A DNA stretch of 64,000 nt from an uncultured Cryomorphaceae bacterium (GTDB taxonomy: Bacteria > Bacteroidota > Bacteroidia > Flavobacteriales > Schleiferiaceae). Below, one piece after another: positions 1 through 64,000 of the stretch; within the stretch, counting starts at the first letter, position 1; each line of letters opens with the position of its first letter. The notes under the pieces were generated by a model. It saw only the letters and a list, made by a program, of their open reading frames with translations, searched no databases and was not told the origin of the DNA. Position numbers and translations under genes: made by a program. The stretch covers positions 884,068 through 948,067 of the forward strand of contig CAKZJV010000007.1 in NCBI GenBank assembly GCA_937120475.1. The letters run 5' to 3'.

Positions 1-257
1 AGCTGGGTGGTAGCGAAAAGGTGAATGGCAAAACCATTCAATACGTTATCCTGAAGCCCAACGCTTCAGAAGAAGTAGATAAGATTATGGTGGGTGTGGA
101 AAAAGATACCGATCACATCTACTCCCTTAAACAATGGGGAACCAACGGTACCATTACCACCTTCCAGGTAACTTCATTTGAACCCAATAAAAAGCTTCAA
201 CCCGCTTATTTTGCTTTTAACCGTAAGAATTATGAAGGCTATTACATTGCCGAGTAG
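1..257 (+). CDS. lolA: LolA-like outer membrane lipoprotein carrier protein (3' part)
   Basis: Only the C-terminal 85 or so residues are in the window; the reading frame is open to the left edge. A GTG at 21 is not a real start because the frame continues upstream (LGGSEK precedes it). The visible part has the alternating beta-strand pattern of a periplasmic lipoprotein carrier: a strand ending in YVILKP, then DKIMVGVEKDT, then a strand pair with YSLKQWGTNGT and TTFQVTSFEPN, and a closing AYFAFN. LolA carries lipoproteins from the LolCDE complex across the periplasm. The stop is followed 6 nt later by an LptF/LptG permease gene, so the two are co-transcribed. As I recall, LolA next to an Lpt permease is a common flavobacterial arrangement. 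Assignment rests on fold-like pattern and context, not on a catalytic motif. Confidence 0.7.
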   Translation, partial: LGGSEKVNGKTIQYVILKPNASEEVDKIMVGVEKDTDHIYSLKQWGTNGTITTFQVTSFEPNKKLQPAYFAFNRKNYEGYYIAE

Positions 258-263
258 CACAAC

Positions 264-1742
264 ATGAAAACCCTCGATCGCTTTGTATTAAAGTCGTTCA
301 CGCGGCCCTTCCTTACCACTTTTATTGTAATGGTACTCTTCCTGCTGATGCAGTTTGTATGGAAGTACATTGACGATTTGGTGGGCCGTGGCGTGGAATG
401 GTATTACATAGCCGAGTTATTGTTTTATACTTCCGCAACGGTAGTGCCCATGGCCCTGCCGTTGGCGGTACTCCTCTCCTCCATCATGACCTTCGGAACG
501 CTGGGTGAGCACAATGAAATGGCGGCCATGAAATCATCGGGCCTCTCACTGATACGGGTAATGCGTCCGCTCATTATTTTCATGTTGCTCGCTGCGGCCG
601 GTCAGTTCCTTTTTGCCAATTACGTTATACCGGTGGCCAACCTCAAAAGCCAAACCCTATTGCGGAATATCACCAACAAAAAACCGGCACTTAATATCCG
701 CCAGGGAGTATTTTATACCGGTATTGAAGGCTATTCCATCAAAATCGGTCAAAAAACCGGACCTGATAACAACCAGCTCAAAAACATTTTTATTTACGAC
801 CATACCAAAAAACAGGGTAATCTTAAGGTAATTGCTTCCGAAACCGGGGAAATGAAAGTTACCGATAATGAAATGTACCTCAACATCGATTTGGTAAACG
901 GTTATTCGTATGAGGATTTGCAGCCCGCTAAGCTCAAAGACCGGGATAATCATCCGTTTGTGAAGTCTTCTTTTGACCGTTCGGTTATTCGTTTTAACCT
1001 TTCCGATTTCCAGAGTGGCGACCTGAGAGCCGGTGCACGTAAGGATTACGACATGCTCAACGTTGTACAGATTGATGAGGCGGTGGATTCACTCAAAACT
1101 AATTTTGATGAACGAAGAGCTGAATTCCGGACCCAGATGTCGGACAAATACTCCTTTGAAACCCTGGTTCCTGAACGCAGGGATGAGGAAGATTCTACGG
1201 TGACCCCCACTTCAGCCCTAAAGGAGGATATCCTGGCCAACATTAAAACCACCGACCGCCAGAAGGTAGTGCAGAATGCCCTGCGTATTGCCCGCAGCAA
1301 CAAGGCCTATTATACCAATGCTGCAGCCGAATACCTGTGGCGCGACAAATTGATTGCCAGACACCTTTTGGAATGGCAAAAGAAATTTTCGGTTTCCTTT
1401 TCCTGCATTGTATTGTTTTTCATCGGTGCCCCGCTGGGTGCCATTATCCGTAAAGGCGGTATGGGTATGCCGGTGGTTATTTCGGTATTTATCTTTATTG
1501 TATATCACGTAACCAGTTATTCTTTTGAAAAACTCGGTCGTGAGCTGGTATGGAGTCCCTTCCGCGCTATGTGGACCGCTAACTTCATACTGTTCCCCAT
1601 CGGGGTTTGGCTTACCTATAAATCGGCTACCGACAGTGCTATTTTCAACATTGAAAACTACCTGAAACCTTTTCAAAAAATTTCAAGCATCTTTGCCGGG
1701 CGAAAGAAAAAGAGCCTTGAAGATTCTTCTGCTGAGCAATAA
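264..1742 (+). CDS. lptG: LptF/LptG family LPS export permease
   Basis: Inner membrane permease of the LptB2FG ABC exporter that extracts lipopolysaccharide from the inner membrane. The N-terminus (MKTLDRFVLKSFTRPFLTTF) is the typical amphipathic start of the YjgP/YjgQ family, followed by transmembrane segments at about residues 15-40, 60-85 and 105-120. A long periplasmic beta-rich domain runs from about 130 to 270, then a charged helical insert, and three more membrane segments lie between 375 and 460. At 492 residues it is longer than proteobacterial LptF/G (about 360) because of the periplasmic insert, which I believe is usual in Bacteroidota. The ATG follows the lolA stop by 6 nt. No second permease is adjacent; the same window encodes LptD at 54606-57323. 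Confidence 0.9.
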   Translation: MKTLDRFVLKSFTRPFLTTFIVMVLFLLMQFVWKYIDDLVGRGVEWYYIAELLFYTSATVVPMALPLAVLLSSIMTFGTLGEHNEMAAMKSSGLSLIRVMRPLIIFMLLAAAGQFLFANYVIPVANLKSQTLLRNITNKKPALNIRQGVFYTGIEGYSIKIGQKTGPDNNQLKNIFIYDHTKKQGNLKVIASETGEMKVTDNEMYLNIDLVNGYSYEDLQPAKLKDRDNHPFVKSSFDRSVIRFNLSDFQSGDLRAGARKDYDMLNVVQIDEAVDSLKTNFDERRAEFRTQMSDKYSFETLVPERRDEEDSTVTPTSALKEDILANIKTTDRQKVVQNALRIARSNKAYYTNAAAEYLWRDKLIARHLLEWQKKFSVSFSCIVLFFIGAPLGAIIRKGGMGMPVVISVFIFIVYHVTSYSFEKLGRELVWSPFRAMWTANFILFPIGVWLTYKSATDSAIFNIENYLKPFQKISSIFAGRKKKSLEDSSAEQ

Positions 1743-2910
1743 AGTTCCCTACCCTGCGCGCGATGGCAGCAGCATCGCTATCAAAATGATGATTGATGGT
1801 TTACTGGCCAATAATGCAGAGGTAAGTTTATTGTGTCTCAATACCTTAAAGCATTATAAAGAACCGCAGCACATAGCCGCTGAAAAGCCGGAAAGCCTTC
1901 GGTTAGAGGTAGTAAAAGCCAATACCAACATCCACCCGCTGGGGGCATTGTCCAACCTCGTTTCCGGGCAGCCTTACCACGTTTCCCGCTTTGCCGTACC
2001 TGCCTTCCGGCAAAAACTCATCGAAATGTTGCAGGAGCACCAATACGATGTAGTACAATTGGAAGGGCTTACCATGGGTGTTTACCTACCGGTAATACGA
2101 CAGTACTCAGGAGCCAAAGTCAGTCTAAGGGCCCACAACGTGGAATACCTCATCTGGGAGCGGCACCTGCAATCGTTACACGATTACTTCCGCAAACAAT
2201 ACCTGAAGATACAGGTAAACCGGCTCAAGAATTTTGAAAAAGAAGTGGTAAGTAATGTGGATCTCATGGTACCCATTACTCCCGTGGATGACGATCACTT
2301 CAGGTCCTTCCGATCTGATTATACAGGTACCGTAATCCCTTGCGGTATAAACCCGGATGAGCTTCACCCTGCATCCATCGAACCGGAATTCGACATTGTT
2401 TACCTCGCCAGTTTTGACTGGCCTCCCAATGTGCAGGGGCTGGAATGGTTCCTCAGCAGAGTATGGCCTTTGGTTTTGGAAAAATACCCCGATACTACCT
2501 TTGCCCTGGGTGGGCGACACCTTCCAAACTCTATCCTCAATATGAATATACCCGGTTTTAAAATAATTGGACCGGTGGCTTCCATGCCTGAATTTATTGC
2601 TAAGGGTAAAGTGGTAATTGTCCCTCTGTTGGCGGGAAGCGGAATGCGCATTAAAATTGTGGAAAATATGGCGATGGGAAAGGCTATGGTATCCACCACG
2701 GTTGGCGCAGAAGGTATTGAGCTGAAAGACGGAGAAAATATTCAGCTTGCCGATGAACCGCTTAAATTTGCGGAAGCGATCGGTAGCCTGCTGTCCGATC
2801 CGGACTTAAGGCATCGAATGGAAAAAGAAGCACGTGCCAACGCTGAAAGGCACTACAACACTTTTAAATTGGGTTCGGAACTTCTGGATTTTTATCGCGC
2901 TGCATTATGA
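1717..2910 (+). CDS. Glycosyltransferase family 4 (GT-B fold)
   Basis: A 398-residue sugar transferase probably acting on a cell-surface glycan. I place the start at TTG 1717, giving MKILLLSNKVPYPARDGSS, which is the classic N-terminal strand and glycine-rich turn of GT4 enzymes; an upstream TTG at 1693 would add eight charged residues. The C-terminal Rossmann domain carries GSGMRIKIVENMAMGKAMV (about residues 315-335), the donor-binding E-x7-E type region of the family, and a later VGAEGIELKDG. The acceptor domain has a RAHNVEYLIWER segment. The gene overlaps the 3' end of lptG by 26 nt and ends in an ATGA overlap with the next glycosyltransferase, so the group is translationally coupled. 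The substrate cannot be told from sequence. Confidence 0.87.
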   Translation: MKILLLSNKVPYPARDGSSIAIKMMIDGLLANNAEVSLLCLNTLKHYKEPQHIAAEKPESLRLEVVKANTNIHPLGALSNLVSGQPYHVSRFAVPAFRQKLIEMLQEHQYDVVQLEGLTMGVYLPVIRQYSGAKVSLRAHNVEYLIWERHLQSLHDYFRKQYLKIQVNRLKNFEKEVVSNVDLMVPITPVDDDHFRSFRSDYTGTVIPCGINPDELHPASIEPEFDIVYLASFDWPPNVQGLEWFLSRVWPLVLEKYPDTTFALGGRHLPNSILNMNIPGFKIIGPVASMPEFIAKGKVVIVPLLAGSGMRIKIVENMAMGKAMVSTTVGAEGIELKDGENIQLADEPLKFAEAIGSLLSDPDLRHRMEKEARANAERHYNTFKLGSELLDFYRAAL

Positions 2911-4085
2911 TACTCATCGCTAAAATCCTGTTTTTTGTTTCGCTTACGGGTATCATCCACACCTACGTGCTTTATCCTTTATTGATGATATTGTTACATC
3001 GGGTTAAGGGTTCGTCTGAAAAGCCAGGTATCACGCAGGAAAGTGACCTACCCTCGGTGGAAATCATTTTCGCGGCCTATAATGAGGAAGCAGTGATTGC
3101 CGAGAAAATTAAAAGCAGCTTTCTGTCCCACTATCCCGCCAACAAGATCAGTCTGCACCTGGGTTCAGACCGTAGTTCAGACGGTACAGACCGTATTGTA
3201 GCCGAGCTGCAGAACGACTATCCAAGCCTTAAAATCACCCGTTTTGAAGAGCGTACCGGTAAATCGGGTATCATCAATCAACTGGTAAAAAACTCCGAAG
3301 CCGATCTCCTCATTCTTACCGATGCCAACATTATTTTTGAGAAAGCCACCATCCCTACCTTAGTAGCGGGTTTGAACGACCCTAAAACCGGAGCGGTGGG
3401 AGGCTCTATTCAATATCGGGAGCTTTACGAGCGAGGTATCAGTAAACAGGAAAATACGTATTTACAGCTGGAGAACCGCCTTAAAGAGGCCGAGTCAGAC
3501 CTTTTGAAAAATGCAATGGGGCTGGAAGGTGGGTGCTACATTATCCGCAGGGAGCTCTTCCCGCAAATTCCTCCCCTGTTTTTTATGGAAGATTTTTTTG
3601 TGAGCCTGGCGGTGATGGAACAGGGTTATCAGGTACTTTTTGATCAAAATGCCCGCTGTTTTGAAGATGTAAGTACCGCCAGTACTGAAGAGTACAAACG
3701 TAAAACCCGTATTTCCATTGGTAACTTTCAAAACCTGGGGCGTTTTAAAAAACTCATCTGGACGCGTTTTTACCCGCTAGGTTTTGCCTTTGTTTCCCAC
3801 AAAGTGCTGCGCTGGTTCACACCGTTTTTCCTGGTTTTACTACTACTTTGCTCGGTTTTATTAAGCGCAGAGAGTCGTTTATTTTCATTATTTTCAGGAA
3901 TCTACTTTCTCTTTCTTTCCGCAGGACTTTTCGGTATCTTATTTTCGCAAAGTAAAAGTTTGTCCTGGCTTAAATACCCGGGGCACTTCATTCATATGAA
4001 CCTGGCTTTGTTACGCGGGTTTTTCATTTACATAAAAGGAGTTAAAAGCAATGTCTGGCAGCCTACCACCCGAAACCAAAATTAA
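2907..4085 (+). CDS. Membrane-bound glycosyltransferase family 2
   Basis: A processive-type GT2 enzyme of 392 residues. An N-terminal membrane anchor (about residues 3-27) is followed by the GT-A domain: the nucleotide-binding strand EIIFAAYNEE near 53, SDRSSDGTD near 88-96, the metal-binding LTDAN motif near 138, and an ED dyad in FFMEDFFVS near 230. Further C-terminal membrane segments (about 305-330 and 335-380) place it in the inner membrane. It shares an ATGA start/stop overlap with the GT4 gene before it and overlaps ribBA after it by 35 nt. With its neighbour it probably adds sugars to a surface polysaccharide or lipid-linked glycan; the exact sugar is unknown. Confidence 0.87.
   Translation: MILIAKILFFVSLTGIIHTYVLYPLLMILLHRVKGSSEKPGITQESDLPSVEIIFAAYNEEAVIAEKIKSSFLSHYPANKISLHLGSDRSSDGTDRIVAELQNDYPSLKITRFEERTGKSGIINQLVKNSEADLLILTDANIIFEKATIPTLVAGLNDPKTGAVGGSIQYRELYERGISKQENTYLQLENRLKEAESDLLKNAMGLEGGCYIIRRELFPQIPPLFFMEDFFVSLAVMEQGYQVLFDQNARCFEDVSTASTEEYKRKTRISIGNFQNLGRFKKLIWTRFYPLGFAFVSHKVLRWFTPFFLVLLLLCSVLLSAESRLFSLFSGIYFLFLSAGLFGILFSQSKSLSWLKYPGHFIHMNLALLRGFFIYIKGVKSNVWQPTTRNQN
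4035..4041 (+). promoter_or_regulatory. Shine-Dalgarno sequence of ribBA
   Basis: AAAGGAG lies 9 nt before the ATG at 4051, inside the 3' end of the upstream glycosyltransferase gene. Strong Shine-Dalgarno matches are rare in this window, so this one both fixes the ribBA start and suggests independent re-initiation inside the overlap. Confidence 0.6.
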
Positions 4086-5190
4086 GCTCAACACCATTGA
4101 AGAAGCGGTCGAAGATATCCGTAAGGGTAAGGTGGTGATTGTGGTGGACGATGAAGACCGTGAAAATGAAGGGGATTTTGTGGCCGCAGCACAAATGGTT
4201 ACTCCTGAAATGATCAATTTTATGACCAAGGAGGGCCGTGGTTTGATCTGCACCCCTTTGGTAGAGAGTCGTTGCAAGGAGCTGGACTTAAGCCCTATGG
4301 TTTCAAAAAATACGGACCCTAACAATACCCAGTTCACCATTTCAGTGGATCTGATCGGCCAGGGTGTAACCACCGGTATTTCGGCCAGCGATCGCGCCAA
4401 AACCGTGAAGGCTTTGGTGAACCCTGAAACCACCCCCGGTAACCTGGCCCGCCCCGGACATATTTTTCCATTGATCGCGAAACCCGGTGGGGTACTTCGC
4501 AGAACCGGGCATACCGAAGCCGCCATTGACCTGGCTCGCCTGGCGGGTTTGCAGCCGGCCGGGGTAATTGTGGAGATCATGAACGAAGATGGCTCCATGG
4601 CTCGCTTGCCACAACTGTACGATATTGCCCAAAAATTCGACCTCAAGCTAATTACCATTGAAGACCTGGTGGCTTACCGCATGAGCCAGGAGTCACTCAT
4701 CAGCAAGGAAGAGGAATTTGAACTGGAAACGGCCTACGGCACTTTTACACTCCGCGCTTATAAGCAGACTACCAACGGTCAAATACACATTGCTCTCACC
4801 ATGGGTAACTGGGATACGGAAGAGCCGGTTTTAGTACGTATGCATTCCATTGCCACCGCTCACGATATTTTTGCCATCCTCACTTCCGACACCAGCCACC
4901 AGTTGGGAAAGGCCCTGAAAAAGGTAAGTGAAGAAGGAAAAGGGGCTTTAGTGTATATGAACCAGGAAGGCTCGCCCAGCAGTCTTTTGGAAAGAATACG
5001 GGAATACAAAAACCAGGATGGGCCGGTGCGGAAAATATCTTTTGCCAAGGATAACCGCGATTTTGGGGTAGGTGCCCAAATACTGCACGACTTAGGCATC
5101 ACCAACATAAAGTTACTGACCAATAATCCTATAAAACGCGTTGGCATAACCGGTTACGGACTCACCATAGTGGAGAATGTGACGATGTAA
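4051..5190 (+). CDS. ribB: 3,4-dihydroxy-2-butanone-4-phosphate synthase fused to a degenerate GTP cyclohydrolase II domain
   Basis: Riboflavin synthesis, 379 residues. The N-terminal half (about 10-210) is a complete DHBP synthase, which makes the four-carbon unit from ribulose 5-phosphate: DDEDRENEGD at 33-42 and RRTGHTEA at 150-157 are intact. The C-terminal half (about 220-379) is homologous to GTP cyclohydrolase II, with LLTNNP-KRVG-GYGL preserved at 355-371. However, the zinc-binding C-x10-C-x-C signature is gone: the three positions read A268, S279 and T281 in the segment 262-285, and the RQEGRG loop reads NQEGSP at 304-309. It therefore should not have cyclohydrolase activity, and a separate ribA would be needed elsewhere. 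Start supported by a Shine-Dalgarno at 4035-4041. Its stop abuts the convergent tamB stop. Confidence 0.93.
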   Translation: MSGSLPPETKIKLNTIEEAVEDIRKGKVVIVVDDEDRENEGDFVAAAQMVTPEMINFMTKEGRGLICTPLVESRCKELDLSPMVSKNTDPNNTQFTISVDLIGQGVTTGISASDRAKTVKALVNPETTPGNLARPGHIFPLIAKPGGVLRRTGHTEAAIDLARLAGLQPAGVIVEIMNEDGSMARLPQLYDIAQKFDLKLITIEDLVAYRMSQESLISKEEEFELETAYGTFTLRAYKQTTNGQIHIALTMGNWDTEEPVLVRMHSIATAHDIFAILTSDTSHQLGKALKKVSEEGKGALVYMNQEGSPSSLLERIREYKNQDGPVRKISFAKDNRDFGVGAQILHDLGITNIKLLTNNPIKRVGITGYGLTIVENVTM

Positions 5191-8100
5191 TTATTGGGGG
5201 TCAGAGTTTTTTTTCTGCTCACTTTCCCCTTCGTTACCTTGTTCCGAATCTTTCGGCTTACTCTCCTTCAACTCCTGGATGTTTTCTTCATCCGGGCCTG
5301 GAACCTCTTCTTCCTTGGCCTGTTCCTCCTTACGGTCTTCTTGCTGGGTAGATTGAATCGGGTTAAAAACCTTGTAGAAGAACTCGCTCCAGTTATCGAA
5401 ATCCACGCGGTAAAATACACCCACTCCCTGTTGATAGTTTTGATCGGCAAATGAAAACTGGTCCTGTACAGCACGGTTAAAGGCCTTGGCTCTTAATCGC
5501 CCGTCTTCGGTAATATTATACTCGAGCTCAAATTCACCGGCAATTTGGTTTCTGTTTTCTCCGATGGGTACACCCACCACTCCGTTCACCGTAAAACGAT
5601 CGTTGAAAAAGCGTTTGGAAACACCCACTTCCACTTCCTCCTGGGAGTTTACATTCAGGTTATTGGGGTCATTGATATTAGCACCGTTCTGAAGGTTACC
5701 GGCACTTTGATAGTCCAGCGAAACATTGTAGTCACCGGTAAGTTGATTGATCCAACTACTGGCGCGGCTGGCCAAAAGTTTCAGGCCTTGTTCTCTTCCC
5801 GTGCTTCCTCCGGGGTCTGCCAATCCCTGATCGGGCGCAAAGCGGTTAAAGGCCAGTAGTGAAAAAACCTGCTGATTAATACGGGTATCATCCGAAAGGC
5901 GGTTGGACAATACAGTTTGTACGGTTGAGTTGGCGCGGGGGGCCTCTATATCGAAACCGATATCCGGGTCCATCAAATTACCTGACATGGTCATATCTAC
6001 ATTTACCAAAACGCGCCCTCCGTTGTAATCGGCTACCAATGGGCTTGGGTCGGCACGGGTACTGTACTCGGCCGTTATATTGACCAATGCATCCAGGGGG
6101 TCACCATTCCACGTAACCGTTCCTCCCCGCTGTACCCTGAAGTTACGTTTAAGGATATTTTCAAGGGCAAAAAGGAATTGTCCCTCGTAAACGGTATAGG
6201 TTCCGTACAACTCCAAATCCTGAAAGGGCTCTATTCTCAAACGTATATTGCCGTTACCGGTAGAGGTAAGCTTGGAACCGGCCTCCTGGTCAATAATGAT
6301 TTGCACACTGGCATTTCGATTTACCGATATGTTAAAATCGAGGGTTATACCTTTATTTATGCTGGGAGTATTCGCTTCTTCCTCTTTTAAACTATCCGGT
6401 TCATTAGGTTTGACGAACGTTACAAAGTTCGATTTACGTACTTCTTCGGCCACATCAAGGGGAATGTTAAAGCGGGTATCTCTTTCCGTTGAAACATCAG
6501 CCCGGATCACCACCTCATCGGCCGGGCCTTTTACCGTGATAACCCCGCTTACGAAGGCTTTACCGTAGTAGGCATTGTTGGAAGAGGCTTCGGTATTTAA
6601 AGCCAAAAGCTCCTTGGCATCAACCCTAAGGTCTAACATAAAGTCCCTGAAGTTTTTATGCCTCACCGTTCCACTTACTTTGCCCTCGGTACCATACTCA
6701 CTGTCGCGTAAAACCAGGTCGGGAAAAGAAATACGGTCGGGGAGAATTTTTACCTTGGGACTACCGGTAAGGTTATAATCGGTTTGTAAAAAGGAAACGG
6801 TGAAGGCTACTTTCGGTAAATCCAGTTCTCCCTCTACCTTTGGTGACCCGGTATTACCACTTACCTGGATTCCCCCGTTTACATAGCCGCGCAGGTTTTC
6901 CACCGTTCCGCTAAGCAGGGGGTTCAAAGCCGCCAGGCGGAACTGGTCGAAATCAATATCGAAATTGATGGAGCCCAGGGAGTCTGGCTGATAATAGCCT
7001 TTCATATCCAGGGTTTTAACTGCACCTAGTTGCAACTGGGCGGCCAGACTGATGGTATCATTCTTATACGTCCAGTCACTTTCCGCTTTAAGGTCACCCA
7101 GCAGCGTACTGTTCATTTCCAGACTATCAATGGTGAGTTTGGCCGCAAAACGGGGTTTACCGAGGACCTGTGAAACAATAACATCACCGTAGAGCTCACC
7201 GTTGAAACGTGCGGCCGGTGATCCCACAAAATAATTGACCAGATCCATACCGAAACCGCGCATGTTGAGCCTCAGGATCTCGTTGGGGTCATCGGAGATA
7301 TTACCGTTTACAAACAGTGAACGTTCGCCATTGGAAATGACCAGGTTTTCAATATACACCCCTCCTGAATCGAGGTAAATACGATTTTCATCCAGAATGT
7401 AAAAATCCTGGAAGCCAATATTAAAGCGGGATGAATCGATACCGAATTCAAAATTGGTACTGTCGTTTTGGAGAGCATAACCATCAATATCCGCACGACT
7501 ATCGATACTATCCCTTAAGATCCACCTCAGGTTAAAAAGGAGGGTATCGTGGTAGTAGAAATTAGCCAGCGTAAGAGAGTCTATTTGGAAACCACTGGCC
7601 AACTCTATCCCTGCGATGGTAAAGCCCAGTACCGATTCATCATCGGCCCCATTGTATTGAAGATCAATGGATGCCACCTGGTTTTTCTGGTATTCAAAAC
7701 CGGGAGATTTAAGGTCAATATCCAACTCATGGGTGCTGGAAATATATTTACCGTTAATGAGCGTGTTGGGCTCAATGTCCAGTTCAGGAATAAAAATTTC
7801 GGTAAGTATGCCGGTATTTTTTATGTGAATGGCAAACTGGAAATCATCTTCCGGAGCCTGGGGCAAGCCTTTGCCTGATTTTATAAACTTCCTCAGGTGG
7901 TAGGTAAACGCCTTGGAAATACCCGATAAGGTGTAATTTCCGGTCACCTCTGCATCCAATATATTGGATCGTATTTCCAGCGAGCGGTTGGAGTCCAAAC
8001 CATTGGATTTTACTTCTATATCTTCGAAAAAATAAAAGTTATCTGCGTTCTCGAAGGTGGTATTCACAATTTTGATTTCACCCTGCCAGCGGTCGTAATT

Positions 8101-9738
8101 CAGGGCTATAAAATCAATATCCATTTCTGCCGATACCCTGGCAATAGAATCTTCGGTGAGGTTGAGGGCGTACAGGTCGGCCGAGTCTATCCGGGCTACA
8201 AAGTTGTAACGGGAGCTGTCCGAGCCAAAATTGGCGTTTCCATCAAACACAAATTTCAGGTTAGGATCATCGGCTTCAAAGTGCCCGCGAAAGTTTCCCT
8301 TTTGAATACGTCCGTTAATACTCATTTGTGAATACCCATATTGGTTGAATTCAAAAAGTGGAATTTGCCCTTGTAGCTTAGTATTCATGGTTTGAGGGTC
8401 TAAACCCCGGCCATCAACCTTTAACCGGGCAGTAGCCTTGCCCAGGGCCGAATCTTTCAACAACAAACCCAGGTTCAGGTCATTTATCTCCACATCACCC
8501 TTATAGGTAATGTTCTCAAGGGTAGTGTCCGGTTGCCTGAAAAATATATCGGCTTTTACCGTACCTACATCGGCCGTTACCGTAGCATTGGTTTGAAAGT
8601 CCTTCAGGTAGCCCTTAAAGCTTCCGGTGAAGTTTATATTTCCCAATTGATCGATCATCCCCGGGAGGGTAGAATCGGAAAACAAGCCGTTGATAAAGCG
8701 TATATCTTCCGGTACTGTATTCAAAAATATTTCACCGATGTCTAGGTAAAGACTGTCGGCATTGGTTGGGTTTTTAAGTGCAATATCACCCCTTATCCGG
8801 GTAGCTTGCCCCACCTCAATGACCAGATCACGGGTTTTGAGATCACTTACCGTTCCATCCACTTCCCCACTTATTTTGAAGCGGTTGAAATTGGGAAACT
8901 TACTGGTAAAAAAGGCGATCTCATCCGATTCCACGTAGGTGTCATCACTCAGGTCAGCCTCTATCCTAACCTGGTTTACAAAATCCTTAAATGCACTTTT
9001 GGAGTTGTATTTAAGGGCAATATCGCCTTCAATGTAGCTGCGGCTGGTCTTCAACTCCAAATCTTCAAAGTAAAGTTGATCGGCCAGGTACCCCATCTCC
9101 CCCTCCATTTTATAAATATCCAGGCTGTAACGTTCCTTAACGGAAAGGTTTTGTATATCGGCCGTAAAGTAACTGCCGTTCAGGTCAAAATCATCGATCT
9201 CCAGGTTTATCTGCCGGGCCCAATAACGGCTGCAGCTATCACAATTCAGATTATCGAGCCGGAAACTACCATCGTTGATGGTGACTTCCCCAATTTCCAT
9301 TTTAAAGGGTGGCGCGTTGGGCTTAGGCTCAGCGGGAGTTAGTTTCTGAATGAATTTTTTGAAACCCGGTAGGCTATCTCCCTTTTCAGTAACCCAGTTG
9401 AAGCGTAATTTATCAACACTAATATCACTGGCAACCAGGGTATTGCTTTCTGCATAAAATCCGCTGAACCCAAAGCTCAACTCCCGGGCATAAGCGAGGG
9501 TGTCCCCGTTCTCATCCGGCAGAAATAATTCCTCTAAGTGGGCTTCATTAGGAAAACTATAACTGAAATGATCCAGTGAAACATGGGTATCGTACTTTCC
9601 ATTGAACCAGCTCACCGCTTTTTGGGCAGCCCAGGTTTGTACGCTGGTAAAGGAAAAAGCAATGGTAAGCAGGAGCAGCAAACCCAGCAAACTCAACAGG
9701 AACCAACCGATTATTTTTAATACCCTCTTGATCGTAAT
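5191..9738 (-). CDS. tamB: Translocation/assembly module TamB-like protein
   Basis: Giant AsmA/TamB-type protein of about 1515 residues, which bridges inner and outer membranes and is linked to phospholipid transport and outer membrane protein assembly. One N-terminal membrane anchor is followed by a very long series of beta-strand repeats, then the conserved DUF490/TamB C-terminal domain at about 1110-1440 (e.g. LYGTYTVYEGQFLF, VNVDMTMSGNLMDPDI, VFSLLAFNRF). An acidic, lysine/glutamate-rich tail follows. Start: TTG at 9696 would give a hydrophobic N-terminus without a charged cap; the frame runs on upstream with IKRVLKIIGWFLLS to a TGA just before 9744, but holds no ATG or GTG. ATT at 9738-9736 or ATC at 9732-9730 would restore a proper signal anchor, so I place the start at 9738. 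The gene is divergent from tsaD, 8 nt away. Confidence 0.88.
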   Translation of the reverse strand: MTIKRVLKIIGWFLLSLLGLLLLLTIAFSFTSVQTWAAQKAVSWFNGKYDTHVSLDHFSYSFPNEAHLEELFLPDENGDTLAYARELSFGFSGFYAESNTLVASDISVDKLRFNWVTEKGDSLPGFKKFIQKLTPAEPKPNAPPFKMEIGEVTINDGSFRLDNLNCDSCSRYWARQINLEIDDFDLNGSYFTADIQNLSVKERYSLDIYKMEGEMGYLADQLYFEDLELKTSRSYIEGDIALKYNSKSAFKDFVNQVRIEADLSDDTYVESDEIAFFTSKFPNFNRFKISGEVDGTVSDLKTRDLVIEVGQATRIRGDIALKNPTNADSLYLDIGEIFLNTVPEDIRFINGLFSDSTLPGMIDQLGNINFTGSFKGYLKDFQTNATVTADVGTVKADIFFRQPDTTLENITYKGDVEINDLNLGLLLKDSALGKATARLKVDGRGLDPQTMNTKLQGQIPLFEFNQYGYSQMSINGRIQKGNFRGHFEADDPNLKFVFDGNANFGSDSSRYNFVARIDSADLYALNLTEDSIARVSAEMDIDFIALNYDRWQGEIKIVNTTFENADNFYFFEDIEVKSNGLDSNRSLEIRSNILDAEVTGNYTLSGISKAFTYHLRKFIKSGKGLPQAPEDDFQFAIHIKNTGILTEIFIPELDIEPNTLINGKYISSTHELDIDLKSPGFEYQKNQVASIDLQYNGADDESVLGFTIAGIELASGFQIDSLTLANFYYHDTLLFNLRWILRDSIDSRADIDGYALQNDSTNFEFGIDSSRFNIGFQDFYILDENRIYLDSGGVYIENLVISNGERSLFVNGNISDDPNEILRLNMRGFGMDLVNYFVGSPAARFNGELYGDVIVSQVLGKPRFAAKLTIDSLEMNSTLLGDLKAESDWTYKNDTISLAAQLQLGAVKTLDMKGYYQPDSLGSINFDIDFDQFRLAALNPLLSGTVENLRGYVNGGIQVSGNTGSPKVEGELDLPKVAFTVSFLQTDYNLTGSPKVKILPDRISFPDLVLRDSEYGTEGKVSGTVRHKNFRDFMLDLRVDAKELLALNTEASSNNAYYGKAFVSGVITVKGPADEVVIRADVSTERDTRFNIPLDVAEEVRKSNFVTFVKPNEPDSLKEEEANTPSINKGITLDFNISVNRNASVQIIIDQEAGSKLTSTGNGNIRLRIEPFQDLELYGTYTVYEGQFLFALENILKRNFRVQRGGTVTWNGDPLDALVNITAEYSTRADPSPLVADYNGGRVLVNVDMTMSGNLMDPDIGFDIEAPRANSTVQTVLSNRLSDDTRINQQVFSLLAFNRFAPDQGLADPGGSTGREQGLKLLASRASSWINQLTGDYNVSLDYQSAGNLQNGANINDPNNLNVNSQEEVEVGVSKRFFNDRFTVNGVVGVPIGENRNQIAGEFELEYNITEDGRLRAKAFNRAVQDQFSFADQNYQQGVGVFYRVDFDNWSEFFYKVFNPIQSTQQEDRKEEQAKEEEVPGPDEENIQELKESKPKDSEQGNEGESEQKKNSDPQ

Positions 9739-9742
9739 TTTG
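9735..9742 (+). promoter_or_regulatory. Probable -7 box of tsaD (leaderless)
   Basis: TAATTTTG is a perfect match to the Bacteroidota -7 consensus TAnnTTTG. Only 4 nt separate it from the tsaD ATG at 9747, so transcription would start at or next to the A of the start codon, giving a leaderless mRNA. I see no good TTG -33 box at the usual spacing. The box overlaps the inferred tamB start on the other strand. Confidence 0.5.
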
Positions 9743-9746
9743 TGGT

Positions 9747-10769
9747 ATGAAATTCAAGCCTCTAATCCTTGGCATCGAATCCAGTTGTGACGATACATCA
9801 GCAGCAGTTATTCAAGGCCGGGAAATTCTGTCAAATGTAACCGCAAATCAGGACATTCATCAACAATACGGTGGAGTAGTTCCTGAGCTTGCTTCACGTG
9901 CACATCAACAAAACATAGTGCCGGTTGTTGATGCCGCGCTTAAAAAAGCAAAAATCTTTCCAAATCAGCTTCACGCCATAGCCTTCACTTCGGGGCCTGG
10001 CCTTATGGGCTCCTTGCTGGTAGGCACCTCTTTCGCCAAGTCAATGGCACTGGGGCTAAACGTACCCCTCATAGAGGTAAATCACATGCAGGCCCATATA
10101 CTGGCTCACTTTATTGAAAAAACCGGAATGGAAAACCCTCCTTTTCCATTTTTGTGCCTCACCGTAAGTGGCGGCCATACTCAAATTGTGAAGGTGAATA
10201 ATTACTTTGACTATGAACTGATGGGGCAAACGTTGGATGATGCTGCGGGAGAGGCTTTTGATAAGGCGGCCAAAATCATGGACCTGCCCTACCCCGGTGG
10301 CCCGCTTATAGACCGGTATGCTCAAGAGGGTGATCCTTCAATTTTTGAGTTTGCCAAGCCGGAAATGGAGGGCTATGACTATAGTTTTAGCGGTTTAAAA
10401 ACCAGCATTTTATATTTTCTTCAAAAGAAAGTAGCCGGTGATAAAGATTTTATCAAAAACAATCTACGCGACCTCTGCGCCTCCATTCAAAGTACCATTA
10501 TCCATATTCTAATGGAAAAGTTGGAAAAGGCGGCCCGTGACCTTCAAATAAATCATATTGCCATAGCCGGAGGCGTTTCTGCCAATTCTTTGTTAAGAAG
10601 CGAATTACGGACCCGGGAGCGAAGCCTGGGCTGGAAGACTTACATTCCTGACTTTGAATTTTGTACGGACAACGGTGCCATGATTGCCATTAGTGGCTAC
10701 TACCATTATGTGGATCATAATTTTTCCAACCTGGCCGTAAAAGCCGAAGCACGTAAATTCATTGTGTAA
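9747..10769 (+). CDS. tsaD: tRNA N6-adenosine threonylcarbamoyltransferase
   Basis: Transfers the threonylcarbamoyl group to A37 of tRNAs reading ANN codons, working in the cytoplasm with TsaB and TsaE. At 340 residues it has normal family length. The ASKHA-fold phosphate loop GIESSCDDTS is at 9-18, the metal-binding HMQAH (H113 and H117) is present, and SGGHTQI, GEAFDKAAK and the C-terminal TDNGAMIA motif follow in order. The ATG start gives MKFKPLILGIESSCD, matching the family. The gene is divergent from tamB with a perfect -7 box directly before the ATG. Confidence 0.98.
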   Translation: MKFKPLILGIESSCDDTSAAVIQGREILSNVTANQDIHQQYGGVVPELASRAHQQNIVPVVDAALKKAKIFPNQLHAIAFTSGPGLMGSLLVGTSFAKSMALGLNVPLIEVNHMQAHILAHFIEKTGMENPPFPFLCLTVSGGHTQIVKVNNYFDYELMGQTLDDAAGEAFDKAAKIMDLPYPGGPLIDRYAQEGDPSIFEFAKPEMEGYDYSFSGLKTSILYFLQKKVAGDKDFIKNNLRDLCASIQSTIIHILMEKLEKAARDLQINHIAIAGGVSANSLLRSELRTRERSLGWKTYIPDFEFCTDNGAMIAISGYYHYVDHNFSNLAVKAEARKFIV

Positions 10770-10835
10770 CTTCGGCTGCTTGCAGAAAGCTTAAGCCTAC
10801 CATGAACATTTTAACCGGTATTTTACTGTAATACT

Positions 10836-11288
10836 ATGGTGAAAAGAAAAAAGGAAAAAATGGTAATCGGTTCTACCGATGTAATTGACCTTCCCGAACT
10901 GGACCTCGAAAATATACCTTGTAAAATTGATACCGGGGCCTACACCTCCTCCCTGCATTGTGCCGAGGTGAAATTTATTGAAAAAGGAGACGATACGCTT
11001 ATTTCCTTTAAGCTGTACGACCCTAAATTTGGCATCCACAATAAAAAAACATACCGCTTCAAGGATTTTAAGGAAAAAAGGGTTCGCAGCAGTAATGGTG
11101 AAGTGGACTTCCGATATACCATATCAACCGAAGTAATACTGTTCGGTCAAAAAATTAAAACAGTGTTTACACTGAGTTACCGTGAAAAAATGAAATACCC
11201 GATATTATTGGGTAAGCGATTATTGAAAAACCGTTTTATTGTGGACGTGAGCAAAGACAACCTCAACCTCAAACAAAAAGAAAAATAA
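10836..11288 (+). CDS. RimK-associated retropepsin-like aspartic endopeptidase (ATP-dependent zinc protease family)
   Basis: Small protein of 150 residues in the family named ATP-dependent zinc protease or RimK/LysX-associated peptidase (DUF785). The hallmark is the retropepsin-like active-site loop [12 protein letters not shown] at about 29-40; the flap strand and the second hydrophobic motif [10 protein letters not shown] (about 127-136) are also present. An alternative start at ATG 10860 would remove eight basic residues. It shares the A of its stop (TAATG) with the ATP-grasp gene behind it. The pairing suggests that it trims or removes amino acids that the ligase adds, or processes a common target; that functional link is inference from gene pairing. 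Confidence 0.85.
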
Positions 11289-12199
11289 TGAACATTGTAA
11301 TACTCTCTACCAACTCTAATTTATACTCCACCAAAAGGCTGGCTGAGGCGGCAGAGAAGCGTGGCCATACGGCCGCTATTATTAATCACACCAAATGCTA
11401 CGTGGTTATTGAAAGTGGCGACCCCAAGGTATATTATAAGGATCATGCCCTGGAAGATGTAGATGCTATTATCCCCAGGATAGGATCATCAGTAACCTTT
11501 TACGGTTCTTCCATTATCCGGCAGTTTGAAATGCAGAAGGTTTTTACCACCCTTAGCTCATTGGCCTTGGTACGCTCACGTGATAAATTGAGGGCTACTC
11601 AAATCCTAAGTCGTCATAAAATAGGTATTCCCAAAACTGCTTTTGCCAAAAAACCCAGCGATGTAGATTACCTCATCAAGCAAGTAGGCGGAGCTCCTCT
11701 TATTGTAAAACTGCTGGAAGGCACGCAGGGCCTGGGTGTGGTATTGGCAGAAACCAAAAAGGCAGCAAAGTCGGTGATCGAGGCCTTTTACGGGCTCAAT
11801 ACCAATATATTGGTGCAGGAGTTTATTTCAGAAGCCGGAGGTGCTGATGTAAGGGCCATAGTAATTGAGGGTAAGGTAGTTGCCGCCTTTAAACGTCAGG
11901 GAAAGGAAGGGGAATTCCGTTCTAATTTACACCGTGGTGGCAGCGGAAACCTCATTAAACTTACTAAACTCGAAAAGCAGGCCGCCATTAATGCCGCTAA
12001 ATCACTGGGACTCGCTATAGCCGGAGTGGATATGTTACAGAGTAACCGGGGGCCGCTTATTCTGGAGGTAAATTCCTCTCCCGGACTGGAAGGGGTTGAA
12101 AGAGCCACCAGTGTTGATGTTGCCGGTAAGATAATCCAGTACATAGAACGGAACTTCGATAAACCGGCCAGTAAAAAACAAGATAAAGTAGGTGCCTGA
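11288..12199 (+). CDS. rimK: RimK-like ATP-grasp ligase
   Basis: ATP-grasp enzyme of 303 residues, family of the ligase that adds glutamate residues to the C-terminus of ribosomal protein S6. The pre-ATP-grasp domain spans 1-100; the ATP-binding part has [19 protein letters not shown] (about 135-153), [20 protein letters not shown] (about 177-196), and the Mg-binding [24 protein letters not shown] region near 247-273. It starts 1 nt inside the stop of the retropepsin-like gene and overlaps rsmE by 1 nt, forming a tight three-gene operon. Substrate could be S6 or another peptide; the family includes lysine and glutamate ligases. Confidence 0.9.
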
Positions 12200-12888
12200 T
12201 GCAACTCTTTTTTGCGGATGAATTAACCCCTGAACATGCCGTACTTGGAAAGGATGAAAGCCACCATGCCAGCCGGGTTTTACGGTTGGAAACTGGTGCG
12301 GAGGTACTGGTAACCCAGGGCCGGGGTATTATTTATAAGGCACACATACGGGAGCTCTCCAAAACCAAGAGTTTACTGGCGGTAAGTAAGGTTTACAGTG
12401 AAGAAAAGCGGGATCGGTATTTACATATTGCCATAGGCCCTACTAAAAGCCTGGACCGCTTTGAGTTTTTCCTGGAAAAAGCCACTGAATTAGGAATAGA
12501 TGAGATCACCCCACTTATTTCCTTCCACTCTGAAAGAAAAGTATATAAAACCGATCGGGGGAAAAAGGTAATACAGGCAGCGGTAAAGCAATCCATGTCC
12601 AACTGGCTGCCTGTTCTTAATGAACCCTTGCCCTTCAATCAATTGCTTGGAAAACCAGGTTCCAACCGCTTTATTGCTCATTGTAATACCGAGCGGGAGC
12701 GGATGCCTCTATTGCCCAAAATCGCTCAGCTAAAAGAAAGCCTGGTACTAATAGGTCCCGAAGGAGATTTTTCGCCCGATGAAATAGAAACGGCCGTACA
12801 AGCCGGGTTTACGGAAGTAAGCCTGGGTGAAAAAAGATTACGTACTGAAACGGCAGGGCTGGCGGTAGCCCTGGCAGCCAGTCTTTAA
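12199..12888 (+). CDS. rsmE: 16S rRNA (uracil-1498-N3)-methyltransferase
   Basis: SPOUT-class methyltransferase, 229 residues, that methylates U1498 of 16S rRNA in the assembled small subunit. An N-terminal PUA-like domain (about 1-70, with SHHASRVLRL) is followed by the SPOUT domain with SERKVYK near 110, the SAM-binding knot GPEGDFSPDEIE near 191-202, and the closing LGEKRLRTETAGLAVA near 209-224. All family motifs are present. It is last in the tsaD-rimK run and its TAA stop shares TTAA with the stop of the convergent T9SS gene. Confidence 0.97.
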   Translation: MQLFFADELTPEHAVLGKDESHHASRVLRLETGAEVLVTQGRGIIYKAHIRELSKTKSLLAVSKVYSEEKRDRYLHIAIGPTKSLDRFEFFLEKATELGIDEITPLISFHSERKVYKTDRGKKVIQAAVKQSMSNWLPVLNEPLPFNQLLGKPGSNRFIAHCNTERERMPLLPKIAQLKESLVLIGPEGDFSPDEIETAVQAGFTEVSLGEKRLRTETAGLAVALAASL

Positions 12889-15800
12889 TTTCGTATCATC
12901 AGGCGATGGGGAATGTCCATACCCTCTCCTTGTACACGCAACAGGTAAGCTCCATTGGGCAAGTAATCCAACTTCCACTCCAGACTACCTTGCGACTGCT
13001 CTTCTCGCGAAACCAACCTGTTTAGTAGCTCCCTGCCCTGCATATCGAACAAATGAAGTTCAAGCGGTTCTGAATATTCGGACTCCCAGCTAATGATCAG
13101 TCGATCACTGGCCGGATTGGGGTAAATATCAATGCGTTCATTCACGCTTACCTCATCCAATCCGATTTCGCTTAGGCGGTAGGAATAGGATCGCCTATCA
13201 CCACAACCATTTTCCGTGGTAAGCGTAACCCGGTAATTTAAGCTGGGTATCAGGTAAGTATGAACCGGTGCAACCGGCCCCACTATTCCACTACCATCAC
13301 CAAAATCCCATCGGTATATGCTTGAGTTTTGCGAGGCCGAACCATCGAACTGTATTTCCATACCATTGGAGGTAGTACCCAACAAGGTGTACGTCCACGT
13401 AGGAACCGGCATCAGGCATAACTGTACGTTTTGACTGGTAACCAGCGTATCACCGCAGGCGTTGCTAACGGTAAGCGTTATAGTATATAAACCGGGATCG
13501 CTATAATAGTGGGTACTTAATACCGTACTGGCACCAGTACCATCACCAAAGGACCAGGTAAGCTGGTTGTAACCAGAGGAGGCACTTGCATCGAAGAAGA
13601 GGGTATCTCCGCTGCGGGTATAACTAAAATCTACTTTGAGGGTATCACACACTTGCACCAAGGTTGAAATACTATCTACATTACCACAATTATTATAGGC
13701 ATACAGCCAAATGGTATAAGTACCCTGGGCGGCATAGGTATGAATGGTGGTTGGTGTATTTGCCGAATTTCCATCACCAAAGCTCCAGTAAGTGGAGTCT
13801 GCATTCAGGGAGGTGGAATTCAGGTTAACCGTGAGGTTATTACGTGTATCTGAAAAAGAAGCATCCAGCGAATCACAAACCTCCACGTCAAAAAGAAGGG
13901 TATCCCTGAGCCCGCAATCTGTCCAACTTAGTAAGGAAACGGTATAAATTCCAGGGGTGGCGTAGGTATGGCTGGGTGAAACGCCATTGGCAAAGGTGTT
14001 ATCCCCGAAAAGCCATAATAAACTATCTGCATTAACACTAGTAGATGCATCAAAAGCTACGTTCAACCAATTATTGGTAAAGGTTGCGTTGGTAGTTAGC
14101 GGAGGACACGGTAAAGTAGAAATGGTATCGATGATAGTATCACTTACCAGGAAGGGTAAACCGCAGCTGTCAAATATTCCAAAGCCGTAGGTAGTATTAG
14201 GGTCCAGGCCAAAAATAGTAGCCGGACTGGTCATTCCCGTGAGGAAAACCGATACTGAAGGCCCATCCTGGAACTTATAAAAAATGAGGTTGGAGGTAGG
14301 TTTCTCCGATGACCAGGTAACCTCTATCGAATCGGGTGAAATGGCGGTAAGGCTTAAACCAGTAGGATCATTGCACAGCGGATTCTCATCAATGCGAACT
14401 TCATCCACGGCAATGTCTCCTATAAAACCGCTGTTTACCCCGGTAAAGGTAACGATAACCGTATCGCCAATAAAGTTGGAAATGTCCAGGGAATCCGGAA
14501 TCCATGGGCTGGCTTCAGTGGGTTGTTGCGGACCTATATAGCTGATACGCGCCACTTTGGTACCACTCAGATCTTCTACCTTAATAGAAAGGGAATCGAT
14601 ATTAGTTCCACACATATGGTAGGAAAAGTACAGTTGCGGAGCCGTCATAGTAGTCGGTATAGCTATATCCGGGGTAGTGATTACTCCTACTCCGTTGCCC
14701 CCAAAGGAAGCTTCGCGGTAAATATAATTTCCACTACCGGAAGCATCGGCCGTAGGGCCGGTATTCCCGGAGGTAGTACCCCCGGTTCGTGTACCCCAGT
14801 TAGGAATGGTGGCCGAACGGGTCCAGCAGCTATTGATTTGGTCGCCAAAATTATTGGCACCGGTGCCACTTATCCAGGGCGAATTATCAAAATTCTCGGT
14901 CCAGGGAGCAACAATAACTCCACAAGTGGTTACAAAATTTTCTGATGCCGACCATTCCGAAATGTCACCTACCCCACAACTATCCAGTACTGAAATCTCA
15001 TAGGATGTACTGGCATTCAGCCCACTGATGGTAAAGGGATTGGTGGTAGCCGGAATCACCGTGTATGGGCCTGAAGTACCACTTTGGCGATAGCGGATTT
15101 GCCAGTTTGTTGCTCCTCCCGAAGTCCAGCTAATAGTTAGTGAATTGGCCTGGGCAGAAACCAGGTTCAAATCCTGCGGTTTAGGACAACTGGGCTGCTC
15201 ATGGATGTCAACATCATCGATGGCAATATCCGAAAGAACACCATTTTGGAATTTAATCGCTTTGAAACGGATTCTTACGGTATCATCGGCATAAGCTGAA
15301 AGGTCTTGTATAGATTCCAACCACGCATCAGTGCTGGCACTTTGTTGCTCGCCAGAAATGGTATCAATTGCAGTATATCCACTGCCATTATCAATTTCCA
15401 CCACCAGATCACCAATATTGAATCCAAACATATGATACCAGAAGCTCAACTCCGGAACATTCAAAGGTGAAAGATCAATAAGTGGGGTTTCCAGTAAAGC
15501 CGTGCTGGGTAGTGGTGCAAAACCAATGGTTTCGGTAACCATGTAATTACCGTTACCCGTAGTATGATCAGCCGAGGGACCGGTATTTGGAGTGGGAAAA
15601 AGCACTTCACCTACCATCCACAGGTAATCATCCAGAGGAGACCGGTTCCAACAGTTATCCACTATACCGGTATCGGTAAAGGTAACGGGCGGTGCAAAAT
15701 TAGAAGCATCGAAGTTTTCATTCCACGGTGCCGATAAGGGTAAGCAAGCGGTGGTAGCGGCAGCAGAAGTACTCCAGTCACTAACATTAGCTATACCACA

Positions 15801-18800
15801 GCTATCACGTACGTAGAATTCGTAGGCAGTGGAACTTGCTAAACCCGTGACGGTAAAAGGATTGGTAGGAACATTGATCAATGTACCTGATCCTAAGGTA
15901 AAACCTATGGGCCCATATTCGATTTGCCAATCCGTAGCTCCTCCCGAGGTCCAGTCCAGCGTGATACTGTTGGCACCCACTGAACTTACCGCCAGATTGG
16001 TTGGCTTCGGACAAAGCGGTTTTTCATGGATATCCAGATCGTCAATAGCAATGTCGATGGACTGCGCAAAATTGGAGGCTTTATAGGCCGTAAAACGAAT
16101 CTTAATAGTATTGTTGGCATAACTGGAAAAATCGAGGATCGCTTCTTTCCAGGCGGCAGCACTACTGGTTTGTTGAGCTCCGGCTAATGAAAATTCACGG
16201 GTCCATGAAACTCCGTCCGAAACCTCAACAACCAGGGAATCAATCTGCTGACCAAACATATGATACCAAAAGGTAAATTCGGGCACGTTGAGCGGACTCA
16301 GGTCAATCAAGGGAGTTTCAATAACACCCACCCGGGATTGATTAAAGCCAAAAAAGCCTTCCGAGTAGAGAAACTTTCCGCTGGAGTTCCCCAGTGTATG
16401 ATCAACGCTAGGGCCGGTATTGAAAGATTGGGTTCCGTTTTGTCCGGTCGTCCATATATAATTCCCACCAGGCTGACGGTTCCAGCAAGGATCTATATTT
16501 CCGGGTGTTGTAAAGGTTCCCAGCTGCCATAAAGAGCTTTCAAAATCTTCCACCCAGGGAGCGCTTACCGCAATACAATCCGTAGTATCACCGGCAGGAC
16601 CGGTCCAAACAGAAACATCACCTACACCGCAGCTATCCTGAACGTAAAATTCATAAGCAGTATTAGCGGATAATCCCGTAACCGTAAAGGGTTGAGTGGT
16701 GGCTACTACCTGGGTTCCATTACCTAACGTAAACCCGGGAGGCCCGTATTCGATAACCCAATTGGTGGCTACCCCACCGGGAATCCAATTAAGGGTGGCG
16801 CTGTTATTAGAAGTTGTGACCACCGTAAGGTTTTGAGGTTTAGGGCAGGAAGGAGCTTCATCAACATTAACATCATCCAGGGCAATATGAGAAGCGGTTC
16901 CGGTGGGTGAAGCATTGGCCCGCCACTCAATAATAATAGAGTCTCCGGCATAAGCTGACAAGTCGATGATCACTTCGTTCCATGGGTCGGCTTTAGCGGT
17001 TTGTTGTTGACCTACAATCTGGCGTTCCAGGTTCCAGATACCATTACCCGAAGTAATCCTGACACTTAATTCGTTAATATCAGCACCAAACATATGATAC
17101 CAGAAAGTAAGCTGCGGGTTAGTGAGTGGTGTCAAATCAATTACCACACTTTGCAGGTTGGTTTCGCGTGCTGAACCTCCTCCGAAGCCAATGGCCTGGG
17201 CAAATACGTATTTTCCGCTTCCCGTGGTATGATCCCCGGAAGGTCCGGTATTAAAAGGGGAGAAAGTAGGTGGACCACCCTTCCAAACATAATTCGTCAA
17301 TTGGTCGCGATCAAAACACGGCCCGATACTTCCGGTATCGTTAAATGTAGGCCCTGCTGAGTAGGCCGCTCCACTGAAAGCCTGAACATAGGGCGTGCTG
17401 AAAGCAGCACAACGGGTTTTTAAGCGTAAAGGACCCGTCCATTGTGAAACATCACCTATACCACAGCTGTCCCGAACATAAAAATCATAAGTAGTAGCCG
17501 GGGAAAGACCGGTGACCGAGGTAGGGTTGGAATTTACATTGATCAAGGTTCCGTTGCCGGGAGTAAAACCGGCCGGACCGTATTCAATTTGCCAATTACT
17601 GGCTCCACCGGTAGTCCATCCTAATTGCGCCCGGTTGGTCCAAACAAAAATTTCTGAGAGATTCTGAGGGCGCGGACAGGTAGGGGCCTCACGTATGGCA
17701 ACGTCATCAATGGCCACATCTCCATTAGTACCGAAAGTATTTTGAGTTACTACAAAGCGTAATTTAATAGTTTGGTTGGCGTAAGCTGAAAGGTTGACAA
17801 TTACTTCCCGCCAGGGATCGGTTTTGGCCGTTTGCAACTGGCCGGTACGGTTGAACACATTTGTCCAACTGGAGCCCCCGTTATTACTGACTTCCACGTC
17901 TAACTGATCCACGTTGAAACCGAACATGTGGTACCAGAAAGTTAGCTCCGGCACAGTAAGACTGGACAGGTCTATCAACGGTGATTCGATCTGCGCCACC
18001 AGGGGCAAGGCGGTAAATTGAAATACTTCACTGTAGAGGTATTTACCACTGCCCGTGGTATGGTCGCCACTGGGGCCGGAAAAAGCAGAGGAAAACTGGG
18101 GTGGTCCGGGCTTCATGGTAAACCCATTACTCCAATTGCGCTGCCAGCACGTATCAATGGTTCCACGGTTTCCAAAACCAGTACCAACAAGCCAGGTACC
18201 TGAGTCGAAGTTTTCTGACCAGGGAGCGGTTACGGAGGTACAGGCCGTAGTAAAACTAACAGCAACCGGGGTCCAAATGCTTACATCTCCCACTCCGCAA
18301 CTGTCTCTTACTCTTAAACTGTAGGTAGTTTGAGGGGATAATCCCGTTAGGGTATAAGGGTTGGAGTTGGTACCCACCAGGGTACCGGTGCCGGGCGTAA
18401 AACCCTGAGGGCCGTACTCTATTTGCCAGCTACTGGCACCCCCCGTCAGCCAGCTTACGTCAACGCTGTTGGACTGGATATTACTAACACTTACGTTGGA
18501 GGGGTTAAAACAGCTGGGAGGCGGAATATGATGAACGGTTACCGTCCAGGAGTTATTATTAATCCGGTTTACCTGTTGGCCACAAGACGGATTGTTACTG
18601 AAAGTACGGAAGGCATGTAGCTTGAAATCAAGCCCACCGGTCGGAACGGTGCCATTGGCAATGGTCAGCCCGGTGCGGTTGTAATTAAAAGTTCCCGTGG
18701 TATTGATAGGTGGCCCGTTGCTTACATCATCTTCCTTGGTACCGGTAGTAACACACTCCAGGTAAGAGAATTGCTCGGATAGCCATCCCCCACCCAGGGC

Positions 18801-19025
18801 CTGCCCCTGATAGGCGACATCAATAGAGGTAACAAACCGGCCTGCTGGTATAGATACATTGAGCAAACCCGCACAAGCAGACTCATTACTGGTATCCTGA
18901 TTAAAGGCACCAGCAAACTCTGTGTCAATATTGCCAACGGTGTAAGTTGTTGATGTAGATACCGACTGGCTATAAAGAAGACTGGAGAAGAGACTACTTA
19001 TAAATAGGGATACAAGTGTTCTCAT
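12885..19025 (-). CDS. Giant secreted FN3/MAM/PKD protein with T9SS type A sorting domain
   Basis: A 2046-residue secreted protein. A signal peptide (about 1-19, ending LLYSQ) is followed by an N-terminal domain of about 150 residues, then five repeats of a fibronectin type III domain plus a MAM-like jelly roll. MAM starts lie near residues 266, 542, 821, 1098 and 1371, a period of about 277 residues; each begins like APWxENFD and contains a CW, GPSGDHTTGSG-like, FWYHMFG and IDDV motif. A sixth FN3 (near 1550) leads into four PKD domains (about 1638-1950, marker WxFGDG). The end (about 1960-2046) is a type A sorting domain with DIYPNPASD, FDMQGREL and PNGAYLLRV. Such proteins are moved through the outer membrane by the type IX system and bound to the surface; an adhesin or glycan-binding role is likely but unproven. 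Confidence 0.92.
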   Translation of the reverse strand: MRTLVSLFISSLFSSLLYSQSVSTSTTYTVGNIDTEFAGAFNQDTSNESACAGLLNVSIPAGRFVTSIDVAYQGQALGGGWLSEQFSYLECVTTGTKEDDVSNGPPINTTGTFNYNRTGLTIANGTVPTGGLDFKLHAFRTFSNNPSCGQQVNRINNNSWTVTVHHIPPPSCFNPSNVSVSNIQSNSVDVSWLTGGASSWQIEYGPQGFTPGTGTLVGTNSNPYTLTGLSPQTTYSLRVRDSCGVGDVSIWTPVAVSFTTACTSVTAPWSENFDSGTWLVGTGFGNRGTIDTCWQRNWSNGFTMKPGPPQFSSAFSGPSGDHTTGSGKYLYSEVFQFTALPLVAQIESPLIDLSSLTVPELTFWYHMFGFNVDQLDVEVSNNGGSSWTNVFNRTGQLQTAKTDPWREVIVNLSAYANQTIKLRFVVTQNTFGTNGDVAIDDVAIREAPTCPRPQNLSEIFVWTNRAQLGWTTGGASNWQIEYGPAGFTPGNGTLINVNSNPTSVTGLSPATTYDFYVRDSCGIGDVSQWTGPLRLKTRCAAFSTPYVQAFSGAAYSAGPTFNDTGSIGPCFDRDQLTNYVWKGGPPTFSPFNTGPSGDHTTGSGKYVFAQAIGFGGGSARETNLQSVVIDLTPLTNPQLTFWYHMFGADINELSVRITSGNGIWNLERQIVGQQQTAKADPWNEVIIDLSAYAGDSIIIEWRANASPTGTASHIALDDVNVDEAPSCPKPQNLTVVTTSNNSATLNWIPGGVATNWVIEYGPPGFTLGNGTQVVATTQPFTVTGLSANTAYEFYVQDSCGVGDVSVWTGPAGDTTDCIAVSAPWVEDFESSLWQLGTFTTPGNIDPCWNRQPGGNYIWTTGQNGTQSFNTGPSVDHTLGNSSGKFLYSEGFFGFNQSRVGVIETPLIDLSPLNVPEFTFWYHMFGQQIDSLVVEVSDGVSWTREFSLAGAQQTSSAAAWKEAILDFSSYANNTIKIRFTAYKASNFAQSIDIAIDDLDIHEKPLCPKPTNLAVSSVGANSITLDWTSGGATDWQIEYGPIGFTLGSGTLINVPTNPFTVTGLASSTAYEFYVRDSCGIANVSDWSTSAAATTACLPLSAPWNENFDASNFAPPVTFTDTGIVDNCWNRSPLDDYLWMVGEVLFPTPNTGPSADHTTGNGNYMVTETIGFAPLPSTALLETPLIDLSPLNVPELSFWYHMFGFNIGDLVVEIDNGSGYTAIDTISGEQQSASTDAWLESIQDLSAYADDTVRIRFKAIKFQNGVLSDIAIDDVDIHEQPSCPKPQDLNLVSAQANSLTISWTSGGATNWQIRYRQSGTSGPYTVIPATTNPFTISGLNASTSYEISVLDSCGVGDISEWSASENFVTTCGVIVAPWTENFDNSPWISGTGANNFGDQINSCWTRSATIPNWGTRTGGTTSGNTGPTADASGSGNYIYREASFGGNGVGVITTPDIAIPTTMTAPQLYFSYHMCGTNIDSLSIKVEDLSGTKVARISYIGPQQPTEASPWIPDSLDISNFIGDTVIVTFTGVNSGFIGDIAVDEVRIDENPLCNDPTGLSLTAISPDSIEVTWSSEKPTSNLIFYKFQDGPSVSVFLTGMTSPATIFGLDPNTTYGFGIFDSCGLPFLVSDTIIDTISTLPCPPLTTNATFTNNWLNVAFDASTSVNADSLLWLFGDNTFANGVSPSHTYATPGIYTVSLLSWTDCGLRDTLLFDVEVCDSLDASFSDTRNNLTVNLNSTSLNADSTYWSFGDGNSANTPTTIHTYAAQGTYTIWLYAYNNCGNVDSISTLVQVCDTLKVDFSYTRSGDTLFFDASASSGYNQLTWSFGDGTGASTVLSTHYYSDPGLYTITLTVSNACGDTLVTSQNVQLCLMPVPTWTYTLLGTTSNGMEIQFDGSASQNSSIYRWDFGDGSGIVGPVAPVHTYLIPSLNYRVTLTTENGCGDRRSYSYRLSEIGLDEVSVNERIDIYPNPASDRLIISWESEYSEPLELHLFDMQGRELLNRLVSREEQSQGSLEWKLDYLPNGAYLLRVQGEGMDIPHRLMIRN

Positions 19026-19163
19026 TTTTTACGTAAATGTTTTCAGCCATTGAAGTTACCACTTAATGCTTAATTATGAGTAGTGTTAACGTTAAAGTTA
19101 GTAAGAGGTTCAGTTCATTTAGCTTACGGTGAGCCAATGCACCAAACGATTTTACGGAATGTT

Positions 19164-19171
19164 TAGTTTTG
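19164..19171 (+). promoter_or_regulatory. Probable -7 box of the DUF4159 gene (leaderless)
   Basis: TAGTTTTG is a perfect TAnnTTTG match and stands 4 nt before the ATG at 19176, exactly the same spacing as the box before tsaD. The transcript would start at or close to the start codon. No convincing -33 TTG is seen. The 150-nt interval 19026-19175 must also hold the promoter of the divergent T9SS gene; TAACTTTA-like sequence about 80 nt upstream of that start is only a weak candidate. Confidence 0.45.
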
Positions 19172-19175
19172 CAAC

Positions 19176-19853
19176 ATGAGGTTTCTTCCAATTTTATGTT
19201 TAGCGGTTTTTGCCGGAGCTCTCAATCTCTCCCCTACCCTTTATTCAAAGCCCTATTCACTGCAGATAGCCGTTTTAAAATACAACGGTGGGGGGGACTG
19301 GTACGCCAACCCTACCTCTCTGACCAACCTGGCGGCATTTTTCAACCGAACTTTTAATGCTTCCATCGACCCGGACTATGAAATTGTGGAAGCGGGTTCA
19401 CCCGATATTTTCAGTTATCCATTCGTACACATGACCGGCCACGGAAACGTGGTCTTTTCCAATGATGAAGCTCGTAACCTGAGGTTATACCTGATGGCCG
19501 GTGGTTTTCTGCATATTGACGACAACTATGGTATGGATAAATTCATACGCCCTGAATTGAAGAAAGTATTTCCCGAGTATGAGCTGCAGCCCATTCCGGC
19601 CAGCCATCCGGTTTTTCATCAAAACTTCGATTTCAAGGCCGGCTTACCTAAAATCCATGAGCACGACCAGCAAACCCCGCAGGCCTACGGTATTTTTCAC
19701 GAGGGAAGAATGATATTGATGTACACCACCGAATCAGACCTGGGTGATGGCTGGGAAGATGCAGAAGTACACAACGACCCTCCGGAAGTTCGCCTCAAAG
19801 CCCTTCAAATGGGGTGTAATATTCTTCAATACGTCTTCACCACTCATGAATAA
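19176..19853 (+). CDS. DUF4159 domain exported protein
   Basis: Protein of 225 residues with an N-terminal signal peptide (about 1-20) and then a single DUF4159 domain, which has a glutamine amidotransferase-like fold. Visible landmarks are AVLKYNGGGDWYANPTSL near 32-49, the HMTGHGNVVFS turn, and LMAGGFLHIDDNYG near 107-120, where a Cys of true amidotransferases is absent. Its role is unknown; in Bacteroidota it often travels with membrane or MoxR/DUF58 genes. Here it overlaps the following permease by 8 nt, so the two are probably co-expressed. Possible leaderless mRNA, see the box at 19164-19171. Confidence 0.85.
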   Translation: MRFLPILCLAVFAGALNLSPTLYSKPYSLQIAVLKYNGGGDWYANPTSLTNLAAFFNRTFNASIDPDYEIVEAGSPDIFSYPFVHMTGHGNVVFSNDEARNLRLYLMAGGFLHIDDNYGMDKFIRPELKKVFPEYELQPIPASHPVFHQNFDFKAGLPKIHEHDQQTPQAYGIFHEGRMILMYTTESDLGDGWEDAEVHNDPPEVRLKALQMGCNILQYVFTTHE

Positions 19854-20964
19854 GGGCGTTCGGCAGACACTGCAAATCCTTTTGGCGGTAGCCCTGATTG
19901 TAGCCCTGCTTTTTGGGCTCTGGCTTATACGCGCGGTTATTGTTTACATTTTGGTTTCTGCTGTTATAGCTTTAATCGGCAAACCAGTGGTGGACCGGCT
20001 CACAGATAAAAAATGGAAGTGGGTACGGATGAAACGTACGGTAGCTGCAGCACTTACCCTTTTTTTAATGATCGCCATTTTTACGGGTATCATGAGTGCC
20101 TTTTTACCGCCATTGGTCACGGAAATTGCCGTACTCTCTGAAATTGATGTGAAGCAGTTATTTGCGGAGGTAAAAAACAATGTTTCCTACTTTGAAGATT
20201 TGCTGAAACGCCAGAATATACAGGTTGAAGATTCAGAAAACGTATTTGCCGAAGCCCTTCATGACATCTTCAATTTCGACAATATAAGCAGCACTTTTCA
20301 GGGATTTATCGGAGGTCTTGGCAATCTGGTTTTTGCCCTTTTCAGTATCGTTTTTATCACCTTCTTTTTTATGAAGGAAGAATACCTGTTTCGCAACATT
20401 GTGCTGTCCCTGGTGCCTGACTCTTATGAAACCCGCATTGTAAGGGTTACACCCAAGCTCAAAAGGGTATTGGCCCGTTACTTCGGAGGCTTAATATTAC
20501 AGATCGCCATCGTTACTACCTTAATATCTATTGGCCTGTACTTTATCGGGTTTAACAATTACATTGCCATAGCTTTTTTTGCGGGGCTCATGAATATTAT
20601 ACCCTACGTAGGTCCTTTAATAGGTATGGCCTTCGGACTGGTAATAGGACTCACCTCCTACCTCACCTCCGCTACCATGGGTGTGGATCCGTTGACCTTA
20701 TCGCTTTTGATCATAGGCGTTTTTGGAACGGTACAAATGATCGACAACTTCGTTTTACAACCCATTATTTTTTCCAATAGTATCAATGCACATCCTCTGG
20801 AAATATTCCTGGTCATCTCTATCGCTGCAGTGCTTACGGGTATCACCGGCATGATAGTCGCAGTGCCTGCCTATAGCGTTATCCGCCTGCTGGCACGCGA
20901 GTTTTTCCCTGATGTAAAATTCATCCGCAGGCTCACCCAAAACCTTCAATCCATTGACTCCTGA
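19846..20964 (+). CDS. AI-2E transporter family (PerM-like) permease
   Basis: Polytopic inner membrane protein of 372 residues in the UPF0118/AI-2E exporter family. I take ATG 19846 (MNKGVRQTLQILLAVALIVAL) as start; the frame is open further upstream inside DUF4159 but that stretch is charged and unlike the family. Paired N-terminal membrane helices (about 8-50 and 65-95) precede a soluble helical segment (100-170), then five more helices. Family signatures include IIPYVGPLIG near 250 and QMIDNFVLQPIIFS near 298. Members export AI-2, glycine or other small molecules, or work as Na+/H+ antiporters, so the substrate is open. Overlaps both neighbours (8 and 11 nt). Confidence 0.9.
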   Translation: MNKGVRQTLQILLAVALIVALLFGLWLIRAVIVYILVSAVIALIGKPVVDRLTDKKWKWVRMKRTVAAALTLFLMIAIFTGIMSAFLPPLVTEIAVLSEIDVKQLFAEVKNNVSYFEDLLKRQNIQVEDSENVFAEALHDIFNFDNISSTFQGFIGGLGNLVFALFSIVFITFFFMKEEYLFRNIVLSLVPDSYETRIVRVTPKLKRVLARYFGGLILQIAIVTTLISIGLYFIGFNNYIAIAFFAGLMNIIPYVGPLIGMAFGLVIGLTSYLTSATMGVDPLTLSLLIIGVFGTVQMIDNFVLQPIIFSNSINAHPLEIFLVISIAAVLTGITGMIVAVPAYSVIRLLAREFFPDVKFIRRLTQNLQSIDS

Positions 20965-22147
20965 AGAGTTGATTGAACTTATCGAAAGTCCCGAAGCGGT
21001 AGAGTTTTTGCAACAACATGCCTCGGACGATCCTATGCGACTTTTGCTGAAGTACGCTTCTTCGCCCTGGAAAAAGGAGTTGGCTTCGCAAATGGCCCAT
21101 CGTCAAAAACTGTCACGGAAACTTCCCGGGTGGACCCACAATAAACGGGTGCTGTTTCCGTCCGGGATAAGTCCTGAGCAGGCCAGTTCCGAACATACGG
21201 CCCGCCTTAAAGCCAGCTTGATACAGGGTGAGCATTTACTGGATATTACGGGGGGGTTAGGTGTAGATAGTTTTTACCTCTCTCAACGCTTTACCAAAAC
21301 TACCTACGTAGAAAGAAACAGGGAGCTAGCTCTTTTAGCTGCTCATAACTTCAAGGTTCTTCAACAAGCGGGTATAACGGTAAATGTGGGTAACGGACTA
21401 GAACACCTGGCCACCAGTAGCGCAGACGTGGTTTATGCCGATCCGGCCCGCAGGGGAAAACAAGATCAAAAGCTTAGTGCACTGGATGATTACGAACCCA
21501 ATCTTCTACCCCATATCAATCTGCTGGTTAAAAACGGCCGGCAATCCTTTATCAAAACCAGTCCTATGCTGGACATTCGCGAAGGAGTTAAACAATTTCG
21601 CTATGTTCAGGAGGTTTGGGTGATCAGTTACCGAAACGAGTGTAAAGAGCTGGTATTTAAACTACAGCAAGGCTCTGAAAATGGTTTGTTGAAGATGTTT
21701 AATATACAGGCATCCGGGCAAATGGACACTTTTGAAACCAGGCTGGATCATACGCCCAACACAAGTTATGCTGATGAAGTTAGGGCATACCTATTTGAGC
21801 CCAACGCCAGCATTTTAAAAGCCCATGCCACCGATCACCTGGCCGAGAAGTTGGCCTTGCTGAAACTCCACCCCAACAGTCAGCTATTAAGTGGTGATAG
21901 TACCATAGCTGATTTTCCGGGTAAGGTTTTTCTGGTTCAGGCTGTTTTAAAACCGTATGACAAATCCCTTCAAAAGGGACGTTTCAATATTATCTCCCGC
22001 AACTATCCTGACAAAGCCGAAAAGATTCAACAAAAGCTAAAAATTCAGCCTTCCCGCGATGCTTTTATAATTGCCACCCAAAACCTGAAAGGCAAGTATG
22101 TGTTTATAAAAGCAGTTTGGCAAAATAACCCTGAATCAAACAAATAG
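20954..22147 (+). CDS. Class I SAM-dependent methyltransferase with THUMP-like domain
   Basis: Cytoplasmic methyltransferase of 397 residues. TTG 20954 is the first start and overlaps the preceding permease by 11 nt. A helical N-terminal region (1-85) leads to the Rossmann methyltransferase core: SAM loop DITGGLGVDSFYLSQ near 97-111, acidic YVERN near 118, and the catalytic-like VVYADPARRG near 158-167, a DPPY-type motif with Arg. A C-terminal THUMP-like domain (about 300-390) ends in QNLKGKYVFIKAVW. The DPARR motif and THUMP-like tail are typical of a Bacteroidota family of predicted RNA methyltransferases; the modified nucleotide is unknown. Confidence 0.85.
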   Translation: MTPEELIELIESPEAVEFLQQHASDDPMRLLLKYASSPWKKELASQMAHRQKLSRKLPGWTHNKRVLFPSGISPEQASSEHTARLKASLIQGEHLLDITGGLGVDSFYLSQRFTKTTYVERNRELALLAAHNFKVLQQAGITVNVGNGLEHLATSSADVVYADPARRGKQDQKLSALDDYEPNLLPHINLLVKNGRQSFIKTSPMLDIREGVKQFRYVQEVWVISYRNECKELVFKLQQGSENGLLKMFNIQASGQMDTFETRLDHTPNTSYADEVRAYLFEPNASILKAHATDHLAEKLALLKLHPNSQLLSGDSTIADFPGKVFLVQAVLKPYDKSLQKGRFNIISRNYPDKAEKIQQKLKIQPSRDAFIIATQNLKGKYVFIKAVWQNNPESNK

Positions 22148-22188
22148 CCTTTAAATAATTCTGCGCTTTTTACTTCGCAGGCCTAAAG

Positions 22189-22196
22189 GATATTTG
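22189..22196 (+). promoter_or_regulatory. Candidate -7 box upstream of the T9SS type B gene
   Basis: GATATTTG matches TAnnTTTG at seven of eight positions and stands 24 nt before the ATG at 22221. The match is imperfect and I see no clear -33 element, so this is only a plausible site. Confidence 0.25.
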
Positions 22197-22220
22197 GTAT
22201 TTTTAGGGGTTAGAACAGAA

Positions 22221-25200
22221 ATGAGGAACACTTTAGGCATCATCTTTATCCTTTGTGGGATCAGTACTTCCCTTTGGGGGCAAGATAATCCTGCTCAGTT
22301 CATTCGTAATGATGGTCAATGGGATGGGGATTTCAATCACCGTTTACTCCTCAACTTCGGAGCTGTTTTTTTTGAAGAGAATAGCTTTACCATCTCTCTC
22401 GATAACTCTTCTGAACTGCACCATGGCCACCATGATGAGGTTAAAAACAAGCATGAAAAGGAAGAGGACATACTCAGAGGTCATGTTCTGAAAGTGCATT
22501 TTTTGTACGCTAACCCTTTTCCGGAAATTATTGAAAACTCTCCCTTTCCATTCTATCACAACTACCTTATTGGCAATGACCCCTCCAAATGGAGATCGGG
22601 GGTTCCGGTTTATAAAGAACTGTATTACAAAAATTTATACCCAGGCATTGACGTTAATTTTAAGGGTAAAGGCGAAAATCTTAAATACGATTTTCTCGTT
22701 GCTCCGGGAGGTGACCCCCGCCTGATACAAATGGAGTACCGCGGTGCCGACCGTATATGGATAGCGAATAACCGCCTGTATCTGCAAACCAGCCTGGGCA
22801 CTATTGAAGAGTTTATTCCAGAAGCCTACCAGGAAATTGACGGCTATAAAAAGCCGGTAAAATGCTTTTACGAGCTAAAGGGCAACCTGGTGAAGTTTAA
22901 GTTGGAGGATTACGATAAAACCCAACCGCTGGTAATAGACCCTGAACTGGTTTTTTCCTCCTTTTCAGGAAGTCCAATTGACAATTGGGGCTTTACCGCT
23001 ACTTATGACCAAAATGGTAATATGTACGGTGGTGGCGTGGCCTTTGGAGGCGGTTCGCTTCAATACCCCACCTCTACAGGTGCCTATCAACAAACCTATG
23101 GCGGAGGGTCTGTGGATATGGCAATCAGTAAATTTTCAGCTATTGGCGACACTTTGTTGTACTCCACGTACTTGGGCGGTATTGAAAACGACATTCCCCA
23201 CAGCTTGGTAGTTGACGATAATAACCAGTTGTATATTTTGGGGAATACGGGTTCCCTGGATTTTCCGGTAAGTCCCCAGGCATGGCAAACTAACTATGGA
23301 GCCGGGCCTAAAGTGAACTTGAGGGCATTTGGCTTTAACAATGGCTCTGATATTTGTATTTCCAAGTTAAGTGCTGATGGAATGCAATTGTTGGCCTCTA
23401 CCTACCTGGGTGGTACGGATATAGACGGTATTAACCTGGACATTGAAGAGAATTACGGAGACAACTCCCGCGGAGAGATTATTTATGACAATTCCAGGGT
23501 TTATGTAGTTTCTCAAACCCACTCCGGTAACGTGCCCCTGGTAAACGCCTACCGGGATACCCTGCAAGGACAGCAGGATGTGTTAATTGCCTGCTTCAGC
23601 CCTACCCTGGATAATATGATTTGGGGTACCTACTACGGAGGCGATGCTGCCGATGCAGGTTACTCCCTCAAACTGAGTAGCACCCGTCAACTGGTGGTTG
23701 GAGGAAGTACTTTCAGCGATAACATCCCCATTGGGAATAGCTCTCCCGGCCCGCAGAGACAAGGATCATTGGCTGACGGCTTTATCAGTGTTTTTAATGG
23801 TGATAACGGTGGTTTCAGAAGAGCCACCTACGTAGGCTCTTTTACTACGGACCAGGTATTTTTACTGGACCTCGATCGCGATGATAACATTTACGCTTTT
23901 GGGCAAACCGGAGGAAACATAAGCATTTCACCGGGGGTGTACGGCCGCAGCAATTCCCAACAGTTTATTAAGAAATTTAATCCAGCCTTAACCCAGGAAC
24001 TTTGGAGTACCACCATTGGTAGTGGATCTGCCAAAAGTGACCTCGTACCCACCGCTTTTATGGTGGACGACTGCTACAACATTTTTCTGAGTGGATGGAA
24101 CGGCCATTCCAACGACCCCTCTGGCTCCGGTAACCCGAGGGGAAACACCAATGGATTACCCGTAACCCAGGATGCCCTTCAGGCCACTACCGATGGTAGT
24201 GACTTTTATTTTATGGTACTATCCAGAGATGCCGAGAGTTTGAAATATGCCACCTATTTTGGTGGTACTTCTCATGAACACGTGGACGGTGGTACCAGCC
24301 GCTTTGATCCTTCCGGTACTATTTATCAGGCCGTTTGCGCAGGGTGCGGAAACCGAAGCTTTCCCACTACTCCCGGGGTGGTTTCCGAAACCAATGGCAG
24401 TGTACGCTGCAACCTGGGAGTTATAAAGCTGGACTTTGAAACCAGTGTGGAGGCGCTCCCGGAAATCGACTTTACTTTAGATACCGATACCGTTTGCGAC
24501 ACTTTATTTATTCAGTTGAGCAATTCGAGCCGCAATGCCCAAATTTACCAATGGGATTTTGGCAACGGCCGCACCTCTTCCGAAGCTGAACCCATCGCTT
24601 TTTTTGAGAATTTTGGCACTTATGAAATCCGCTTGATAGCTATTGATACCAATTGCTCCATATCTGATACCAGCTCTATAATAGTGGAACACGATACCGG
24701 TACCTCCATTACCGCTGCATTTAATATGGAGTACATTGGTTGTGATAACGATTTCCAAGCCAAATTCACCAATATTTCGGATGGTGCTGATTCCTACCAG
24801 TGGAATTTTGGAGATGGAGCTAGCTCTTCGCTGAAAAACCCTACCCACAACTTCCCGGAAAGCGGGGCCTACCCGATAACCCTTACCGCTTTCAATGCCA
24901 AATGCAACTCGTTCAGAACTTTTACGGATACCGTCTATTTTAGTGATACCACCGTTACACCCTCGGCCGAAATAGAAACTTCATCCTGTGGTGATGGCTC
25001 GGTGGATATTAAGCTAAATGAAAACCGGCAACGCTATACCTATCTGTGGAACTTCGGCAACGGTATTACCAGTCAAAATCGCCAGCCTTATTATCGCTAT
25101 GAGCAACCGGGCTTGTACCGGATAAACCTTACCATTGAAGATACGCTATGCGGAAAGACCTACGATTTTTCCTACCCGATTTTTATCGAGAAGATTATTT

Positions 25201-25463
25201 CTGAGGTTTTCATACCCAATGCCTTTTCACCTAACGGTGATGGTATTAATGAAACCCTGGAGATTTTCGGTAACCGTTGTGATGGGAAAAGCGAAATCCA
25301 CATTTTTAACCGTTGGGGCGAAAAGGTTTTTTATTCCGACCGGCCTTTTGAGCAGTTTTGGGATGCGCTGGATGACGATGATCCTGCCCCCGTGGGTATT
25401 TACACCTACCACCTCATTAATGGCGAAGACGAATACCGGGGTTCGATTACACTATTCCGCTAA
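22221..25463 (+). CDS. Secreted beta-propeller/PKD protein with gliding-type (T9SS type B) C-terminal domain
   Basis: Surface or secreted protein of 1080 residues. ATG 22221 gives a clean signal peptide (MRNTLGIIFILCGISTSLWG); an earlier in-frame start at 22194 would spoil it. Residues about 22-237 form the DUF7948-type domain found before SBBP repeats, ending in PLVIDPELVFSS. Residues 240-740 hold degenerate SBBP beta-propeller blades recognisable by STYLGG, STYLGGTDIDG, GTYYGGDAADAG and ATYFGGTSHEH. Three PKD domains follow (near 749, 832 and 914; QWDFGNG, QWNFGDG, LWNFGNG). The end (about 996-1080) is the gliding-motility-associated domain with PNAFSPNGDGINE, IFNRWGEKVF and PVGIYTYHL. Type B proteins such as SprB use T9SS with PorP/SprF helpers; no such helper gene is adjacent. 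Confidence 0.93.
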   Translation: MRNTLGIIFILCGISTSLWGQDNPAQFIRNDGQWDGDFNHRLLLNFGAVFFEENSFTISLDNSSELHHGHHDEVKNKHEKEEDILRGHVLKVHFLYANPFPEIIENSPFPFYHNYLIGNDPSKWRSGVPVYKELYYKNLYPGIDVNFKGKGENLKYDFLVAPGGDPRLIQMEYRGADRIWIANNRLYLQTSLGTIEEFIPEAYQEIDGYKKPVKCFYELKGNLVKFKLEDYDKTQPLVIDPELVFSSFSGSPIDNWGFTATYDQNGNMYGGGVAFGGGSLQYPTSTGAYQQTYGGGSVDMAISKFSAIGDTLLYSTYLGGIENDIPHSLVVDDNNQLYILGNTGSLDFPVSPQAWQTNYGAGPKVNLRAFGFNNGSDICISKLSADGMQLLASTYLGGTDIDGINLDIEENYGDNSRGEIIYDNSRVYVVSQTHSGNVPLVNAYRDTLQGQQDVLIACFSPTLDNMIWGTYYGGDAADAGYSLKLSSTRQLVVGGSTFSDNIPIGNSSPGPQRQGSLADGFISVFNGDNGGFRRATYVGSFTTDQVFLLDLDRDDNIYAFGQTGGNISISPGVYGRSNSQQFIKKFNPALTQELWSTTIGSGSAKSDLVPTAFMVDDCYNIFLSGWNGHSNDPSGSGNPRGNTNGLPVTQDALQATTDGSDFYFMVLSRDAESLKYATYFGGTSHEHVDGGTSRFDPSGTIYQAVCAGCGNRSFPTTPGVVSETNGSVRCNLGVIKLDFETSVEALPEIDFTLDTDTVCDTLFIQLSNSSRNAQIYQWDFGNGRTSSEAEPIAFFENFGTYEIRLIAIDTNCSISDTSSIIVEHDTGTSITAAFNMEYIGCDNDFQAKFTNISDGADSYQWNFGDGASSSLKNPTHNFPESGAYPITLTAFNAKCNSFRTFTDTVYFSDTTVTPSAEIETSSCGDGSVDIKLNENRQRYTYLWNFGNGITSQNRQPYYRYEQPGLYRINLTIEDTLCGKTYDFSYPIFIEKIISEVFIPNAFSPNGDGINETLEIFGNRCDGKSEIHIFNRWGEKVFYSDRPFEQFWDALDDDDPAPVGIYTYHLINGEDEYRGSITLFR

Positions 25464-26975
25464 CTAATAAATAAGTTCAGGGTCAATTTCAAGGGTTTGG
25501 ATAAAGTTTTTAGCCCGGGCTATATCCTCGGCAATAATGCGGTCCTTCTCAATGAAGCCCACCTCCTGGCGGAAACTCTCCAGGAAAGCTCCGAGAAATT
25601 CTGAAGTGTGATCTTTCCTGAAATACAAGGCCTGTGAAGCCGATATCAGTTCAATGGCCAAAACGGTTTCCAGGTTGTTGACTACTTTCCAGGCTTTGGT
25701 AGCTGCATTGGCTCCCATGCTCACATGATCTTCCTGTCCGTTGGAAGAAACAATGGAATCCACCGAGGCAGGAGTACAAAGCTGTTTGTTCTGGCTTACT
25801 ATAGAAGCCGCAGTATATTGGGCAATCATAAGGCCACTGTTCAGGCCGGGGCTGGCCACCAAAAAGGGCGGTAACTCACGCTGGCCACTCACCAGCAAAT
25901 ACGTTCTACGTTCTGAGATATTGGCCAGCTCGGCCGCGGCAATCGCCATATGATCCAGGGCCAGGGCCAGCGGCTGCCCGTGAAAATTACCCCCGGAAAT
26001 AATCAGGTCCTCATCCGGAAAAATGGTGGGGTTATCGGTCACCGAGTTAATCTCGCGCGTAAATACTTTTTCCACGTATTCAAGGGCATCCTTACTGGCT
26101 CCATGAACCTGCGGCATACACCGGAAGGAATATGGGTCCTGCACGTGTGCCTTAGGCCTGCTGATCATATCACTACCCTCCAAAAACTCACGGATACGCT
26201 CCGCAGTTTTAAGCTGGCCATTATGCGCCCTCACCAGGTGAATAAGTTCGTTAAAAGGCTCCGGGCGGCCATCATAAGCTTCCAGGGATAGTGCTCCTAC
26301 CAGGTCGGCCAGGTACGATAACTTGCGCAGACGCATTAAAGCCACACTGCCGTAGGCACTCATGAACTGTGTACCGTTGAGCATGGCCAAACCTTCCTTG
26401 GATTGAAGGGTAATGGGTTCCAGGCCCAGGTCATGCAATACCTCAATGGATTTTTCAAGATTACCCCGGTACATTACTTCACCCTCACCCATTAAGGGCA
26501 GGGTGAGGTGTGCCAAAGGTGCCAGGTCGCCCGATGCTCCCAAGGAGCCTTGCTCGTAAATGAGCGGAAAAACATCATTTGCGTAAAAGTTGAGTAAGCC
26601 CTCCACCAGCCGGGTTCGCACCCCGGAATGACCGTATGAAAGTGAGCGTGCCTTGAGCAACAGCATCATGCGAACTACCTCTTGCGGAACGGTATCTCCC
26701 GTACCACAGGCATGGGACCGCACCAGGTTTTCCTGTAATGCTTCCAGGTCCTTACCTTCAATACTGATGTTGTACAGCGATCCAAAACCGGTATTGATAC
26801 CATAAACAGGTTTTTCCTCACGCTCTACCTTTTCGTTAAGATAGTCACGGCATTTTTGAATTTTTTGGCGTGATTCTTCCGATAATTCAACCGGTTCACC
26901 GGAATGGAACCATTTCGCCAGTTCTCTCAGCGTAATTTCCCGTGGGCTGATTTGAAAAGCTTTAGTGTCGGCCAT
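25464..26975 (-). CDS. hutH: Histidine ammonia-lyase
   Basis: Deaminates histidine to urocanate, first step of histidine breakdown; 503 residues, normal length. The MIO prosthetic group forms from A147-S148-G149 in GSLGASGDLAPLAHL. YGINTGFG at about 58-65 and the SH pair at 87-88, which favours histidine over tyrosine or phenylalanine, are present, as are NGTQFMSAY and the QDPYSFRCMPQVHG segment. The start overlaps the end of hisS by 14 nt, so translation of the lyase depends on the synthetase. Other hut genes (hutU, hutI, hutG) are not in the window. Its stop abuts that of the convergent T9SS gene with no spacer. Confidence 0.95.
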   Translation of the reverse strand: MADTKAFQISPREITLRELAKWFHSGEPVELSEESRQKIQKCRDYLNEKVEREEKPVYGINTGFGSLYNISIEGKDLEALQENLVRSHACGTGDTVPQEVVRMMLLLKARSLSYGHSGVRTRLVEGLLNFYANDVFPLIYEQGSLGASGDLAPLAHLTLPLMGEGEVMYRGNLEKSIEVLHDLGLEPITLQSKEGLAMLNGTQFMSAYGSVALMRLRKLSYLADLVGALSLEAYDGRPEPFNELIHLVRAHNGQLKTAERIREFLEGSDMISRPKAHVQDPYSFRCMPQVHGASKDALEYVEKVFTREINSVTDNPTIFPDEDLIISGGNFHGQPLALALDHMAIAAAELANISERRTYLLVSGQRELPPFLVASPGLNSGLMIAQYTAASIVSQNKQLCTPASVDSIVSSNGQEDHVSMGANAATKAWKVVNNLETVLAIELISASQALYFRKDHTSEFLGAFLESFRQEVGFIEKDRIIAEDIARAKNFIQTLEIDPELIY

Positions 26976-28344
26976 ACTCGGAAGGGATGTTTTGAGAAAA
27001 ATGTTGTAGTAATTCTACCCGGCTCATATTGCTTTGCTCTCCGCTGTGCATGTGTTTAAGGGCAAAGCTGCCTTTTTCAATTTCATGGGTACCAATCAAA
27101 ACTACGTAGGGTATATTCTTGCGATTGGCAAAATCCATTTGTTTTTTCAGTTTGGCACTATCGGGATATACCTCGGCTTTTACACGGAGGTCACGCAACT
27201 CATTAGCCAGCTTCAGCGCATAAAGCGACTCCTCCAGGCCAAAGTTAACAAAGAGCACCTCGGTGCCTTCGGCTTCCATATCCGGAAAAAGGTCCAGCTC
27301 TTCCATGGCCAGGTAAATCCGATCCAGGCCAAAGGATATACCAATACCTGAAAGGCCCTTCATCCCGAATATGGCGGTAAGATCATCATAGCGGCCTCCT
27401 CCTCCCACCGATCCGAGGTTTACATCGGGTGCCACCACCTCGAAAATAGCCCCGGTATAATAATCCAGGCCTCGGGCCAGGGTGAGGTCTAACTGCAAGG
27501 GAGTGTCTTTATCCACGTGTTCCAGCACAAAGCGAAGTTCTTCCACTCCCCGGTTTCCAATTTCAGAGCTTTTTACCAGTTCTTCAATTTGTGCCAGTTG
27601 TTCGCTATTGTTTCCCGATAATGCCGCAATGCGCGCTATACCTTCTATCGCCTCAGCCTCAAAACCGCGATCCTTCAATTCTTTTTGTACCCCTTGCAAG
27701 CCAATTTTGTCGAGTTTGTCTAAGGCAATCGTAAAGTCACCAAGCCGGTTGTTGATACCTAAGCTTTCGGCAATGCCCGCCAGTAACTTCCGGTTATTGA
27801 TCTTAATGATTACCGGCACTTTTAATTTCTGGAAGGCCTCTTTGTAAATGCGGATAAAATCCAACTCCAGTAGCAACGAATCAGAACCAACGGCATCGGC
27901 ATCACACTGGTAAAACTCCGTGAACCTGCCTTTTTGAGGACGGTCGGCCCGCCACACCGGTTGTACCTGGTAACGCTTAAAAGGGAATTGTATCTCATTT
28001 TGATTTTGAACCACAAAGCGGGCAAATGGAACGGTTAAGTCATAGCGCAATGCCTTGTTGGAAATGGCACCTAAAACCGCACTCGAATCTTTGTCGGCCA
28101 GACTTTTTCCATCGGCATGGCTTAAAAAATCACCGCTTCTTAAAAGCTTAAAGATAAGCCGGTCACCCTCTTCCCCGTACTTACCGGTAAGGGTAGAAAG
28201 ATTTTCCATGGCCGGGGTTTCGATAGGTGCAAACCCGTATTTTTTAAATACTTCCTTAAGGTGATCTATAATATACTCACGCCTGAGCATGGTTTCGGGC
28301 AACATATCCCGGGTACCCTTAGGCAATGATGGTTTTACCGACAT
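26962..28344 (-). CDS. hisS: Histidyl-tRNA synthetase
   Basis: Class II aminoacyl-tRNA synthetase, 460 residues, charging tRNA-His in the cytoplasm. Motif 1 region KGTRDMLPE near 9-17, motif 2 with FKRYQVQPVWRADRPQKGRF near 122-141, the histidine-binding LARGLDYYTGAIFEV near 285-299, and GGGGRYDDL and GISFGLDR motif 3 are all present; the C-terminal anticodon-binding domain occupies about 355-445. It precedes and overlaps hutH by 14 nt. Upstream, TATAATTTTA-like sequence around 28360-28370 could serve as a weak -7 element. Confidence 0.98.
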   Translation of the reverse strand: MSVKPSLPKGTRDMLPETMLRREYIIDHLKEVFKKYGFAPIETPAMENLSTLTGKYGEEGDRLIFKLLRSGDFLSHADGKSLADKDSSAVLGAISNKALRYDLTVPFARFVVQNQNEIQFPFKRYQVQPVWRADRPQKGRFTEFYQCDADAVGSDSLLLELDFIRIYKEAFQKLKVPVIIKINNRKLLAGIAESLGINNRLGDFTIALDKLDKIGLQGVQKELKDRGFEAEAIEGIARIAALSGNNSEQLAQIEELVKSSEIGNRGVEELRFVLEHVDKDTPLQLDLTLARGLDYYTGAIFEVVAPDVNLGSVGGGGRYDDLTAIFGMKGLSGIGISFGLDRIYLAMEELDLFPDMEAEGTEVLFVNFGLEESLYALKLANELRDLRVKAEVYPDSAKLKKQMDFANRKNIPYVVLIGTHEIEKGSFALKHMHSGEQSNMSRVELLQHFSQNIPSEYGRH

Positions 28345-28398
28345 AATTTCATTTTAATGAGGCGGTAAAATTATAGGAATTTAGGGGATGGTCAAGTA

Positions 28399-28587
28399 TT
28401 AGTCGGTCTCGTCCGTGTCTTTCCTGCGTTTGAGCATTCCGGTTCCTGAACTGAAAAAGATTATCCCCAATATAGCCAGGGCCCAGGGATTTACACTTAC
28501 CAGGTTTTGACCAAATATGCCAATGAAACCCAAAACGAGGCCTATGCCTCCAAGTGCCAGTAGAATTACACCGATAATTTTGATCAT
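28399..28587 (-). CDS. Small two-helix membrane protein
   Basis: A 62-residue protein with two hydrophobic helices (about 3-25 and 34-52) separated by a short GQNLVSVNPWA loop, and a charged C-terminal tail (KRRKDTDETD). Glycine-rich helices and strand placement between dnaJ-like and hisS genes suggest a real gene; hydrophobicity pattern is far from a random reading frame. I do not recognise a named family. A 7-bp hairpin (28592-28598 with 28605-28611) lies just before its ATG. Confidence 0.65.
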   Translation of the reverse strand: MIKIIGVILLALGGIGLVLGFIGIFGQNLVSVNPWALAILGIIFFSSGTGMLKRRKDTDETD

Positions 28588-28628
28588 GTAAGCAGTTTTG
28601 TAATAAACTGCCTTTCCTTTTAAAAGGT

Positions 28629-29546
28629 TCAGTCCATCTCACCTTTACACTTCATTTCCAACTCCTTAAAAGTTTTACTTTTTCTCATGAAAAACCAGCT
28701 GATGCTATTATCACCCAGATTTTCCATAAAAAAAGTATTGCGGTGCAGTACTTCGCTCAGGCCTTCTACCTGGTATTCCTGAAAGATCAGTAAAGTAAGG
28801 CAGTCTGCGGTGCGCTTGCGCTGTACATCACCCATATCACTTTCATTTTCACTTAACCAAACTTCCAGTTCGCGGGAAACGGCCACCAGGTAACTATTGA
28901 AAGTTTCGCTGGACATGCGCAAATAATTCAAGCGATGAAAATCAGGGTTTCCCATTTCGTACACCAACTCAAACTCATGGCCGGTAACCAGCGGCATCCC
29001 CTGATCGGTAAGCATGGTAAAACCTTCGTTGGATACGTATTTTCGATACTCCACCCAGCCTTCTTCGGTTTCAAAAGTGTAGATTACCCGGTTTTGGGCA
29101 ATACCTACCACCCGGGCGGTGGTGTAAACGGGGGTCGCATCAATCCGGAGGTTTTTATACCAGGTCCACCCCTGACGTAAGCTGAAGTATAAAACCACCA
29201 ACCCTATTAATAAATAAATAGCGCGGGTATATTGGCGCGACTGTTCCTTTTCACGCTCCTGCCGCATTTTGCGCACCCTTTCGCGGTACTTAGCCTTGGC
29301 TTGTTCCTGGGCCCACTTTACCAGTATTTCCCGGGCCTTTTCAATATCCTCGGCTTTATACCTTGGCTTTTGGCGAGCGCCCATAAGGTATTCATAGGCC
29401 TCCAATATCTGCATGAATTTTTCCTTGGCCTCCTTACCGGGGTTAACATCCGGGTGGTATTTCATGGCGAGCTTGCGGTAAGCTTTTTTTACTCGCTCTT
29501 TATCGGCCCCGGGAGGTAAGCCCAGTATTCGGTAGTAATGATCCAT
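28629..29546 (-). CDS. J-domain membrane protein (DnaJ-like)
   Basis: 305 residues. A canonical J-domain fills residues 1-65 with the DnaK-stimulating HPD at 31-33 and a helix-IV region [10 protein letters not shown] basic, glutamine-rich coiled segment (about 70-105) follows, then one membrane helix at about 108-125, and a C-terminal domain of about 180 residues without recognised motif. It therefore presents a J-domain in the cytoplasm and a long domain on the other side of the membrane, or the reverse; it is not the general chaperone DnaJ, as Gly/Phe and zinc-finger regions are missing. Likely client-specific co-chaperone. Confidence 0.88.
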
Positions 29547-29550
29547 GGAA

Positions 29551-29583
29551 AACGGTGAAAATTACAAAAGCCATCCCTTTGCA
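29551..29583 (-). promoter_or_regulatory. Candidate promoter of the J-domain gene
   Basis: On the minus strand TTTG, a 17-nt spacer and TAATTTTC (seven of eight to TAnnTTTG) are found just before the start codon at 29546. The spacing fits the Flavobacterium -33/-7 architecture. It lies in the 81-nt interval shared with the divergent glutaminase gene. Confidence 0.4.
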
Positions 29584-29627
29584 AAGAACATAGCTGTCAG
29601 GTTTTTGTCTGGTATAAAAATAACGGT

Positions 29628-30542
29628 ATGGATTACCCCTCTATTTTAAAGGAGATTGAAGCAGAGATCAACCTCAACCAAACCCGTGGAAAGGTAGCCA
29701 GCTACATTCCGGAACTGGCGCGTGTCAATCCCCAGAAATACGGGCTGCACCTGGCTTGTATGAACGGTGATCACTTTTCACTGGGCCATTCGGATGAAAA
29801 GTTCTCTATTCAGAGTATCTCCAAGGTACTGTCTCTGAGTCTTGCCATATCACGTTTGGGTTCACGCATTTGGTCTCGCCTGGACGTTGAACCTTCCGGC
29901 AACCCCTTCAATTCACTGATACAACTGGAATATGAAGACGGTATTCCACGAAACCCCTTGATTAACAGTGGTGCCATTGTAATAGCTGATATACTGGTAT
30001 CGGCACTGGACCATCCTAAAAAGGATTTACTGGATTTTGTACGAAAGCTGGGCGGGTCGGAAGACATTCATTTCAACGAGGAGGTGGCACAATCTGAAAA
30101 AGAACACGGTTTCCGCAATTATGCCCTGGCCAATATGCTGAAGTCCTACGACAACCTCCACAATGATGTGGAGGAAGTACTGGACTTCTACTTTCACCAG
30201 TGTAGCATAGAAATGTCGTGCAAGGAATTGGCCCAGACCTTCCTTTTATTCGCTAATGAAGGGGCTATCCACAACACTAAGGACCGTGTCCTCACCCGGC
30301 TGCAAACCAAACGGATCAATTCATTGATGCAAACCTGCGGCTTCTACGATGAGGCCGGTGAATTTTCTTTCCTGGTAGGCCTACCGGGCAAGAGTGGTGT
30401 AGGTGGTGGCATTGTAGCTGTTCATCCCGGGGAGTACAGTGTAGCCGTGTGGAGTCCCAGGCTCAATAAAAAGGGTAATTCTGTATTGGGTATGAAAACC
30501 CTGGAACTGCTGACCACTAAAACCGGTCGTTCCATTTTTTAA
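29628..30542 (+). CDS. glsA: Glutaminase
   Basis: Hydrolyses glutamine to glutamate and ammonia; 304 residues, the normal size of the serine-dependent beta-lactamase-fold glutaminases. The catalytic S-x-x-K tetrad SISK is at 63-66, followed by RNPLINSGAI near 107-116, the QSEKEHGFRNYALANM stretch and the KSG-type loop PGKSGVGGGI near 253-262. Starts at ATG 29628. The next gene, a BASS family symporter, begins 33 nt later, so the two may be co-transcribed, though no joint role is obvious. Confidence 0.95.
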   Translation: MDYPSILKEIEAEINLNQTRGKVASYIPELARVNPQKYGLHLACMNGDHFSLGHSDEKFSIQSISKVLSLSLAISRLGSRIWSRLDVEPSGNPFNSLIQLEYEDGIPRNPLINSGAIVIADILVSALDHPKKDLLDFVRKLGGSEDIHFNEEVAQSEKEHGFRNYALANMLKSYDNLHNDVEEVLDFYFHQCSIEMSCKELAQTFLLFANEGAIHNTKDRVLTRLQTKRINSLMQTCGFYDEAGEFSFLVGLPGKSGVGGGIVAVHPGEYSVAVWSPRLNKKGNSVLGMKTLELLTTKTGRSIF

Positions 30543-30575
30543 TATTGGCTATATTCCGCGCTTCTTTCGGTAGTT

Positions 30576-31493
30576 ATGGAAAACGAGATCGATGCCATCC
30601 GGCTGAATTTTGACCAGGAAGGACTTTTTGTATTGAATATTTGCCTGGCGGTGGTCATGTTTGGAGTGGCCCTCGGCTTAAGTATTCAGGATTTCCGGAA
30701 TATTCTGAAAACACCCAAACCGGCACTGGTGGGCATCAGCTCTCAATTTATACTCCTCCCCTTACTTACTTTTGGTTTGGTGCGGCTTATTCAACCGGCT
30801 CCCAGCCTGGCTTTGGGTATGATTTTGCTGGCAGCTTGCCCCGGTGGGAATATCTCCAACTTCATGAGCCAACTGGCCGGTGGGAATTCGGCCCTTTCAG
30901 TAACGCTTACCGCATTTTCAACGGCTTTGGCCATTCTGTTTACTCCACTGAACCTGCAATTTTGGGGCAGCCTTTACCCACCCACCCTGGCTATCCTTCA
31001 AAAGGTGAGCATTGACCCTTTGGAGGTATTTAAAACCATTGTGCTTATACTGGGTATTCCTCTCATTGCCGGCATGGCCTTCAATCATTGGAAACCTGGT
31101 TTATCCAAAGTTTTGAGCCGTATTCTCAAACCGCTGTCTATTGCCATCTTTATTGGCCTGGTAATCGTAGCCTTCAGTAAAAACACCGATATTTTTACGG
31201 AGCATATTCACCACGTGGTGCTCATCGTATTTATTCATAATGCTGTGGCCCTTTCCAGCGGGTTTGTATGGGGAAAAATCAACCGTCTTCCCGAACGCGA
31301 CTGCCGCACCCTGGCCATTGAAACGGGCATCCAAAACTCAGGACTGGGACTGCTCTTGATTTTCAGTTTTTTTGAGGGGTTGGGTGGCATGGCTTTAATT
31401 GCCGGATGGTGGAGCATATGGCACATCATAGCCGGTTTGAGTCTTTCCTTTTTCTGGAATTACCGGAAGGCAAAATTGATTACCACCGTTTAA
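30576..31493 (+). CDS. Bile acid:sodium symporter family (BASS) transporter
   Basis: Inner membrane secondary carrier of 305 residues with about nine or ten hydrophobic helices. Family marks are AACPGGNISNFMSQLAGGN (about 88-106), a sodium-site segment of BASS proteins, and the later EtgIQNSGLGLLL element (about 248-260). Members import bile acids, pyruvate, pantoate or other organic anions with Na+; bile acids are improbable for a free-living bacterium, so the substrate is unknown. The stop codon shares TTAA with the convergent DUF3667 gene. Confidence 0.9.
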   Translation: MENEIDAIRLNFDQEGLFVLNICLAVVMFGVALGLSIQDFRNILKTPKPALVGISSQFILLPLLTFGLVRLIQPAPSLALGMILLAACPGGNISNFMSQLAGGNSALSVTLTAFSTALAILFTPLNLQFWGSLYPPTLAILQKVSIDPLEVFKTIVLILGIPLIAGMAFNHWKPGLSKVLSRILKPLSIAIFIGLVIVAFSKNTDIFTEHIHHVVLIVFIHNAVALSSGFVWGKINRLPERDCRTLAIETGIQNSGLGLLLIFSFFEGLGGMALIAGWWSIWHIIAGLSLSFFWNYRKAKLITTV

Positions 31494-32302
31494 GGCCCAG
31501 CCTTGGGAGGGGCAAAACTCTTTAATTCCTCCGGGCTTAGGCTAAGCATGTAAATCACCAGTACTATCATAACGATTAGCATAAAACCAAACATAAAAAG
31601 GGCAAACGTAAATAGTGACTTAAAGAATAATACTATCCAGTTTTGCCGGAAAAGACTCCGGTAAACATAGGTTTGGTAAATAAAGGTTAACGGCATGGTC
31701 AGTAAGGTGCCATAGGCAAAGTAATCGATGGAAATAATCAAAACGGGGGAAAAGAGCAGCCCCATCAAACTGATGGCTCCGTAGGTATAGGCTCCCAACA
31801 CCAGGTGCTCAGCATAATTGTAACCTTTTTTCCGAAAAACAATCCAACTTCCTAAAGCCATAGCGGGCAGTGCCAGTAGCATGAATATATTCATGTAGGA
31901 GTAATAGATGTGCATAAAGCCTTCCATAGCCGGGCTGGCACTGGTGGTGGCTCCCATCTGGGCATTGATACTATCCTGCACCCTTTGATAAAAACCGGTG
32001 GACACCAAAAACAACACTTGTAGGGTTAGCCAAAAGAATACAAAGCGAAAAGGGTGAAAATAGGGAACGGTTACACCTTTCAGAAAATCACGGATTACCT
32101 TACCGGGGTTGCGAAACATTAACCAGGAGGTGTGCCAGAGTCCGCGATCGAGGTTTATCAGCGACTGGAACAGGTAGCCCAGGCTATTCCTTAAAGTTAT
32201 CCGTTGGTCAATAAACTTTTGACCGCAGGAGGGGCAAAAATTTCCTTCGTAATTAGTATTGCAATGTTTACAGGTCTTAGTCGAAGTTACGTTGGCATCC
32301 AT
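31490..32302 (-). CDS. DUF3667 zinc-ribbon membrane protein
   Basis: 270 residues. An N-terminal zinc ribbon (CKHC and CPSC, residues about 11-31) is followed by an amphipathic RITLRNSLGYLFQSLINLDRGLWHTSW segment typical of DUF3667 and then about five membrane helices (80-100, 125-150, 165-190, 195-215, 225-255). The family is frequent in Bacteroidota and has no known function. It follows menE on the same strand after 32 nt and may be co-transcribed with it. Confidence 0.85.
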   Translation of the reverse strand: MDANVTSTKTCKHCNTNYEGNFCPSCGQKFIDQRITLRNSLGYLFQSLINLDRGLWHTSWLMFRNPGKVIRDFLKGVTVPYFHPFRFVFFWLTLQVLFLVSTGFYQRVQDSINAQMGATTSASPAMEGFMHIYYSYMNIFMLLALPAMALGSWIVFRKKGYNYAEHLVLGAYTYGAISLMGLLFSPVLIISIDYFAYGTLLTMPLTFIYQTYVYRSLFRQNWIVLFFKSLFTFALFMFGFMLIVMIVLVIYMLSLSPEELKSFAPPKAGP

Positions 32303-32334
32303 ACAGTTACTGGGTTGACGCGGACTAAAATAAT

Positions 32335-33363
32335 TTAAATTTTGAGAAGGGTTTCAGGCCGGTTGAGTTTACCGTTGGAAGTATATTCAAACCGGGCGAG
32401 GTTAATAATTTCCTTAGGGATTTCGTAAGGTGTAAGCTTTTGGAAAAGGTGCTTTACCTCCTCCTTTTTTATGGCTCTGGCCGTTTCCACCAACATTACC
32501 AGTTTATGCCCTAAATCCTTATCCGGTTTACCGGCTAAAAAGAATGGATAATCCCACCCGCCCATTTTAGCTTCTATCGCCTCGGGGAACAATTTCACCC
32601 CTCCACTATTCACCACATTGTCATAGCGCCCCAGCCACTTGAACTCATGGGGGCTTAATAATTCCACTACATCATTGGTAATTAGATTTTTTACGCCAAT
32701 ATCCGGTGAATGAATGACTAAACAATTCCGTTCATCGATATCAAAATGTACTCCATCCATAGCTTTGAAATGATCAGAACCTCCCGCGTTTAATCTTCGC
32801 ATCGCCACGTGAGAAATGGTTTCCGTCATTCCGTAAGTATGCCACACTTCACCGGTACGTTTTTCCCGGAGTTTTGTTTCCAGATCAGGAGGAACAGGTC
32901 CTCCGCCAATGATCAGTTTTTGAATACAGCCCAGTTGATCCAGGGATTGGCTGGCCTGGTAAGGCACCATGGCCGCAAAATCAAAATTCCCAACCAGATT
33001 TTCCAAAGGCCTGGATTGTGGCTCTACAATATGAAGATCGAGCTTCCCTACCCACCAACGCATCAACATCATCAGGCCACCTACCTTATCCGTTGGCAGG
33101 CATAAAAGAGCCCGGTCGCCTGGCTTTACCTTTAAAAACCGCAGGGTTTTAAGGGCGGAGGCCTTCATGTGTTCTTTAGGTAACCGGATAGTTTTAGGAG
33201 CTCCGGTGGAGCCGGAAGTTTGTATTTCCAGGTAGGTTTGAGGGTTGTTAAATTGTCTGATAAAATCCTGAACCGGCTTTAATTCAGTCTTATGGGATAA
33301 ATTTACCGCCTTGATTGACAGCGATTTCCCTTTAAAAACAACTTTTTTTTCGTTTTCACCCAA
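32335..33363 (-). CDS. menE: o-Succinylbenzoate--CoA ligase-like AMP-binding enzyme
   Basis: ANL-superfamily enzyme of 342 residues that would activate o-succinylbenzoate as its CoA thioester in menaquinone synthesis. The adenylation loop TSGSTGAPKTIRL is near 50-62, followed by the TYGMTET motif near 176-182 and GRYDNVVNSGGVKLFP near 241-256; the C-terminal lid is short. It is shorter than proteobacterial MenE (about 450) but this size is common in flavobacteria as I recall. The start is TTG 33363. Unlike the other men genes it is separated by 106 nt and a hairpin terminator from menC. Confidence 0.88.
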   Translation of the reverse strand: MGENEKKVVFKGKSLSIKAVNLSHKTELKPVQDFIRQFNNPQTYLEIQTSGSTGAPKTIRLPKEHMKASALKTLRFLKVKPGDRALLCLPTDKVGGLMMLMRWWVGKLDLHIVEPQSRPLENLVGNFDFAAMVPYQASQSLDQLGCIQKLIIGGGPVPPDLETKLREKRTGEVWHTYGMTETISHVAMRRLNAGGSDHFKAMDGVHFDIDERNCLVIHSPDIGVKNLITNDVVELLSPHEFKWLGRYDNVVNSGGVKLFPEAIEAKMGGWDYPFFLAGKPDKDLGHKLVMLVETARAIKKEEVKHLFQKLTPYEIPKEIINLARFEYTSNGKLNRPETLLKI

Positions 33364-33370
33364 CCCTCAA

Positions 33371-33378
33371 TATCTTTT
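33371..33378 (+). promoter_or_regulatory. Possible plus-strand -7 box between menE and menC
   Basis: TATCTTTT matches TAnnTTTG at seven of eight positions, on the strand opposite to both flanking genes. It would place a transcription start near 33384 and drive only the short segment ending in the terminator at 33439-33470. No -33 element is evident. Confidence 0.2.
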
Positions 33379-33383
33379 AAACG

Positions 33384-33470
33384 TGAGCTATAGTACAGTT
33401 CCTATTTCTATTAAGTCGAAAGTGACTTACCCTGTTCTAAAAAGCACCCCTCAAGAGGTGCTTTTTTTTT
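33384..33470 (+). ncRNA. Candidate small RNA between menE and menC
   Basis: This segment has a 6-bp hairpin, TAAGTC (33412-33417) with GACTTA (33424-33429), followed by a 10-bp GC-centred hairpin with a run of ten T on the plus strand. No coding frame is on the plus strand, so a plus-strand terminator here has no gene to end unless a short RNA is made. Equally, it could be a bidirectional terminator for menC on the minus strand, where the tail is only five U. The RNA is a hypothesis. Confidence 0.25.
33439..33470. terminator. Intrinsic terminator, strongest on the plus strand
   Basis: AAAAAGCACC (33439-33448) pairs perfectly with GGTGCTTTTT (33457-33466) around an 8-nt loop. The plus strand has ten consecutive T from 33462, an ideal terminator; the minus strand tail after the stem is TTTTT from the stem itself and then AGAAC. 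The minus-strand use would end the menI-menC transcript before menE. Confidence 0.75.
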
Positions 33471-34501
33471 TATAGGTTAATCTTCCAAACGCCTTCCACA
33501 TCGTAAGCTATTTCCCCATTTTCAATGTACAAGGGGCATGTAAAGTTGTTGGTGTAAAGGCTTCCGGTACCCAATCCTGAAGGCATGGGGTTATGCAAAG
33601 TGGCGTTCCACTGGGCAATGGCATTGAGCCCTACGTTACTTTCCAGTGCACTGGTTACCCACCAGCCTGCACCTACTTCCTCGCTTAGGGCCATCCACTC
33701 TTCACTCCCTTGAAAGCCCCCGACAAAACTGGGTTTTAAAATGATGTATTGCGGGCGAATGGTATGCAATAGTTCGCGCCTGCGCGATCCTTCAAAAACA
33801 CCGATCAATTCCTCATCCAGCGCAATGGGCAAAGGCGTTGCTTCGCAAAGTTGTGCCATTTCCTGCCACTGTCCTTTGGCGATGGGTTGCTCAATGGAGT
33901 GAATGCTTAATTCGGATAAACGGTGGAGTTTATCCATAGCCTCTGCTGCGGTGAAAGCCCCGTTGGCATCTACCCTTAACTGCAGTTCATTGGCTGAAAA
34001 CTCACTGCGGATGGCTTTAAGGATGGCGACCTCATCATTAAAACCCACCGCGCCCACTTTCATTTTTAAAACGCTAAAGCCCTCCTGTAAACGCTGTTTT
34101 ACCTGCTCTTTCATGAAGCCGATATCCCCCATCCATATTAAACCGTTAATGGGTTGCCGGGCTTTACCAAGGGTAAAATCGGTATTGAAGAGAATATGAT
34201 TTTCGGTTTCCAGATCCTTCAAAGCCATTTCCAAACCAAACTGTATGGAGGGGAATTCTTTATAGTCGCCATAAAGCACTTCAAAGGGCTTATCGATCTC
34301 GCGGGTCAATTGTTCCAGTCGGGATTCGTAATCCGGACGATCATCCACACTAAGCCCGCGCAACAGCCCGCACTCCCCTATGCCGGTTTTCCCACCTTTT
34401 TCAAGCTGCAGAAAATAAGAGTCTTTGCTCCTTAAAATGCCACGGCTGGTACCACTGGGCTGTTTAAATCTTAGGGTATATTTTTTCCAGTGCGCTTTCA
34501 T
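33470..34501 (-). CDS. menC: o-Succinylbenzoate synthase
   Basis: Enolase-superfamily enzyme of 343 residues that dehydrates SHCHC to o-succinylbenzoate. The catalytic KMK-type motif appears as VLKMKVGAV near 144-152, followed by metal ligands in LRVDANGAF (near 177), IEQPI (near 204) and LDEELIG (near 229), and a final lysine in YIILKPSF near 252. It begins 1 nt after the menA stop. The start is ATG 34501. Confidence 0.93.
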   Translation of the reverse strand: MKAHWKKYTLRFKQPSGTSRGILRSKDSYFLQLEKGGKTGIGECGLLRGLSVDDRPDYESRLEQLTREIDKPFEVLYGDYKEFPSIQFGLEMALKDLETENHILFNTDFTLGKARQPINGLIWMGDIGFMKEQVKQRLQEGFSVLKMKVGAVGFNDEVAILKAIRSEFSANELQLRVDANGAFTAAEAMDKLHRLSELSIHSIEQPIAKGQWQEMAQLCEATPLPIALDEELIGVFEGSRRRELLHTIRPQYIILKPSFVGGFQGSEEWMALSEEVGAGWWVTSALESNVGLNAIAQWNATLHNPMPSGLGTGSLYTNNFTCPLYIENGEIAYDVEGVWKINL

Positions 34502-34502
34502 G

Positions 34503-35399
34503 CTATATCAGCTGACCTATACCAAAGAGCAAGGCAAACAGTAAAGTAGCCAAAGCCAACATTTTTAAGAGTGGTTCAAAGTCAGCGGATTGTTGGCCTT
34601 TTACCGCCCGGTACAGGTTTAACAGTACCAGGGGAATGCTGAGAAAATACAGATTTTGCCAAAAACTGCCCGGTACTATGGCATTGTAAACATAGGCCAG
34701 GTCCAGGGCCAAAATCAATAAAGCCCCGTGGTAATATTTGGCACCACGCAAGCCCATCAACACGGCCAGCGTGCGCTTGTTGTTTTTACGATCTTCTTCA
34801 ATATCACGCATATTGTTGAGGTTTAACACACCGATAGCCAGGAAACCCAATGAGGTAGCGGGTAAAAAAACCTCCCAATTTAAAAGATTGGACTGCAGAA
34901 AGTAAGACCCCACAACCCCCACATAACCGAAAAACAGTAACACCGATAAATCACCCAGACCGTGGTAGCCATAGGCCCTGCGGCCTACGGTATAGGTTAT
35001 AGCGGCAATTATGGCCAAAACCCCTAAACCGATAAAGCCCAAGGTTACTATAATGGGGAGGTCGCGCGTGGCGATAATGCTGAGCCAGGAACCAAAAACA
35101 AAGGATAAGACTGAAAAAAGAATTACCGCCTTACGCATTTGCTGTGAACTGATCCAGCCACTGGCTACCGCCCGCTGTTCACCGGTACGATTGGCATCAG
35201 AGCCTTTAATGCCATCACCATAATCATTGGCATAGTTGCTCAGCACCTGGTAGCAAAGGGTTGTTAATAAACTTAAAATGAATATTAGGGTGTCATAGTG
35301 GCCATTGGAAGCAGCCAGGCAGGTACCCAAAATGATACTGGAAAATGCCAACGGCAAGGTTCGAAGGCGCGCAGCGGCCACCCAGTGTTTCAATTGCAT
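34503..35399 (-). CDS. menA: 1,4-dihydroxy-2-naphthoate polyprenyltransferase
   Basis: UbiA-superfamily inner membrane prenyltransferase of 298 residues which joins the naphthoquinone ring to its isoprenoid tail, giving demethylmenaquinone. The first aspartate-rich motif is NYANDYGDGIKGSDA near 56-70, the second NMRDIEEDRKNNKRTLAV near 194-211; eight or nine membrane helices are spread through the protein. ATG 35399. The preceding bPH2 gene ends 45 nt upstream and menC follows 1 nt downstream. Confidence 0.95.
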   Translation of the reverse strand: MQLKHWVAAARLRTLPLAFSSIILGTCLAASNGHYDTLIFILSLLTTLCYQVLSNYANDYGDGIKGSDANRTGEQRAVASGWISSQQMRKAVILFSVLSFVFGSWLSIIATRDLPIIVTLGFIGLGVLAIIAAITYTVGRRAYGYHGLGDLSVLLFFGYVGVVGSYFLQSNLLNWEVFLPATSLGFLAIGVLNLNNMRDIEEDRKNNKRTLAVLMGLRGAKYYHGALLILALDLAYVYNAIVPGSFWQNLYFLSIPLVLLNLYRAVKGQQSADFEPLLKMLALATLLFALLFGIGQLI

Positions 35400-35444
35400 G
35401 CGTTGATTTTATGGGCGAAGATAAAGTTCCCCGGGCATTTGACT

Positions 35445-36929
35445 CTACATCCAGTCCTTTTGTGTGCCTTCCACGCGGTACAACACGTAGTTATAAACCT
35501 CACGGGCCTCCTGTTCATTCATTTGCAGCATGCGTAAGCGACCGGCTGCGGTATAAAGGTCGAGGTGCACCAGTTTTCTTCGCCTTTGAAAAATATTCTG
35601 CGCCAGCCTTACATTCTGCACCTTGAAAAGCTTGAGAGCGGCCGTTTCGGGAAAAACCCAACCTTTGGAGAGCAATATCATTTCTTTATTGCAGGCCAGC
35701 TTAACGGTAGGCTGGTATCGCCAGGCCAAATAAATACCGGAAAGAAGCCACAGGGCGGCCACACTCCAGAAAAGGGGAAACAAAAAGCCTAACCCGGCCA
35801 GCATAAGTGCAGGAATAAGGCCCGTCCATATACTGCGCTGCACAATTAAGAAGGTAGAAGCTTTAAACTCCACCATTTCGGAAGATTGCCACTCCGGCAA
35901 AAAGCTATCCTTAATTACCTGCAATTGCTCGAACCGAAGACCGGGAACCTTGAGCGACTGGCGATCGCTGGATTCGAGGCTACCGGCTTGCTTAACCACG
36001 AGGGTGCGCAGTCCTGCCAGTTTACGCAGCGGGTTACTGCTCCATTTTATGAACTGTATTTTACTGCGCGGTATCTGGTATTCCACCCTTCGCAAAAGCC
36101 CTGAAATTAGTTTGGCCCCGCTGCCATCGATGAAAAAACGGAGGTTGTAATAGCGTAAAAAGGACTGAATGAGAGAAAGTACCACCGCTACCACCGCAAA
36201 AACTCCAACGGCTAAGGGCAGTATTTGTAGCCAACGGTTTACCACAAAGTTTTTTTGGGTTTCAAAAATGGGTTCAAAACGTTGCAGGTACTCTTCAAAC
36301 TGCCAGAAGTAACCAAAAATAACCGCCATAAGGGCAAGCCCGTTGCGCAGGTGGTTCTCGGTAATTCCAACCCGTAAAACATCTGCAGGACTCAGCTTTA
36401 CCAAAGGTTCAGAAGGCCCGGTTTCCCACTCCGCATCTTCCTCTCCTTCCTCCTGTTCCTGGTTTTGCTTTTTCATGCGGATGAGGAAATTTTGGATGTT
36501 GCGGGCGTAATTTCCCTCCAACGCAGCAATTTCGATTTCCTTTTGTGAGGAGCCAGCCGTATCCACTTTTAATCCAACAACACCTAAAATTCTTTGTACG
36601 GGATTTTGATTGATGTGAACCGACTGAATACGGTCAAAGGGAATAGTAACCTTATCCCTACTGAGGACCCCTTTTTCAATGATGAATTGCTGCCCGCTTA
36701 CGTAAAAAAAGAACCTGCGGTACTGCAGTATCGAGGTGATTAATAAAGCGAATACGATCAGGGAAATTATAACCTGGAACCAGCCCGAAGAAAGATCGAC
36801 CTGGAAAAGATATTGTCCGAAGAAAAAGGAAATAAAAATGTTTACCCCGGTTCTGAGGTTTTTAAAGAACAGCACCACCACACTAACCGTGGCTTGCCTT
36901 TTGGGCTGTTTAAGGTCCGGCTCATTCAT
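35445..36929 (-). CDS. Membrane protein with repeated bPH2 domains (YdbT-like)
   Basis: About 494 residues. I choose ATG 36929 (MNEPDLKQPKRQ) over GTG 36938. Paired membrane helices occur near 20-60, 195-255 and 365-410, each followed by a bacterial pleckstrin-homology (bPH2, DUF304) domain: IPFDRIQSVHINQNPVQR near 95-112, IPRSKIQFIKWSSNPLRKLAG near 290-310, and a third with KLFKVQNVRLAQNIFQRR near 430-447. An acidic low-complexity insert (QEQEEGEEDAEWE) lies near 155. B. subtilis YdbT with YdbS is the closest known pair and has been linked to resistance to peptides, but the biochemical function is unknown. It overlaps the partner gene by 8 nt. Confidence 0.88.
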   Translation of the reverse strand: MNEPDLKQPKRQATVSVVVLFFKNLRTGVNIFISFFFGQYLFQVDLSSGWFQVIISLIVFALLITSILQYRRFFFYVSGQQFIIEKGVLSRDKVTIPFDRIQSVHINQNPVQRILGVVGLKVDTAGSSQKEIEIAALEGNYARNIQNFLIRMKKQNQEQEEGEEDAEWETGPSEPLVKLSPADVLRVGITENHLRNGLALMAVIFGYFWQFEEYLQRFEPIFETQKNFVVNRWLQILPLAVGVFAVVAVVLSLIQSFLRYYNLRFFIDGSGAKLISGLLRRVEYQIPRSKIQFIKWSSNPLRKLAGLRTLVVKQAGSLESSDRQSLKVPGLRFEQLQVIKDSFLPEWQSSEMVEFKASTFLIVQRSIWTGLIPALMLAGLGFLFPLFWSVAALWLLSGIYLAWRYQPTVKLACNKEMILLSKGWVFPETAALKLFKVQNVRLAQNIFQRRRKLVHLDLYTAAGRLRMLQMNEQEAREVYNYVLYRVEGTQKDWM

Positions 36930-37425
36930 AACGGGCACTTAGCCGGGTAATATGGTCACGTAAACGATGAGCTGCCTCCTTTTTTAAGCCACCGATGCTC
37001 AGATCGCTGGTGGAGCCCCCGGCTGTGTATATCCGTACCGAGGCCAGTTCAAAGAGTCTCCCCAATGGTCCCTGGCTAACTTCACAGTGCTGAAGGCGAT
37101 TAAGTGGTATGCTGGTCATCGAAAAAAATAGCAATCCACTTTTGTAGCTAATGTCGTTTTCGCGCAAGGCATAGCCCTTGATCTTAAAACCACGCACCTC
37201 TATAAAAGTGACCAACAAGGCTAAAACCAAAAGCGGAGCTATCAGCATCCACAAGGCTAAACTGGCTGAAAAGCTTACAAATACTAAAATACCGGCTGCT
37301 ATCAGGAAAAAAATTCCCCAACCCGTGAGGCGCATCCACAGGTAATCCGGTTCCAGCGAATGAAACTCCACTTCTTCAATTTGCGGCAGTTCATCAGGTT
37401 CTATCTGAAGGTTGCTGAATAACAT
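36922..37425 (-). CDS. bPH2 domain membrane protein (YdbS-like)
   Basis: 167 residues: two membrane helices (about 33-55 and 58-78) and one bPH2 domain with SIPLNRLQHCEVSQGPLGR near 107-125 and the VRIYTAGGS element near 135-143. It is the one-domain partner of the three-domain protein that follows. Its ATG shares one base with the menD stop (TAATG), so both bPH2 genes are embedded in the men operon between menD and menA. Confidence 0.87.
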   Translation of the reverse strand: MLFSNLQIEPDELPQIEEVEFHSLEPDYLWMRLTGWGIFFLIAAGILVFVSFSASLALWMLIAPLLVLALLVTFIEVRGFKIKGYALRENDISYKSGLLFFSMTSIPLNRLQHCEVSQGPLGRLFELASVRIYTAGGSTSDLSIGGLKKEAAHRLRDHITRLSARYE

Positions 37426-39110
37426 TAAGCTCCTTTTATGGCTTTAAAATAGTCTTTTAAAACCTCCGGGCTTTCCAGCCGGGGGGTAAAAATTTCTAAG
37501 ATAGCCCGTTCGCGTTTATTGAAAAACCCGGGGAGTATTTTGCGTAGTTCTTCTTTACCGTGGGCCGATTGATACTCGATTTTAAAAGTATCGGCTACAC
37601 CCCGGGCATTTAAATTATGTACCGTTTCCTGGTAGGTTTCCAGGCTCTTCTGGCCTTCCGGACCCGGGATAATTCTGAAAATATTCCCTCCCTGATTATT
37701 GAGGATAATGATCTTGATATTATCGGGTAGGCGATTATTCCAAAAGGCGTTGGAATCGTAGAGAAAGGCCACATCACCGGTGATGAGGGTCAGTTGCTTA
37801 TTGGTGGTTAGGGCGTGACCGATGGCAGTGGCGGTACAACCGTCTATTCCACTGGTACCCCGGTTGGCATAATGTTCACGACCGGTGGGGTGATCGAACA
37901 ATTGGGCGTAGCGGATGGCGGCACTATTGGCGCAGTGCAAAATACCATCCTCCGGCATCTGTTCTAAAATTTGTCCGAAGGCGGTAAGATCTGAAAATAC
38001 CGCTGACTCTATGAAAGCCGTGTGTGTGTTTTGCTTTTCGCGATTTATGCCCAGCCAATGATCAGAATAAGAAGATTCTCGTTTATCGGTAAACTCAAAA
38101 AGCTGCTCAAAAAAATTATCGGCCTGAACCGGAATTACGGTTTGTAAACATTGAAAACTATCCCTCAACTCTCCGGCTTCATCCACATGCCAATGGTGCT
38201 TTGGTACATGGTCTTTCAGAAATTTTTTCACCATCTTACTTACTATTTCCCCGCCTATGGTGATCAAAAGATCGGGGGCCAGTCCGGCTTTTTCTTCCTC
38301 ACTAATGGTATTGATTAAACGGTCGATGGTGGAAATGGCGTTAGGCAGTGAAAGATTACTCACCGTTTCGGAGAGTACCAAGAAGGGGCTGCGCTCATTC
38401 AATTCTTGTATAGCTTCCTCCAGCCAGGGGTTGCTGTCCATTTGCCCGGCCAGTATCATTATTTTCGGGGCATTATTCCAAAGTTCACCCAGGCCGGTAA
38501 GGTAGTCCTCATCTAAAAGGAGTTCCGGTTTAAGCTTTTGGATAAGGTGAACTTCTTCCTGCTCCGGCATATCGGCAACGGTTTCATACAGTGGCTCGTT
38601 AAAAGGCACGTTTACATGCACTGGCCCTTGGTGCAGTTCCATCATGGCCTGGTTCAGCAGCCGCTGGTTGTAATGCCGGGAAAGTTCATCAGCCGGATCA
38701 CGGAGCAAATTGGCTGAAAAACAAATGTGCTGCTCAAAAATATTCTCCTGCCGTATGGTTTGCCCCATTCCCTGATCAATAAACTCTTTGGGGCGGTCAG
38801 CGGTAATTAGCAATAAAGGTAAACGTTGATAAAAAGCCTCCGTTACTGCCGGATAAAAATTAACGGCAGCCGAGCCTGAACTGCAAATTACGGCTACCGG
38901 AGCCTTTAAGCCTATGGTCATACCCATAGCGGTAAAAGCAGCTACTCTTTCATCGGGCACGGAAATACACTCGTAATCGGCATCAGCCGTAAAGGCTAAT
39001 ATAAGGGGAGCATTACGGCTTCCGGGAGCAATTACCACGTGGCGACAATGGTGGGCCTTGAGTATTTTGGCCACATAACGGGCGTTTAAAAGGGCCGAAG
39101 TTTCAGGCAT
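37425..39110 (-). CDS. menD: 2-Succinyl-5-enolpyruvyl-6-hydroxy-3-cyclohexene-1-carboxylate synthase
   Basis: ThDP-dependent enzyme of 561 residues that adds a succinyl semialdehyde unit from 2-oxoglutarate to isochorismate. The N-terminal pyrimidine-binding domain shows VIAPGSRNAPL near 23-33 and the activating glutamate in SVPDERVAAF near 52; QGMGQTIRQ near 110-118 follows. The ThDP-Mg loop is GDVAFLYDSNAFWNN near 440-454, a version of GD-x(24-30)-NN, with NNQGGNIF after it. ATG 39110, 3 nt after menF; TAATG overlap with the next gene. Confidence 0.96.
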   Translation of the reverse strand: MPETSALLNARYVAKILKAHHCRHVVIAPGSRNAPLILAFTADADYECISVPDERVAAFTAMGMTIGLKAPVAVICSSGSAAVNFYPAVTEAFYQRLPLLLITADRPKEFIDQGMGQTIRQENIFEQHICFSANLLRDPADELSRHYNQRLLNQAMMELHQGPVHVNVPFNEPLYETVADMPEQEEVHLIQKLKPELLLDEDYLTGLGELWNNAPKIMILAGQMDSNPWLEEAIQELNERSPFLVLSETVSNLSLPNAISTIDRLINTISEEEKAGLAPDLLITIGGEIVSKMVKKFLKDHVPKHHWHVDEAGELRDSFQCLQTVIPVQADNFFEQLFEFTDKRESSYSDHWLGINREKQNTHTAFIESAVFSDLTAFGQILEQMPEDGILHCANSAAIRYAQLFDHPTGREHYANRGTSGIDGCTATAIGHALTTNKQLTLITGDVAFLYDSNAFWNNRLPDNIKIIILNNQGGNIFRIIPGPEGQKSLETYQETVHNLNARGVADTFKIEYQSAHGKEELRKILPGFFNKRERAILEIFTPRLESPEVLKDYFKAIKGA

Positions 39111-39113
39111 ATT

Positions 39114-40076
39114 TTATCGGTCTTGGATTACCTTTAAAAGGGTTTGCATTTTGGCTTCGGTTTCCTCCCACTCATCGGCAGGTACCGAATCGGCTAATAT
39201 ACCGCCACCAGCGTATAAAGTTACTGCATCACTATACACTTGCATACACCTAAGGTTTACATAGTAATGGAAAGCCTCCGGGTTTTTTAAACCGAAATAA
39301 CCAGTATAGTAATCACGTTTATGCCGTTCGTTTTCAAATATATATTGTAATGCTTCCTGCCGGGGATAGCCGCCCACGGCCGGGGTAGGGTGCAGCTCGT
39401 GAAGCAATTGCTCAACATCCAGTTTTCCCGTAACATCGGCCTGAAGGTGGTTTACAAAATGTACCAGGTTACCGGCCTCCATGGGGCTGCGCTCCATCAC
39501 CTCCACAGCGGACAGGCCCTTTGCGGATGTCAATACCCTTAGAATATAACGTGTTACGATAGCTTGCTCCTCTTCTTCCTTGGCCGTAAAGCTATGCTCC
39601 TCCCCTTTTTTGCGGGTTCCGGCCAGGCTCATACTATTCACTAAGCCATCGCTGCACGATATCAATAGTTCCGGTGAAGCTCCCATCCAGGTTCCGCTAT
39701 CCTCATGGTGAAATAAATAAACGCAGGCCCGTGGGTATTGCTCGCGCAAAGCATGAAACCACAGTAAGGGACGGCTTTTCATCTTTAAGGTCAACGGTCT
39801 TGAAATCACCACCTTTCCCCAACGTTCAGCGGCAATGGTACGGGCGGTATTTTGGATGAGTGTCAGGTAATTTTCACGGCTGTAATTCTGGTTCCCAGCC
39901 GGAGCTTCGGGCAAGCTGGGTTCCGGAGCTTCATCAATTTCTTCCAGGTAAACCCGTATTCGCTTTCTTTCAGTGGTAAAGGGCACAAAGTCAAATTGCA
40001 GTTCCGAATCCTTTACCTCCCGGAAAACCCTGTATTCCTTTGAGCCCGGTGGGCTGTAGTACAATAAGGTTTGCAA
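39114..40076 (-). CDS. menF: Isochorismate synthase
   Basis: Chorismate-binding enzyme of 320 residues that makes isochorismate, the first menaquinone-specific step. Conserved elements are WMGASPELLI near 133-142, SLAGTRKKGEEH near 153-164, the HPTPAVGGYPRQEAL segment near 232-246, and YTGYFGL near 261, ending with the GGGI element near 295. The start is TTG 40076, 4 nt after the menI stop. It is shorter than E. coli MenF (431) through a reduced N-terminal subdomain, which appears normal for Bacteroidota. Related anthranilate or aminodeoxychorismate synthases are excluded mainly by position. Confidence 0.92.
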   Translation of the reverse strand: MQTLLYYSPPGSKEYRVFREVKDSELQFDFVPFTTERKRIRVYLEEIDEAPEPSLPEAPAGNQNYSRENYLTLIQNTARTIAAERWGKVVISRPLTLKMKSRPLLWFHALREQYPRACVYLFHHEDSGTWMGASPELLISCSDGLVNSMSLAGTRKKGEEHSFTAKEEEEQAIVTRYILRVLTSAKGLSAVEVMERSPMEAGNLVHFVNHLQADVTGKLDVEQLLHELHPTPAVGGYPRQEALQYIFENERHKRDYYTGYFGLKNPEAFHYYVNLRCMQVYSDAVTLYAGGGILADSVPADEWEETEAKMQTLLKVIQDR

Positions 40077-40080
40077 AATA

Positions 40081-40506
40081 TTAAGCCTTAAGGGGAACTA
40101 TCATATTGGTGAGCTTGCAGTGGGATACCAACTTACCTTCCTCATCCTCAATCCGTATTTCCCATAAATGGGTACTGCGGCCTTTATGTAAAATTTGGGC
40201 GGTGGCCGTTACCGTACCCTCCTTTTTGCTACGTATATGATTACAACTGATCTCAATGCCCAAAACCGCGTATTCGGAAGGATCGGCATAAAGGCAGCTG
40301 GAGGCACTGCCCAGGCTTTCGGCCAGTGCTGCTGAGGCCCCGCCATGTAATAAACCCATAGGTTGATGAACCCTGGGATTAACCGGCATGGTAGCTTTTA
40401 CCATCCCCGCCTCGGCATCCACATCCACGTATTGGATGTTCAGGGTTTCCATCAAGGTACCGGGAACCATATCATTAAAGCGTTTCAGAATTTCGCTTTT
40501 CTCCAT
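40081..40506 (-). CDS. menI: Hotdog-fold thioesterase, probable 1,4-dihydroxy-2-naphthoyl-CoA hydrolase
   Basis: PaaI/MenI-type hotdog thioesterase of 141 residues. The signature HGGASAALAESLGS spans 54-67 with the likely catalytic E63; NHIRSKKEGTVTATA near 88-102 follows the family pattern. At the head of the men operon it probably cleaves DHNA-CoA made by MenB, although menB itself is not in the window. ATG 40506 is preceded by a perfect -7 box. Confidence 0.88.
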   Translation of the reverse strand: MEKSEILKRFNDMVPGTLMETLNIQYVDVDAEAGMVKATMPVNPRVHQPMGLLHGGASAALAESLGSASSCLYADPSEYAVLGIEISCNHIRSKKEGTVTATAQILHKGRSTHLWEIRIEDEEGKLVSHCKLTNMIVPLKA

Positions 40507-40530
40507 AAAACTGTAGTATTAAAGTATGGA

Positions 40531-40557
40531 CAAAGTTAAAATATAGGTTTTGGCCAA
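40531..40557 (-). promoter_or_regulatory. Promoter of the men operon
   Basis: On the minus strand TTG, a 16-nt spacer, and TAACTTTG (positions 40538-40531), a perfect TAnnTTTG -7 box, precede menI. A start near 40526 would leave a leader of about 20 nt. The spacer is 1 nt shorter than the usual 17-23. Confidence 0.55.
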
Positions 40558-40561
40558 TAGC

Positions 40562-40672
40562 TCAGATCACAAAAATCAACACATCACGCAGCAAGTACCA
40601 GCATAGCGATAGAATAATCGCCTTAAGTACGATGAGGAAAAAAACGCGAATAGCCCGCTCTCTTTGCGACAT
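40562..40672 (-). CDS. 36-residue single-pass membrane peptide (new small ORF)
   Basis: Short gene starting ATG 40672 and ending TGA 40562. The product has a charged N-terminus (MSQRERAIR), a continuous hydrophobic helix from about residue 9 to 28 (VFFLIVLKAIILSLCWYLL), an RD pair and a short hydrophobic end (VLIFVI). A perfect -7 box TAATTTTG lies 20 nt upstream. It stands 55 nt before menI on the same strand, so it could lead the men operon. I do not know a family; the case rests on promoter, start and membrane pattern. Confidence 0.5.
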   Translation of the reverse strand: MSQRERAIRVFFLIVLKAIILSLCWYLLRDVLIFVI

Positions 40673-40691
40673 GAAAGTAATTTGCCTGTGG

Positions 40692-40699
40692 CAAAATTA
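40692..40699 (-). promoter_or_regulatory. -7 box of the 36-residue membrane peptide gene
   Basis: TAATTTTG on the minus strand (CAAAATTA on plus) is a perfect TAnnTTTG match, 19 nt before ATG 40672. I find no TTG at the normal -33 distance. Between this site and the thrS box at 40836 (about 136 nt) nothing else stands out. Confidence 0.4.
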
Positions 40700-40835
40700 C
40701 AGGATAATGAAGCTTAGGGGCAGATATTTCGGTTTAACCGCAGGATTTTAATGTTGAAACAAATAGGGCTTGTCTTCTTTTGAGTTTAGCAGGCCCAAAA
40801 GCCTTATCGGATAAGACCGGAGCGAGTCATTTTAT

Positions 40836-40843
40836 TATCTTTG
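40836..40843 (+). promoter_or_regulatory. -7 box of the thrS-infC-rpmI-rplT operon
   Basis: TATCTTTG, a perfect TAnnTTTG match with the frequently seen TC spacer and following GC, gives a start near 40848 and a leader of about 28 nt before thrS. No -33 TTG is obvious. There is no room for a T-box or other long leader after this start. Confidence 0.55.
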
Positions 40844-40875
40844 CACGCTTAAATTAAACCGTTTAAAATCGCTTT

Positions 40876-42810
40876 ATGATCAAGATCACCTTGCCGGATG
40901 GCAGCGTTAAGGAATTTCCTGAGGGTTCATCGGCCTTTGACGTGGCTATGGGCATTAGCTCAGGCCTGGCCCGTAATGTTTTATCCGCAAGCTTTAACGG
41001 TCAAACGGTAGAAACGCGTGAGCCCCTACCTGGCGATGGTGAGTTGATTTTGTACACCTGGGATAACCCGGAAGGCCAAAAAGCTTTTTGGCATAGTTCA
41101 GCCCACGTGTTGGCACAAACCCTGGAACAAATGTACCCGGGTATCAAACTAACCATTGGGCCGGCCATTGATAACGGCTTTTATTATGATGTTGATTTAG
41201 GAGAACACAGCATAGGGGAAGCTGATTTTGCGGCTATTGAAAAGAAAATGCTGGAAAATGCCCGCGCCAAATCGGAGTTTAAAATGCGGGAGGTAAGTAA
41301 GGCCGATGCCCTGCAAGCCTACAGTGATAATGAGTTTAAAACCGAGCTGATCCAAAATTTGCAGGACGGGGAAATTACCTTTTGCGATCATGCTGAGTTT
41401 ACGGACCTGTGCCGCGGTGGACACCTCCCCAATACCGGTTTTATTAAAGCCGTAAAAATTATGAATGTGGCGGGTGCCTACTGGCGGGGTGACGAAAATA
41501 AACCTCAGCTTACCCGTATTTACGGAATTTCCTTCCCCAAGGCTTCCATGCTTACCGAATACCTGGAAAGACTGGAAGAAGCCAAAAAACGTGATCACCG
41601 CAAACTGGGCAAGGAGTTAGAGCTGTTTACCTTTTCCCAAAAAGTTGGACAAGGGTTACCGCTATGGCTGCCTAAAGGTGCCGAACTGAGGGAAAGGTTG
41701 GAGCAGTTCCTCAAAAAAGCCCAACGCAAAGCGGGCTATGAGCCGGTAATCAGTCCACACATCGGCAACAAGGAACTCTATGTAACCAGCGGCCACTACG
41801 CCAAGTATGGTAAAGACAGCTTTCAACCCATCCACACTCCCGAAGAGGATGAGGAGTACCTGTTAAAGCCCATGAATTGCCCGCATCACTGCGAGATCTA
41901 CAAAAGCCAGCCACGCTCCTATCGCGACCTTCCCATTCGTTTTGCAGAGTTCGGAACGGTATATCGTTACGAGCAAAGTGGCGAGTTACACGGACTTACC
42001 CGGGTAAGGGGGTTTACACAGGATGACGCTCACCTTTTTTGCATGCCCGATCAATTGAAGGATGAATTCAAGAAGGTGATAGACCTGGTGCTCTACATCT
42101 TTAAAACCCTTGATTTTAAGGAATATACCGCTCAAATCTCCCTGCGCGATAAGGAAGACCGCAGCAAGTACATCGGTTCGGACGAAAACTGGGAAAAGGC
42201 GGAACAGGCCATTATTGAGGCAGCCGAAGAAAAACAACTCAATACCATTGTGGAATACGGTGAAGCGGCCTTTTACGGACCTAAGCTTGATTTTATGGTA
42301 AAAGATGCCCTGGGCAGGCAGTGGCAATTGGGAACCATACAAGTGGATTATAACCTTCCCGAGCGTTTTGAACTGGAGTATAAAGGGGCTGACAATGAAA
42401 TGCACCGCCCGGTAATGATCCACCGTGCACCTTTTGGCAGCATGGAGCGTTTTGTAGCCGTACTGCTGGAACACTGTGGTGGCGATTTTCCACTGTGGCT
42501 TACCCCCAACCAGGTGATCATTTTGCCTATCAGCGAAAAATACGCTGCATACGCGGACAAAGTTTCGTATTTGCTTAAAAATTACGACCTTCGCACGCTC
42601 GTTGACCATCGCAGTGAAAAAACCGGACGCAAAATCCGTGATGCTGAGTTGGCCAAAATTCCTTACATGCTTATTGTAGGTGAGCAAGAGGAAGTTGCCG
42701 GTACCGTATCGGTGCGGAAACACGGAGATGGTGATCAGGGCACAATGAGTATTGAAGACTTTGCCAGCCTTGTAAACCAGGAGGTAAACGAAAAAATCGG
42801 TGCCTTTTAA
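40876..42810 (+). CDS. thrS: Threonyl-tRNA synthetase
   Basis: Class II synthetase of 644 residues, full length. The TGS domain is at 1-62, the editing domain (about 65-225) has the [13 protein letters not shown] and CRGGHL metal-binding motifs, the catalytic domain shows motif 2 in [13 protein letters not shown] and [23 protein letters not shown] (about 335-395), and motif 3 with [11 protein letters not shown] near 516-526. The anticodon-binding domain forms the last 110 residues. It heads the translation operon thrS-infC-rpmI-rplT, an order conserved in many bacteria. Confidence 0.98.
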
Positions 42811-42838
42811 ACTAAAAACTAATTAAAAGAAAGAAACT

Positions 42839-43405
42839 CTGGCTAAAAGATTTAACCGAGGACGCAGAGGTTTTCAGCCAAGAAAACCGCAAGAAGACGC
42901 GCACGTAATTAATGATAAAATACGATTTCCCAAGGTACGGATCGTAGGTGATAACATAGAAGAACAAGGTGTTTACGCTACGAGTAAAGCCCTGGAAATG
43001 GCTAAGGAACAAGAGCTGGATCTTGTGCTGATTGCTGATAAGGCTGACCCTCCGGTTGTTAAAATCGTAGATTACAAAAAGTTCCTATACGACCAGAAGA
43101 AAAAACAAAAGGAAATAGCGCAAAAAGCGCAGAAAACCGTGGTTAAGGAAATCCGTTTCGGACCTAATACCGATGACCACGACTATGAGTTTAAAAGACG
43201 AAATGCGGAGAAATTCCTGGATGAAGGGGCTAAATTGAAAGCCTACGTATTTTTTAAGGGACGCTCCATCGTTTTTAAAGATAAAGGTGAAATATTGTTG
43301 TTGCGATTGGCGCAGGACCTTGAAGATGTAGGCAAAGTAGAAAGTATGCCTAAACTGGAAGGTAAACGCATGATCATGATGATGGCACCGAAAAAGGGCA
43401 AATAG
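42839..43405 (+). CDS. infC: Translation initiation factor IF-3, CTG start
   Basis: IF-3 of 188 residues. An internal ATG at 42998 would remove the N-terminal domain; the frame is open upstream to a TAA at 42824-42826. The only plausible initiator between that stop and the conserved [16 protein letters not shown] segment is CTG 42839-42841, giving [17 protein letters not shown], with purine-rich AAAAGAAAGAAA before it. The N-domain ends near residue 85; the C-domain has [17 protein letters not shown] and the RNA-binding [10 protein letters not shown]. Rare start codons in infC are the basis of IF-3 autoregulation in E. coli (AUU), so the same control is likely here. It begins 28 nt after thrS. 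Confidence 0.9.
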
Positions 43406-43423
43406 ACCATAAATGAGAGTTTC

Positions 43424-43446
43424 GATATCAGAGTTAATCTGAAATC
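43424..43446 (+). promoter_or_regulatory. Hairpin in the infC-rpmI spacer
   Basis: GAT-A-TCAGA pairs with TCTGA-A-ATC around a GTTAA loop (5 bp, an A-A mismatch, 3 bp). It lies 18 nt after the infC stop within a 106-nt spacer that holds no gene. It could be an RNA-processing or ribosomal-protein binding site; no U run follows, so it is not a terminator. Confidence 0.25.
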
Positions 43447-43511
43447 TTACCTCCAAAATCTAAGCTCTTAAAATAAAAAGTAAGTAAGAACCCGAAATAA
43501 AGCGAAGAAAG

Positions 43512-43706
43512 ATGCCTAAAATGAAGACCAAAGCCAGTGCTAAAAAGCGTTTTAAGCTTACCGGCACCGGAAAGATCAAGAGAAAGCACGCTTTTAAAAG
43601 TCACATCCTTACTAAAAAGGAAACTAAACAAAAGCGTAACCTCACCCAAACTACCCTGGTAGCTAAAGTGGATGAGCCGAGTATCAAGAAGCAACTTTGC
43701 ATTTAA
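43512..43706 (+). CDS. rpmI: Ribosomal protein bL35
   Basis: 64-residue basic ribosomal protein of the large subunit. [20 protein letters not shown] at the N-terminus is the family signature, followed by [16 protein letters not shown]. Standard length and place between infC and rplT. ATG 43512, preceded by AAGCGAAGAAAG. Confidence 0.97.
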
Positions 43707-43735
43707 TCATTTAGAGTTATTAATAAACCCTGTGT

Positions 43736-43770
43736 AAGGCTTTAAGAATTCCGGATAACGGAAACGCCTT
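43736..43770 (+). promoter_or_regulatory. Structured rplT leader, candidate L20 control site
   Basis: AAGGC (43736-43740) pairs with GCCTT (43766-43770); inside, TTCCG (43749-43753) pairs with CGGAA (43759-43763) closing a GATAA loop, with an asymmetric internal loop. The element is 20 nt before the rplT start. L20 represses its own operon in E. coli and B. subtilis by binding such structures, so autoregulation is plausible, but the fold does not match a known leader family that I can recognise. Confidence 0.3.
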
Positions 43771-43790
43771 GCTCAAAAAATTAAAAGAAC

Positions 43791-44135
43791 ATGCCAAGAT
43801 CAGTAAACAGCGTAGCCAGCAGAGCACGCAGAAAAAAAGTAATGAAGCAAGCCAAAGGTTACTTTGGCCGCAGAAAGAACGTATGGACCGTAGCTAAAAA
43901 TGCCGTTGAAAAAGGAATGGTATATAGCTATCGCGACCGTAAAACCAAAAAGAGAAATTTCCGCTCCTTGTGGATTCAGCGTATCAATGCCGGAGCCCGC
44001 CAGGAAGGTATGTCTTACTCCGCTTTTATGGGTAGGGTTAAATCCAGTGGAATTGAGCTGAACCGTAAAGTTCTTGCCGACCTGGCTATGAACCACCCGG
44101 AAGCCTTCAAAGCCATTGTGAGCAAAGTAAAATAA
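43791..44135 (+). CDS. rplT: Ribosomal protein bL20
   Basis: 114-residue large-subunit protein needed early in assembly. The highly basic N-terminal tail ([15 protein letters not shown]) and the [33 protein letters not shown] and GMSYSAFM motifs are all conserved. Last gene of the thrS operon; a terminator follows at 44163-44195 inside the convergent ABC gene. Confidence 0.98.
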
Positions 44136-44149
44136 ATAATAAACCGTTC

Positions 44150-45172
44150 TTACTTATTTTGGAAAACCCCTTCCCACCCGGAAGGGGTTTTCTTTTGGAC
44201 GTATATTTCAGTATCCCTGGCCAGCTTACTCCCGGTCCAGAGCTGCAGCTCTTTGTCATAAGTGGGTACTAACACCGAAGTCAGGTAAGCATATCCCTGA
44301 AAAACAGAGTCAAGCACTTTGGCCGCCACACCTTTGCTGCCAACCTCAAGTTGGGAGGGCCGTAAAAAGCGATCAATTTCTTTAAAACCCAGGGCTTTTG
44401 CCAGTTCAGGAGCAAGCTCGTTTACTGGTCCTAAAAGCTGCCCGATATTTCGGTTGAGCGGTTGGTGATAAACCTCCTGTACCGTACCCTCCTGTACCAC
44501 TCTTCCTTTGTCCATAACTAACAACCGGTCGGCCAACATTAGCATATCCGAAGGTTCATGGGCTACCAAAACCGCGGCTTTGGGTTTCCAGTCACTTTTT
44601 AGCAAGGCTAACAAATCCTGCTTTATTGCATAATCAATATTTGAAAAAGGCTCGTCCAGCAACAACACCTCGGGTTTGGCAATAAGAGCCGATGCCAGCG
44701 CCACTCTTTGTTTTTGCCCGCCAGAAGTAGCTTTTGCTTTTTTTCCCTTCACCTTACTGAGGTCCAATTGCCTTCTCAATTGGCCCAGGGTTCTCTTCCG
44801 CATTGATTCCGAAAGAGAAAGGTTGTGTTTCACCATATTATCTTCAATGGTCAGGTAAGGCATCAGGTCAAAATCCTGCTGTACCAATTTGATTTCCGGG
44901 TGTCCGGGAACCAGGTTTTCACGGGGGCCATCCAGGGGTTTGCCGTCATACCTCAGGCTTCCACTCGCTGGCTGCAACAGGCCCGCCAATAGTTTGAGTA
45001 AAGTGGTTTTACCCGAGCCACTTTTTCCGATAATCCCCAGCACCTCACCTTCCTTAAGTGAAAAGGAGACTCTTTTCAGTACATTCGGTTGGGCTTCGTA
45101 ACCAAAACTTAAATTATGGGCTTCCAGTACAGCATTTTTCACCGGTGAAAGTTCGTTAAAGTTTAGTACCAC
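44150..45172 (-). CDS. ABC transporter ATP-binding protein with TOBE-like tail
   Basis: 340 residues; the nucleotide-binding domain fills 1-235 and an OB/TOBE-like domain follows (about 270-335), as in CysA/FbpC/MalK importers. Walker A is GKSGSGKT at 49-56, the signature TSGGQ at 149-153 (T replaces the usual L), Walker B LLLDEP at 170-175, and the switch histidine lies in LVAHEPSDM. No permease or binding protein is next to it, so its partner is unknown. Start GTG 45172. Its last codons double as a terminator for the convergent ribosomal protein operon. Confidence 0.88.
   Translation of the reverse strand: MVLNFNELSPVKNAVLEAHNLSFGYEAQPNVLKRVSFSLKEGEVLGIIGKSGSGKTTLLKLLAGLLQPASGSLRYDGKPLDGPRENLVPGHPEIKLVQQDFDLMPYLTIEDNMVKHNLSLSESMRKRTLGQLRRQLDLSKVKGKKAKATSGGQKQRVALASALIAKPEVLLLDEPFSNIDYAIKQDLLALLKSDWKPKAAVLVAHEPSDMLMLADRLLVMDKGRVVQEGTVQEVYHQPLNRNIGQLLGPVNELAPELAKALGFKEIDRFLRPSQLEVGSKGVAAKVLDSVFQGYAYLTSVLVPTYDKELQLWTGSKLARDTEIYVQKKTPSGWEGVFQNK
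44163..44195. terminator. Terminator of the thrS-rplT operon, inside the ABC gene
   Basis: AAAACCCCTTCC (44163-44174) pairs with GGAAGGGGTTTT (44180-44191) across a 5-nt loop, followed by CTTTT on the plus strand. It begins 27 nt after the rplT stop and lies completely within the last 15 codons of the convergent ABC gene; in that direction it also ends in TTTTCCAAAA just before the stop. Confidence 0.8.
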
Positions 45173-45286
45173 CCAACCTCAAAAGCTATTTTCGCGTCAG
45201 TTCTAATGAATAAGCTACGGTTCGTAGTGAACAATTGGCTTGTTATTAGATTCTTAAAATAGGATTTATAACCAAAAACAACACGT

Positions 45287-46267
45287 ATGAAAAGAATATT
45301 GCTAAATTTTGGACTGGCCGGTATGGCCGCATTAATGCTAACTGTTTCCGGCTGCTCTAAAGATGATGATGACAACGGTAACAGCGGACCCGGAAATGTA
45401 CTGGCCGTGGCCAAAGCCGATGCAGAGCTCACTTTATTTGCTGAGGCCGCTGAGAAAGCGGGACTGGGTGGAGTACTGGCCGGGGGAGGTCAAATAACGG
45501 TTTTTGCGCCTACCAATAATGTACTGGAGTCTTACCTGGCTGATCTAAACGTAAGCGATATCGATGCTTTGATACAACTGAGAGGTGAGGCAGCGGTGAG
45601 GCAACTGCTGAGCTACCACGTAATGGACGGCAAAATGGAAGCTGCGGATATTGTACAGGGTTATCAAAAAACCAGAGCCAGCAACGCTCAAGGTGATGCC
45701 CTGGATTTGTATATCAATACCGTAGGTAGTGTAACCTTTAATGGCTCCAGCGCCATTGTTACCGAAACCAATATAGATGCCGCCAACGGAGTAATTCATA
45801 AGATTGGTGGTGTACTGGAACCACAAACCATTGAGGGTCTCCTAAGTGCCAACTCGGCTTTTACCACCTTTGCCGAAGCCTCCTTTAAAGCCAGTGGTGA
45901 TGTACTGGGCGAATTGGGCAACACTCAAAGTACCTATACCGTTATGGCTCCTAATAATGGTGCTTTCGGTGCTTTTTTTGCCGAAAACTCCACCGTCAAC
46001 AACATCGATGATGTGATCGGTGCCTTCGGAACCCAAGGGTTAGAGGATATCTTGAAATACCATATTATAGTAGGTTACAAAAGAACCGACAACCTGAGTG
46101 GTGATCAAACCACCCTGTTGAACGGAGAAGTGCAAACCGTTAGTAAAAGCGGTTCCAACATCATTATTACCGATGGTGCGGGAAGGCAGGTGAACGTAGT
46201 GTTCCGCGATGTTACGGCCATAAATGGTAACATCAACATTATTGACAACGTACTGCTGGACGATTAA
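45287..46267 (+). CDS. Fasciclin (FAS1) domain surface lipoprotein
   Basis: 326-residue lipoprotein. The signal peptide ends in LTVSGC with the lipidated C23, followed by SKDDDDN, which resembles the Bacteroidota lipoprotein export signal that sends lipoproteins to the cell surface. Two FAS1 domains follow (about 42-170 and 180-325), each with a TxFAPTN- or YTVMAPNN-like H1 motif and an YHxx-type H2 (LSYHVMDG, YHIIVGYK). FAS1 proteins mediate adhesion. The next gene codes for a divergent second copy. A clear terminator follows the stop. Confidence 0.93.
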   Translation: MKRILLNFGLAGMAALMLTVSGCSKDDDDNGNSGPGNVLAVAKADAELTLFAEAAEKAGLGGVLAGGGQITVFAPTNNVLESYLADLNVSDIDALIQLRGEAAVRQLLSYHVMDGKMEAADIVQGYQKTRASNAQGDALDLYINTVGSVTFNGSSAIVTETNIDAANGVIHKIGGVLEPQTIEGLLSANSAFTTFAEASFKASGDVLGELGNTQSTYTVMAPNNGAFGAFFAENSTVNNIDDVIGAFGTQGLEDILKYHIIVGYKRTDNLSGDQTTLLNGEVQTVSKSGSNIIITDGAGRQVNVVFRDVTAINGNINIIDNVLLDD

Positions 46268-46287
46268 GGCCCGTTTCGTTAAAAAGC

Positions 46288-46318
46288 AAAAACCCTCCTT
46301 TTTCGGAGGGTTTTTTTT
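46288..46318 (+). terminator. Terminator after the first FAS1 gene
   Basis: AAAAACCCTCC (46288-46298) pairs with GGAGGGTTTTT (46305-46315) with a 6-nt loop, then T continues to 46318. It isolates the first fasciclin gene from the second. Confidence 0.85.
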
Positions 46319-46474
46319 ATGGATTTATGTTGCTATCAAGCTGTTTCAGGTATTTTTTTTAAATCTAAGAAGCTGTTTTTCAGAAATCTGTAAAAAAATT
46401 TGCTATTCGTCCAAACCATATCCATATTGTTACCGTATATAATAGTACATATTACTAACAAAAAATCAAAATTT

Positions 46475-47635
46475 ATGAAGTCGCTATCAAAAAATTTTGG
46501 AAAGGCCTTATTGGCAGGTTCTATCATTTTCATGGCTAGTTGTAGCAAGGATGATAAGGCCGATGACAATTCCAACAACCCGAATGTAACTCCGAAAAGT
46601 ACAACTGTTAAAGGAGTTCTTGAATCCGAATCGCAATTCAGTTTAATGAATGAAGCCGTGGAAAGATCAGGTCAAGCTGACTTTTTCGCCAATGCTTCCG
46701 CCAACATTACACTCTTCGCAGCCAACAATGATGCGTTTGAAGATTTGTTTGCCAAGGTAGGTGTTTCCTCTATGACTGAGTTGCAATCACAACTGGGTAA
46801 TGAAGCTTTTGCGGACATCATTTTGTACCACGCAATCAACGGTAAATTTAACCTGGCTGATTTTAGTGATGGTTTTGTAGAAACCAACGCTCAGAATGAG
46901 AATGGTTCACGCTTGGCCTTATTGATCAAGAATGACAACAATGCCCGGTTACTCCTGAACGGTAATAATGATAACGGTGCTTCTACCGTTGGCAACACTA
47001 CCCTCAGTGCAGAAAATGGTTCTGTAATTGAAATTGACGGAATTCTGGATGCTCAAACCACAGTAGAGAATATAGAAGATCGTGGTAATGAGGAAAACAC
47101 CTTCATGCTGGATTTATTGGCTAATGCCGATGCCAGTGTTATGGCAATGTTGAACAATGAGAGTTCCGATAATACGGTGCTGGTTGCTAGCCAGAATGAA
47201 ATAGAATCCATGTTAAGTATCAACCTGGAAAGTATTCTGGATGTAGAGGATATTGAAGAATTATTGGATGCCAATCAGAAGAGCACCTTACTCAGCAACT
47301 TTGGGGTAAGCGTTATTTCTGAACTGATGGCCGATCTTACGCTTGATGATCTGTTGAACTTGAATGTTACTACCAGTCAGATTTTTGCCGTGATGGAAGA
47401 AGATGACAACACTGAGCTGATGAACACCCTGATTTTTGACGGTGATTATACAAGTGATGATATGATCAGTGATGGATCAGTAACCAGCCGCAGTGGAATC
47501 ACTTTCGATGTTACTTCTAACAGCAGCGGTAACCTAGTATTGACCGACAGCGATGGAAATAACGTTATTCTTGAGAGTCAGTCAATCCAAAGTGTGAATG
47601 GTTCCGTATTTACTGTTACTGAAGTACAGAAATAA
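46475..47635 (+). CDS. Divergent acidic FAS1 lipoprotein
   Basis: 386 residues; start ATG 46475, since the frame upstream of it is hydrophobic and lacks a basic cap. The signal peptide ends FMASC with C23 and continues SKDDKADD, again an export-signal-like acidic patch. The first FAS1 domain (about 45-170) is recognisable by TLFAANNDAFEDLF and LYHAINGKF. The second (about 195-385) is more diverged, with an inserted leucine- and acid-rich helical stretch (SINLESILDVEDIEELL and following) between H1 and H2. The protein is strongly acidic and asparagine-rich, unlike its neighbour. It likely arose by duplication and then drifted. Confidence 0.9.
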   Translation: MKSLSKNFGKALLAGSIIFMASCSKDDKADDNSNNPNVTPKSTTVKGVLESESQFSLMNEAVERSGQADFFANASANITLFAANNDAFEDLFAKVGVSSMTELQSQLGNEAFADIILYHAINGKFNLADFSDGFVETNAQNENGSRLALLIKNDNNARLLLNGNNDNGASTVGNTTLSAENGSVIEIDGILDAQTTVENIEDRGNEENTFMLDLLANADASVMAMLNNESSDNTVLVASQNEIESMLSINLESILDVEDIEELLDANQKSTLLSNFGVSVISELMADLTLDDLLNLNVTTSQIFAVMEEDDNTELMNTLIFDGDYTSDDMISDGSVTSRSGITFDVTSNSSGNLVLTDSDGNNVILESQSIQSVNGSVFTVTEVQK

Positions 47636-47661
47636 TAATATATAGTTTTGTTTGGTTGGTT

Positions 47662-47703
47662 GAAGAGCCGGATTCTCTCTACAGGGAACCGGCTTTTCAC
47701 TTT
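47662..47703 (+). terminator. Terminator after the second FAS1 gene
   Basis: GAAGAGCCGG (47662-47671) pairs with CCGGCTTTTC (47689-47698) with one G-U position; the loop also has ATTC/GGAA complementarity. CACTTTTT follows. It runs into the stop codon region of the convergent patatin gene. Confidence 0.65.
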
Positions 47704-49952
47704 TTAAGCAGCTGGTTCAATTCATGAAGTGCCTGCTGATTGCGATCATTCTCGAAGGTTTCCAGGATGTTTCGCTTTTCTTTTTCGGTAAGGTGCCAAC
47801 TCAAGGAAACCTCATCTTTCTTTTCGAAAAGAGAGAACCGCACTACATCTACCGGGAAGTCGAGTATCTCTGAACTCCATTGCATCATAAGGGATTTATT
47901 ATATATCTGCAGGTTGTGAAAACTTTGCACCACTCCGTCAATGGGCATCGTCAATTGATCCAGCTTGGTCTGGTTAGCGTTTACGATCGGTATTTCATCG
48001 GGGCGGTTGGCTTTAATCTGTACCACCAGTATCCCATCGGTATGGGCTTGTATCCACTCTCTGAACTCGTAAAGGTACCGCAAGGCAATTTCAAGCCCTT
48101 CATTATCACGTACACCTGCATCGATAAGCTCTATGGAGGGTTCAGAAGGTAAGTTTACCAGCGGGGTAATGTAAGGAAAGGAGGCACTAAGCCTTAAGGC
48201 CGTGAGAAAACTGAGCTCATCCGGACTTTGCCCGGCAAATAGTCTTTGGTATTCAACAGCATCATATTCCCGCTGCTTGCGAGTACCGGCAAATGGTGTA
48301 GTAAAGGTTAAAAAGGAAAAGTTTTGTGACGACATCAACAGTTTACGGCCATCCCCAATTATCGTAGGCCCCAATATCATGGTGGGAATTTCAGAGCGAA
48401 ACTCGGCTTGCTGGTAGTCTCCTAAATCCTTGTCCAGTACATCTCCCGTGTTTTTATTGAATTTCTGATCAAAGGCATAACCCCGATCCAACGGGTATTG
48501 ACGACCGGCATATTTAACCTTCCTGAACCTGAAAAAAAGGTCGTTTACCGCCAAGGTAAATGCCACCGGGTTTAAGGCATCTTTAGCCGTATTCATTAAA
48601 AACGAATCATCATAGGGCGATGCATCCAAGAGCTTATTAGCCTCGCGATATTTCAATTCCCTGAAGTAGGCCGCTCCAAACATGCCCCCGGAAGAACCGG
48701 TAATCAGGTGTGCCTGCCGGAAAAGTGCGCCTCCGCTAAGGCTGTCGGCCTCCTGCAAAACCTTCATGGTCCATAAAGTACTTCGCATACCACCACCACT
48801 AACATTCAGTATAACCAGTTTAGGCTTTTTAAAGCGGCTGAACTTGGCACGCCAATTCTCCAACGAAGCCAAGGCCTTTTCCTTATCACTTTCAATTATG
48901 GAGTCGGTGGTCAGGCTTTCCAGTTGCTCATAATTGTACTTGGCAAAGGGTACGGAATAATCCATACCATAGGCATAATTAAGCGTTTGAAACGGAGGAA
49001 GACCCGAAAGGTAGTTCAGCCCTAGCAAAACCAGGATACCCACCGTCAAAGTCCAGGTTTTAAGGCGGGAATAAAAAGCACCGGTAATCATCAGGTACAA
49101 TGAAAAAATGAGAAATACCGTGGCCCCGGCCGGAATCATGAAAGCCCGGTTACCGCTCACCAGCCCTAAACCAATAATGATCAGAATAAGTACCACAAAA
49201 AGTGCTGAAGCCGACAAGTGATGTTGTTGAATGGTTTCGAGCAGCTTATGCTTTTGGTAGTGGGTGGCGCCCCGCGCCATTTTAACCTGAAAAGGGCCTT
49301 TTAAATAATAGTTCACCACCGATTGCCGATCCAGTACATTTTCCCTTAGTTTTTTATCGGCTTTTACTATACCCTTTAGTGGTTTTATACTGCTCCGCCC
49401 CTTACTCCCCTTCTCGTCTGGAATTTCAAGGGTTCGAAGGGTAGAAAAAAAGTAGCTGAACATCAGGCTTATGATAATGGCCACTCCGGCCAATAGCCCG
49501 GTTATATTGATAAGTATGCCGGAAGTACTGTAGCCTTCTTCCAGCAAAATGGTGACTACCTGATATACGTAGGTAAGAAAAAACAACACCGGTATAATGG
49601 AGTTGTTAATGCAGAATTTCCACAAGGGGCGTGAGAGCGTAGCCAGGAAAGTATAACGGTAACTGTAGTAAATGTAGCTGCTGATGTGGTAGCTCATTAC
49701 AAACAAGCCCGCGGTAATGCCTACTAAAAAATAACTGAGAAAATTAACCTTATCCAGATATTCAGGTGTAAGAAACAGGTAAGGAAAACCATAATTCACA
49801 CCCAATAGCCGGTTCACAAAGAGGAAAACCAGTAGCCAAAAAATCATCAGGATATGGCTCCTGCGCAGGTGAAGAAGGAAAAGCTGAACCGGAAAAAAAG
49901 AAGATAGGAAGTACCAACTTTCCCTGATCCATCTTCCTATCCGTGTAAACAT
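47697..49952 (-). CDS. Patatin-like phospholipase with N-terminal multi-pass membrane domain
   Basis: 751 residues. The first 340 residues carry about eight membrane helices (e.g. 30-50, 70-95, 105-130, 140-165, 245-265, 270-290, 300-320). The patatin domain follows with the oxyanion loop SGGGMRSTLW near 382-391, the nucleophile elbow GSSGG near 418-422, and the catalytic Asp in DAGVRDNEGLE near 608-618. It should hydrolyse acyl chains from membrane lipids at the inner membrane. The gene is last in an OmpA-DUF1569-patatin operon with a 4-nt gap to DUF1569. Confidence 0.88.
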   Translation of the reverse strand: MFTRIGRWIRESWYFLSSFFPVQLFLLHLRRSHILMIFWLLVFLFVNRLLGVNYGFPYLFLTPEYLDKVNFLSYFLVGITAGLFVMSYHISSYIYYSYRYTFLATLSRPLWKFCINNSIIPVLFFLTYVYQVVTILLEEGYSTSGILINITGLLAGVAIIISLMFSYFFSTLRTLEIPDEKGSKGRSSIKPLKGIVKADKKLRENVLDRQSVVNYYLKGPFQVKMARGATHYQKHKLLETIQQHHLSASALFVVLILIIIGLGLVSGNRAFMIPAGATVFLIFSLYLMITGAFYSRLKTWTLTVGILVLLGLNYLSGLPPFQTLNYAYGMDYSVPFAKYNYEQLESLTTDSIIESDKEKALASLENWRAKFSRFKKPKLVILNVSGGGMRSTLWTMKVLQEADSLSGGALFRQAHLITGSSGGMFGAAYFRELKYREANKLLDASPYDDSFLMNTAKDALNPVAFTLAVNDLFFRFRKVKYAGRQYPLDRGYAFDQKFNKNTGDVLDKDLGDYQQAEFRSEIPTMILGPTIIGDGRKLLMSSQNFSFLTFTTPFAGTRKQREYDAVEYQRLFAGQSPDELSFLTALRLSASFPYITPLVNLPSEPSIELIDAGVRDNEGLEIALRYLYEFREWIQAHTDGILVVQIKANRPDEIPIVNANQTKLDQLTMPIDGVVQSFHNLQIYNKSLMMQWSSEILDFPVDVVRFSLFEKKDEVSLSWHLTEKEKRNILETFENDRNQQALHELNQLLKK

Positions 49953-49956
49953 TGGC

Positions 49957-50412
49957 CTAAGTTAAACCGAATTGTGTAAAATGGTGATAAATATGTTTGC
50001 GGTGCAGTAACATCCATTCCTCACCATTGAGTTCACCAAAATTAGGATGTACGGCCGTATGTTCAGGATGCTTTTCAAAATAAGCCATCATGGTGACCAG
50101 GGACTTCATCAGGTTGACCTTAAGTTCCTCAAAATTCCCTTCAAAAGCGGAAATTTCATCATACACAGCCGGTTTTTGCGAGCCGGGCCTGAAGGGTTTG
50201 TCACTCCTCAAAAAAGCCTTGTATTTGGGCAAGTCTTCATCTGAGGTAACCACCTCAATTGGTATTTTCCTCAAGGAAAGATCTACGCCCTTGCGCAGGT
50301 GATCCAACATTTCCGATGCATTCATACGGCCCCACGCTGGTTGGTTATGGTGTTCCAGTTTTTTAAGCATAAGCGGAACATCCATCATAAAGAAATCTTC
50401 AAAGGCCTTCAA
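49957..50412 (-). CDS. DUF1569 / DinB-like protein
   Basis: 151 residues with a four-helix DinB-type pattern. Potential metal ligands are H39 in the DHLRKG helix and the two histidines in LLHRKHIYHHF near 134-144, with HPNFGELNGEEW just before, the DUF1569 hallmark. Such proteins may transfer bacillithiol-like thiols or bind metal, but no activity is known here. TTG 50412 overlaps the OmpA stop (TTGA); an ATG at residue 9 or 10 is the alternative start. Confidence 0.75.
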   Translation of the reverse strand: MKAFEDFFMMDVPLMLKKLEHHNQPAWGRMNASEMLDHLRKGVDLSLRKIPIEVVTSDEDLPKYKAFLRSDKPFRPGSQKPAVYDEISAFEGNFEELKVNLMKSLVTMMAYFEKHPEHTAVHPNFGELNGEEWMLLHRKHIYHHFTQFGLT

Positions 50413-51542
50413 ATCTGGCTTATTTTAACAAACACATAATTTTCATTTTCCGAGGAAGGCATTCCCCCGGGAGCAGTCACACTGCGAACACTGTAAATAG
50501 ATGTTTTCACTTTTTTAGTGGCAATGGTTCGTTCCAGCATTTTTGCTCGGGTTTGGGTCAGTCGATTATCATTGATGTTATCAAATATCAAAAATTCATA
50601 GAAAAGACCATCGGATTCCTGCATCATTTCGGTGATCAGCCCTAACATAAAATCGCCACTCGGGTATAGGCGTCCTTTTTGGGGAAAGAATTTCAGGTTG
50701 AGTACGCGGGCTTCTACATCTACCACAGCGTTTAAATCCTTCACACTCTCCTTACGGTTGCTGTTGTTGAGCACCAATATCTCCACCCTGCGATTCAGTG
50801 CCTTTTCGCGTTCCGTTTTTTCAGGAAACAAGGGTTGAGTATTGCTAAATCCCTTATAGCTCATACGCTTTCGATCCACCCCGTTCACTTTCAAAAAATT
50901 GTAAACCATTAAAGCGCGTTGCAGGGATAGCTCATAGTCGTCACCACAGCATACGTGTCCCTGTATTTCAATTTCCAGATCGGGGTACATCAGCATCACC
51001 TCCAGCAGTTGCTCCATCACGGGGAAGCTCTTCCAAACGGGAATGGGTTGGTTGCCCACAAAATTCAGGTTGGGAATACGGATTTTATTCCCCTTCTTGA
51101 ATTCGAGGTCGGTCAGCTTTTGATCCGGTTTCGGCAGTAATGAAGGATCAATCTGGAAAACCACTTCTACCCTACGGTTCTTCGGGCTTCCCTGGGGGCT
51201 ATTATCGTATTTCGGACGTTCCTCACCGTAGTAATCGGTATTAACCTTTAAAGGTTCCAGACCTTTATACACCAGGTACTGCAACGTGCTTTGCACCCTG
51301 CGCCTGGAAAGTTGACGATTGTATTCCAGGCTGGCCAGGCTATCGGTATGTCCGTAAATTTGCACGCCTTTCAATACCTGGAATGGAGCCAGTTCCAGGA
51401 TGCTGTCGATACGGTTTTTTTCGGTTCGGGATAAGGTGTAGGAATCCAATTCAAAGTTCACCTCCAGCCCTAAAGTACTATCCTTTTGAGCCTGTGCCCA
51501 CAATACCGTTACCAACCCTAAAAAACAAAAAAATAATCTCAT
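50409..51542 (-). CDS. OmpA family protein with two OmpA-like domains
   Basis: 377 residues. A signal peptide (1-19, ending WAQAQ) is followed by a first OmpA-like domain (about 25-130, with GHTDSLASLEYNRQLSRRR) and a second (about 140-260, IEIQGHVCCGDDYELSLQRA and NRRVEILVLN). These modules bind peptidoglycan and anchor outer membrane complexes. The C-terminal 110 residues are unrecognised. There is no beta-barrel, so it is probably periplasmic. First gene of the operon with DUF1569 and the phospholipase. Confidence 0.87.
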   Translation of the reverse strand: MRLFFCFLGLVTVLWAQAQKDSTLGLEVNFELDSYTLSRTEKNRIDSILELAPFQVLKGVQIYGHTDSLASLEYNRQLSRRRVQSTLQYLVYKGLEPLKVNTDYYGEERPKYDNSPQGSPKNRRVEVVFQIDPSLLPKPDQKLTDLEFKKGNKIRIPNLNFVGNQPIPVWKSFPVMEQLLEVMLMYPDLEIEIQGHVCCGDDYELSLQRALMVYNFLKVNGVDRKRMSYKGFSNTQPLFPEKTEREKALNRRVEILVLNNSNRKESVKDLNAVVDVEARVLNLKFFPQKGRLYPSGDFMLGLITEMMQESDGLFYEFLIFDNINDNRLTQTRAKMLERTIATKKVKTSIYSVRSVTAPGGMPSSENENYVFVKISQI

Positions 51543-51610
51543 TCCTCACCAGCTATATTACGGCCTCAAACTATTGAATTAACGCAACAGTGAGGCTTTA
51601 CGTATTATAA

Positions 51611-51636
51611 AAAAGCCCTGCCATGGCAGGGCTTTT
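51611..51636. terminator. Terminator of lpdA
   Basis: AAAAGCCCTGCC and GGCAGGGCTTTT form a perfect 26-nt palindrome with an AT centre (51611-51636). It stands 17 nt beyond the lpdA stop on the minus strand and 70 nt upstream of the OmpA gene start, separating the two same-strand genes. The minus-strand tail TTATAATACG is weaker in U than usual. Confidence 0.75.
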
Positions 51637-51652
51637 CATTCTTTAAATCTTC

Positions 51653-53041
51653 TTAAAGGTGAATGACCTCATCATAAGCAGCGGCTGAAGCCTCCATAAT
51701 GGCTTCACTCATGGTTGGGTGCGGGTGTACCGATTTTACAATTTCCATACCGGTGGTCTCCAGCTTACGTGCTACCACGGCCTCGGCAATCATTTCGGTG
51801 ACATTGGCCCCAATCATGTGGCAGCCTAAAAACTCTCCGTATTTCGCATCGAAGATCACCTTTACAAAACCGTCTTTATGACCGGCCGCACTGGCCTTAC
51901 CACTGGCTGAGAACGGGAATTTACCCACTTTAATGTCATAGCCCTCTTCCTTTGCCTGCTTTTCGGTATAACCTACCGAAGCAATTTCAGGTGAGCAATA
52001 GGTACAACCGGGTATGTTATTGTAATTGAGCGGTTGCGGATGCTCCCCGGCAATCTTTTCAACACAAATAATTCCTTCGGCCGAAGCTACGTGAGCCAGG
52101 GCCTGGCCGGGAACACAATCGCCAATGGCGTAGTACCCATCCTTATTGGTTTTATAGTATTCGTCCACTACTATTTTTCCCTTCTCGGTTTTTATACCCA
52201 CTTCCTCCAGGCCTATATTCTCGATATTCGCCTGCACCCCTACAGCCGAAAGCACTATATCACACTCCAGGGTTTCTTCACCCTTTTTGGTTTTAACGCT
52301 CACTTTACAACCGGAACCGGAAGTATCTACCTTGGTTACCTCGCTGGAAGTCATAACATTGATACCCGCCTTTTTGAAAATGCGCTCCAATTGCTTGGAA
52401 ACCTCTTCATCCTCCACCGGTACAATATTGGGCAGGTATTCCACTATGGTTACCTCGGTACCCATAGCCTGGTAGAAATACGCGAACTCCACCCCTATGG
52501 CACCACTACCTACCACGACCAGCTTTTTAGGTTGTTTATCCAGGGTCATGGCCTGGCGGTAACCGATTATCTTCTTACCGTCCTGTTTGAGGTTAGGAAG
52601 TTCACGACTACGCGCACCGGTGGCAATAATGATGTGCTTAGCGGTGTATTCGGTGGTTTTACCGTCCTTATCCTTTACGGAGAGTTTTTTACCGGCTTTA
52701 ACCGTTCCCTCTCCCATAATCACTTCAATCTTGTTTTTCTTCATCAGGAATTGAACACCCTTGCTCATTCCGTCAGCCACCCCGCGACTGCGCTTTACTA
52801 CGGCTCCAAAATCCTTGTCGGCCTTCTCCACCTTCAATCCATAATCCTCTGCATGTTTAATGTATTCAAAAACATTGGCGCTTTTGAGGAGGGCTTTAGT
52901 AGGTATGCAACCCCAGTTCAAACAAATACCTCCGAGGCTTTCGCGCTCAACGATTGCTGTTTTTAAACCAAGTTGTGCAGCTCTGATGGCAGCCACATAT
53001 CCACCCGGGCCACTGCCCAGTACCATAACATCAAAATTCAT
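51653..53041 (-). CDS. lpdA: Dihydrolipoyl dehydrogenase
   Basis: E3 flavoprotein of 462 residues that re-oxidises lipoamide in the pyruvate, 2-oxoglutarate and branched-chain dehydrogenase complexes or the glycine cleavage system. FAD-binding GSGPGGYVAA is near 8-17, the redox disulfide GGICLNWGCIPTK near 37-49, the NAD-binding GSGAIGVEFA near 179-188, and the catalytic HPHPTMSEA near 438-446. All are intact. The neighbours are not dehydrogenase-complex genes, so it is a free-standing E3. Confidence 0.98.
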   Translation of the reverse strand: MNFDVMVLGSGPGGYVAAIRAAQLGLKTAIVERESLGGICLNWGCIPTKALLKSANVFEYIKHAEDYGLKVEKADKDFGAVVKRSRGVADGMSKGVQFLMKKNKIEVIMGEGTVKAGKKLSVKDKDGKTTEYTAKHIIIATGARSRELPNLKQDGKKIIGYRQAMTLDKQPKKLVVVGSGAIGVEFAYFYQAMGTEVTIVEYLPNIVPVEDEEVSKQLERIFKKAGINVMTSSEVTKVDTSGSGCKVSVKTKKGEETLECDIVLSAVGVQANIENIGLEEVGIKTEKGKIVVDEYYKTNKDGYYAIGDCVPGQALAHVASAEGIICVEKIAGEHPQPLNYNNIPGCTYCSPEIASVGYTEKQAKEEGYDIKVGKFPFSASGKASAAGHKDGFVKVIFDAKYGEFLGCHMIGANVTEMIAEAVVARKLETTGMEIVKSVHPHPTMSEAIMEASAAAYDEVIHL

Positions 53042-53066
53042 ATACGATTGATTTATTTTTTATTCA

Positions 53067-53105
53067 GAATGCTACGCGAATTTAAGTCATTCCTTACAAG
53101 CGGGG
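53067..53105 (-). promoter_or_regulatory. Candidate promoter of lpdA
   Basis: On the minus strand TTTG, 21 nt, then TAAATTCG (seven of eight to TAnnTTTG) precede lpdA within the 124-nt divergent interval 53042-53165. A leader of about 30 nt would result. Confidence 0.4.
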
Positions 53106-53165
53106 CAAAAATTAATAACACCTTTATTCTATATTGCGCCCTTAATTTTAAAAACCTTAGCACTT

Positions 53166-53624
53166 ATGGAATACGAGTACTCGGATTCACAGGAAAATTC
53201 AAATCCTAACTTACTGGACAAACGCTACGTAAAAGAGCTGCTCAACGAAACCCGTAAATGGACCCGCTTTTTGGGTATCGTAGGTTACGTAGGTTGTGCA
53301 TTGTTGGTTCTTTTCGGCCTCGCTTTTATGGCATTTATGGACGAAATGGGTTCGGCTTTTGGTGAGCGGGGGCTTCCTACCATTCTCCTGGGCATTATCT
53401 ATTTCGTAATGGCGGCTGTCTATTATTTCCCTTCGGACTACCTTTACAAGTCAAGCCAGTACTTTAAAGCCGCCCTTCACCAATCGGATGAGCAGGCATT
53501 GATCAATGCGCTGGAAAAGCAAAAGTCTTTTTACCGCTACTTTGGTATTCTTGTAGCCATTTTACTGGGTATTTATGCCCTCATCTTTTTAGGTGGCATA
53601 GCCGCAGGTCTTTCCGCCCTCTAA
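53166..53624 (+). CDS. DUF5362-like membrane protein
   Basis: 152 residues with three hydrophobic helices (about 36-60, 75-95, 122-150) after a polar N-terminus. The HQSDEQALINALEKQKSFYRYFGI segment between helix two and three matches the DUF5362 pattern as I recall it. The role is unknown. It is divergent from lpdA and shares a CTAA double stop with ridA. Confidence 0.7.
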   Translation: MEYEYSDSQENSNPNLLDKRYVKELLNETRKWTRFLGIVGYVGCALLVLFGLAFMAFMDEMGSAFGERGLPTILLGIIYFVMAAVYYFPSDYLYKSSQYFKAALHQSDEQALINALEKQKSFYRYFGILVAILLGIYALIFLGGIAAGLSAL

Positions 53625-54004
53625 AAACTGGCAATAGCTGATATTTCTACATTAACATTTTTTGGTAAAACCGCCACCTGCACGGTTTCCCGTGCTGGTG
53701 CTTGTTCTTGAAAATAACGGCCATATACCTCATTGATTTGCGTGAATTGTTGCATATCGCTGATGAAAATGGAGCACTTTACCACGTGCGAATAGTCCAT
53801 GCCGGCCGCTTTTAAAACGGCACCGAGGTTTTTCATAACCAATTCTGTTTCCTCCTGAATGCTATTGGTATGAAGTACTCCCGTTTCAGGATGCAGGGCT
53901 ATTTGTCCCGAAATGTAAAGGGTATCTCCAGCCAGTACCGCCTGGTTATACGGGCCAATAGGAGCCGGAGCTTTGTCCGTTTGAATAATCTTTTTGGTGG
54001 CCAT
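53621..54004 (-). CDS. ridA: RidA family enamine/imine deaminase
   Basis: 127-residue trimeric RidA, which hydrolyses reactive 2-aminoacrylate and related enamines from PLP enzymes. Family marks are APAPIGPYNQAV near 12-23, the LYISGQIALHPETG near 30-43, and CSIFISDMQQF near 82-92 with the active-site arginine in APARETVQV near 107. ATG 54004, with a perfect -7 box upstream in the 38-nt gap to the divergent pabA gene. Confidence 0.96.
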   Translation of the reverse strand: MATKKIIQTDKAPAPIGPYNQAVLAGDTLYISGQIALHPETGVLHTNSIQEETELVMKNLGAVLKAAGMDYSHVVKCSIFISDMQQFTQINEVYGRYFQEQAPARETVQVAVLPKNVNVEISAIASF

Positions 54005-54028
54005 CGTTTATTTTTTAGCAATTTCGTC

Positions 54029-54036
54029 CAAAATTA
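54029..54036 (-). promoter_or_regulatory. -7 box of ridA
   Basis: TAATTTTG on the minus strand (CAAAATTA on plus), perfect TAnnTTTG, gives a start near 54024 and a leader of about 20 nt. No -33 TTG at normal distance; that region would be inside the pabA gene. Confidence 0.5.
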
Positions 54037-54042
54037 GAATTC

Positions 54043-54609
54043 TTGAAGGTCTTATTACTGGACAATTACGATTCTTTCACTTTTAACCTCTTCCATTATT
54101 TACAGCAATTAACGGAAGAGGTGGAGGTAAGGCGAAATAATGAGATTTCGGTGCAAGAAGCCCTGGGCTTTAGTCACCTGGTTATTTCACCGGGCCCGGG
54201 CTTACCTGAAAGTGCCGGTATTACCAATCAACTTATCCAGGCAGCCGTAGGCAGCCACGCTATATTGGGGGTATGCCTGGGGTGCCAGGCCCTGGGTCAG
54301 TACTTCGGGGCTCAGCTTTTCAACCAGCAGGAGGTGGCCCACGGCATACAGAGAGCGGTAAATCAGTCGCAGCAAGAGTCGTGGTTATTAGCGGGTTTAC
54401 CGCAAAGCTTCAGGGTAGGCCTCTACCATTCCTGGGCTATCCGTGAAGAGGGCCTTTCCAATAAAATCAGGGTGACCGCCCGCTCCGAAAGAGGTGTAGC
54501 TATGGCTATGGAACATTTGGAATTACCGGTGGCGGGCGTGCAATTTCACCCGGAATCCATTATGACGGACCACGGCTTGCAAATACTCAGAAACTGGCTG
54601 CAACGCTAG
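54043..54609 (+). CDS. pabA: Aminodeoxychorismate/anthranilate synthase glutaminase subunit
   Basis: Class I glutamine amidotransferase of 188 residues giving ammonia to a PabB or TrpE subunit for folate or tryptophan synthesis. The nucleophile C78 is in GVCLGCQALG, with H168 and E170 in QFHPES; the N-terminal LLLDNYDSFTFNL and SPGPGLPESAG loops are typical. TTG 54043 is the start. No pabB, trpE or other trp genes are adjacent, so a shared (amphibolic) or PabA role is likelier than TrpG alone. Shares CTAG as double stop with lptD. Confidence 0.92.
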   Translation: MKVLLLDNYDSFTFNLFHYLQQLTEEVEVRRNNEISVQEALGFSHLVISPGPGLPESAGITNQLIQAAVGSHAILGVCLGCQALGQYFGAQLFNQQEVAHGIQRAVNQSQQESWLLAGLPQSFRVGLYHSWAIREEGLSNKIRVTARSERGVAMAMEHLELPVAGVQFHPESIMTDHGLQILRNWLQR

Positions 54610-57323
54610 CGTTCAAAATCTCCAACTCCCCTTCTTCGCTCCATTTTAAGATCGCTCAATACATTGGCCTTCACGCGTATGGTAAGCGTATAAGACTGTT
54701 GAAAGCCAAAGGGCACCCAAGTGCAACGTAGCTCCCAGCAATGCAGATCACGGTAAAAATCAAAGGTGGTATAGGTAAGGTCTTTAGCTTCAAAATCGTA
54801 GCCACTTCTAAAACCCACTTTCCAGTTTTCAGTAAGTTTAATATCGCCCGAAAAATCCATGGATTGACTAACCCTGGACTCCAGACCCTGGTAGGATTTT
54901 CGCAAGTTGTAATTCACATTGAGGGTCCACGGTGCATCAAAATCCACAAAACCCTGGGCTCCGTAATAATCGGGGTCGCCCTCGGTAATACCCAGGTCAT
55001 TGGGACGGGGTTCGCTATCTATCAATCCTTCTTTTTTATCCACTTCTTCACCGGGATCAGGCTTTTTGCCTTTCTTCTTAAAGCGATTTGCACTCAAACT
55101 TATACCGGTGGTGAAGGACTGATTAGTGGTACGCAGCCATGTTCCGTTTACCTCGTAAGCTGATTTGTTAACCCTTGTTCCTAATTCTGTATCGTAACCG
55201 TAAACATCATAGGTAGCGGAATAATTCATATTGAGTAAGCCCTGAAAAGCGGTGGAAGAAGCCGTAAGGTTCAAGGGCGACCAGTTGAACTCACTTACCG
55301 CGGTATTGTAGGAAGTATTGAGACTTAAACGCTCCAGGAGTTTGATCTTTTTTTCACCGGTTGAATCAGTACGGTCCCTCACTTTGGCCTCTAAGGTGTT
55401 TTGTACCCCGAGGTTTATACTTCCCGATTTACCGGAGGAAGCCGAGCCGTACAATTTACCCTGGTAGCGGTCGCGTCTGGTAAAGTTACCGAGGGTATCA
55501 GATTGTACTCTTTGGTAATACCCCCAATCGTCAACCGCAAAATCAGGCTTATATGAAATACCCACATTAGGAGTAAAAACATGGCGAACAGCCCTCACGA
55601 AACCCTTGTAACGCCATAAACCGTAAAGTTTAGTAGAGAGGTTGGCGTTGGCATTAAAGTCGGTATTGGTATAAAAACCGTTCATCGTATCGTTTCGGAT
55701 GGCGTTCAAAGAATCCACGAAAAAATAGTTGGCCCTGTCAAAGTACCAGCGGTGGGTAACATTTACACTTGGGTTGAATACAAAATATTTGAAAACCTTG
55801 TAATTGGCGGAAATGGGTATGGAGTGGCGCACTCCATTACGGGCACTATCCCTGAAAACCGTTTCGGTAAAAAAGGGCTTACCTAGTTTGGTTTGTATCT
55901 CATTACCAGCATCCATAGTATAAGAAATACCGATCTCCTCGTACCACCTTTTTTTACCCACAGAGACCTGCCGCTTAAAAGGGAACTGACGGTTTAAAGC
56001 GAAGTTAATTTGCGGCAGGTTTACGGTAAGGTCCTGGGTACTGTTATTCTGGCTATGGCGGGCTGAAACGTTCAGGTTAAAGGGGCGGCCCGGCCATGAT
56101 TTTGCAATGCTGATACTGGAGTTTAGCCGGTTATTCAAAACCTGGTCCGCATCAACGCTGGTTACACGGTAAAAGTTGGAGGAAGCAATGTTTACGTTAC
56201 TATTAAAGCGAAAGGAGGGGTTGGCCTTAGGGTCCTGGTTATGAGCCCAGGTAATGGCAAAATCGGAACGATTGTCAAAAGCACTACCCACAAACTCTTG
56301 AAATTCAGGTCGTCCATAACGAATAAGGTTATAGCTGAGATTGAGGTTTCCTGAATAAGCGTAGCGCTTGCGGTAGTTGGTTTGCGCCTGCCAGCCGTAT
56401 CCTCCTTGTGTATAAATATCACCGGTAAGCGTTAAATCCAGGTAATCGTTTACGGCCCAGTAATATCCCCCGTTTTGTAAAAAGTACCCCCGGTATTGCG
56501 AGTTTCCGTAGCTCGGTATTATAATACCCGACTTCCTTTTTTCGGTAGTGGGAAAAAAACCGAACGGCACAAAAAGAATGGTAGGCACGTCCACAATTTC
56601 AAGGTAAGCCAGCTGGGTTACCACCTTTTCACCCGAAATTACCTTGGCTTTGGAGGTTTTTATCCGAAAGTGGGGATCTTCATGGCTGCAGGTGGTGAAT
56701 GAGGCATTCTTTATGTAAAACACCTTTTCATCTACCTTTTTTACGTCTTCACCGTGCAGGAAACCTTCTCCTTCGGTGGTAATCACCTTTTTAATCTTGG
56801 CCTTTTTGGTATCAAAATTATACCGCATTTCATCCGCCCGATAGGATTTACCCGCTTCGGTAAATATTGGTTTTTGAGTAACCTGTCCGCTGGAATCAGT
56901 AATCCCCCGGGCATAAACTTCCTTGGCATTAAAATCCACCCGAATAAAACCTGCCTCCAGGGTAATGTCTTCATATTTCACGTAAGCCTTGTTATACAGG
57001 CGTGCTTCGCCCGTAACCGGACTTCCTATAATACTGTCTTCGGCTGTAAAGTCGAGCTCTGAAGGAATAAGGCTGTTATTTTGTACCGGCCTTGAATATA
57101 CGCTGTCGGTACTAAAACGGATGTCGGATGAGTCGGGAAATGCAATTGGGCCTGCTAATGTAGTATCACGATAATTACCTGATAAAGAATCAGTAACAGG
57201 TATTTCGGTAGAATCAGCGGTGCCAAAGTTTTTTTCAGAAGTGTCAACCTGAGCCTGCACGGGTACCAGAAAGCCAACAACCACCGTTAATAAAATGATA
57301 ATTTTCAGCCCAGGATTGCGCAA
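54606..57323 (-). CDS. lptD: LPS assembly outer membrane protein LptD (Bacteroidota type)
   Basis: Outer membrane translocon that inserts LPS into the outer leaflet; 905 residues. A signal peptide (about 1-24, ending PVQAQ) precedes a linker, then the LptA/OstA-like beta-jellyroll (about 95-270, with YNKAYVKYEDITLEAGFIRVD-like strands and ATRG-type turns), the conserved FVPFGFFPTTEKRKSGIIIPSYG near 255-280, and a large beta-barrel to the end, with many aromatic strand ends. Start TTG 57323 with a perfect -7 box at 57371-57378. It complements lptG at the left end of the window; lptA, lptB and lptE are not here. Confidence 0.93.
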   Translation of the reverse strand: MRNPGLKIIILLTVVVGFLVPVQAQVDTSEKNFGTADSTEIPVTDSLSGNYRDTTLAGPIAFPDSSDIRFSTDSVYSRPVQNNSLIPSELDFTAEDSIIGSPVTGEARLYNKAYVKYEDITLEAGFIRVDFNAKEVYARGITDSSGQVTQKPIFTEAGKSYRADEMRYNFDTKKAKIKKVITTEGEGFLHGEDVKKVDEKVFYIKNASFTTCSHEDPHFRIKTSKAKVISGEKVVTQLAYLEIVDVPTILFVPFGFFPTTEKRKSGIIIPSYGNSQYRGYFLQNGGYYWAVNDYLDLTLTGDIYTQGGYGWQAQTNYRKRYAYSGNLNLSYNLIRYGRPEFQEFVGSAFDNRSDFAITWAHNQDPKANPSFRFNSNVNIASSNFYRVTSVDADQVLNNRLNSSISIAKSWPGRPFNLNVSARHSQNNSTQDLTVNLPQINFALNRQFPFKRQVSVGKKRWYEEIGISYTMDAGNEIQTKLGKPFFTETVFRDSARNGVRHSIPISANYKVFKYFVFNPSVNVTHRWYFDRANYFFVDSLNAIRNDTMNGFYTNTDFNANANLSTKLYGLWRYKGFVRAVRHVFTPNVGISYKPDFAVDDWGYYQRVQSDTLGNFTRRDRYQGKLYGSASSGKSGSINLGVQNTLEAKVRDRTDSTGEKKIKLLERLSLNTSYNTAVSEFNWSPLNLTASSTAFQGLLNMNYSATYDVYGYDTELGTRVNKSAYEVNGTWLRTTNQSFTTGISLSANRFKKKGKKPDPGEEVDKKEGLIDSEPRPNDLGITEGDPDYYGAQGFVDFDAPWTLNVNYNLRKSYQGLESRVSQSMDFSGDIKLTENWKVGFRSGYDFEAKDLTYTTFDFYRDLHCWELRCTWVPFGFQQSYTLTIRVKANVLSDLKMERRRGVGDFER

Positions 57324-57332
57324 GATGACTTT

Positions 57333-57340
57333 TAAATTTG
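57333..57340 (+). promoter_or_regulatory. -7 box of the amidase-mlaD operon
   Basis: TAAATTTG is a perfect TAnnTTTG match, implying a start near 57345 and a leader of about 50 nt before TTG 57395. A TTG at 57316-57318 is 14 nt upstream, shorter than the normal -33 spacing. Confidence 0.5.
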
Positions 57341-57370
57341 CTTAAAAATTAGGCGTACCAGTTGAATCGC

Positions 57371-57378
57371 CAAAGCTA
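57371..57378 (-). promoter_or_regulatory. -7 box of lptD
   Basis: TAGCTTTG on the minus strand (CAAAGCTA on plus) is a perfect match, implying a start near 57366 and a leader of about 43 nt before TTG 57323. It faces the amidase box, so the first 20 or so nucleotides of the two transcripts are complementary. Confidence 0.5.
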
Positions 57379-57394
57379 AACAAAAATCAGTCCA

Positions 57395-58555
57395 TTGAAG
57401 AAGAAGCTTGTATTTGCCATACTTCTATTCCTATCCGTTTTAGCCCTCGCTTCGTTTACAAAAGTTCCCGGAGGCGATGGCGTAAAAGTAGTGGTGATTG
57501 ATGCCGGACACGGTGGACATGATCCGGGTAACCTGGGAACCAGGCGTTACAAAACCCGTGAAAAGGACATTGCCCTTGCGGTAGCCCTGAAGTTGGGGGC
57601 TTATATTCAGGAAAACCTTCCCGATGTAAAAGTGGTGTACACCCGCCAAACGGATAAGTTTATAGAACTGCAGGAGCGGGCGCGCATTGCCAATGCGGCT
57701 GAGGCCGATCTCTTCATTTCCATCCATTGCGATGCTTTCACCCAATCGAGCGTAAGCGGGGCTACTTCACTGGTTTTAGGACGTAACCATGGTGACGAGA
57801 ATATGCGGGTTGCCCAACAGGAAAACTCAGTAATACTGCTGGAGGAAAACTACGAGGAGAAATACGAAGGCTTTGATCCGCGTAAACCGGAAACCTTTAT
57901 TGCTCTTACCCTTTATCAAAATGCTTTTCTCAACCAAAGCATATCCTTTGCCCAAAAAGTTCAGGATCAATTCAGGGAGCGAGTACAACGTAAGGACCGG
58001 GGCGTTAAACAACAACCACTTTATGTAACCAGCCGAACCGCTATGCCTGCCGTGCTTATTGAGCTGGGTTTTTTGACCAACCCGGCCGAGGAAGATTTTT
58101 TAAACTCCGAGAGCGGCCAAAACTTTATGGCTTCCGCCATTTACCGGGCTTTCAAGGAGTACAAGCAGGAACGGGAGTTTTTTGAAAAATCATCGGTTAC
58201 ATCTACTCCTGAGCCTACGGTGGATAAGGAGGAGCCGCAAACCGAAAAGCCCACAGAGGTGCTTCCTTTAAACGTTCCTGAAGAAAGCCCGGCCCGGGTT
58301 TTCTTTACGGTACAAATACTTACCAGCGGTTTAAAAAAGGAGCTGAAACCTGAGAATTTTAAAGGAGTGGAGGGAGTGGCTATTTATGAGGAAGGCAAGC
58401 TTTATAAATACATAGTTGGTGAAACCAATACCCTTACCGAAGCCGAGGCCCTAAAACAAAAGATGAAGGAAGCGGGTTTTAGGGATGCCTTTGTGATAGC
58501 TTTACAAAATGGTAATCGCATACCTATAGACGAAGCAAAGGCATTACTACAATAA
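57395..58555 (+). CDS. N-acetylmuramoyl-L-alanine amidase with SPOR-like C-terminus
   Basis: Exported peptidoglycan amidase of 386 residues. TTG 57395 gives a signal peptide (MKKKLVFAILLFLSVLALAS). The Amidase_3 catalytic domain spans about 30-230 with zinc ligands H39 (IDAGHGGHDPG), E56 (TREKDIAL) and the H of SIHCDAF near 112, and catalytic E in VLIELGFLTNP near 215. A proline/glutamate-rich linker (240-285) leads to a C-terminal SPOR-like module (about 290-386, VQILTSG and AEALKQKMKEAGF). It splits daughter-cell septa. Promoter box at 57333; mlaD follows 40 nt later. Confidence 0.94.
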   Translation: MKKKLVFAILLFLSVLALASFTKVPGGDGVKVVVIDAGHGGHDPGNLGTRRYKTREKDIALAVALKLGAYIQENLPDVKVVYTRQTDKFIELQERARIANAAEADLFISIHCDAFTQSSVSGATSLVLGRNHGDENMRVAQQENSVILLEENYEEKYEGFDPRKPETFIALTLYQNAFLNQSISFAQKVQDQFRERVQRKDRGVKQQPLYVTSRTAMPAVLIELGFLTNPAEEDFLNSESGQNFMASAIYRAFKEYKQEREFFEKSSVTSTPEPTVDKEEPQTEKPTEVLPLNVPEESPARVFFTVQILTSGLKKELKPENFKGVEGVAIYEEGKLYKYIVGETNTLTEAEALKQKMKEAGFRDAFVIALQNGNRIPIDEAKALLQ

Positions 58556-58595
58556 TTTTTACATCTTTGTTGCACACAACTAAACTGGCCTTCAC

Positions 58596-59642
58596 TTGAA
58601 AATTAGCAAAGAATTCCGAATAGGTTTGGTTGCCTTGGTAGCCTTGGTTTTACTCTACTGGGGCTTTAACTTCCTCAAGGGAAAAGACCTCTTTGAAAAA
58701 AAGCGTATTTACTATGCGGTATATGATAAAGTGGATGGTCTCTCCCGTTCAAGGCCGGTTACCATTAACGGTTATCAGGTGGGAATGGTGGAGAATATCT
58801 ACTTCCACCCCGATGGCTCAGGAAGGTTGATGGTGCAGATCAACATGACCAATGATTTCACGATATCCAAAGGTACCTTGGCGCGCATTTACAGTGAAGA
58901 CCTTTTAGGTGGAAAGTCCATAGAATTGGTTTTGGGAGTAGAAAATGAACCTGCCGAAAGTGGTGATACCCTGGTTTCCGATATACAGTTGAGTCTTACC
59001 GAAGAGGTAAACAAGCAAGTAGCCCCGCTTAAACAAAAGGCTGAAAAACTCATTGGTTCGGTGGATACGGTACTCATCCTTATTTCCGGGTTTCTGAACA
59101 ATGAAACCCAGAACAACTTTATGGAAACCTTCAACAGCCTGCGCAGGAGTTTCCAGGTACTGGAACACACCATTCGTACGGTGGACAAAACGGTTTCCAA
59201 CTCCCAGGAAGATCTGCAAAGTATTATCGGCAACCTGGCCTCCATTACGGCCAATCTTGAAGAGAATAATGATGAACTTAACCGTGCCTTTAACAATATT
59301 GGCAATATCACCGATTCTTTGGCCCAGGTAAGGTTCGCTGAAACCTTTCAAAGCCTGAACCGCACCCTGGTTGCTACGGAAGACATTATGAAACAGATTT
59401 CAGAAGGTGAAGGATCTTTAGGGTTATTGGTGAACGATGAGGAGTTGTACAACAATTTACAGGATGCTACCGAGCAAATGAACCTGTTGCTGCAGGATGT
59501 GCGTTATAACCCCAAGCGTTACGTCAACTTTTCAGTATTCGGTAAATCCGAGGAGTACTCGCGGGAGGAAATAGTGGAAATGGAAAAAAAGCGCAAGGAA
59601 AAAGAGGCCGAAATAAAAACCGATACGGAAGTCAAGAATTAA
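58596..59642 (+). CDS. mlaD: MlaD-family MCE protein
   Basis: 348 residues with one N-terminal membrane helix (about 10-28) and a single MCE domain (about 38-115; YYAVYDKVDGLSRSRPVTINGYQVG and LLGGKSIEL). The rest is a long helical, coiled-coil-prone region (130-300) as in PqiB/MlaD-type lipid tunnels, with a charged KKRKEKEAEIKTDTE tail. It should pass phospholipids between the membranes with an MlaEF ABC unit, which is not in the window. TTG 58596. Gap to the next gene is 6 nt. Confidence 0.92.
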   Translation: MKISKEFRIGLVALVALVLLYWGFNFLKGKDLFEKKRIYYAVYDKVDGLSRSRPVTINGYQVGMVENIYFHPDGSGRLMVQINMTNDFTISKGTLARIYSEDLLGGKSIELVLGVENEPAESGDTLVSDIQLSLTEEVNKQVAPLKQKAEKLIGSVDTVLILISGFLNNETQNNFMETFNSLRRSFQVLEHTIRTVDKTVSNSQEDLQSIIGNLASITANLEENNDELNRAFNNIGNITDSLAQVRFAETFQSLNRTLVATEDIMKQISEGEGSLGLLVNDEELYNNLQDATEQMNLLLQDVRYNPKRYVNFSVFGKSEEYSREEIVEMEKKRKEKEAEIKTDTEVKN

Positions 59643-59648
59643 AAGCCT

Positions 59649-60962
59649 ATGGATTTTGGGATTGAAAATATAATCTTCCTCCTGGTATTGGCCGCAGCCA
59701 TTTTTGTGTTTGCCAAAAAATTCGGCCGTATCTGGAGGAACATTAAACTGGGGCGCGATATCAATCGCTCCGACCGGAAGAAGGAGCGCTGGGCCTTAAT
59801 GGGCCGGGTGGCCCTGGGCCAAACCAAAATGGTAAAGCGCAGAACAATTGCGGGCTTTTTCCACGTGCTCATTTATGCCGGTTTCCTGCTTATAAACATT
59901 GAAGTACTTGAAATTATATTGGATGGCATTTTGGGTACCCATCGCCTTTTTGCTGAACCGCTTGGAGGCCTGTACGATGTAGCCATTAACTTTTTTGAAA
60001 TACTGGCCGTACTGGTCATCCTGTCCTGCGTGGTTTTCCTGTGGCGCAGAAATGTAAACGTAGTGCCGCGATTCAAAGAACTGAAAGGATGGGCTAAAAC
60101 CGATGGTAATAATATTTTGATTATCGAGCTGGTTTTGATGATTGCCTTGCTGGTATTAGGAGCGGCCGAAGCCAATATGGAAGATAAAAAAGCCGGCCCC
60201 TGGCTTGTAAGCGGCCTGCTGGCCCCTATGTTCTCAGGGGTATCACAAGAAAACCTTCACCTTATTGAACGGGTCGCCTGGTGGGCACATATTGTAGGCA
60301 TTCTGGCCTTTTTGAACTACCTGCCCTACTCCAAGCATTTCCATATCATCCTGGCCTTCCCCAATGTTTGGTATTCTAAGCTGGAAAATAAGGGGCAGTT
60401 CACCAATTTAGAGAGTGTTAAAAAAGAGGTGGAAATGATGATGGACCCCAATGCCGATCCGTACGCAGCTCCGGCCGAAGGAGAAGCTGCTGCACCTGAC
60501 CGTTTTGGAGCTAAGGATGTAACGGACCTCAACTGGGTTCAACTGCTGAATGCCTACTCCTGCACGGAATGCGGGCGGTGTACAGCCGTATGTCCCGCTC
60601 ATGAAACCGGTAAAAAGCTTTCGCCCCGCAAAATCATGATGGATACACGCGACCGGATTGAGGAAGTGGGCCAGCAAATGGATCAGAAAAACGGGAAACC
60701 GGCAGAAGATGAAAAGACCTTACTGGATAATTACATTACCCGCGAAGAACTTTGGGCCTGTACTACTTGTAACGCCTGTACGGAGGCCTGTCCGGTAAAT
60801 ATCGACCCGCTTTCCATCATTATGGATATGCGCAGGTACCTGGTTATGGAAGAGTCTGCGGCCAATCAGCAGATCAATATGATGATGACCAATATTGAGA
60901 ATAACGGAGCCCCCTGGGCTTATCCCCAGGCCGACCGTGGAAACTGGAAAGATGAAATCTGA
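59649..60962 (+). CDS. Membrane (Fe-S) oxidoreductase, heterodisulfide-reductase E/C-like
   Basis: 437 residues. The N-terminal half has about five membrane helices (5-22, 60-85, 105-130, 150-175, 215-240) with histidines that could bind heme, as in HdrE/NarI-like cytochromes. The C-terminal half carries two 4Fe-4S motifs: CTECGRCTAVCP near 303-314 and CTTCNACTEACP near 371-382, as in HdrC/GlpC. It most likely takes electrons to or from menaquinone. The matching CCG-domain subunit is two genes downstream (62009-62803). The start is ATG 59649; 11-nt overlap with the next gene. Confidence 0.9.
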   Translation: MDFGIENIIFLLVLAAAIFVFAKKFGRIWRNIKLGRDINRSDRKKERWALMGRVALGQTKMVKRRTIAGFFHVLIYAGFLLINIEVLEIILDGILGTHRLFAEPLGGLYDVAINFFEILAVLVILSCVVFLWRRNVNVVPRFKELKGWAKTDGNNILIIELVLMIALLVLGAAEANMEDKKAGPWLVSGLLAPMFSGVSQENLHLIERVAWWAHIVGILAFLNYLPYSKHFHIILAFPNVWYSKLENKGQFTNLESVKKEVEMMMDPNADPYAAPAEGEAAAPDRFGAKDVTDLNWVQLLNAYSCTECGRCTAVCPAHETGKKLSPRKIMMDTRDRIEEVGQQMDQKNGKPAEDEKTLLDNYITREELWACTTCNACTEACPVNIDPLSIIMDMRRYLVMEESAANQQINMMMTNIENNGAPWAYPQADRGNWKDEI

Positions 60963-61398
60963 GAACAAGGAAAAAGGCGCCTCACCCGAATTGAAGGAAA
61001 CCGTAGTAAACGGTCAGAAAATAAGTCCTCAGCTACCACCGGAAATAAAAAATTACCTCATCGATATTGACGGCACCGTTTGCGATGATATTCCAAATGA
61101 GGAGCCAGAAAGGATGGCCACCGCCAAGGTATATCCTGATGCGCTTCAAACCCTGAATCGCTGGTACGATAAAGGACATATTATTACTTTTTTCACTTCC
61201 CGTACGGAAGAGCACCGCGAGGTAACAACCCGGTGGCTGGATGAAAATGGTTTTAAATACCACGGGCTTTTAATGGGTAAACCACGTGGAGGAAATTACC
61301 ATTGGATAGATAATCACCTGGTAAAGGCCACCCGCTACAAAGGCAAGTTTACCGACCTGGTGGAAAAAGAAGTTAAAATTCAGGTTTTTAAATCCTGA
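60952..61398 (+). CDS. HAD-superfamily small phosphatase
   Basis: 148 residues; ATG 60952 is chosen because upstream residues are shadows of the Fe-S gene. Residues 28-140 form a minimal HAD core: motif I IDIDGTVCDD with two Asp near 36-45, motif II in TFFTSRTEEH near 80-89, and a PRGGNYHWIDN end that contains the motif III/IV acid. The family is often labelled phosphoheptose isomerase-like in error; BT0820-type phosphatases are relatives. Substrate unknown. It is overlapped by both neighbours. Confidence 0.8.
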   Translation: MKSENKEKGASPELKETVVNGQKISPQLPPEIKNYLIDIDGTVCDDIPNEEPERMATAKVYPDALQTLNRWYDKGHIITFFTSRTEEHREVTTRWLDENGFKYHGLLMGKPRGGNYHWIDNHLVKATRYKGKFTDLVEKEVKIQVFKS

Positions 61399-62009
61399 TG
61401 ACCGCTCGCTGGCATCATATTATACTACTGGCCCTGGTGCTTACGGCTTGCAGTAAGGATAACTTTTTAAGGTTGAGTTCCAACGGAAGTACCAAAAACC
61501 TCATCCCTGATTTTACCAATGCGAAAAGGTTTCGCAGCAATAATGGGGATACCATCACGCTGCGGCAATTATCGCTGGAAAATTCCTTCGAAAAATCAGA
61601 CCGTGACCTGGCTACCGGTGGTGGCCTGCCTGATTTTGATTATGTGGAGCTGGAACGCAGCCGTTTGGTAGTGGGTAGTGATACACCTTACCTGCGCTTT
61701 ACCTACGATTTGCTCACCTCTTACAATTCGGCCCTTCCTACCCGGGCGCAAGACAACCTGAGCCTTATCTTTGAAGAAGGGGCAGGAACAGAGGCCGTGT
61801 CCATGAATTTTGAGTACACTGATACCCTACTATGCCTTAGCGAACGCTGTACTTACCAGGATACCTTTGTGCTTCAGCTGCGGGAATTCAGCAATGTATA
61901 TTTTACCCGGAGAGACAGTATTAGCCGGAATGCTTTGTATATTGATGAATCGAACGGGTTGATTGGCTTTAAAACCAGCGATAATCGAATTTTTGAACTA
62001 ATACCTTAA
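61398..62009 (+). CDS. Uncharacterised lipoprotein
   Basis: 203 residues with a lipoprotein signal peptide ending VLTAC (C18), followed by SKDN. The body is beta-rich with two cysteines near C145/C150 (LLCLSERCTY) that may form a disulfide. No family is recognised. ATG shares one base with the HAD stop (TGATG), and its own TAA shares one base with the next start (TAATG), so it is embedded between the two Fe-S protein genes. Its odd insertion there suggests co-regulation rather than a known complex role. Confidence 0.75.
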   Translation: MTARWHHIILLALVLTACSKDNFLRLSSNGSTKNLIPDFTNAKRFRSNNGDTITLRQLSLENSFEKSDRDLATGGGLPDFDYVELERSRLVVGSDTPYLRFTYDLLTSYNSALPTRAQDNLSLIFEEGAGTEAVSMNFEYTDTLLCLSERCTYQDTFVLQLREFSNVYFTRRDSISRNALYIDESNGLIGFKTSDNRIFELIP

Positions 62010-62803
62010 TGGAAGCAGAAAAAATAAACGTACCCACCATGGCTGAAATGATGTCGGCCGGCAAAAAACCGGACGTATTGTTTTGGGTGGGCTGTGCCGG
62101 AAGCTTTGACGACAGAGCTAAAAAAATCACCAAGGCTTTTGTTAAAATCCTCAGTAAAGCGGGAATTGAATTTGCCGTACTGGGTGCTGAGGAAAGTTGC
62201 ACCGGTGACCCCGCTAAAAGAGCCGGTAATGAGTTTGTATTTATGATGCAGGCCATGCAAAATATTCAGGTATTGAATGGTTACGAGGTTACGCGAATTG
62301 TAACTACCTGCCCCCATTGTTTCAATACCCTCAAAAATGAATACCCTGAACTGGGTGGAAACTATGAGGTAATGCACCACACCAGCTTTATCAATAAGTT
62401 GTTTAAAGAGGGGAAGCTAACTCTTGAAGGAGGTTCCTTTAAAGGGAAGCGCATTACTTTTCATGACCCTTGTTATTTAGGCCGTGGCAATGGCATTTAC
62501 GAAGCTCCCCGTGAGCTTATCCGTAAACTGGATGCTGAACTGGTAGAGATGCGCAGATGTAAAAGCAACGGTCTTTGTTGTGGTGCCGGAGGGGCTCAAA
62601 TGTTCAAGGAGCCCGAACCCGGAAACAAGGATATCAATATCGAACGCACGGAAGAAGCATTGGAAACCAAACCGGATGTAGTGGCTGCGGCCTGTCCGTT
62701 TTGCAACACCATGATGACCGATGGCGTTAAGAACAGCGAACGCGAAGGTTCCCTTCCCGTTCTGGATTTAGCTGAGCTAATAGCAGAGGCCGGAGACCTC
62801 TGA
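62009..62803 (+). CDS. CCG-domain (Fe-S)-binding protein, heterodisulfide-reductase B/D-like
   Basis: 264 residues with two cysteine-rich CCG modules. The first has WVGCAG near 30, EESCTGDPAKR near 64 (SC in place of CC) and TTCPHC near 98; the second has HDPCYLGR near 151, GLCCGAGG near 190 and AACPFC near 229. Such modules hold the noncubane Fe-S centre of HdrB/GlpC-like enzymes. It pairs with the membrane Fe-S protein at 59649-60962 to form a two-subunit menaquinone-linked oxidoreductase, substrate unknown. Confidence 0.9.
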   Translation: MEAEKINVPTMAEMMSAGKKPDVLFWVGCAGSFDDRAKKITKAFVKILSKAGIEFAVLGAEESCTGDPAKRAGNEFVFMMQAMQNIQVLNGYEVTRIVTTCPHCFNTLKNEYPELGGNYEVMHHTSFINKLFKEGKLTLEGGSFKGKRITFHDPCYLGRGNGIYEAPRELIRKLDAELVEMRRCKSNGLCCGAGGAQMFKEPEPGNKDINIERTEEALETKPDVVAAACPFCNTMMTDGVKNSEREGSLPVLDLAELIAEAGDL

Positions 62804-62824
62804 GTATAATTGAAAATCATTAAA

Positions 62825-63316
62825 ATGTACGTTGAATTTGATGAAATGCCGGATTCCGCAAGGGTTTGGATATTTCAAAGTACCAATCACATTGAAGTTG
62901 AACAACTGGAAATGGTAAGTGCCCGCCTGTTGGGCTTTTTAGAAGGCTGGCAGGCACACGGCCAAAGTCTTAAAGCCTCTTTCCAGGTATTTTACGAACG
63001 CTTTATTGTAGTGGCCCTGGATGAAAAAAGCTACCAGGCTACCGGTTGCAGTATTGATAAGCTCACCCATATCATACTTTCCATGGAGCGTGATTTTAAG
63101 CTCACCCTGCTGGACCGTATGCAAATTGCCTATCGGGATGAAGGTCTCATTCATACCATGCCTATGGCGGCTTTCCGCAGTGCTTTGGAAAATGATGAGT
63201 TGGACGCGGAAACCATCGTATTCAATAACCTGGTGGAAACCAAGCAAGAGTTAAAAGACAAGTGGGAGGTTCCGGTGAGAAATAGCTGGCACAAACAAAT
63301 GCTGCCCGTGGCCTGA
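62825..63316 (+). CDS. Conserved Bacteroidota protein often labelled 'ABC transporter ATPase'
   Basis: 163 residues from ATG 62825 (MYVEFDEMPDSARVWIFQSTN); a TTG at 62810 would add five residues. No Walker motifs exist, so the database name I remember for the family is misleading. The pattern is alpha/beta with a conserved start ARVWIFQS and FVVALDEKSYQATGCSIDKL in the centre. It follows the Fe-S operon after 21 nt. Function unknown. Confidence 0.8.
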   Translation: MYVEFDEMPDSARVWIFQSTNHIEVEQLEMVSARLLGFLEGWQAHGQSLKASFQVFYERFIVVALDEKSYQATGCSIDKLTHIILSMERDFKLTLLDRMQIAYRDEGLIHTMPMAAFRSALENDELDAETIVFNNLVETKQELKDKWEVPVRNSWHKQMLPVA

Positions 63317-64000
63317 TCAATGCATATGAGCCTGTATTTCCGCTAAAAAAGGCTCAAAAATACTTTTGCTCCCTGCGGCTATTTCACGGCCGAAGAGGTA
63401 ATCATTGGTTCCTGAATAATCCGTAACCTCACCCCCGGCTTCTTTTACCAAAAGGGCTCCGGCCGCCACATCCCAGGGGCTGAGTCCGTATTCAAAAAAA
63501 GCATCGAAACGGCCACAAGCTACGTAAGCGAGGTCCGTAGCTGCCGAACCGAGCCTGCGCACTCCCCTGGTCTTCTCAAAAAAGGAAGAAAGCAGGTTTA
63601 AAAAGGACTGTTTACGGTCAAAATCGTAATACGGAAAACCCGTGGCCAGCAGGGTATTCTTCAATTCGTGGTTGCTGTTAACTTGTATGGCTTTGCCATT
63701 CAGAAAAGCGCCTCCGTTTTTCCAGGCCGTAAAGCATTCGTTCTGGCCAATTTCCCACACCATACCACATACCAGTTCCTTATCTTCCATTAACGCTACA
63801 CTAATCGCAAAAATGGGTATGCCGTGCAAAAAATTTGTGGTTCCGTCTAAAGGGTCAATAATCCAGTTAAAACGTTGCCCTCTTTGGGTTTCAGTACCCT
63901 CTTCCGCAATAAAACCAGCTTCCGGAACAAGCTCCTTTAAACCGGTCACCAACATTTCTTCAGCTGTTTTATCTACATAGCTTACCAGGCTATTGAAATC
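63317..64000 (-). CDS. suhB: Inositol monophosphatase family protein (5' end outside window)
   Basis: Partial: 227 residues are visible and the frame is open through 64000, with about 35-45 N-terminal residues missing. ATG 63955 is internal because DFNSLVSYVDKTAEE precedes it in frame. The Mg-binding sites are present: AEEGT near the start, WIIDPLDGTTNFLHG and SPWDVAAGALLVKEAGG. The enzyme dephosphorylates inositol 1-phosphate or related sugar phosphates, or acts as SuhB. Stops abut the preceding convergent gene in the palindrome TGATCA. Confidence 0.93.
   Translation of the reverse strand, partial: DFNSLVSYVDKTAEEMLVTGLKELVPEAGFIAEEGTETQRGQRFNWIIDPLDGTTNFLHGIPIFAISVALMEDKELVCGMVWEIGQNECFTAWKNGGAFLNGKAIQVNSNHELKNTLLATGFPYYDFDRKQSFLNLLSSFFEKTRGVRRLGSAATDLAYVACGRFDAFFEYGLSPWDVAAGALLVKEAGGEVTDYSGTNDYLFGREIAAGSKSIFEPFLAEIQAHMH

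Follow-up and report, generated by a model that had tools for sequence, protein, structure and literature searches.

A probable lineage-restricted gene for a predicted single-span membrane microprotein between thrS and menI in a Cryomorphaceae bacterium

Introduction

Does the largest intergenic gap of a bacterial genome segment hold a protein-coding gene too short for routine annotation and, if so, what might its product do? The question is raised by the window, i.e. the whole 64,000-nucleotide stretch of DNA analysed here, in which the genes thrS and menI are separated by 369 nt (40507-40875). Once the main open reading frames had been filtered by hand, the runner-up among the window's gaps measured 284 nt. 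A first-pass annotation had placed in this gap a short frame with an ATG start, on the menI strand and just ahead of menI, preceded by a perfect -7 promoter box and encoding a small membrane peptide that might be linked to quinone synthesis.

Results

Reading frame and gene neighbourhood

The proposed frame is present on the minus strand at 40562..40672, where 36 codons run from an ATG start to a TGA stop (MSQRERAIRVFFLIVLKAIILSLCWYLLRDVLIFVI). We describe it as a gene for a 36-aa single-span membrane microprotein on the basis of the open reading frame, its homologues, codon-level selection and a modelled helix over residues 3-35. The span first assigned to it, 40562-40699, is coding as far as 40672, whereas 40673-40699 comprises the leader and the promoter box.

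A spacer of 55 nt (40507..40561, minus), with no terminator-like site or unusually stable structure, lies between the peptide stop codon and menI (40081..40506, minus), which encodes a 4HBT hotdog thioesterase. The gene run continues on the minus strand with menF (39114..40076, a chorismate-binding enzyme), menD (37425..39110, a TPP enzyme), a small and a large bPH_2 protein (36922..37425 and 35445..36938), menA (34503..35399, a UbiA prenyltransferase), menC (33470..34501) and a menE-type AMP-binding enzyme (32335..33363), all assigned by family matches. On the other side, the divergent neighbour (40876..42810, plus) is an open reading frame that keeps the same divergent position in relatives and that we take to be thrS, encoding threonyl-tRNA synthetase, from its sequence and the downstream infC-rpmI-rplT order rather than from a family scan. 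The order menI-menF-menD-bPH2-bPH2-menA-menC is common to all four genomes that carry the peptide (see below), and it is also present in relatives without it.

Two further observations concern these neighbours. The placement of the two bPH_2 membrane proteins (35445-37425) between menD and menA is kept in several relatives, and no bPH_2 match was found at this place in three others (G007, G026 and G013). Rfam returned no match barring a sub-threshold one to snoU30 inside thrS (41320-41398; 27.7 bits, with the cut-off at 45), which we take as chance.

Homologues and selection on the protein

Full-length homologues lie between thrS and menI in both of the other genomes examined from the genus, G002 and G001 (86% and 64% identity to the peptide of the window's own genome, G000), and in G018, from another genus of the same family (39% over the full length; 41% over residues 3-34). 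The frame is open along its full length in all four genomes, and in each it stands on the menI strand, 46-58 nt before that gene.

Between G000 and G002, third codon positions account for 21 of the 30 nucleotide differences (binomial p 4e-5), with pS 0.82 and pN 0.11. Five amino-acid changes separate the two peptides, compared with a mean of 18.6 and a minimum of 10 in 20,000 simulations of 30 randomly placed substitutions. Ungapped identity between these genomes is 72% in the frame, 47% in the 108 nt upstream and 31% in the 54 nt downstream. Across the six carrier pairs, pS was 0.75-0.87 and pN 0.11-0.44 over 36 codons, with G018 entered minus one codon and its last residue to fit the columns; we give no dN/dS ratio because synonymous sites are saturated. 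Judged from the sequences, the frame is a genuine protein-coding gene on which purifying selection acts. The claim of a small membrane protein gene is thus strongly supported, both by syntenic homologues and by selection on the protein. Conservation of the amino-acid sequence where relatives share the gene order, which had been named as the telling check, holds among the nearest relatives and ends at a single clade.

The predicted protein

AlphaFold2 predicted one helix over residues 3-35 for the three sequences modelled (mean pLDDT 91), and the Kyte-Doolittle maximum over 19 residues is 2.5-3.0 in each of the four frames. The peptide combines the features of a small single-span membrane protein, being protein-coding, within 50 residues and built around one predicted hydrophobic membrane helix, and its basic N-terminus suggests an N-in orientation. 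Residues M1, F11, F12, L13, I14, K17, I20, L21, L23, L27 and D30 are invariant in the four sequences. The Cys and Trp that the first-pass annotation had stressed are not among them, position 24 reading C/C/I/I and position 25 W/W/W/Y; it is Lys17 and Asp30 that are invariant, although with only four sequences this conservation is weakly sampled. No helical face is significantly conserved (permutation p 0.38), so that conservation lends no support to a partner-contact face.

No Pfam or NCBIfam family scored above its cut-off for the three of the four sequences submitted, and the PDB held no match to the four-row profile. A PHROGs match at E 0.06, obtained with two sequences, was taken as chance. 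By these comparisons the peptide resembles known small membrane proteins and belongs to no tested family. Literature searches on Owenweeksia, on menaquinone biosynthesis with small membrane proteins and on Bacteroidetes small membrane proteins gave no title on the peptide among the matches listed.

Promoter boxes

The perfect -7-type box TAATTTTG (40692..40699, minus) stands, as first noted, 19 nt (40691-40673) before the ATG, with a predicted leader of ~15 nt. In G002 the box reads TAGATTTG and again stands exactly 19 nt from the start codon; at this distance neither G001 nor G018 has a perfect box. Counting both strands of the window, boxes of the form TAnnTTTG number 10 in 2,630 intergenic nt versus 48 in 61,370 genic nt, a 4.9-fold intergenic enrichment (Fisher p 1e-4). 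According to the available part of PMC6847099, the revised consensus TAHHTTTG disfavours the G found in TAGATTTG, and an A at -3 is favourable; the peptide start in G000 has no such A. By eye, no clear TTTG -33 element precedes the peptide.

A second -7-type box, TAACTTTG (40531..40538, minus), lies in the spacer between the peptide and menI and is likely the menI promoter. Perfect boxes also occur in this spacer in G002 and in G001, where the box is just 4 nt before the menI start codon, and there is none in G018, making three of the four carriers in all; menI can therefore probably be transcribed independently of the peptide. The divergent thrS has its own -7-type box, TATCTTTG (40836..40843, plus), and CAAAGATA is found on the menI strand near thrS at 12 of the 19 loci compared, including that of the window. 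Two terminator-like hairpins on the minus strand, one across the box and leader (40695-40681) and one inside the frame near its start (40658-40646), were taken as chance (two found; shuffle mean 0.5).

Distribution and origin

The four-sequence profile matched 4 of 88 family genomes at E 1e-22 to 2e-18. The remaining family matches were at E 0.004 or weaker and clearly partial, except for one in G017 that runs across two in-frame stops and was rejected; the profile thus did not find the peptide in the other 84 genomes, among which G005 gave no match at E 0.5. In sets that overlap with this one, 8 of 395 genomes of the order matched at E 0.002 or better, at full length only in the four carriers, and 395 genomes of the class gave three matches at E 0.001, namely the window's own and two partial ones. 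No relative was found in plasmids, phages or viral contigs. Weak profile or BLAST matches outside the four carriers had no men or thrS neighbours at the 22 + 2 loci tested and were set aside, as was a match in Halieaceae that covers the N-terminal helix of what is presumably a HlyD-type membrane-fusion protein, in a frame of 390 aa.

A screen for hydrophobic frames of 20-90 aa within 700 nt upstream of menI found the peptide at 4 of the best 30 menI loci among the matches listed. In 19 of them thrS lay within the stretch, and 15 of these 19 have no peptide. The thrS-menI gap measures 369-384 nt with the peptide; without it, the gap is 122-188 nt long at 7 loci and 544-885 nt at 8.

The gaps lacking the peptide are either short or mostly ~550-600 nt, those of genus g15 among them; at a locus of genus g10 (L020, 895-1501), the gap seems by eye to hold an opposite-strand gene, which we take to be DUF1801-like; and genus g9 (L038 in G026, L039 in G010) has another small membrane frame upstream of menI, of ~60 aa (MKDKVKK...GAVYGLG...), with no likeness to the peptide apparent by eye.

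In a tree built from up to eight proteins, for which 17 of 21 genomes were kept, several of them with partial data, the four carriers form one clade (support 0.86). The gene was therefore gained, or became recognisable, once. Restriction to one clade and absence from the same place in sister lineages are what would be expected of a de novo gene.

Discussion

The reading frame, its conservation, the selection acting on the protein, its synteny and its clade-restricted distribution are direct results of the analysis. Taken together, we think it probable that the frame is a genuine lineage-restricted gene, whose product would be a single-span inner-membrane microprotein, most likely expressed from its own promoter, that docks on a partner and tunes it. 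If the peptide is transcribed and translated as we infer, transcription would most likely start from its own promoter of the sigma-ABfr type. Its N-terminus, made basic by R4, R6 and R9, would remain in the cytoplasm, followed by one helix from about residue 10 and a hydrophobic tail; the invariant Lys17 would be buried and the invariant Asp30 would come to lie near the far side of the membrane. In this position the peptide may dock on a membrane protein and tune its activity or stability, as CydX and AcrZ do, a model prompted by the kind of peptide it is. Candidate partners, by position only, would be MenA or the pair of bPH_2 proteins encoded in the neighbouring men run.

The proposed link to quinone synthesis stood as far as the location before menI on the same strand is concerned, and gained no support beyond it. 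The peptide is no general part of menaquinone synthesis, since 84 of 88 family genomes and 15 of the 19 menI loci holding thrS are without it; nor is it required for that synthesis in general, since the men run keeps its order where the peptide is missing. In this clade it may still head the men operon and specifically tune menaquinone synthesis, e.g. with MenA or the bPH_2 proteins as binding partners. In every carrier the frame lies on the menI strand, 46-58 nt ahead of that gene; this position, the men order shared by the four carriers and the window's terminator-free spacer are consistent with such a role. Against these stand the unchanged men order in relatives lacking the peptide, the -7-type box that three of the four carriers have in the spacer ahead of menI, and the consideration that any gene in the thrS-menI gap would hold its place irrespective of its role. 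We therefore regard a men-specific function as possible but rather unlikely.

A more extended scenario, which we hold with somewhat less confidence still, is that the gene was born once from intergenic thrS-menI DNA in the common ancestor of the two genera and was then fixed by selection as a lineage-specific regulator, acting either on quinone synthesis or on some other membrane enzyme.

It is improbable that the frame encodes a cis-acting leader peptide whose translation or membrane insertion controls menI in the manner of an attenuator or arrest peptide. Such a role would suit a short same-strand frame immediately ahead of an operon, but selection runs along the helix and not at the C-terminal end, and the menI box lies downstream of the peptide. 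Moreover, no regulatory RNA structure was found between peptide and operon in G000, G002 or G001, where the spacers fold no better than their shuffles (z 0.50, -0.91 and 0.52, respectively; 55 of 58 nt folded in G002 and 43 of 46 nt in G001).

Toxins such as TisB have a similar size and a hydrophobic helix with Lys and Asp. A type I toxin-like membrane peptide under antisense RNA control is very unlikely here despite this likeness, given that the gene is single-copy in G000 (the second profile match in that genome covers 17 residues within a frame of 349 aa), holds a fixed place across two genera and has no phage or plasmid relatives. An antisense promoter, sought by the TAnnTTTG consensus only, was not found over the gene; the single opposite-strand box is that of thrS at 40836. 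Finally, a non-coding conserved element or a chance frame, which short length and the lack of a family match might suggest, is hardly credible in view of the third-position bias, the low pN relative to pS and a frame open in four genomes.

The locus clearly illustrates how a protein-coding gene can escape length cut-offs, and the range over which this gene is recognisable is bounded by synteny. If the peptide is tied to menaquinone synthesis, a pathway that is otherwise conserved would here be tuned in a lineage-specific way. If the gene arose from non-coding DNA, it would record a small-gene birth that took place at a fixed locus and could be mapped onto a tree.

Known systems help to place the peptide. 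CydX has a single membrane helix, as is predicted for the peptide, which is also like it in size and in having few conserved residues. CydX-like small subunits of respiratory complexes (37 aa in E. coli) have few conserved residues and often go unannotated, as the available portion of PMC4325964 describes. Unlike CydX, the peptide has no Pfam or NCBIfam match (three of four sequences), is encoded between thrS and the men run, rather than next to cydAB, in every one of the four carriers, and occurs in one clade of one family. AcrZ, a small transmembrane protein that docks on a large membrane protein and tunes a transporter (PMC7267776, in the part available), could serve as a model of how docking works, but a search of the PDB with the profile revealed no sequence relation. 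The 27-aa small membrane protein YohP of E. coli, described as stress-related in the accessible text of PMC12719787, is likewise very small, and a general membrane-level effect is possible for the peptide too, although the peptide bears no sign of stress control and the two are set side by side by description, not by sequence. The closest parallel in distribution may be the taxonomically restricted, or orphan, small genes, which are intergenic and found in one lineage only (available parts of PMC10003748 and PMC5597208). The peptide gene is likewise a small intergenic gene of a single lineage, and for it both synteny and selection have been demonstrated across two genera.
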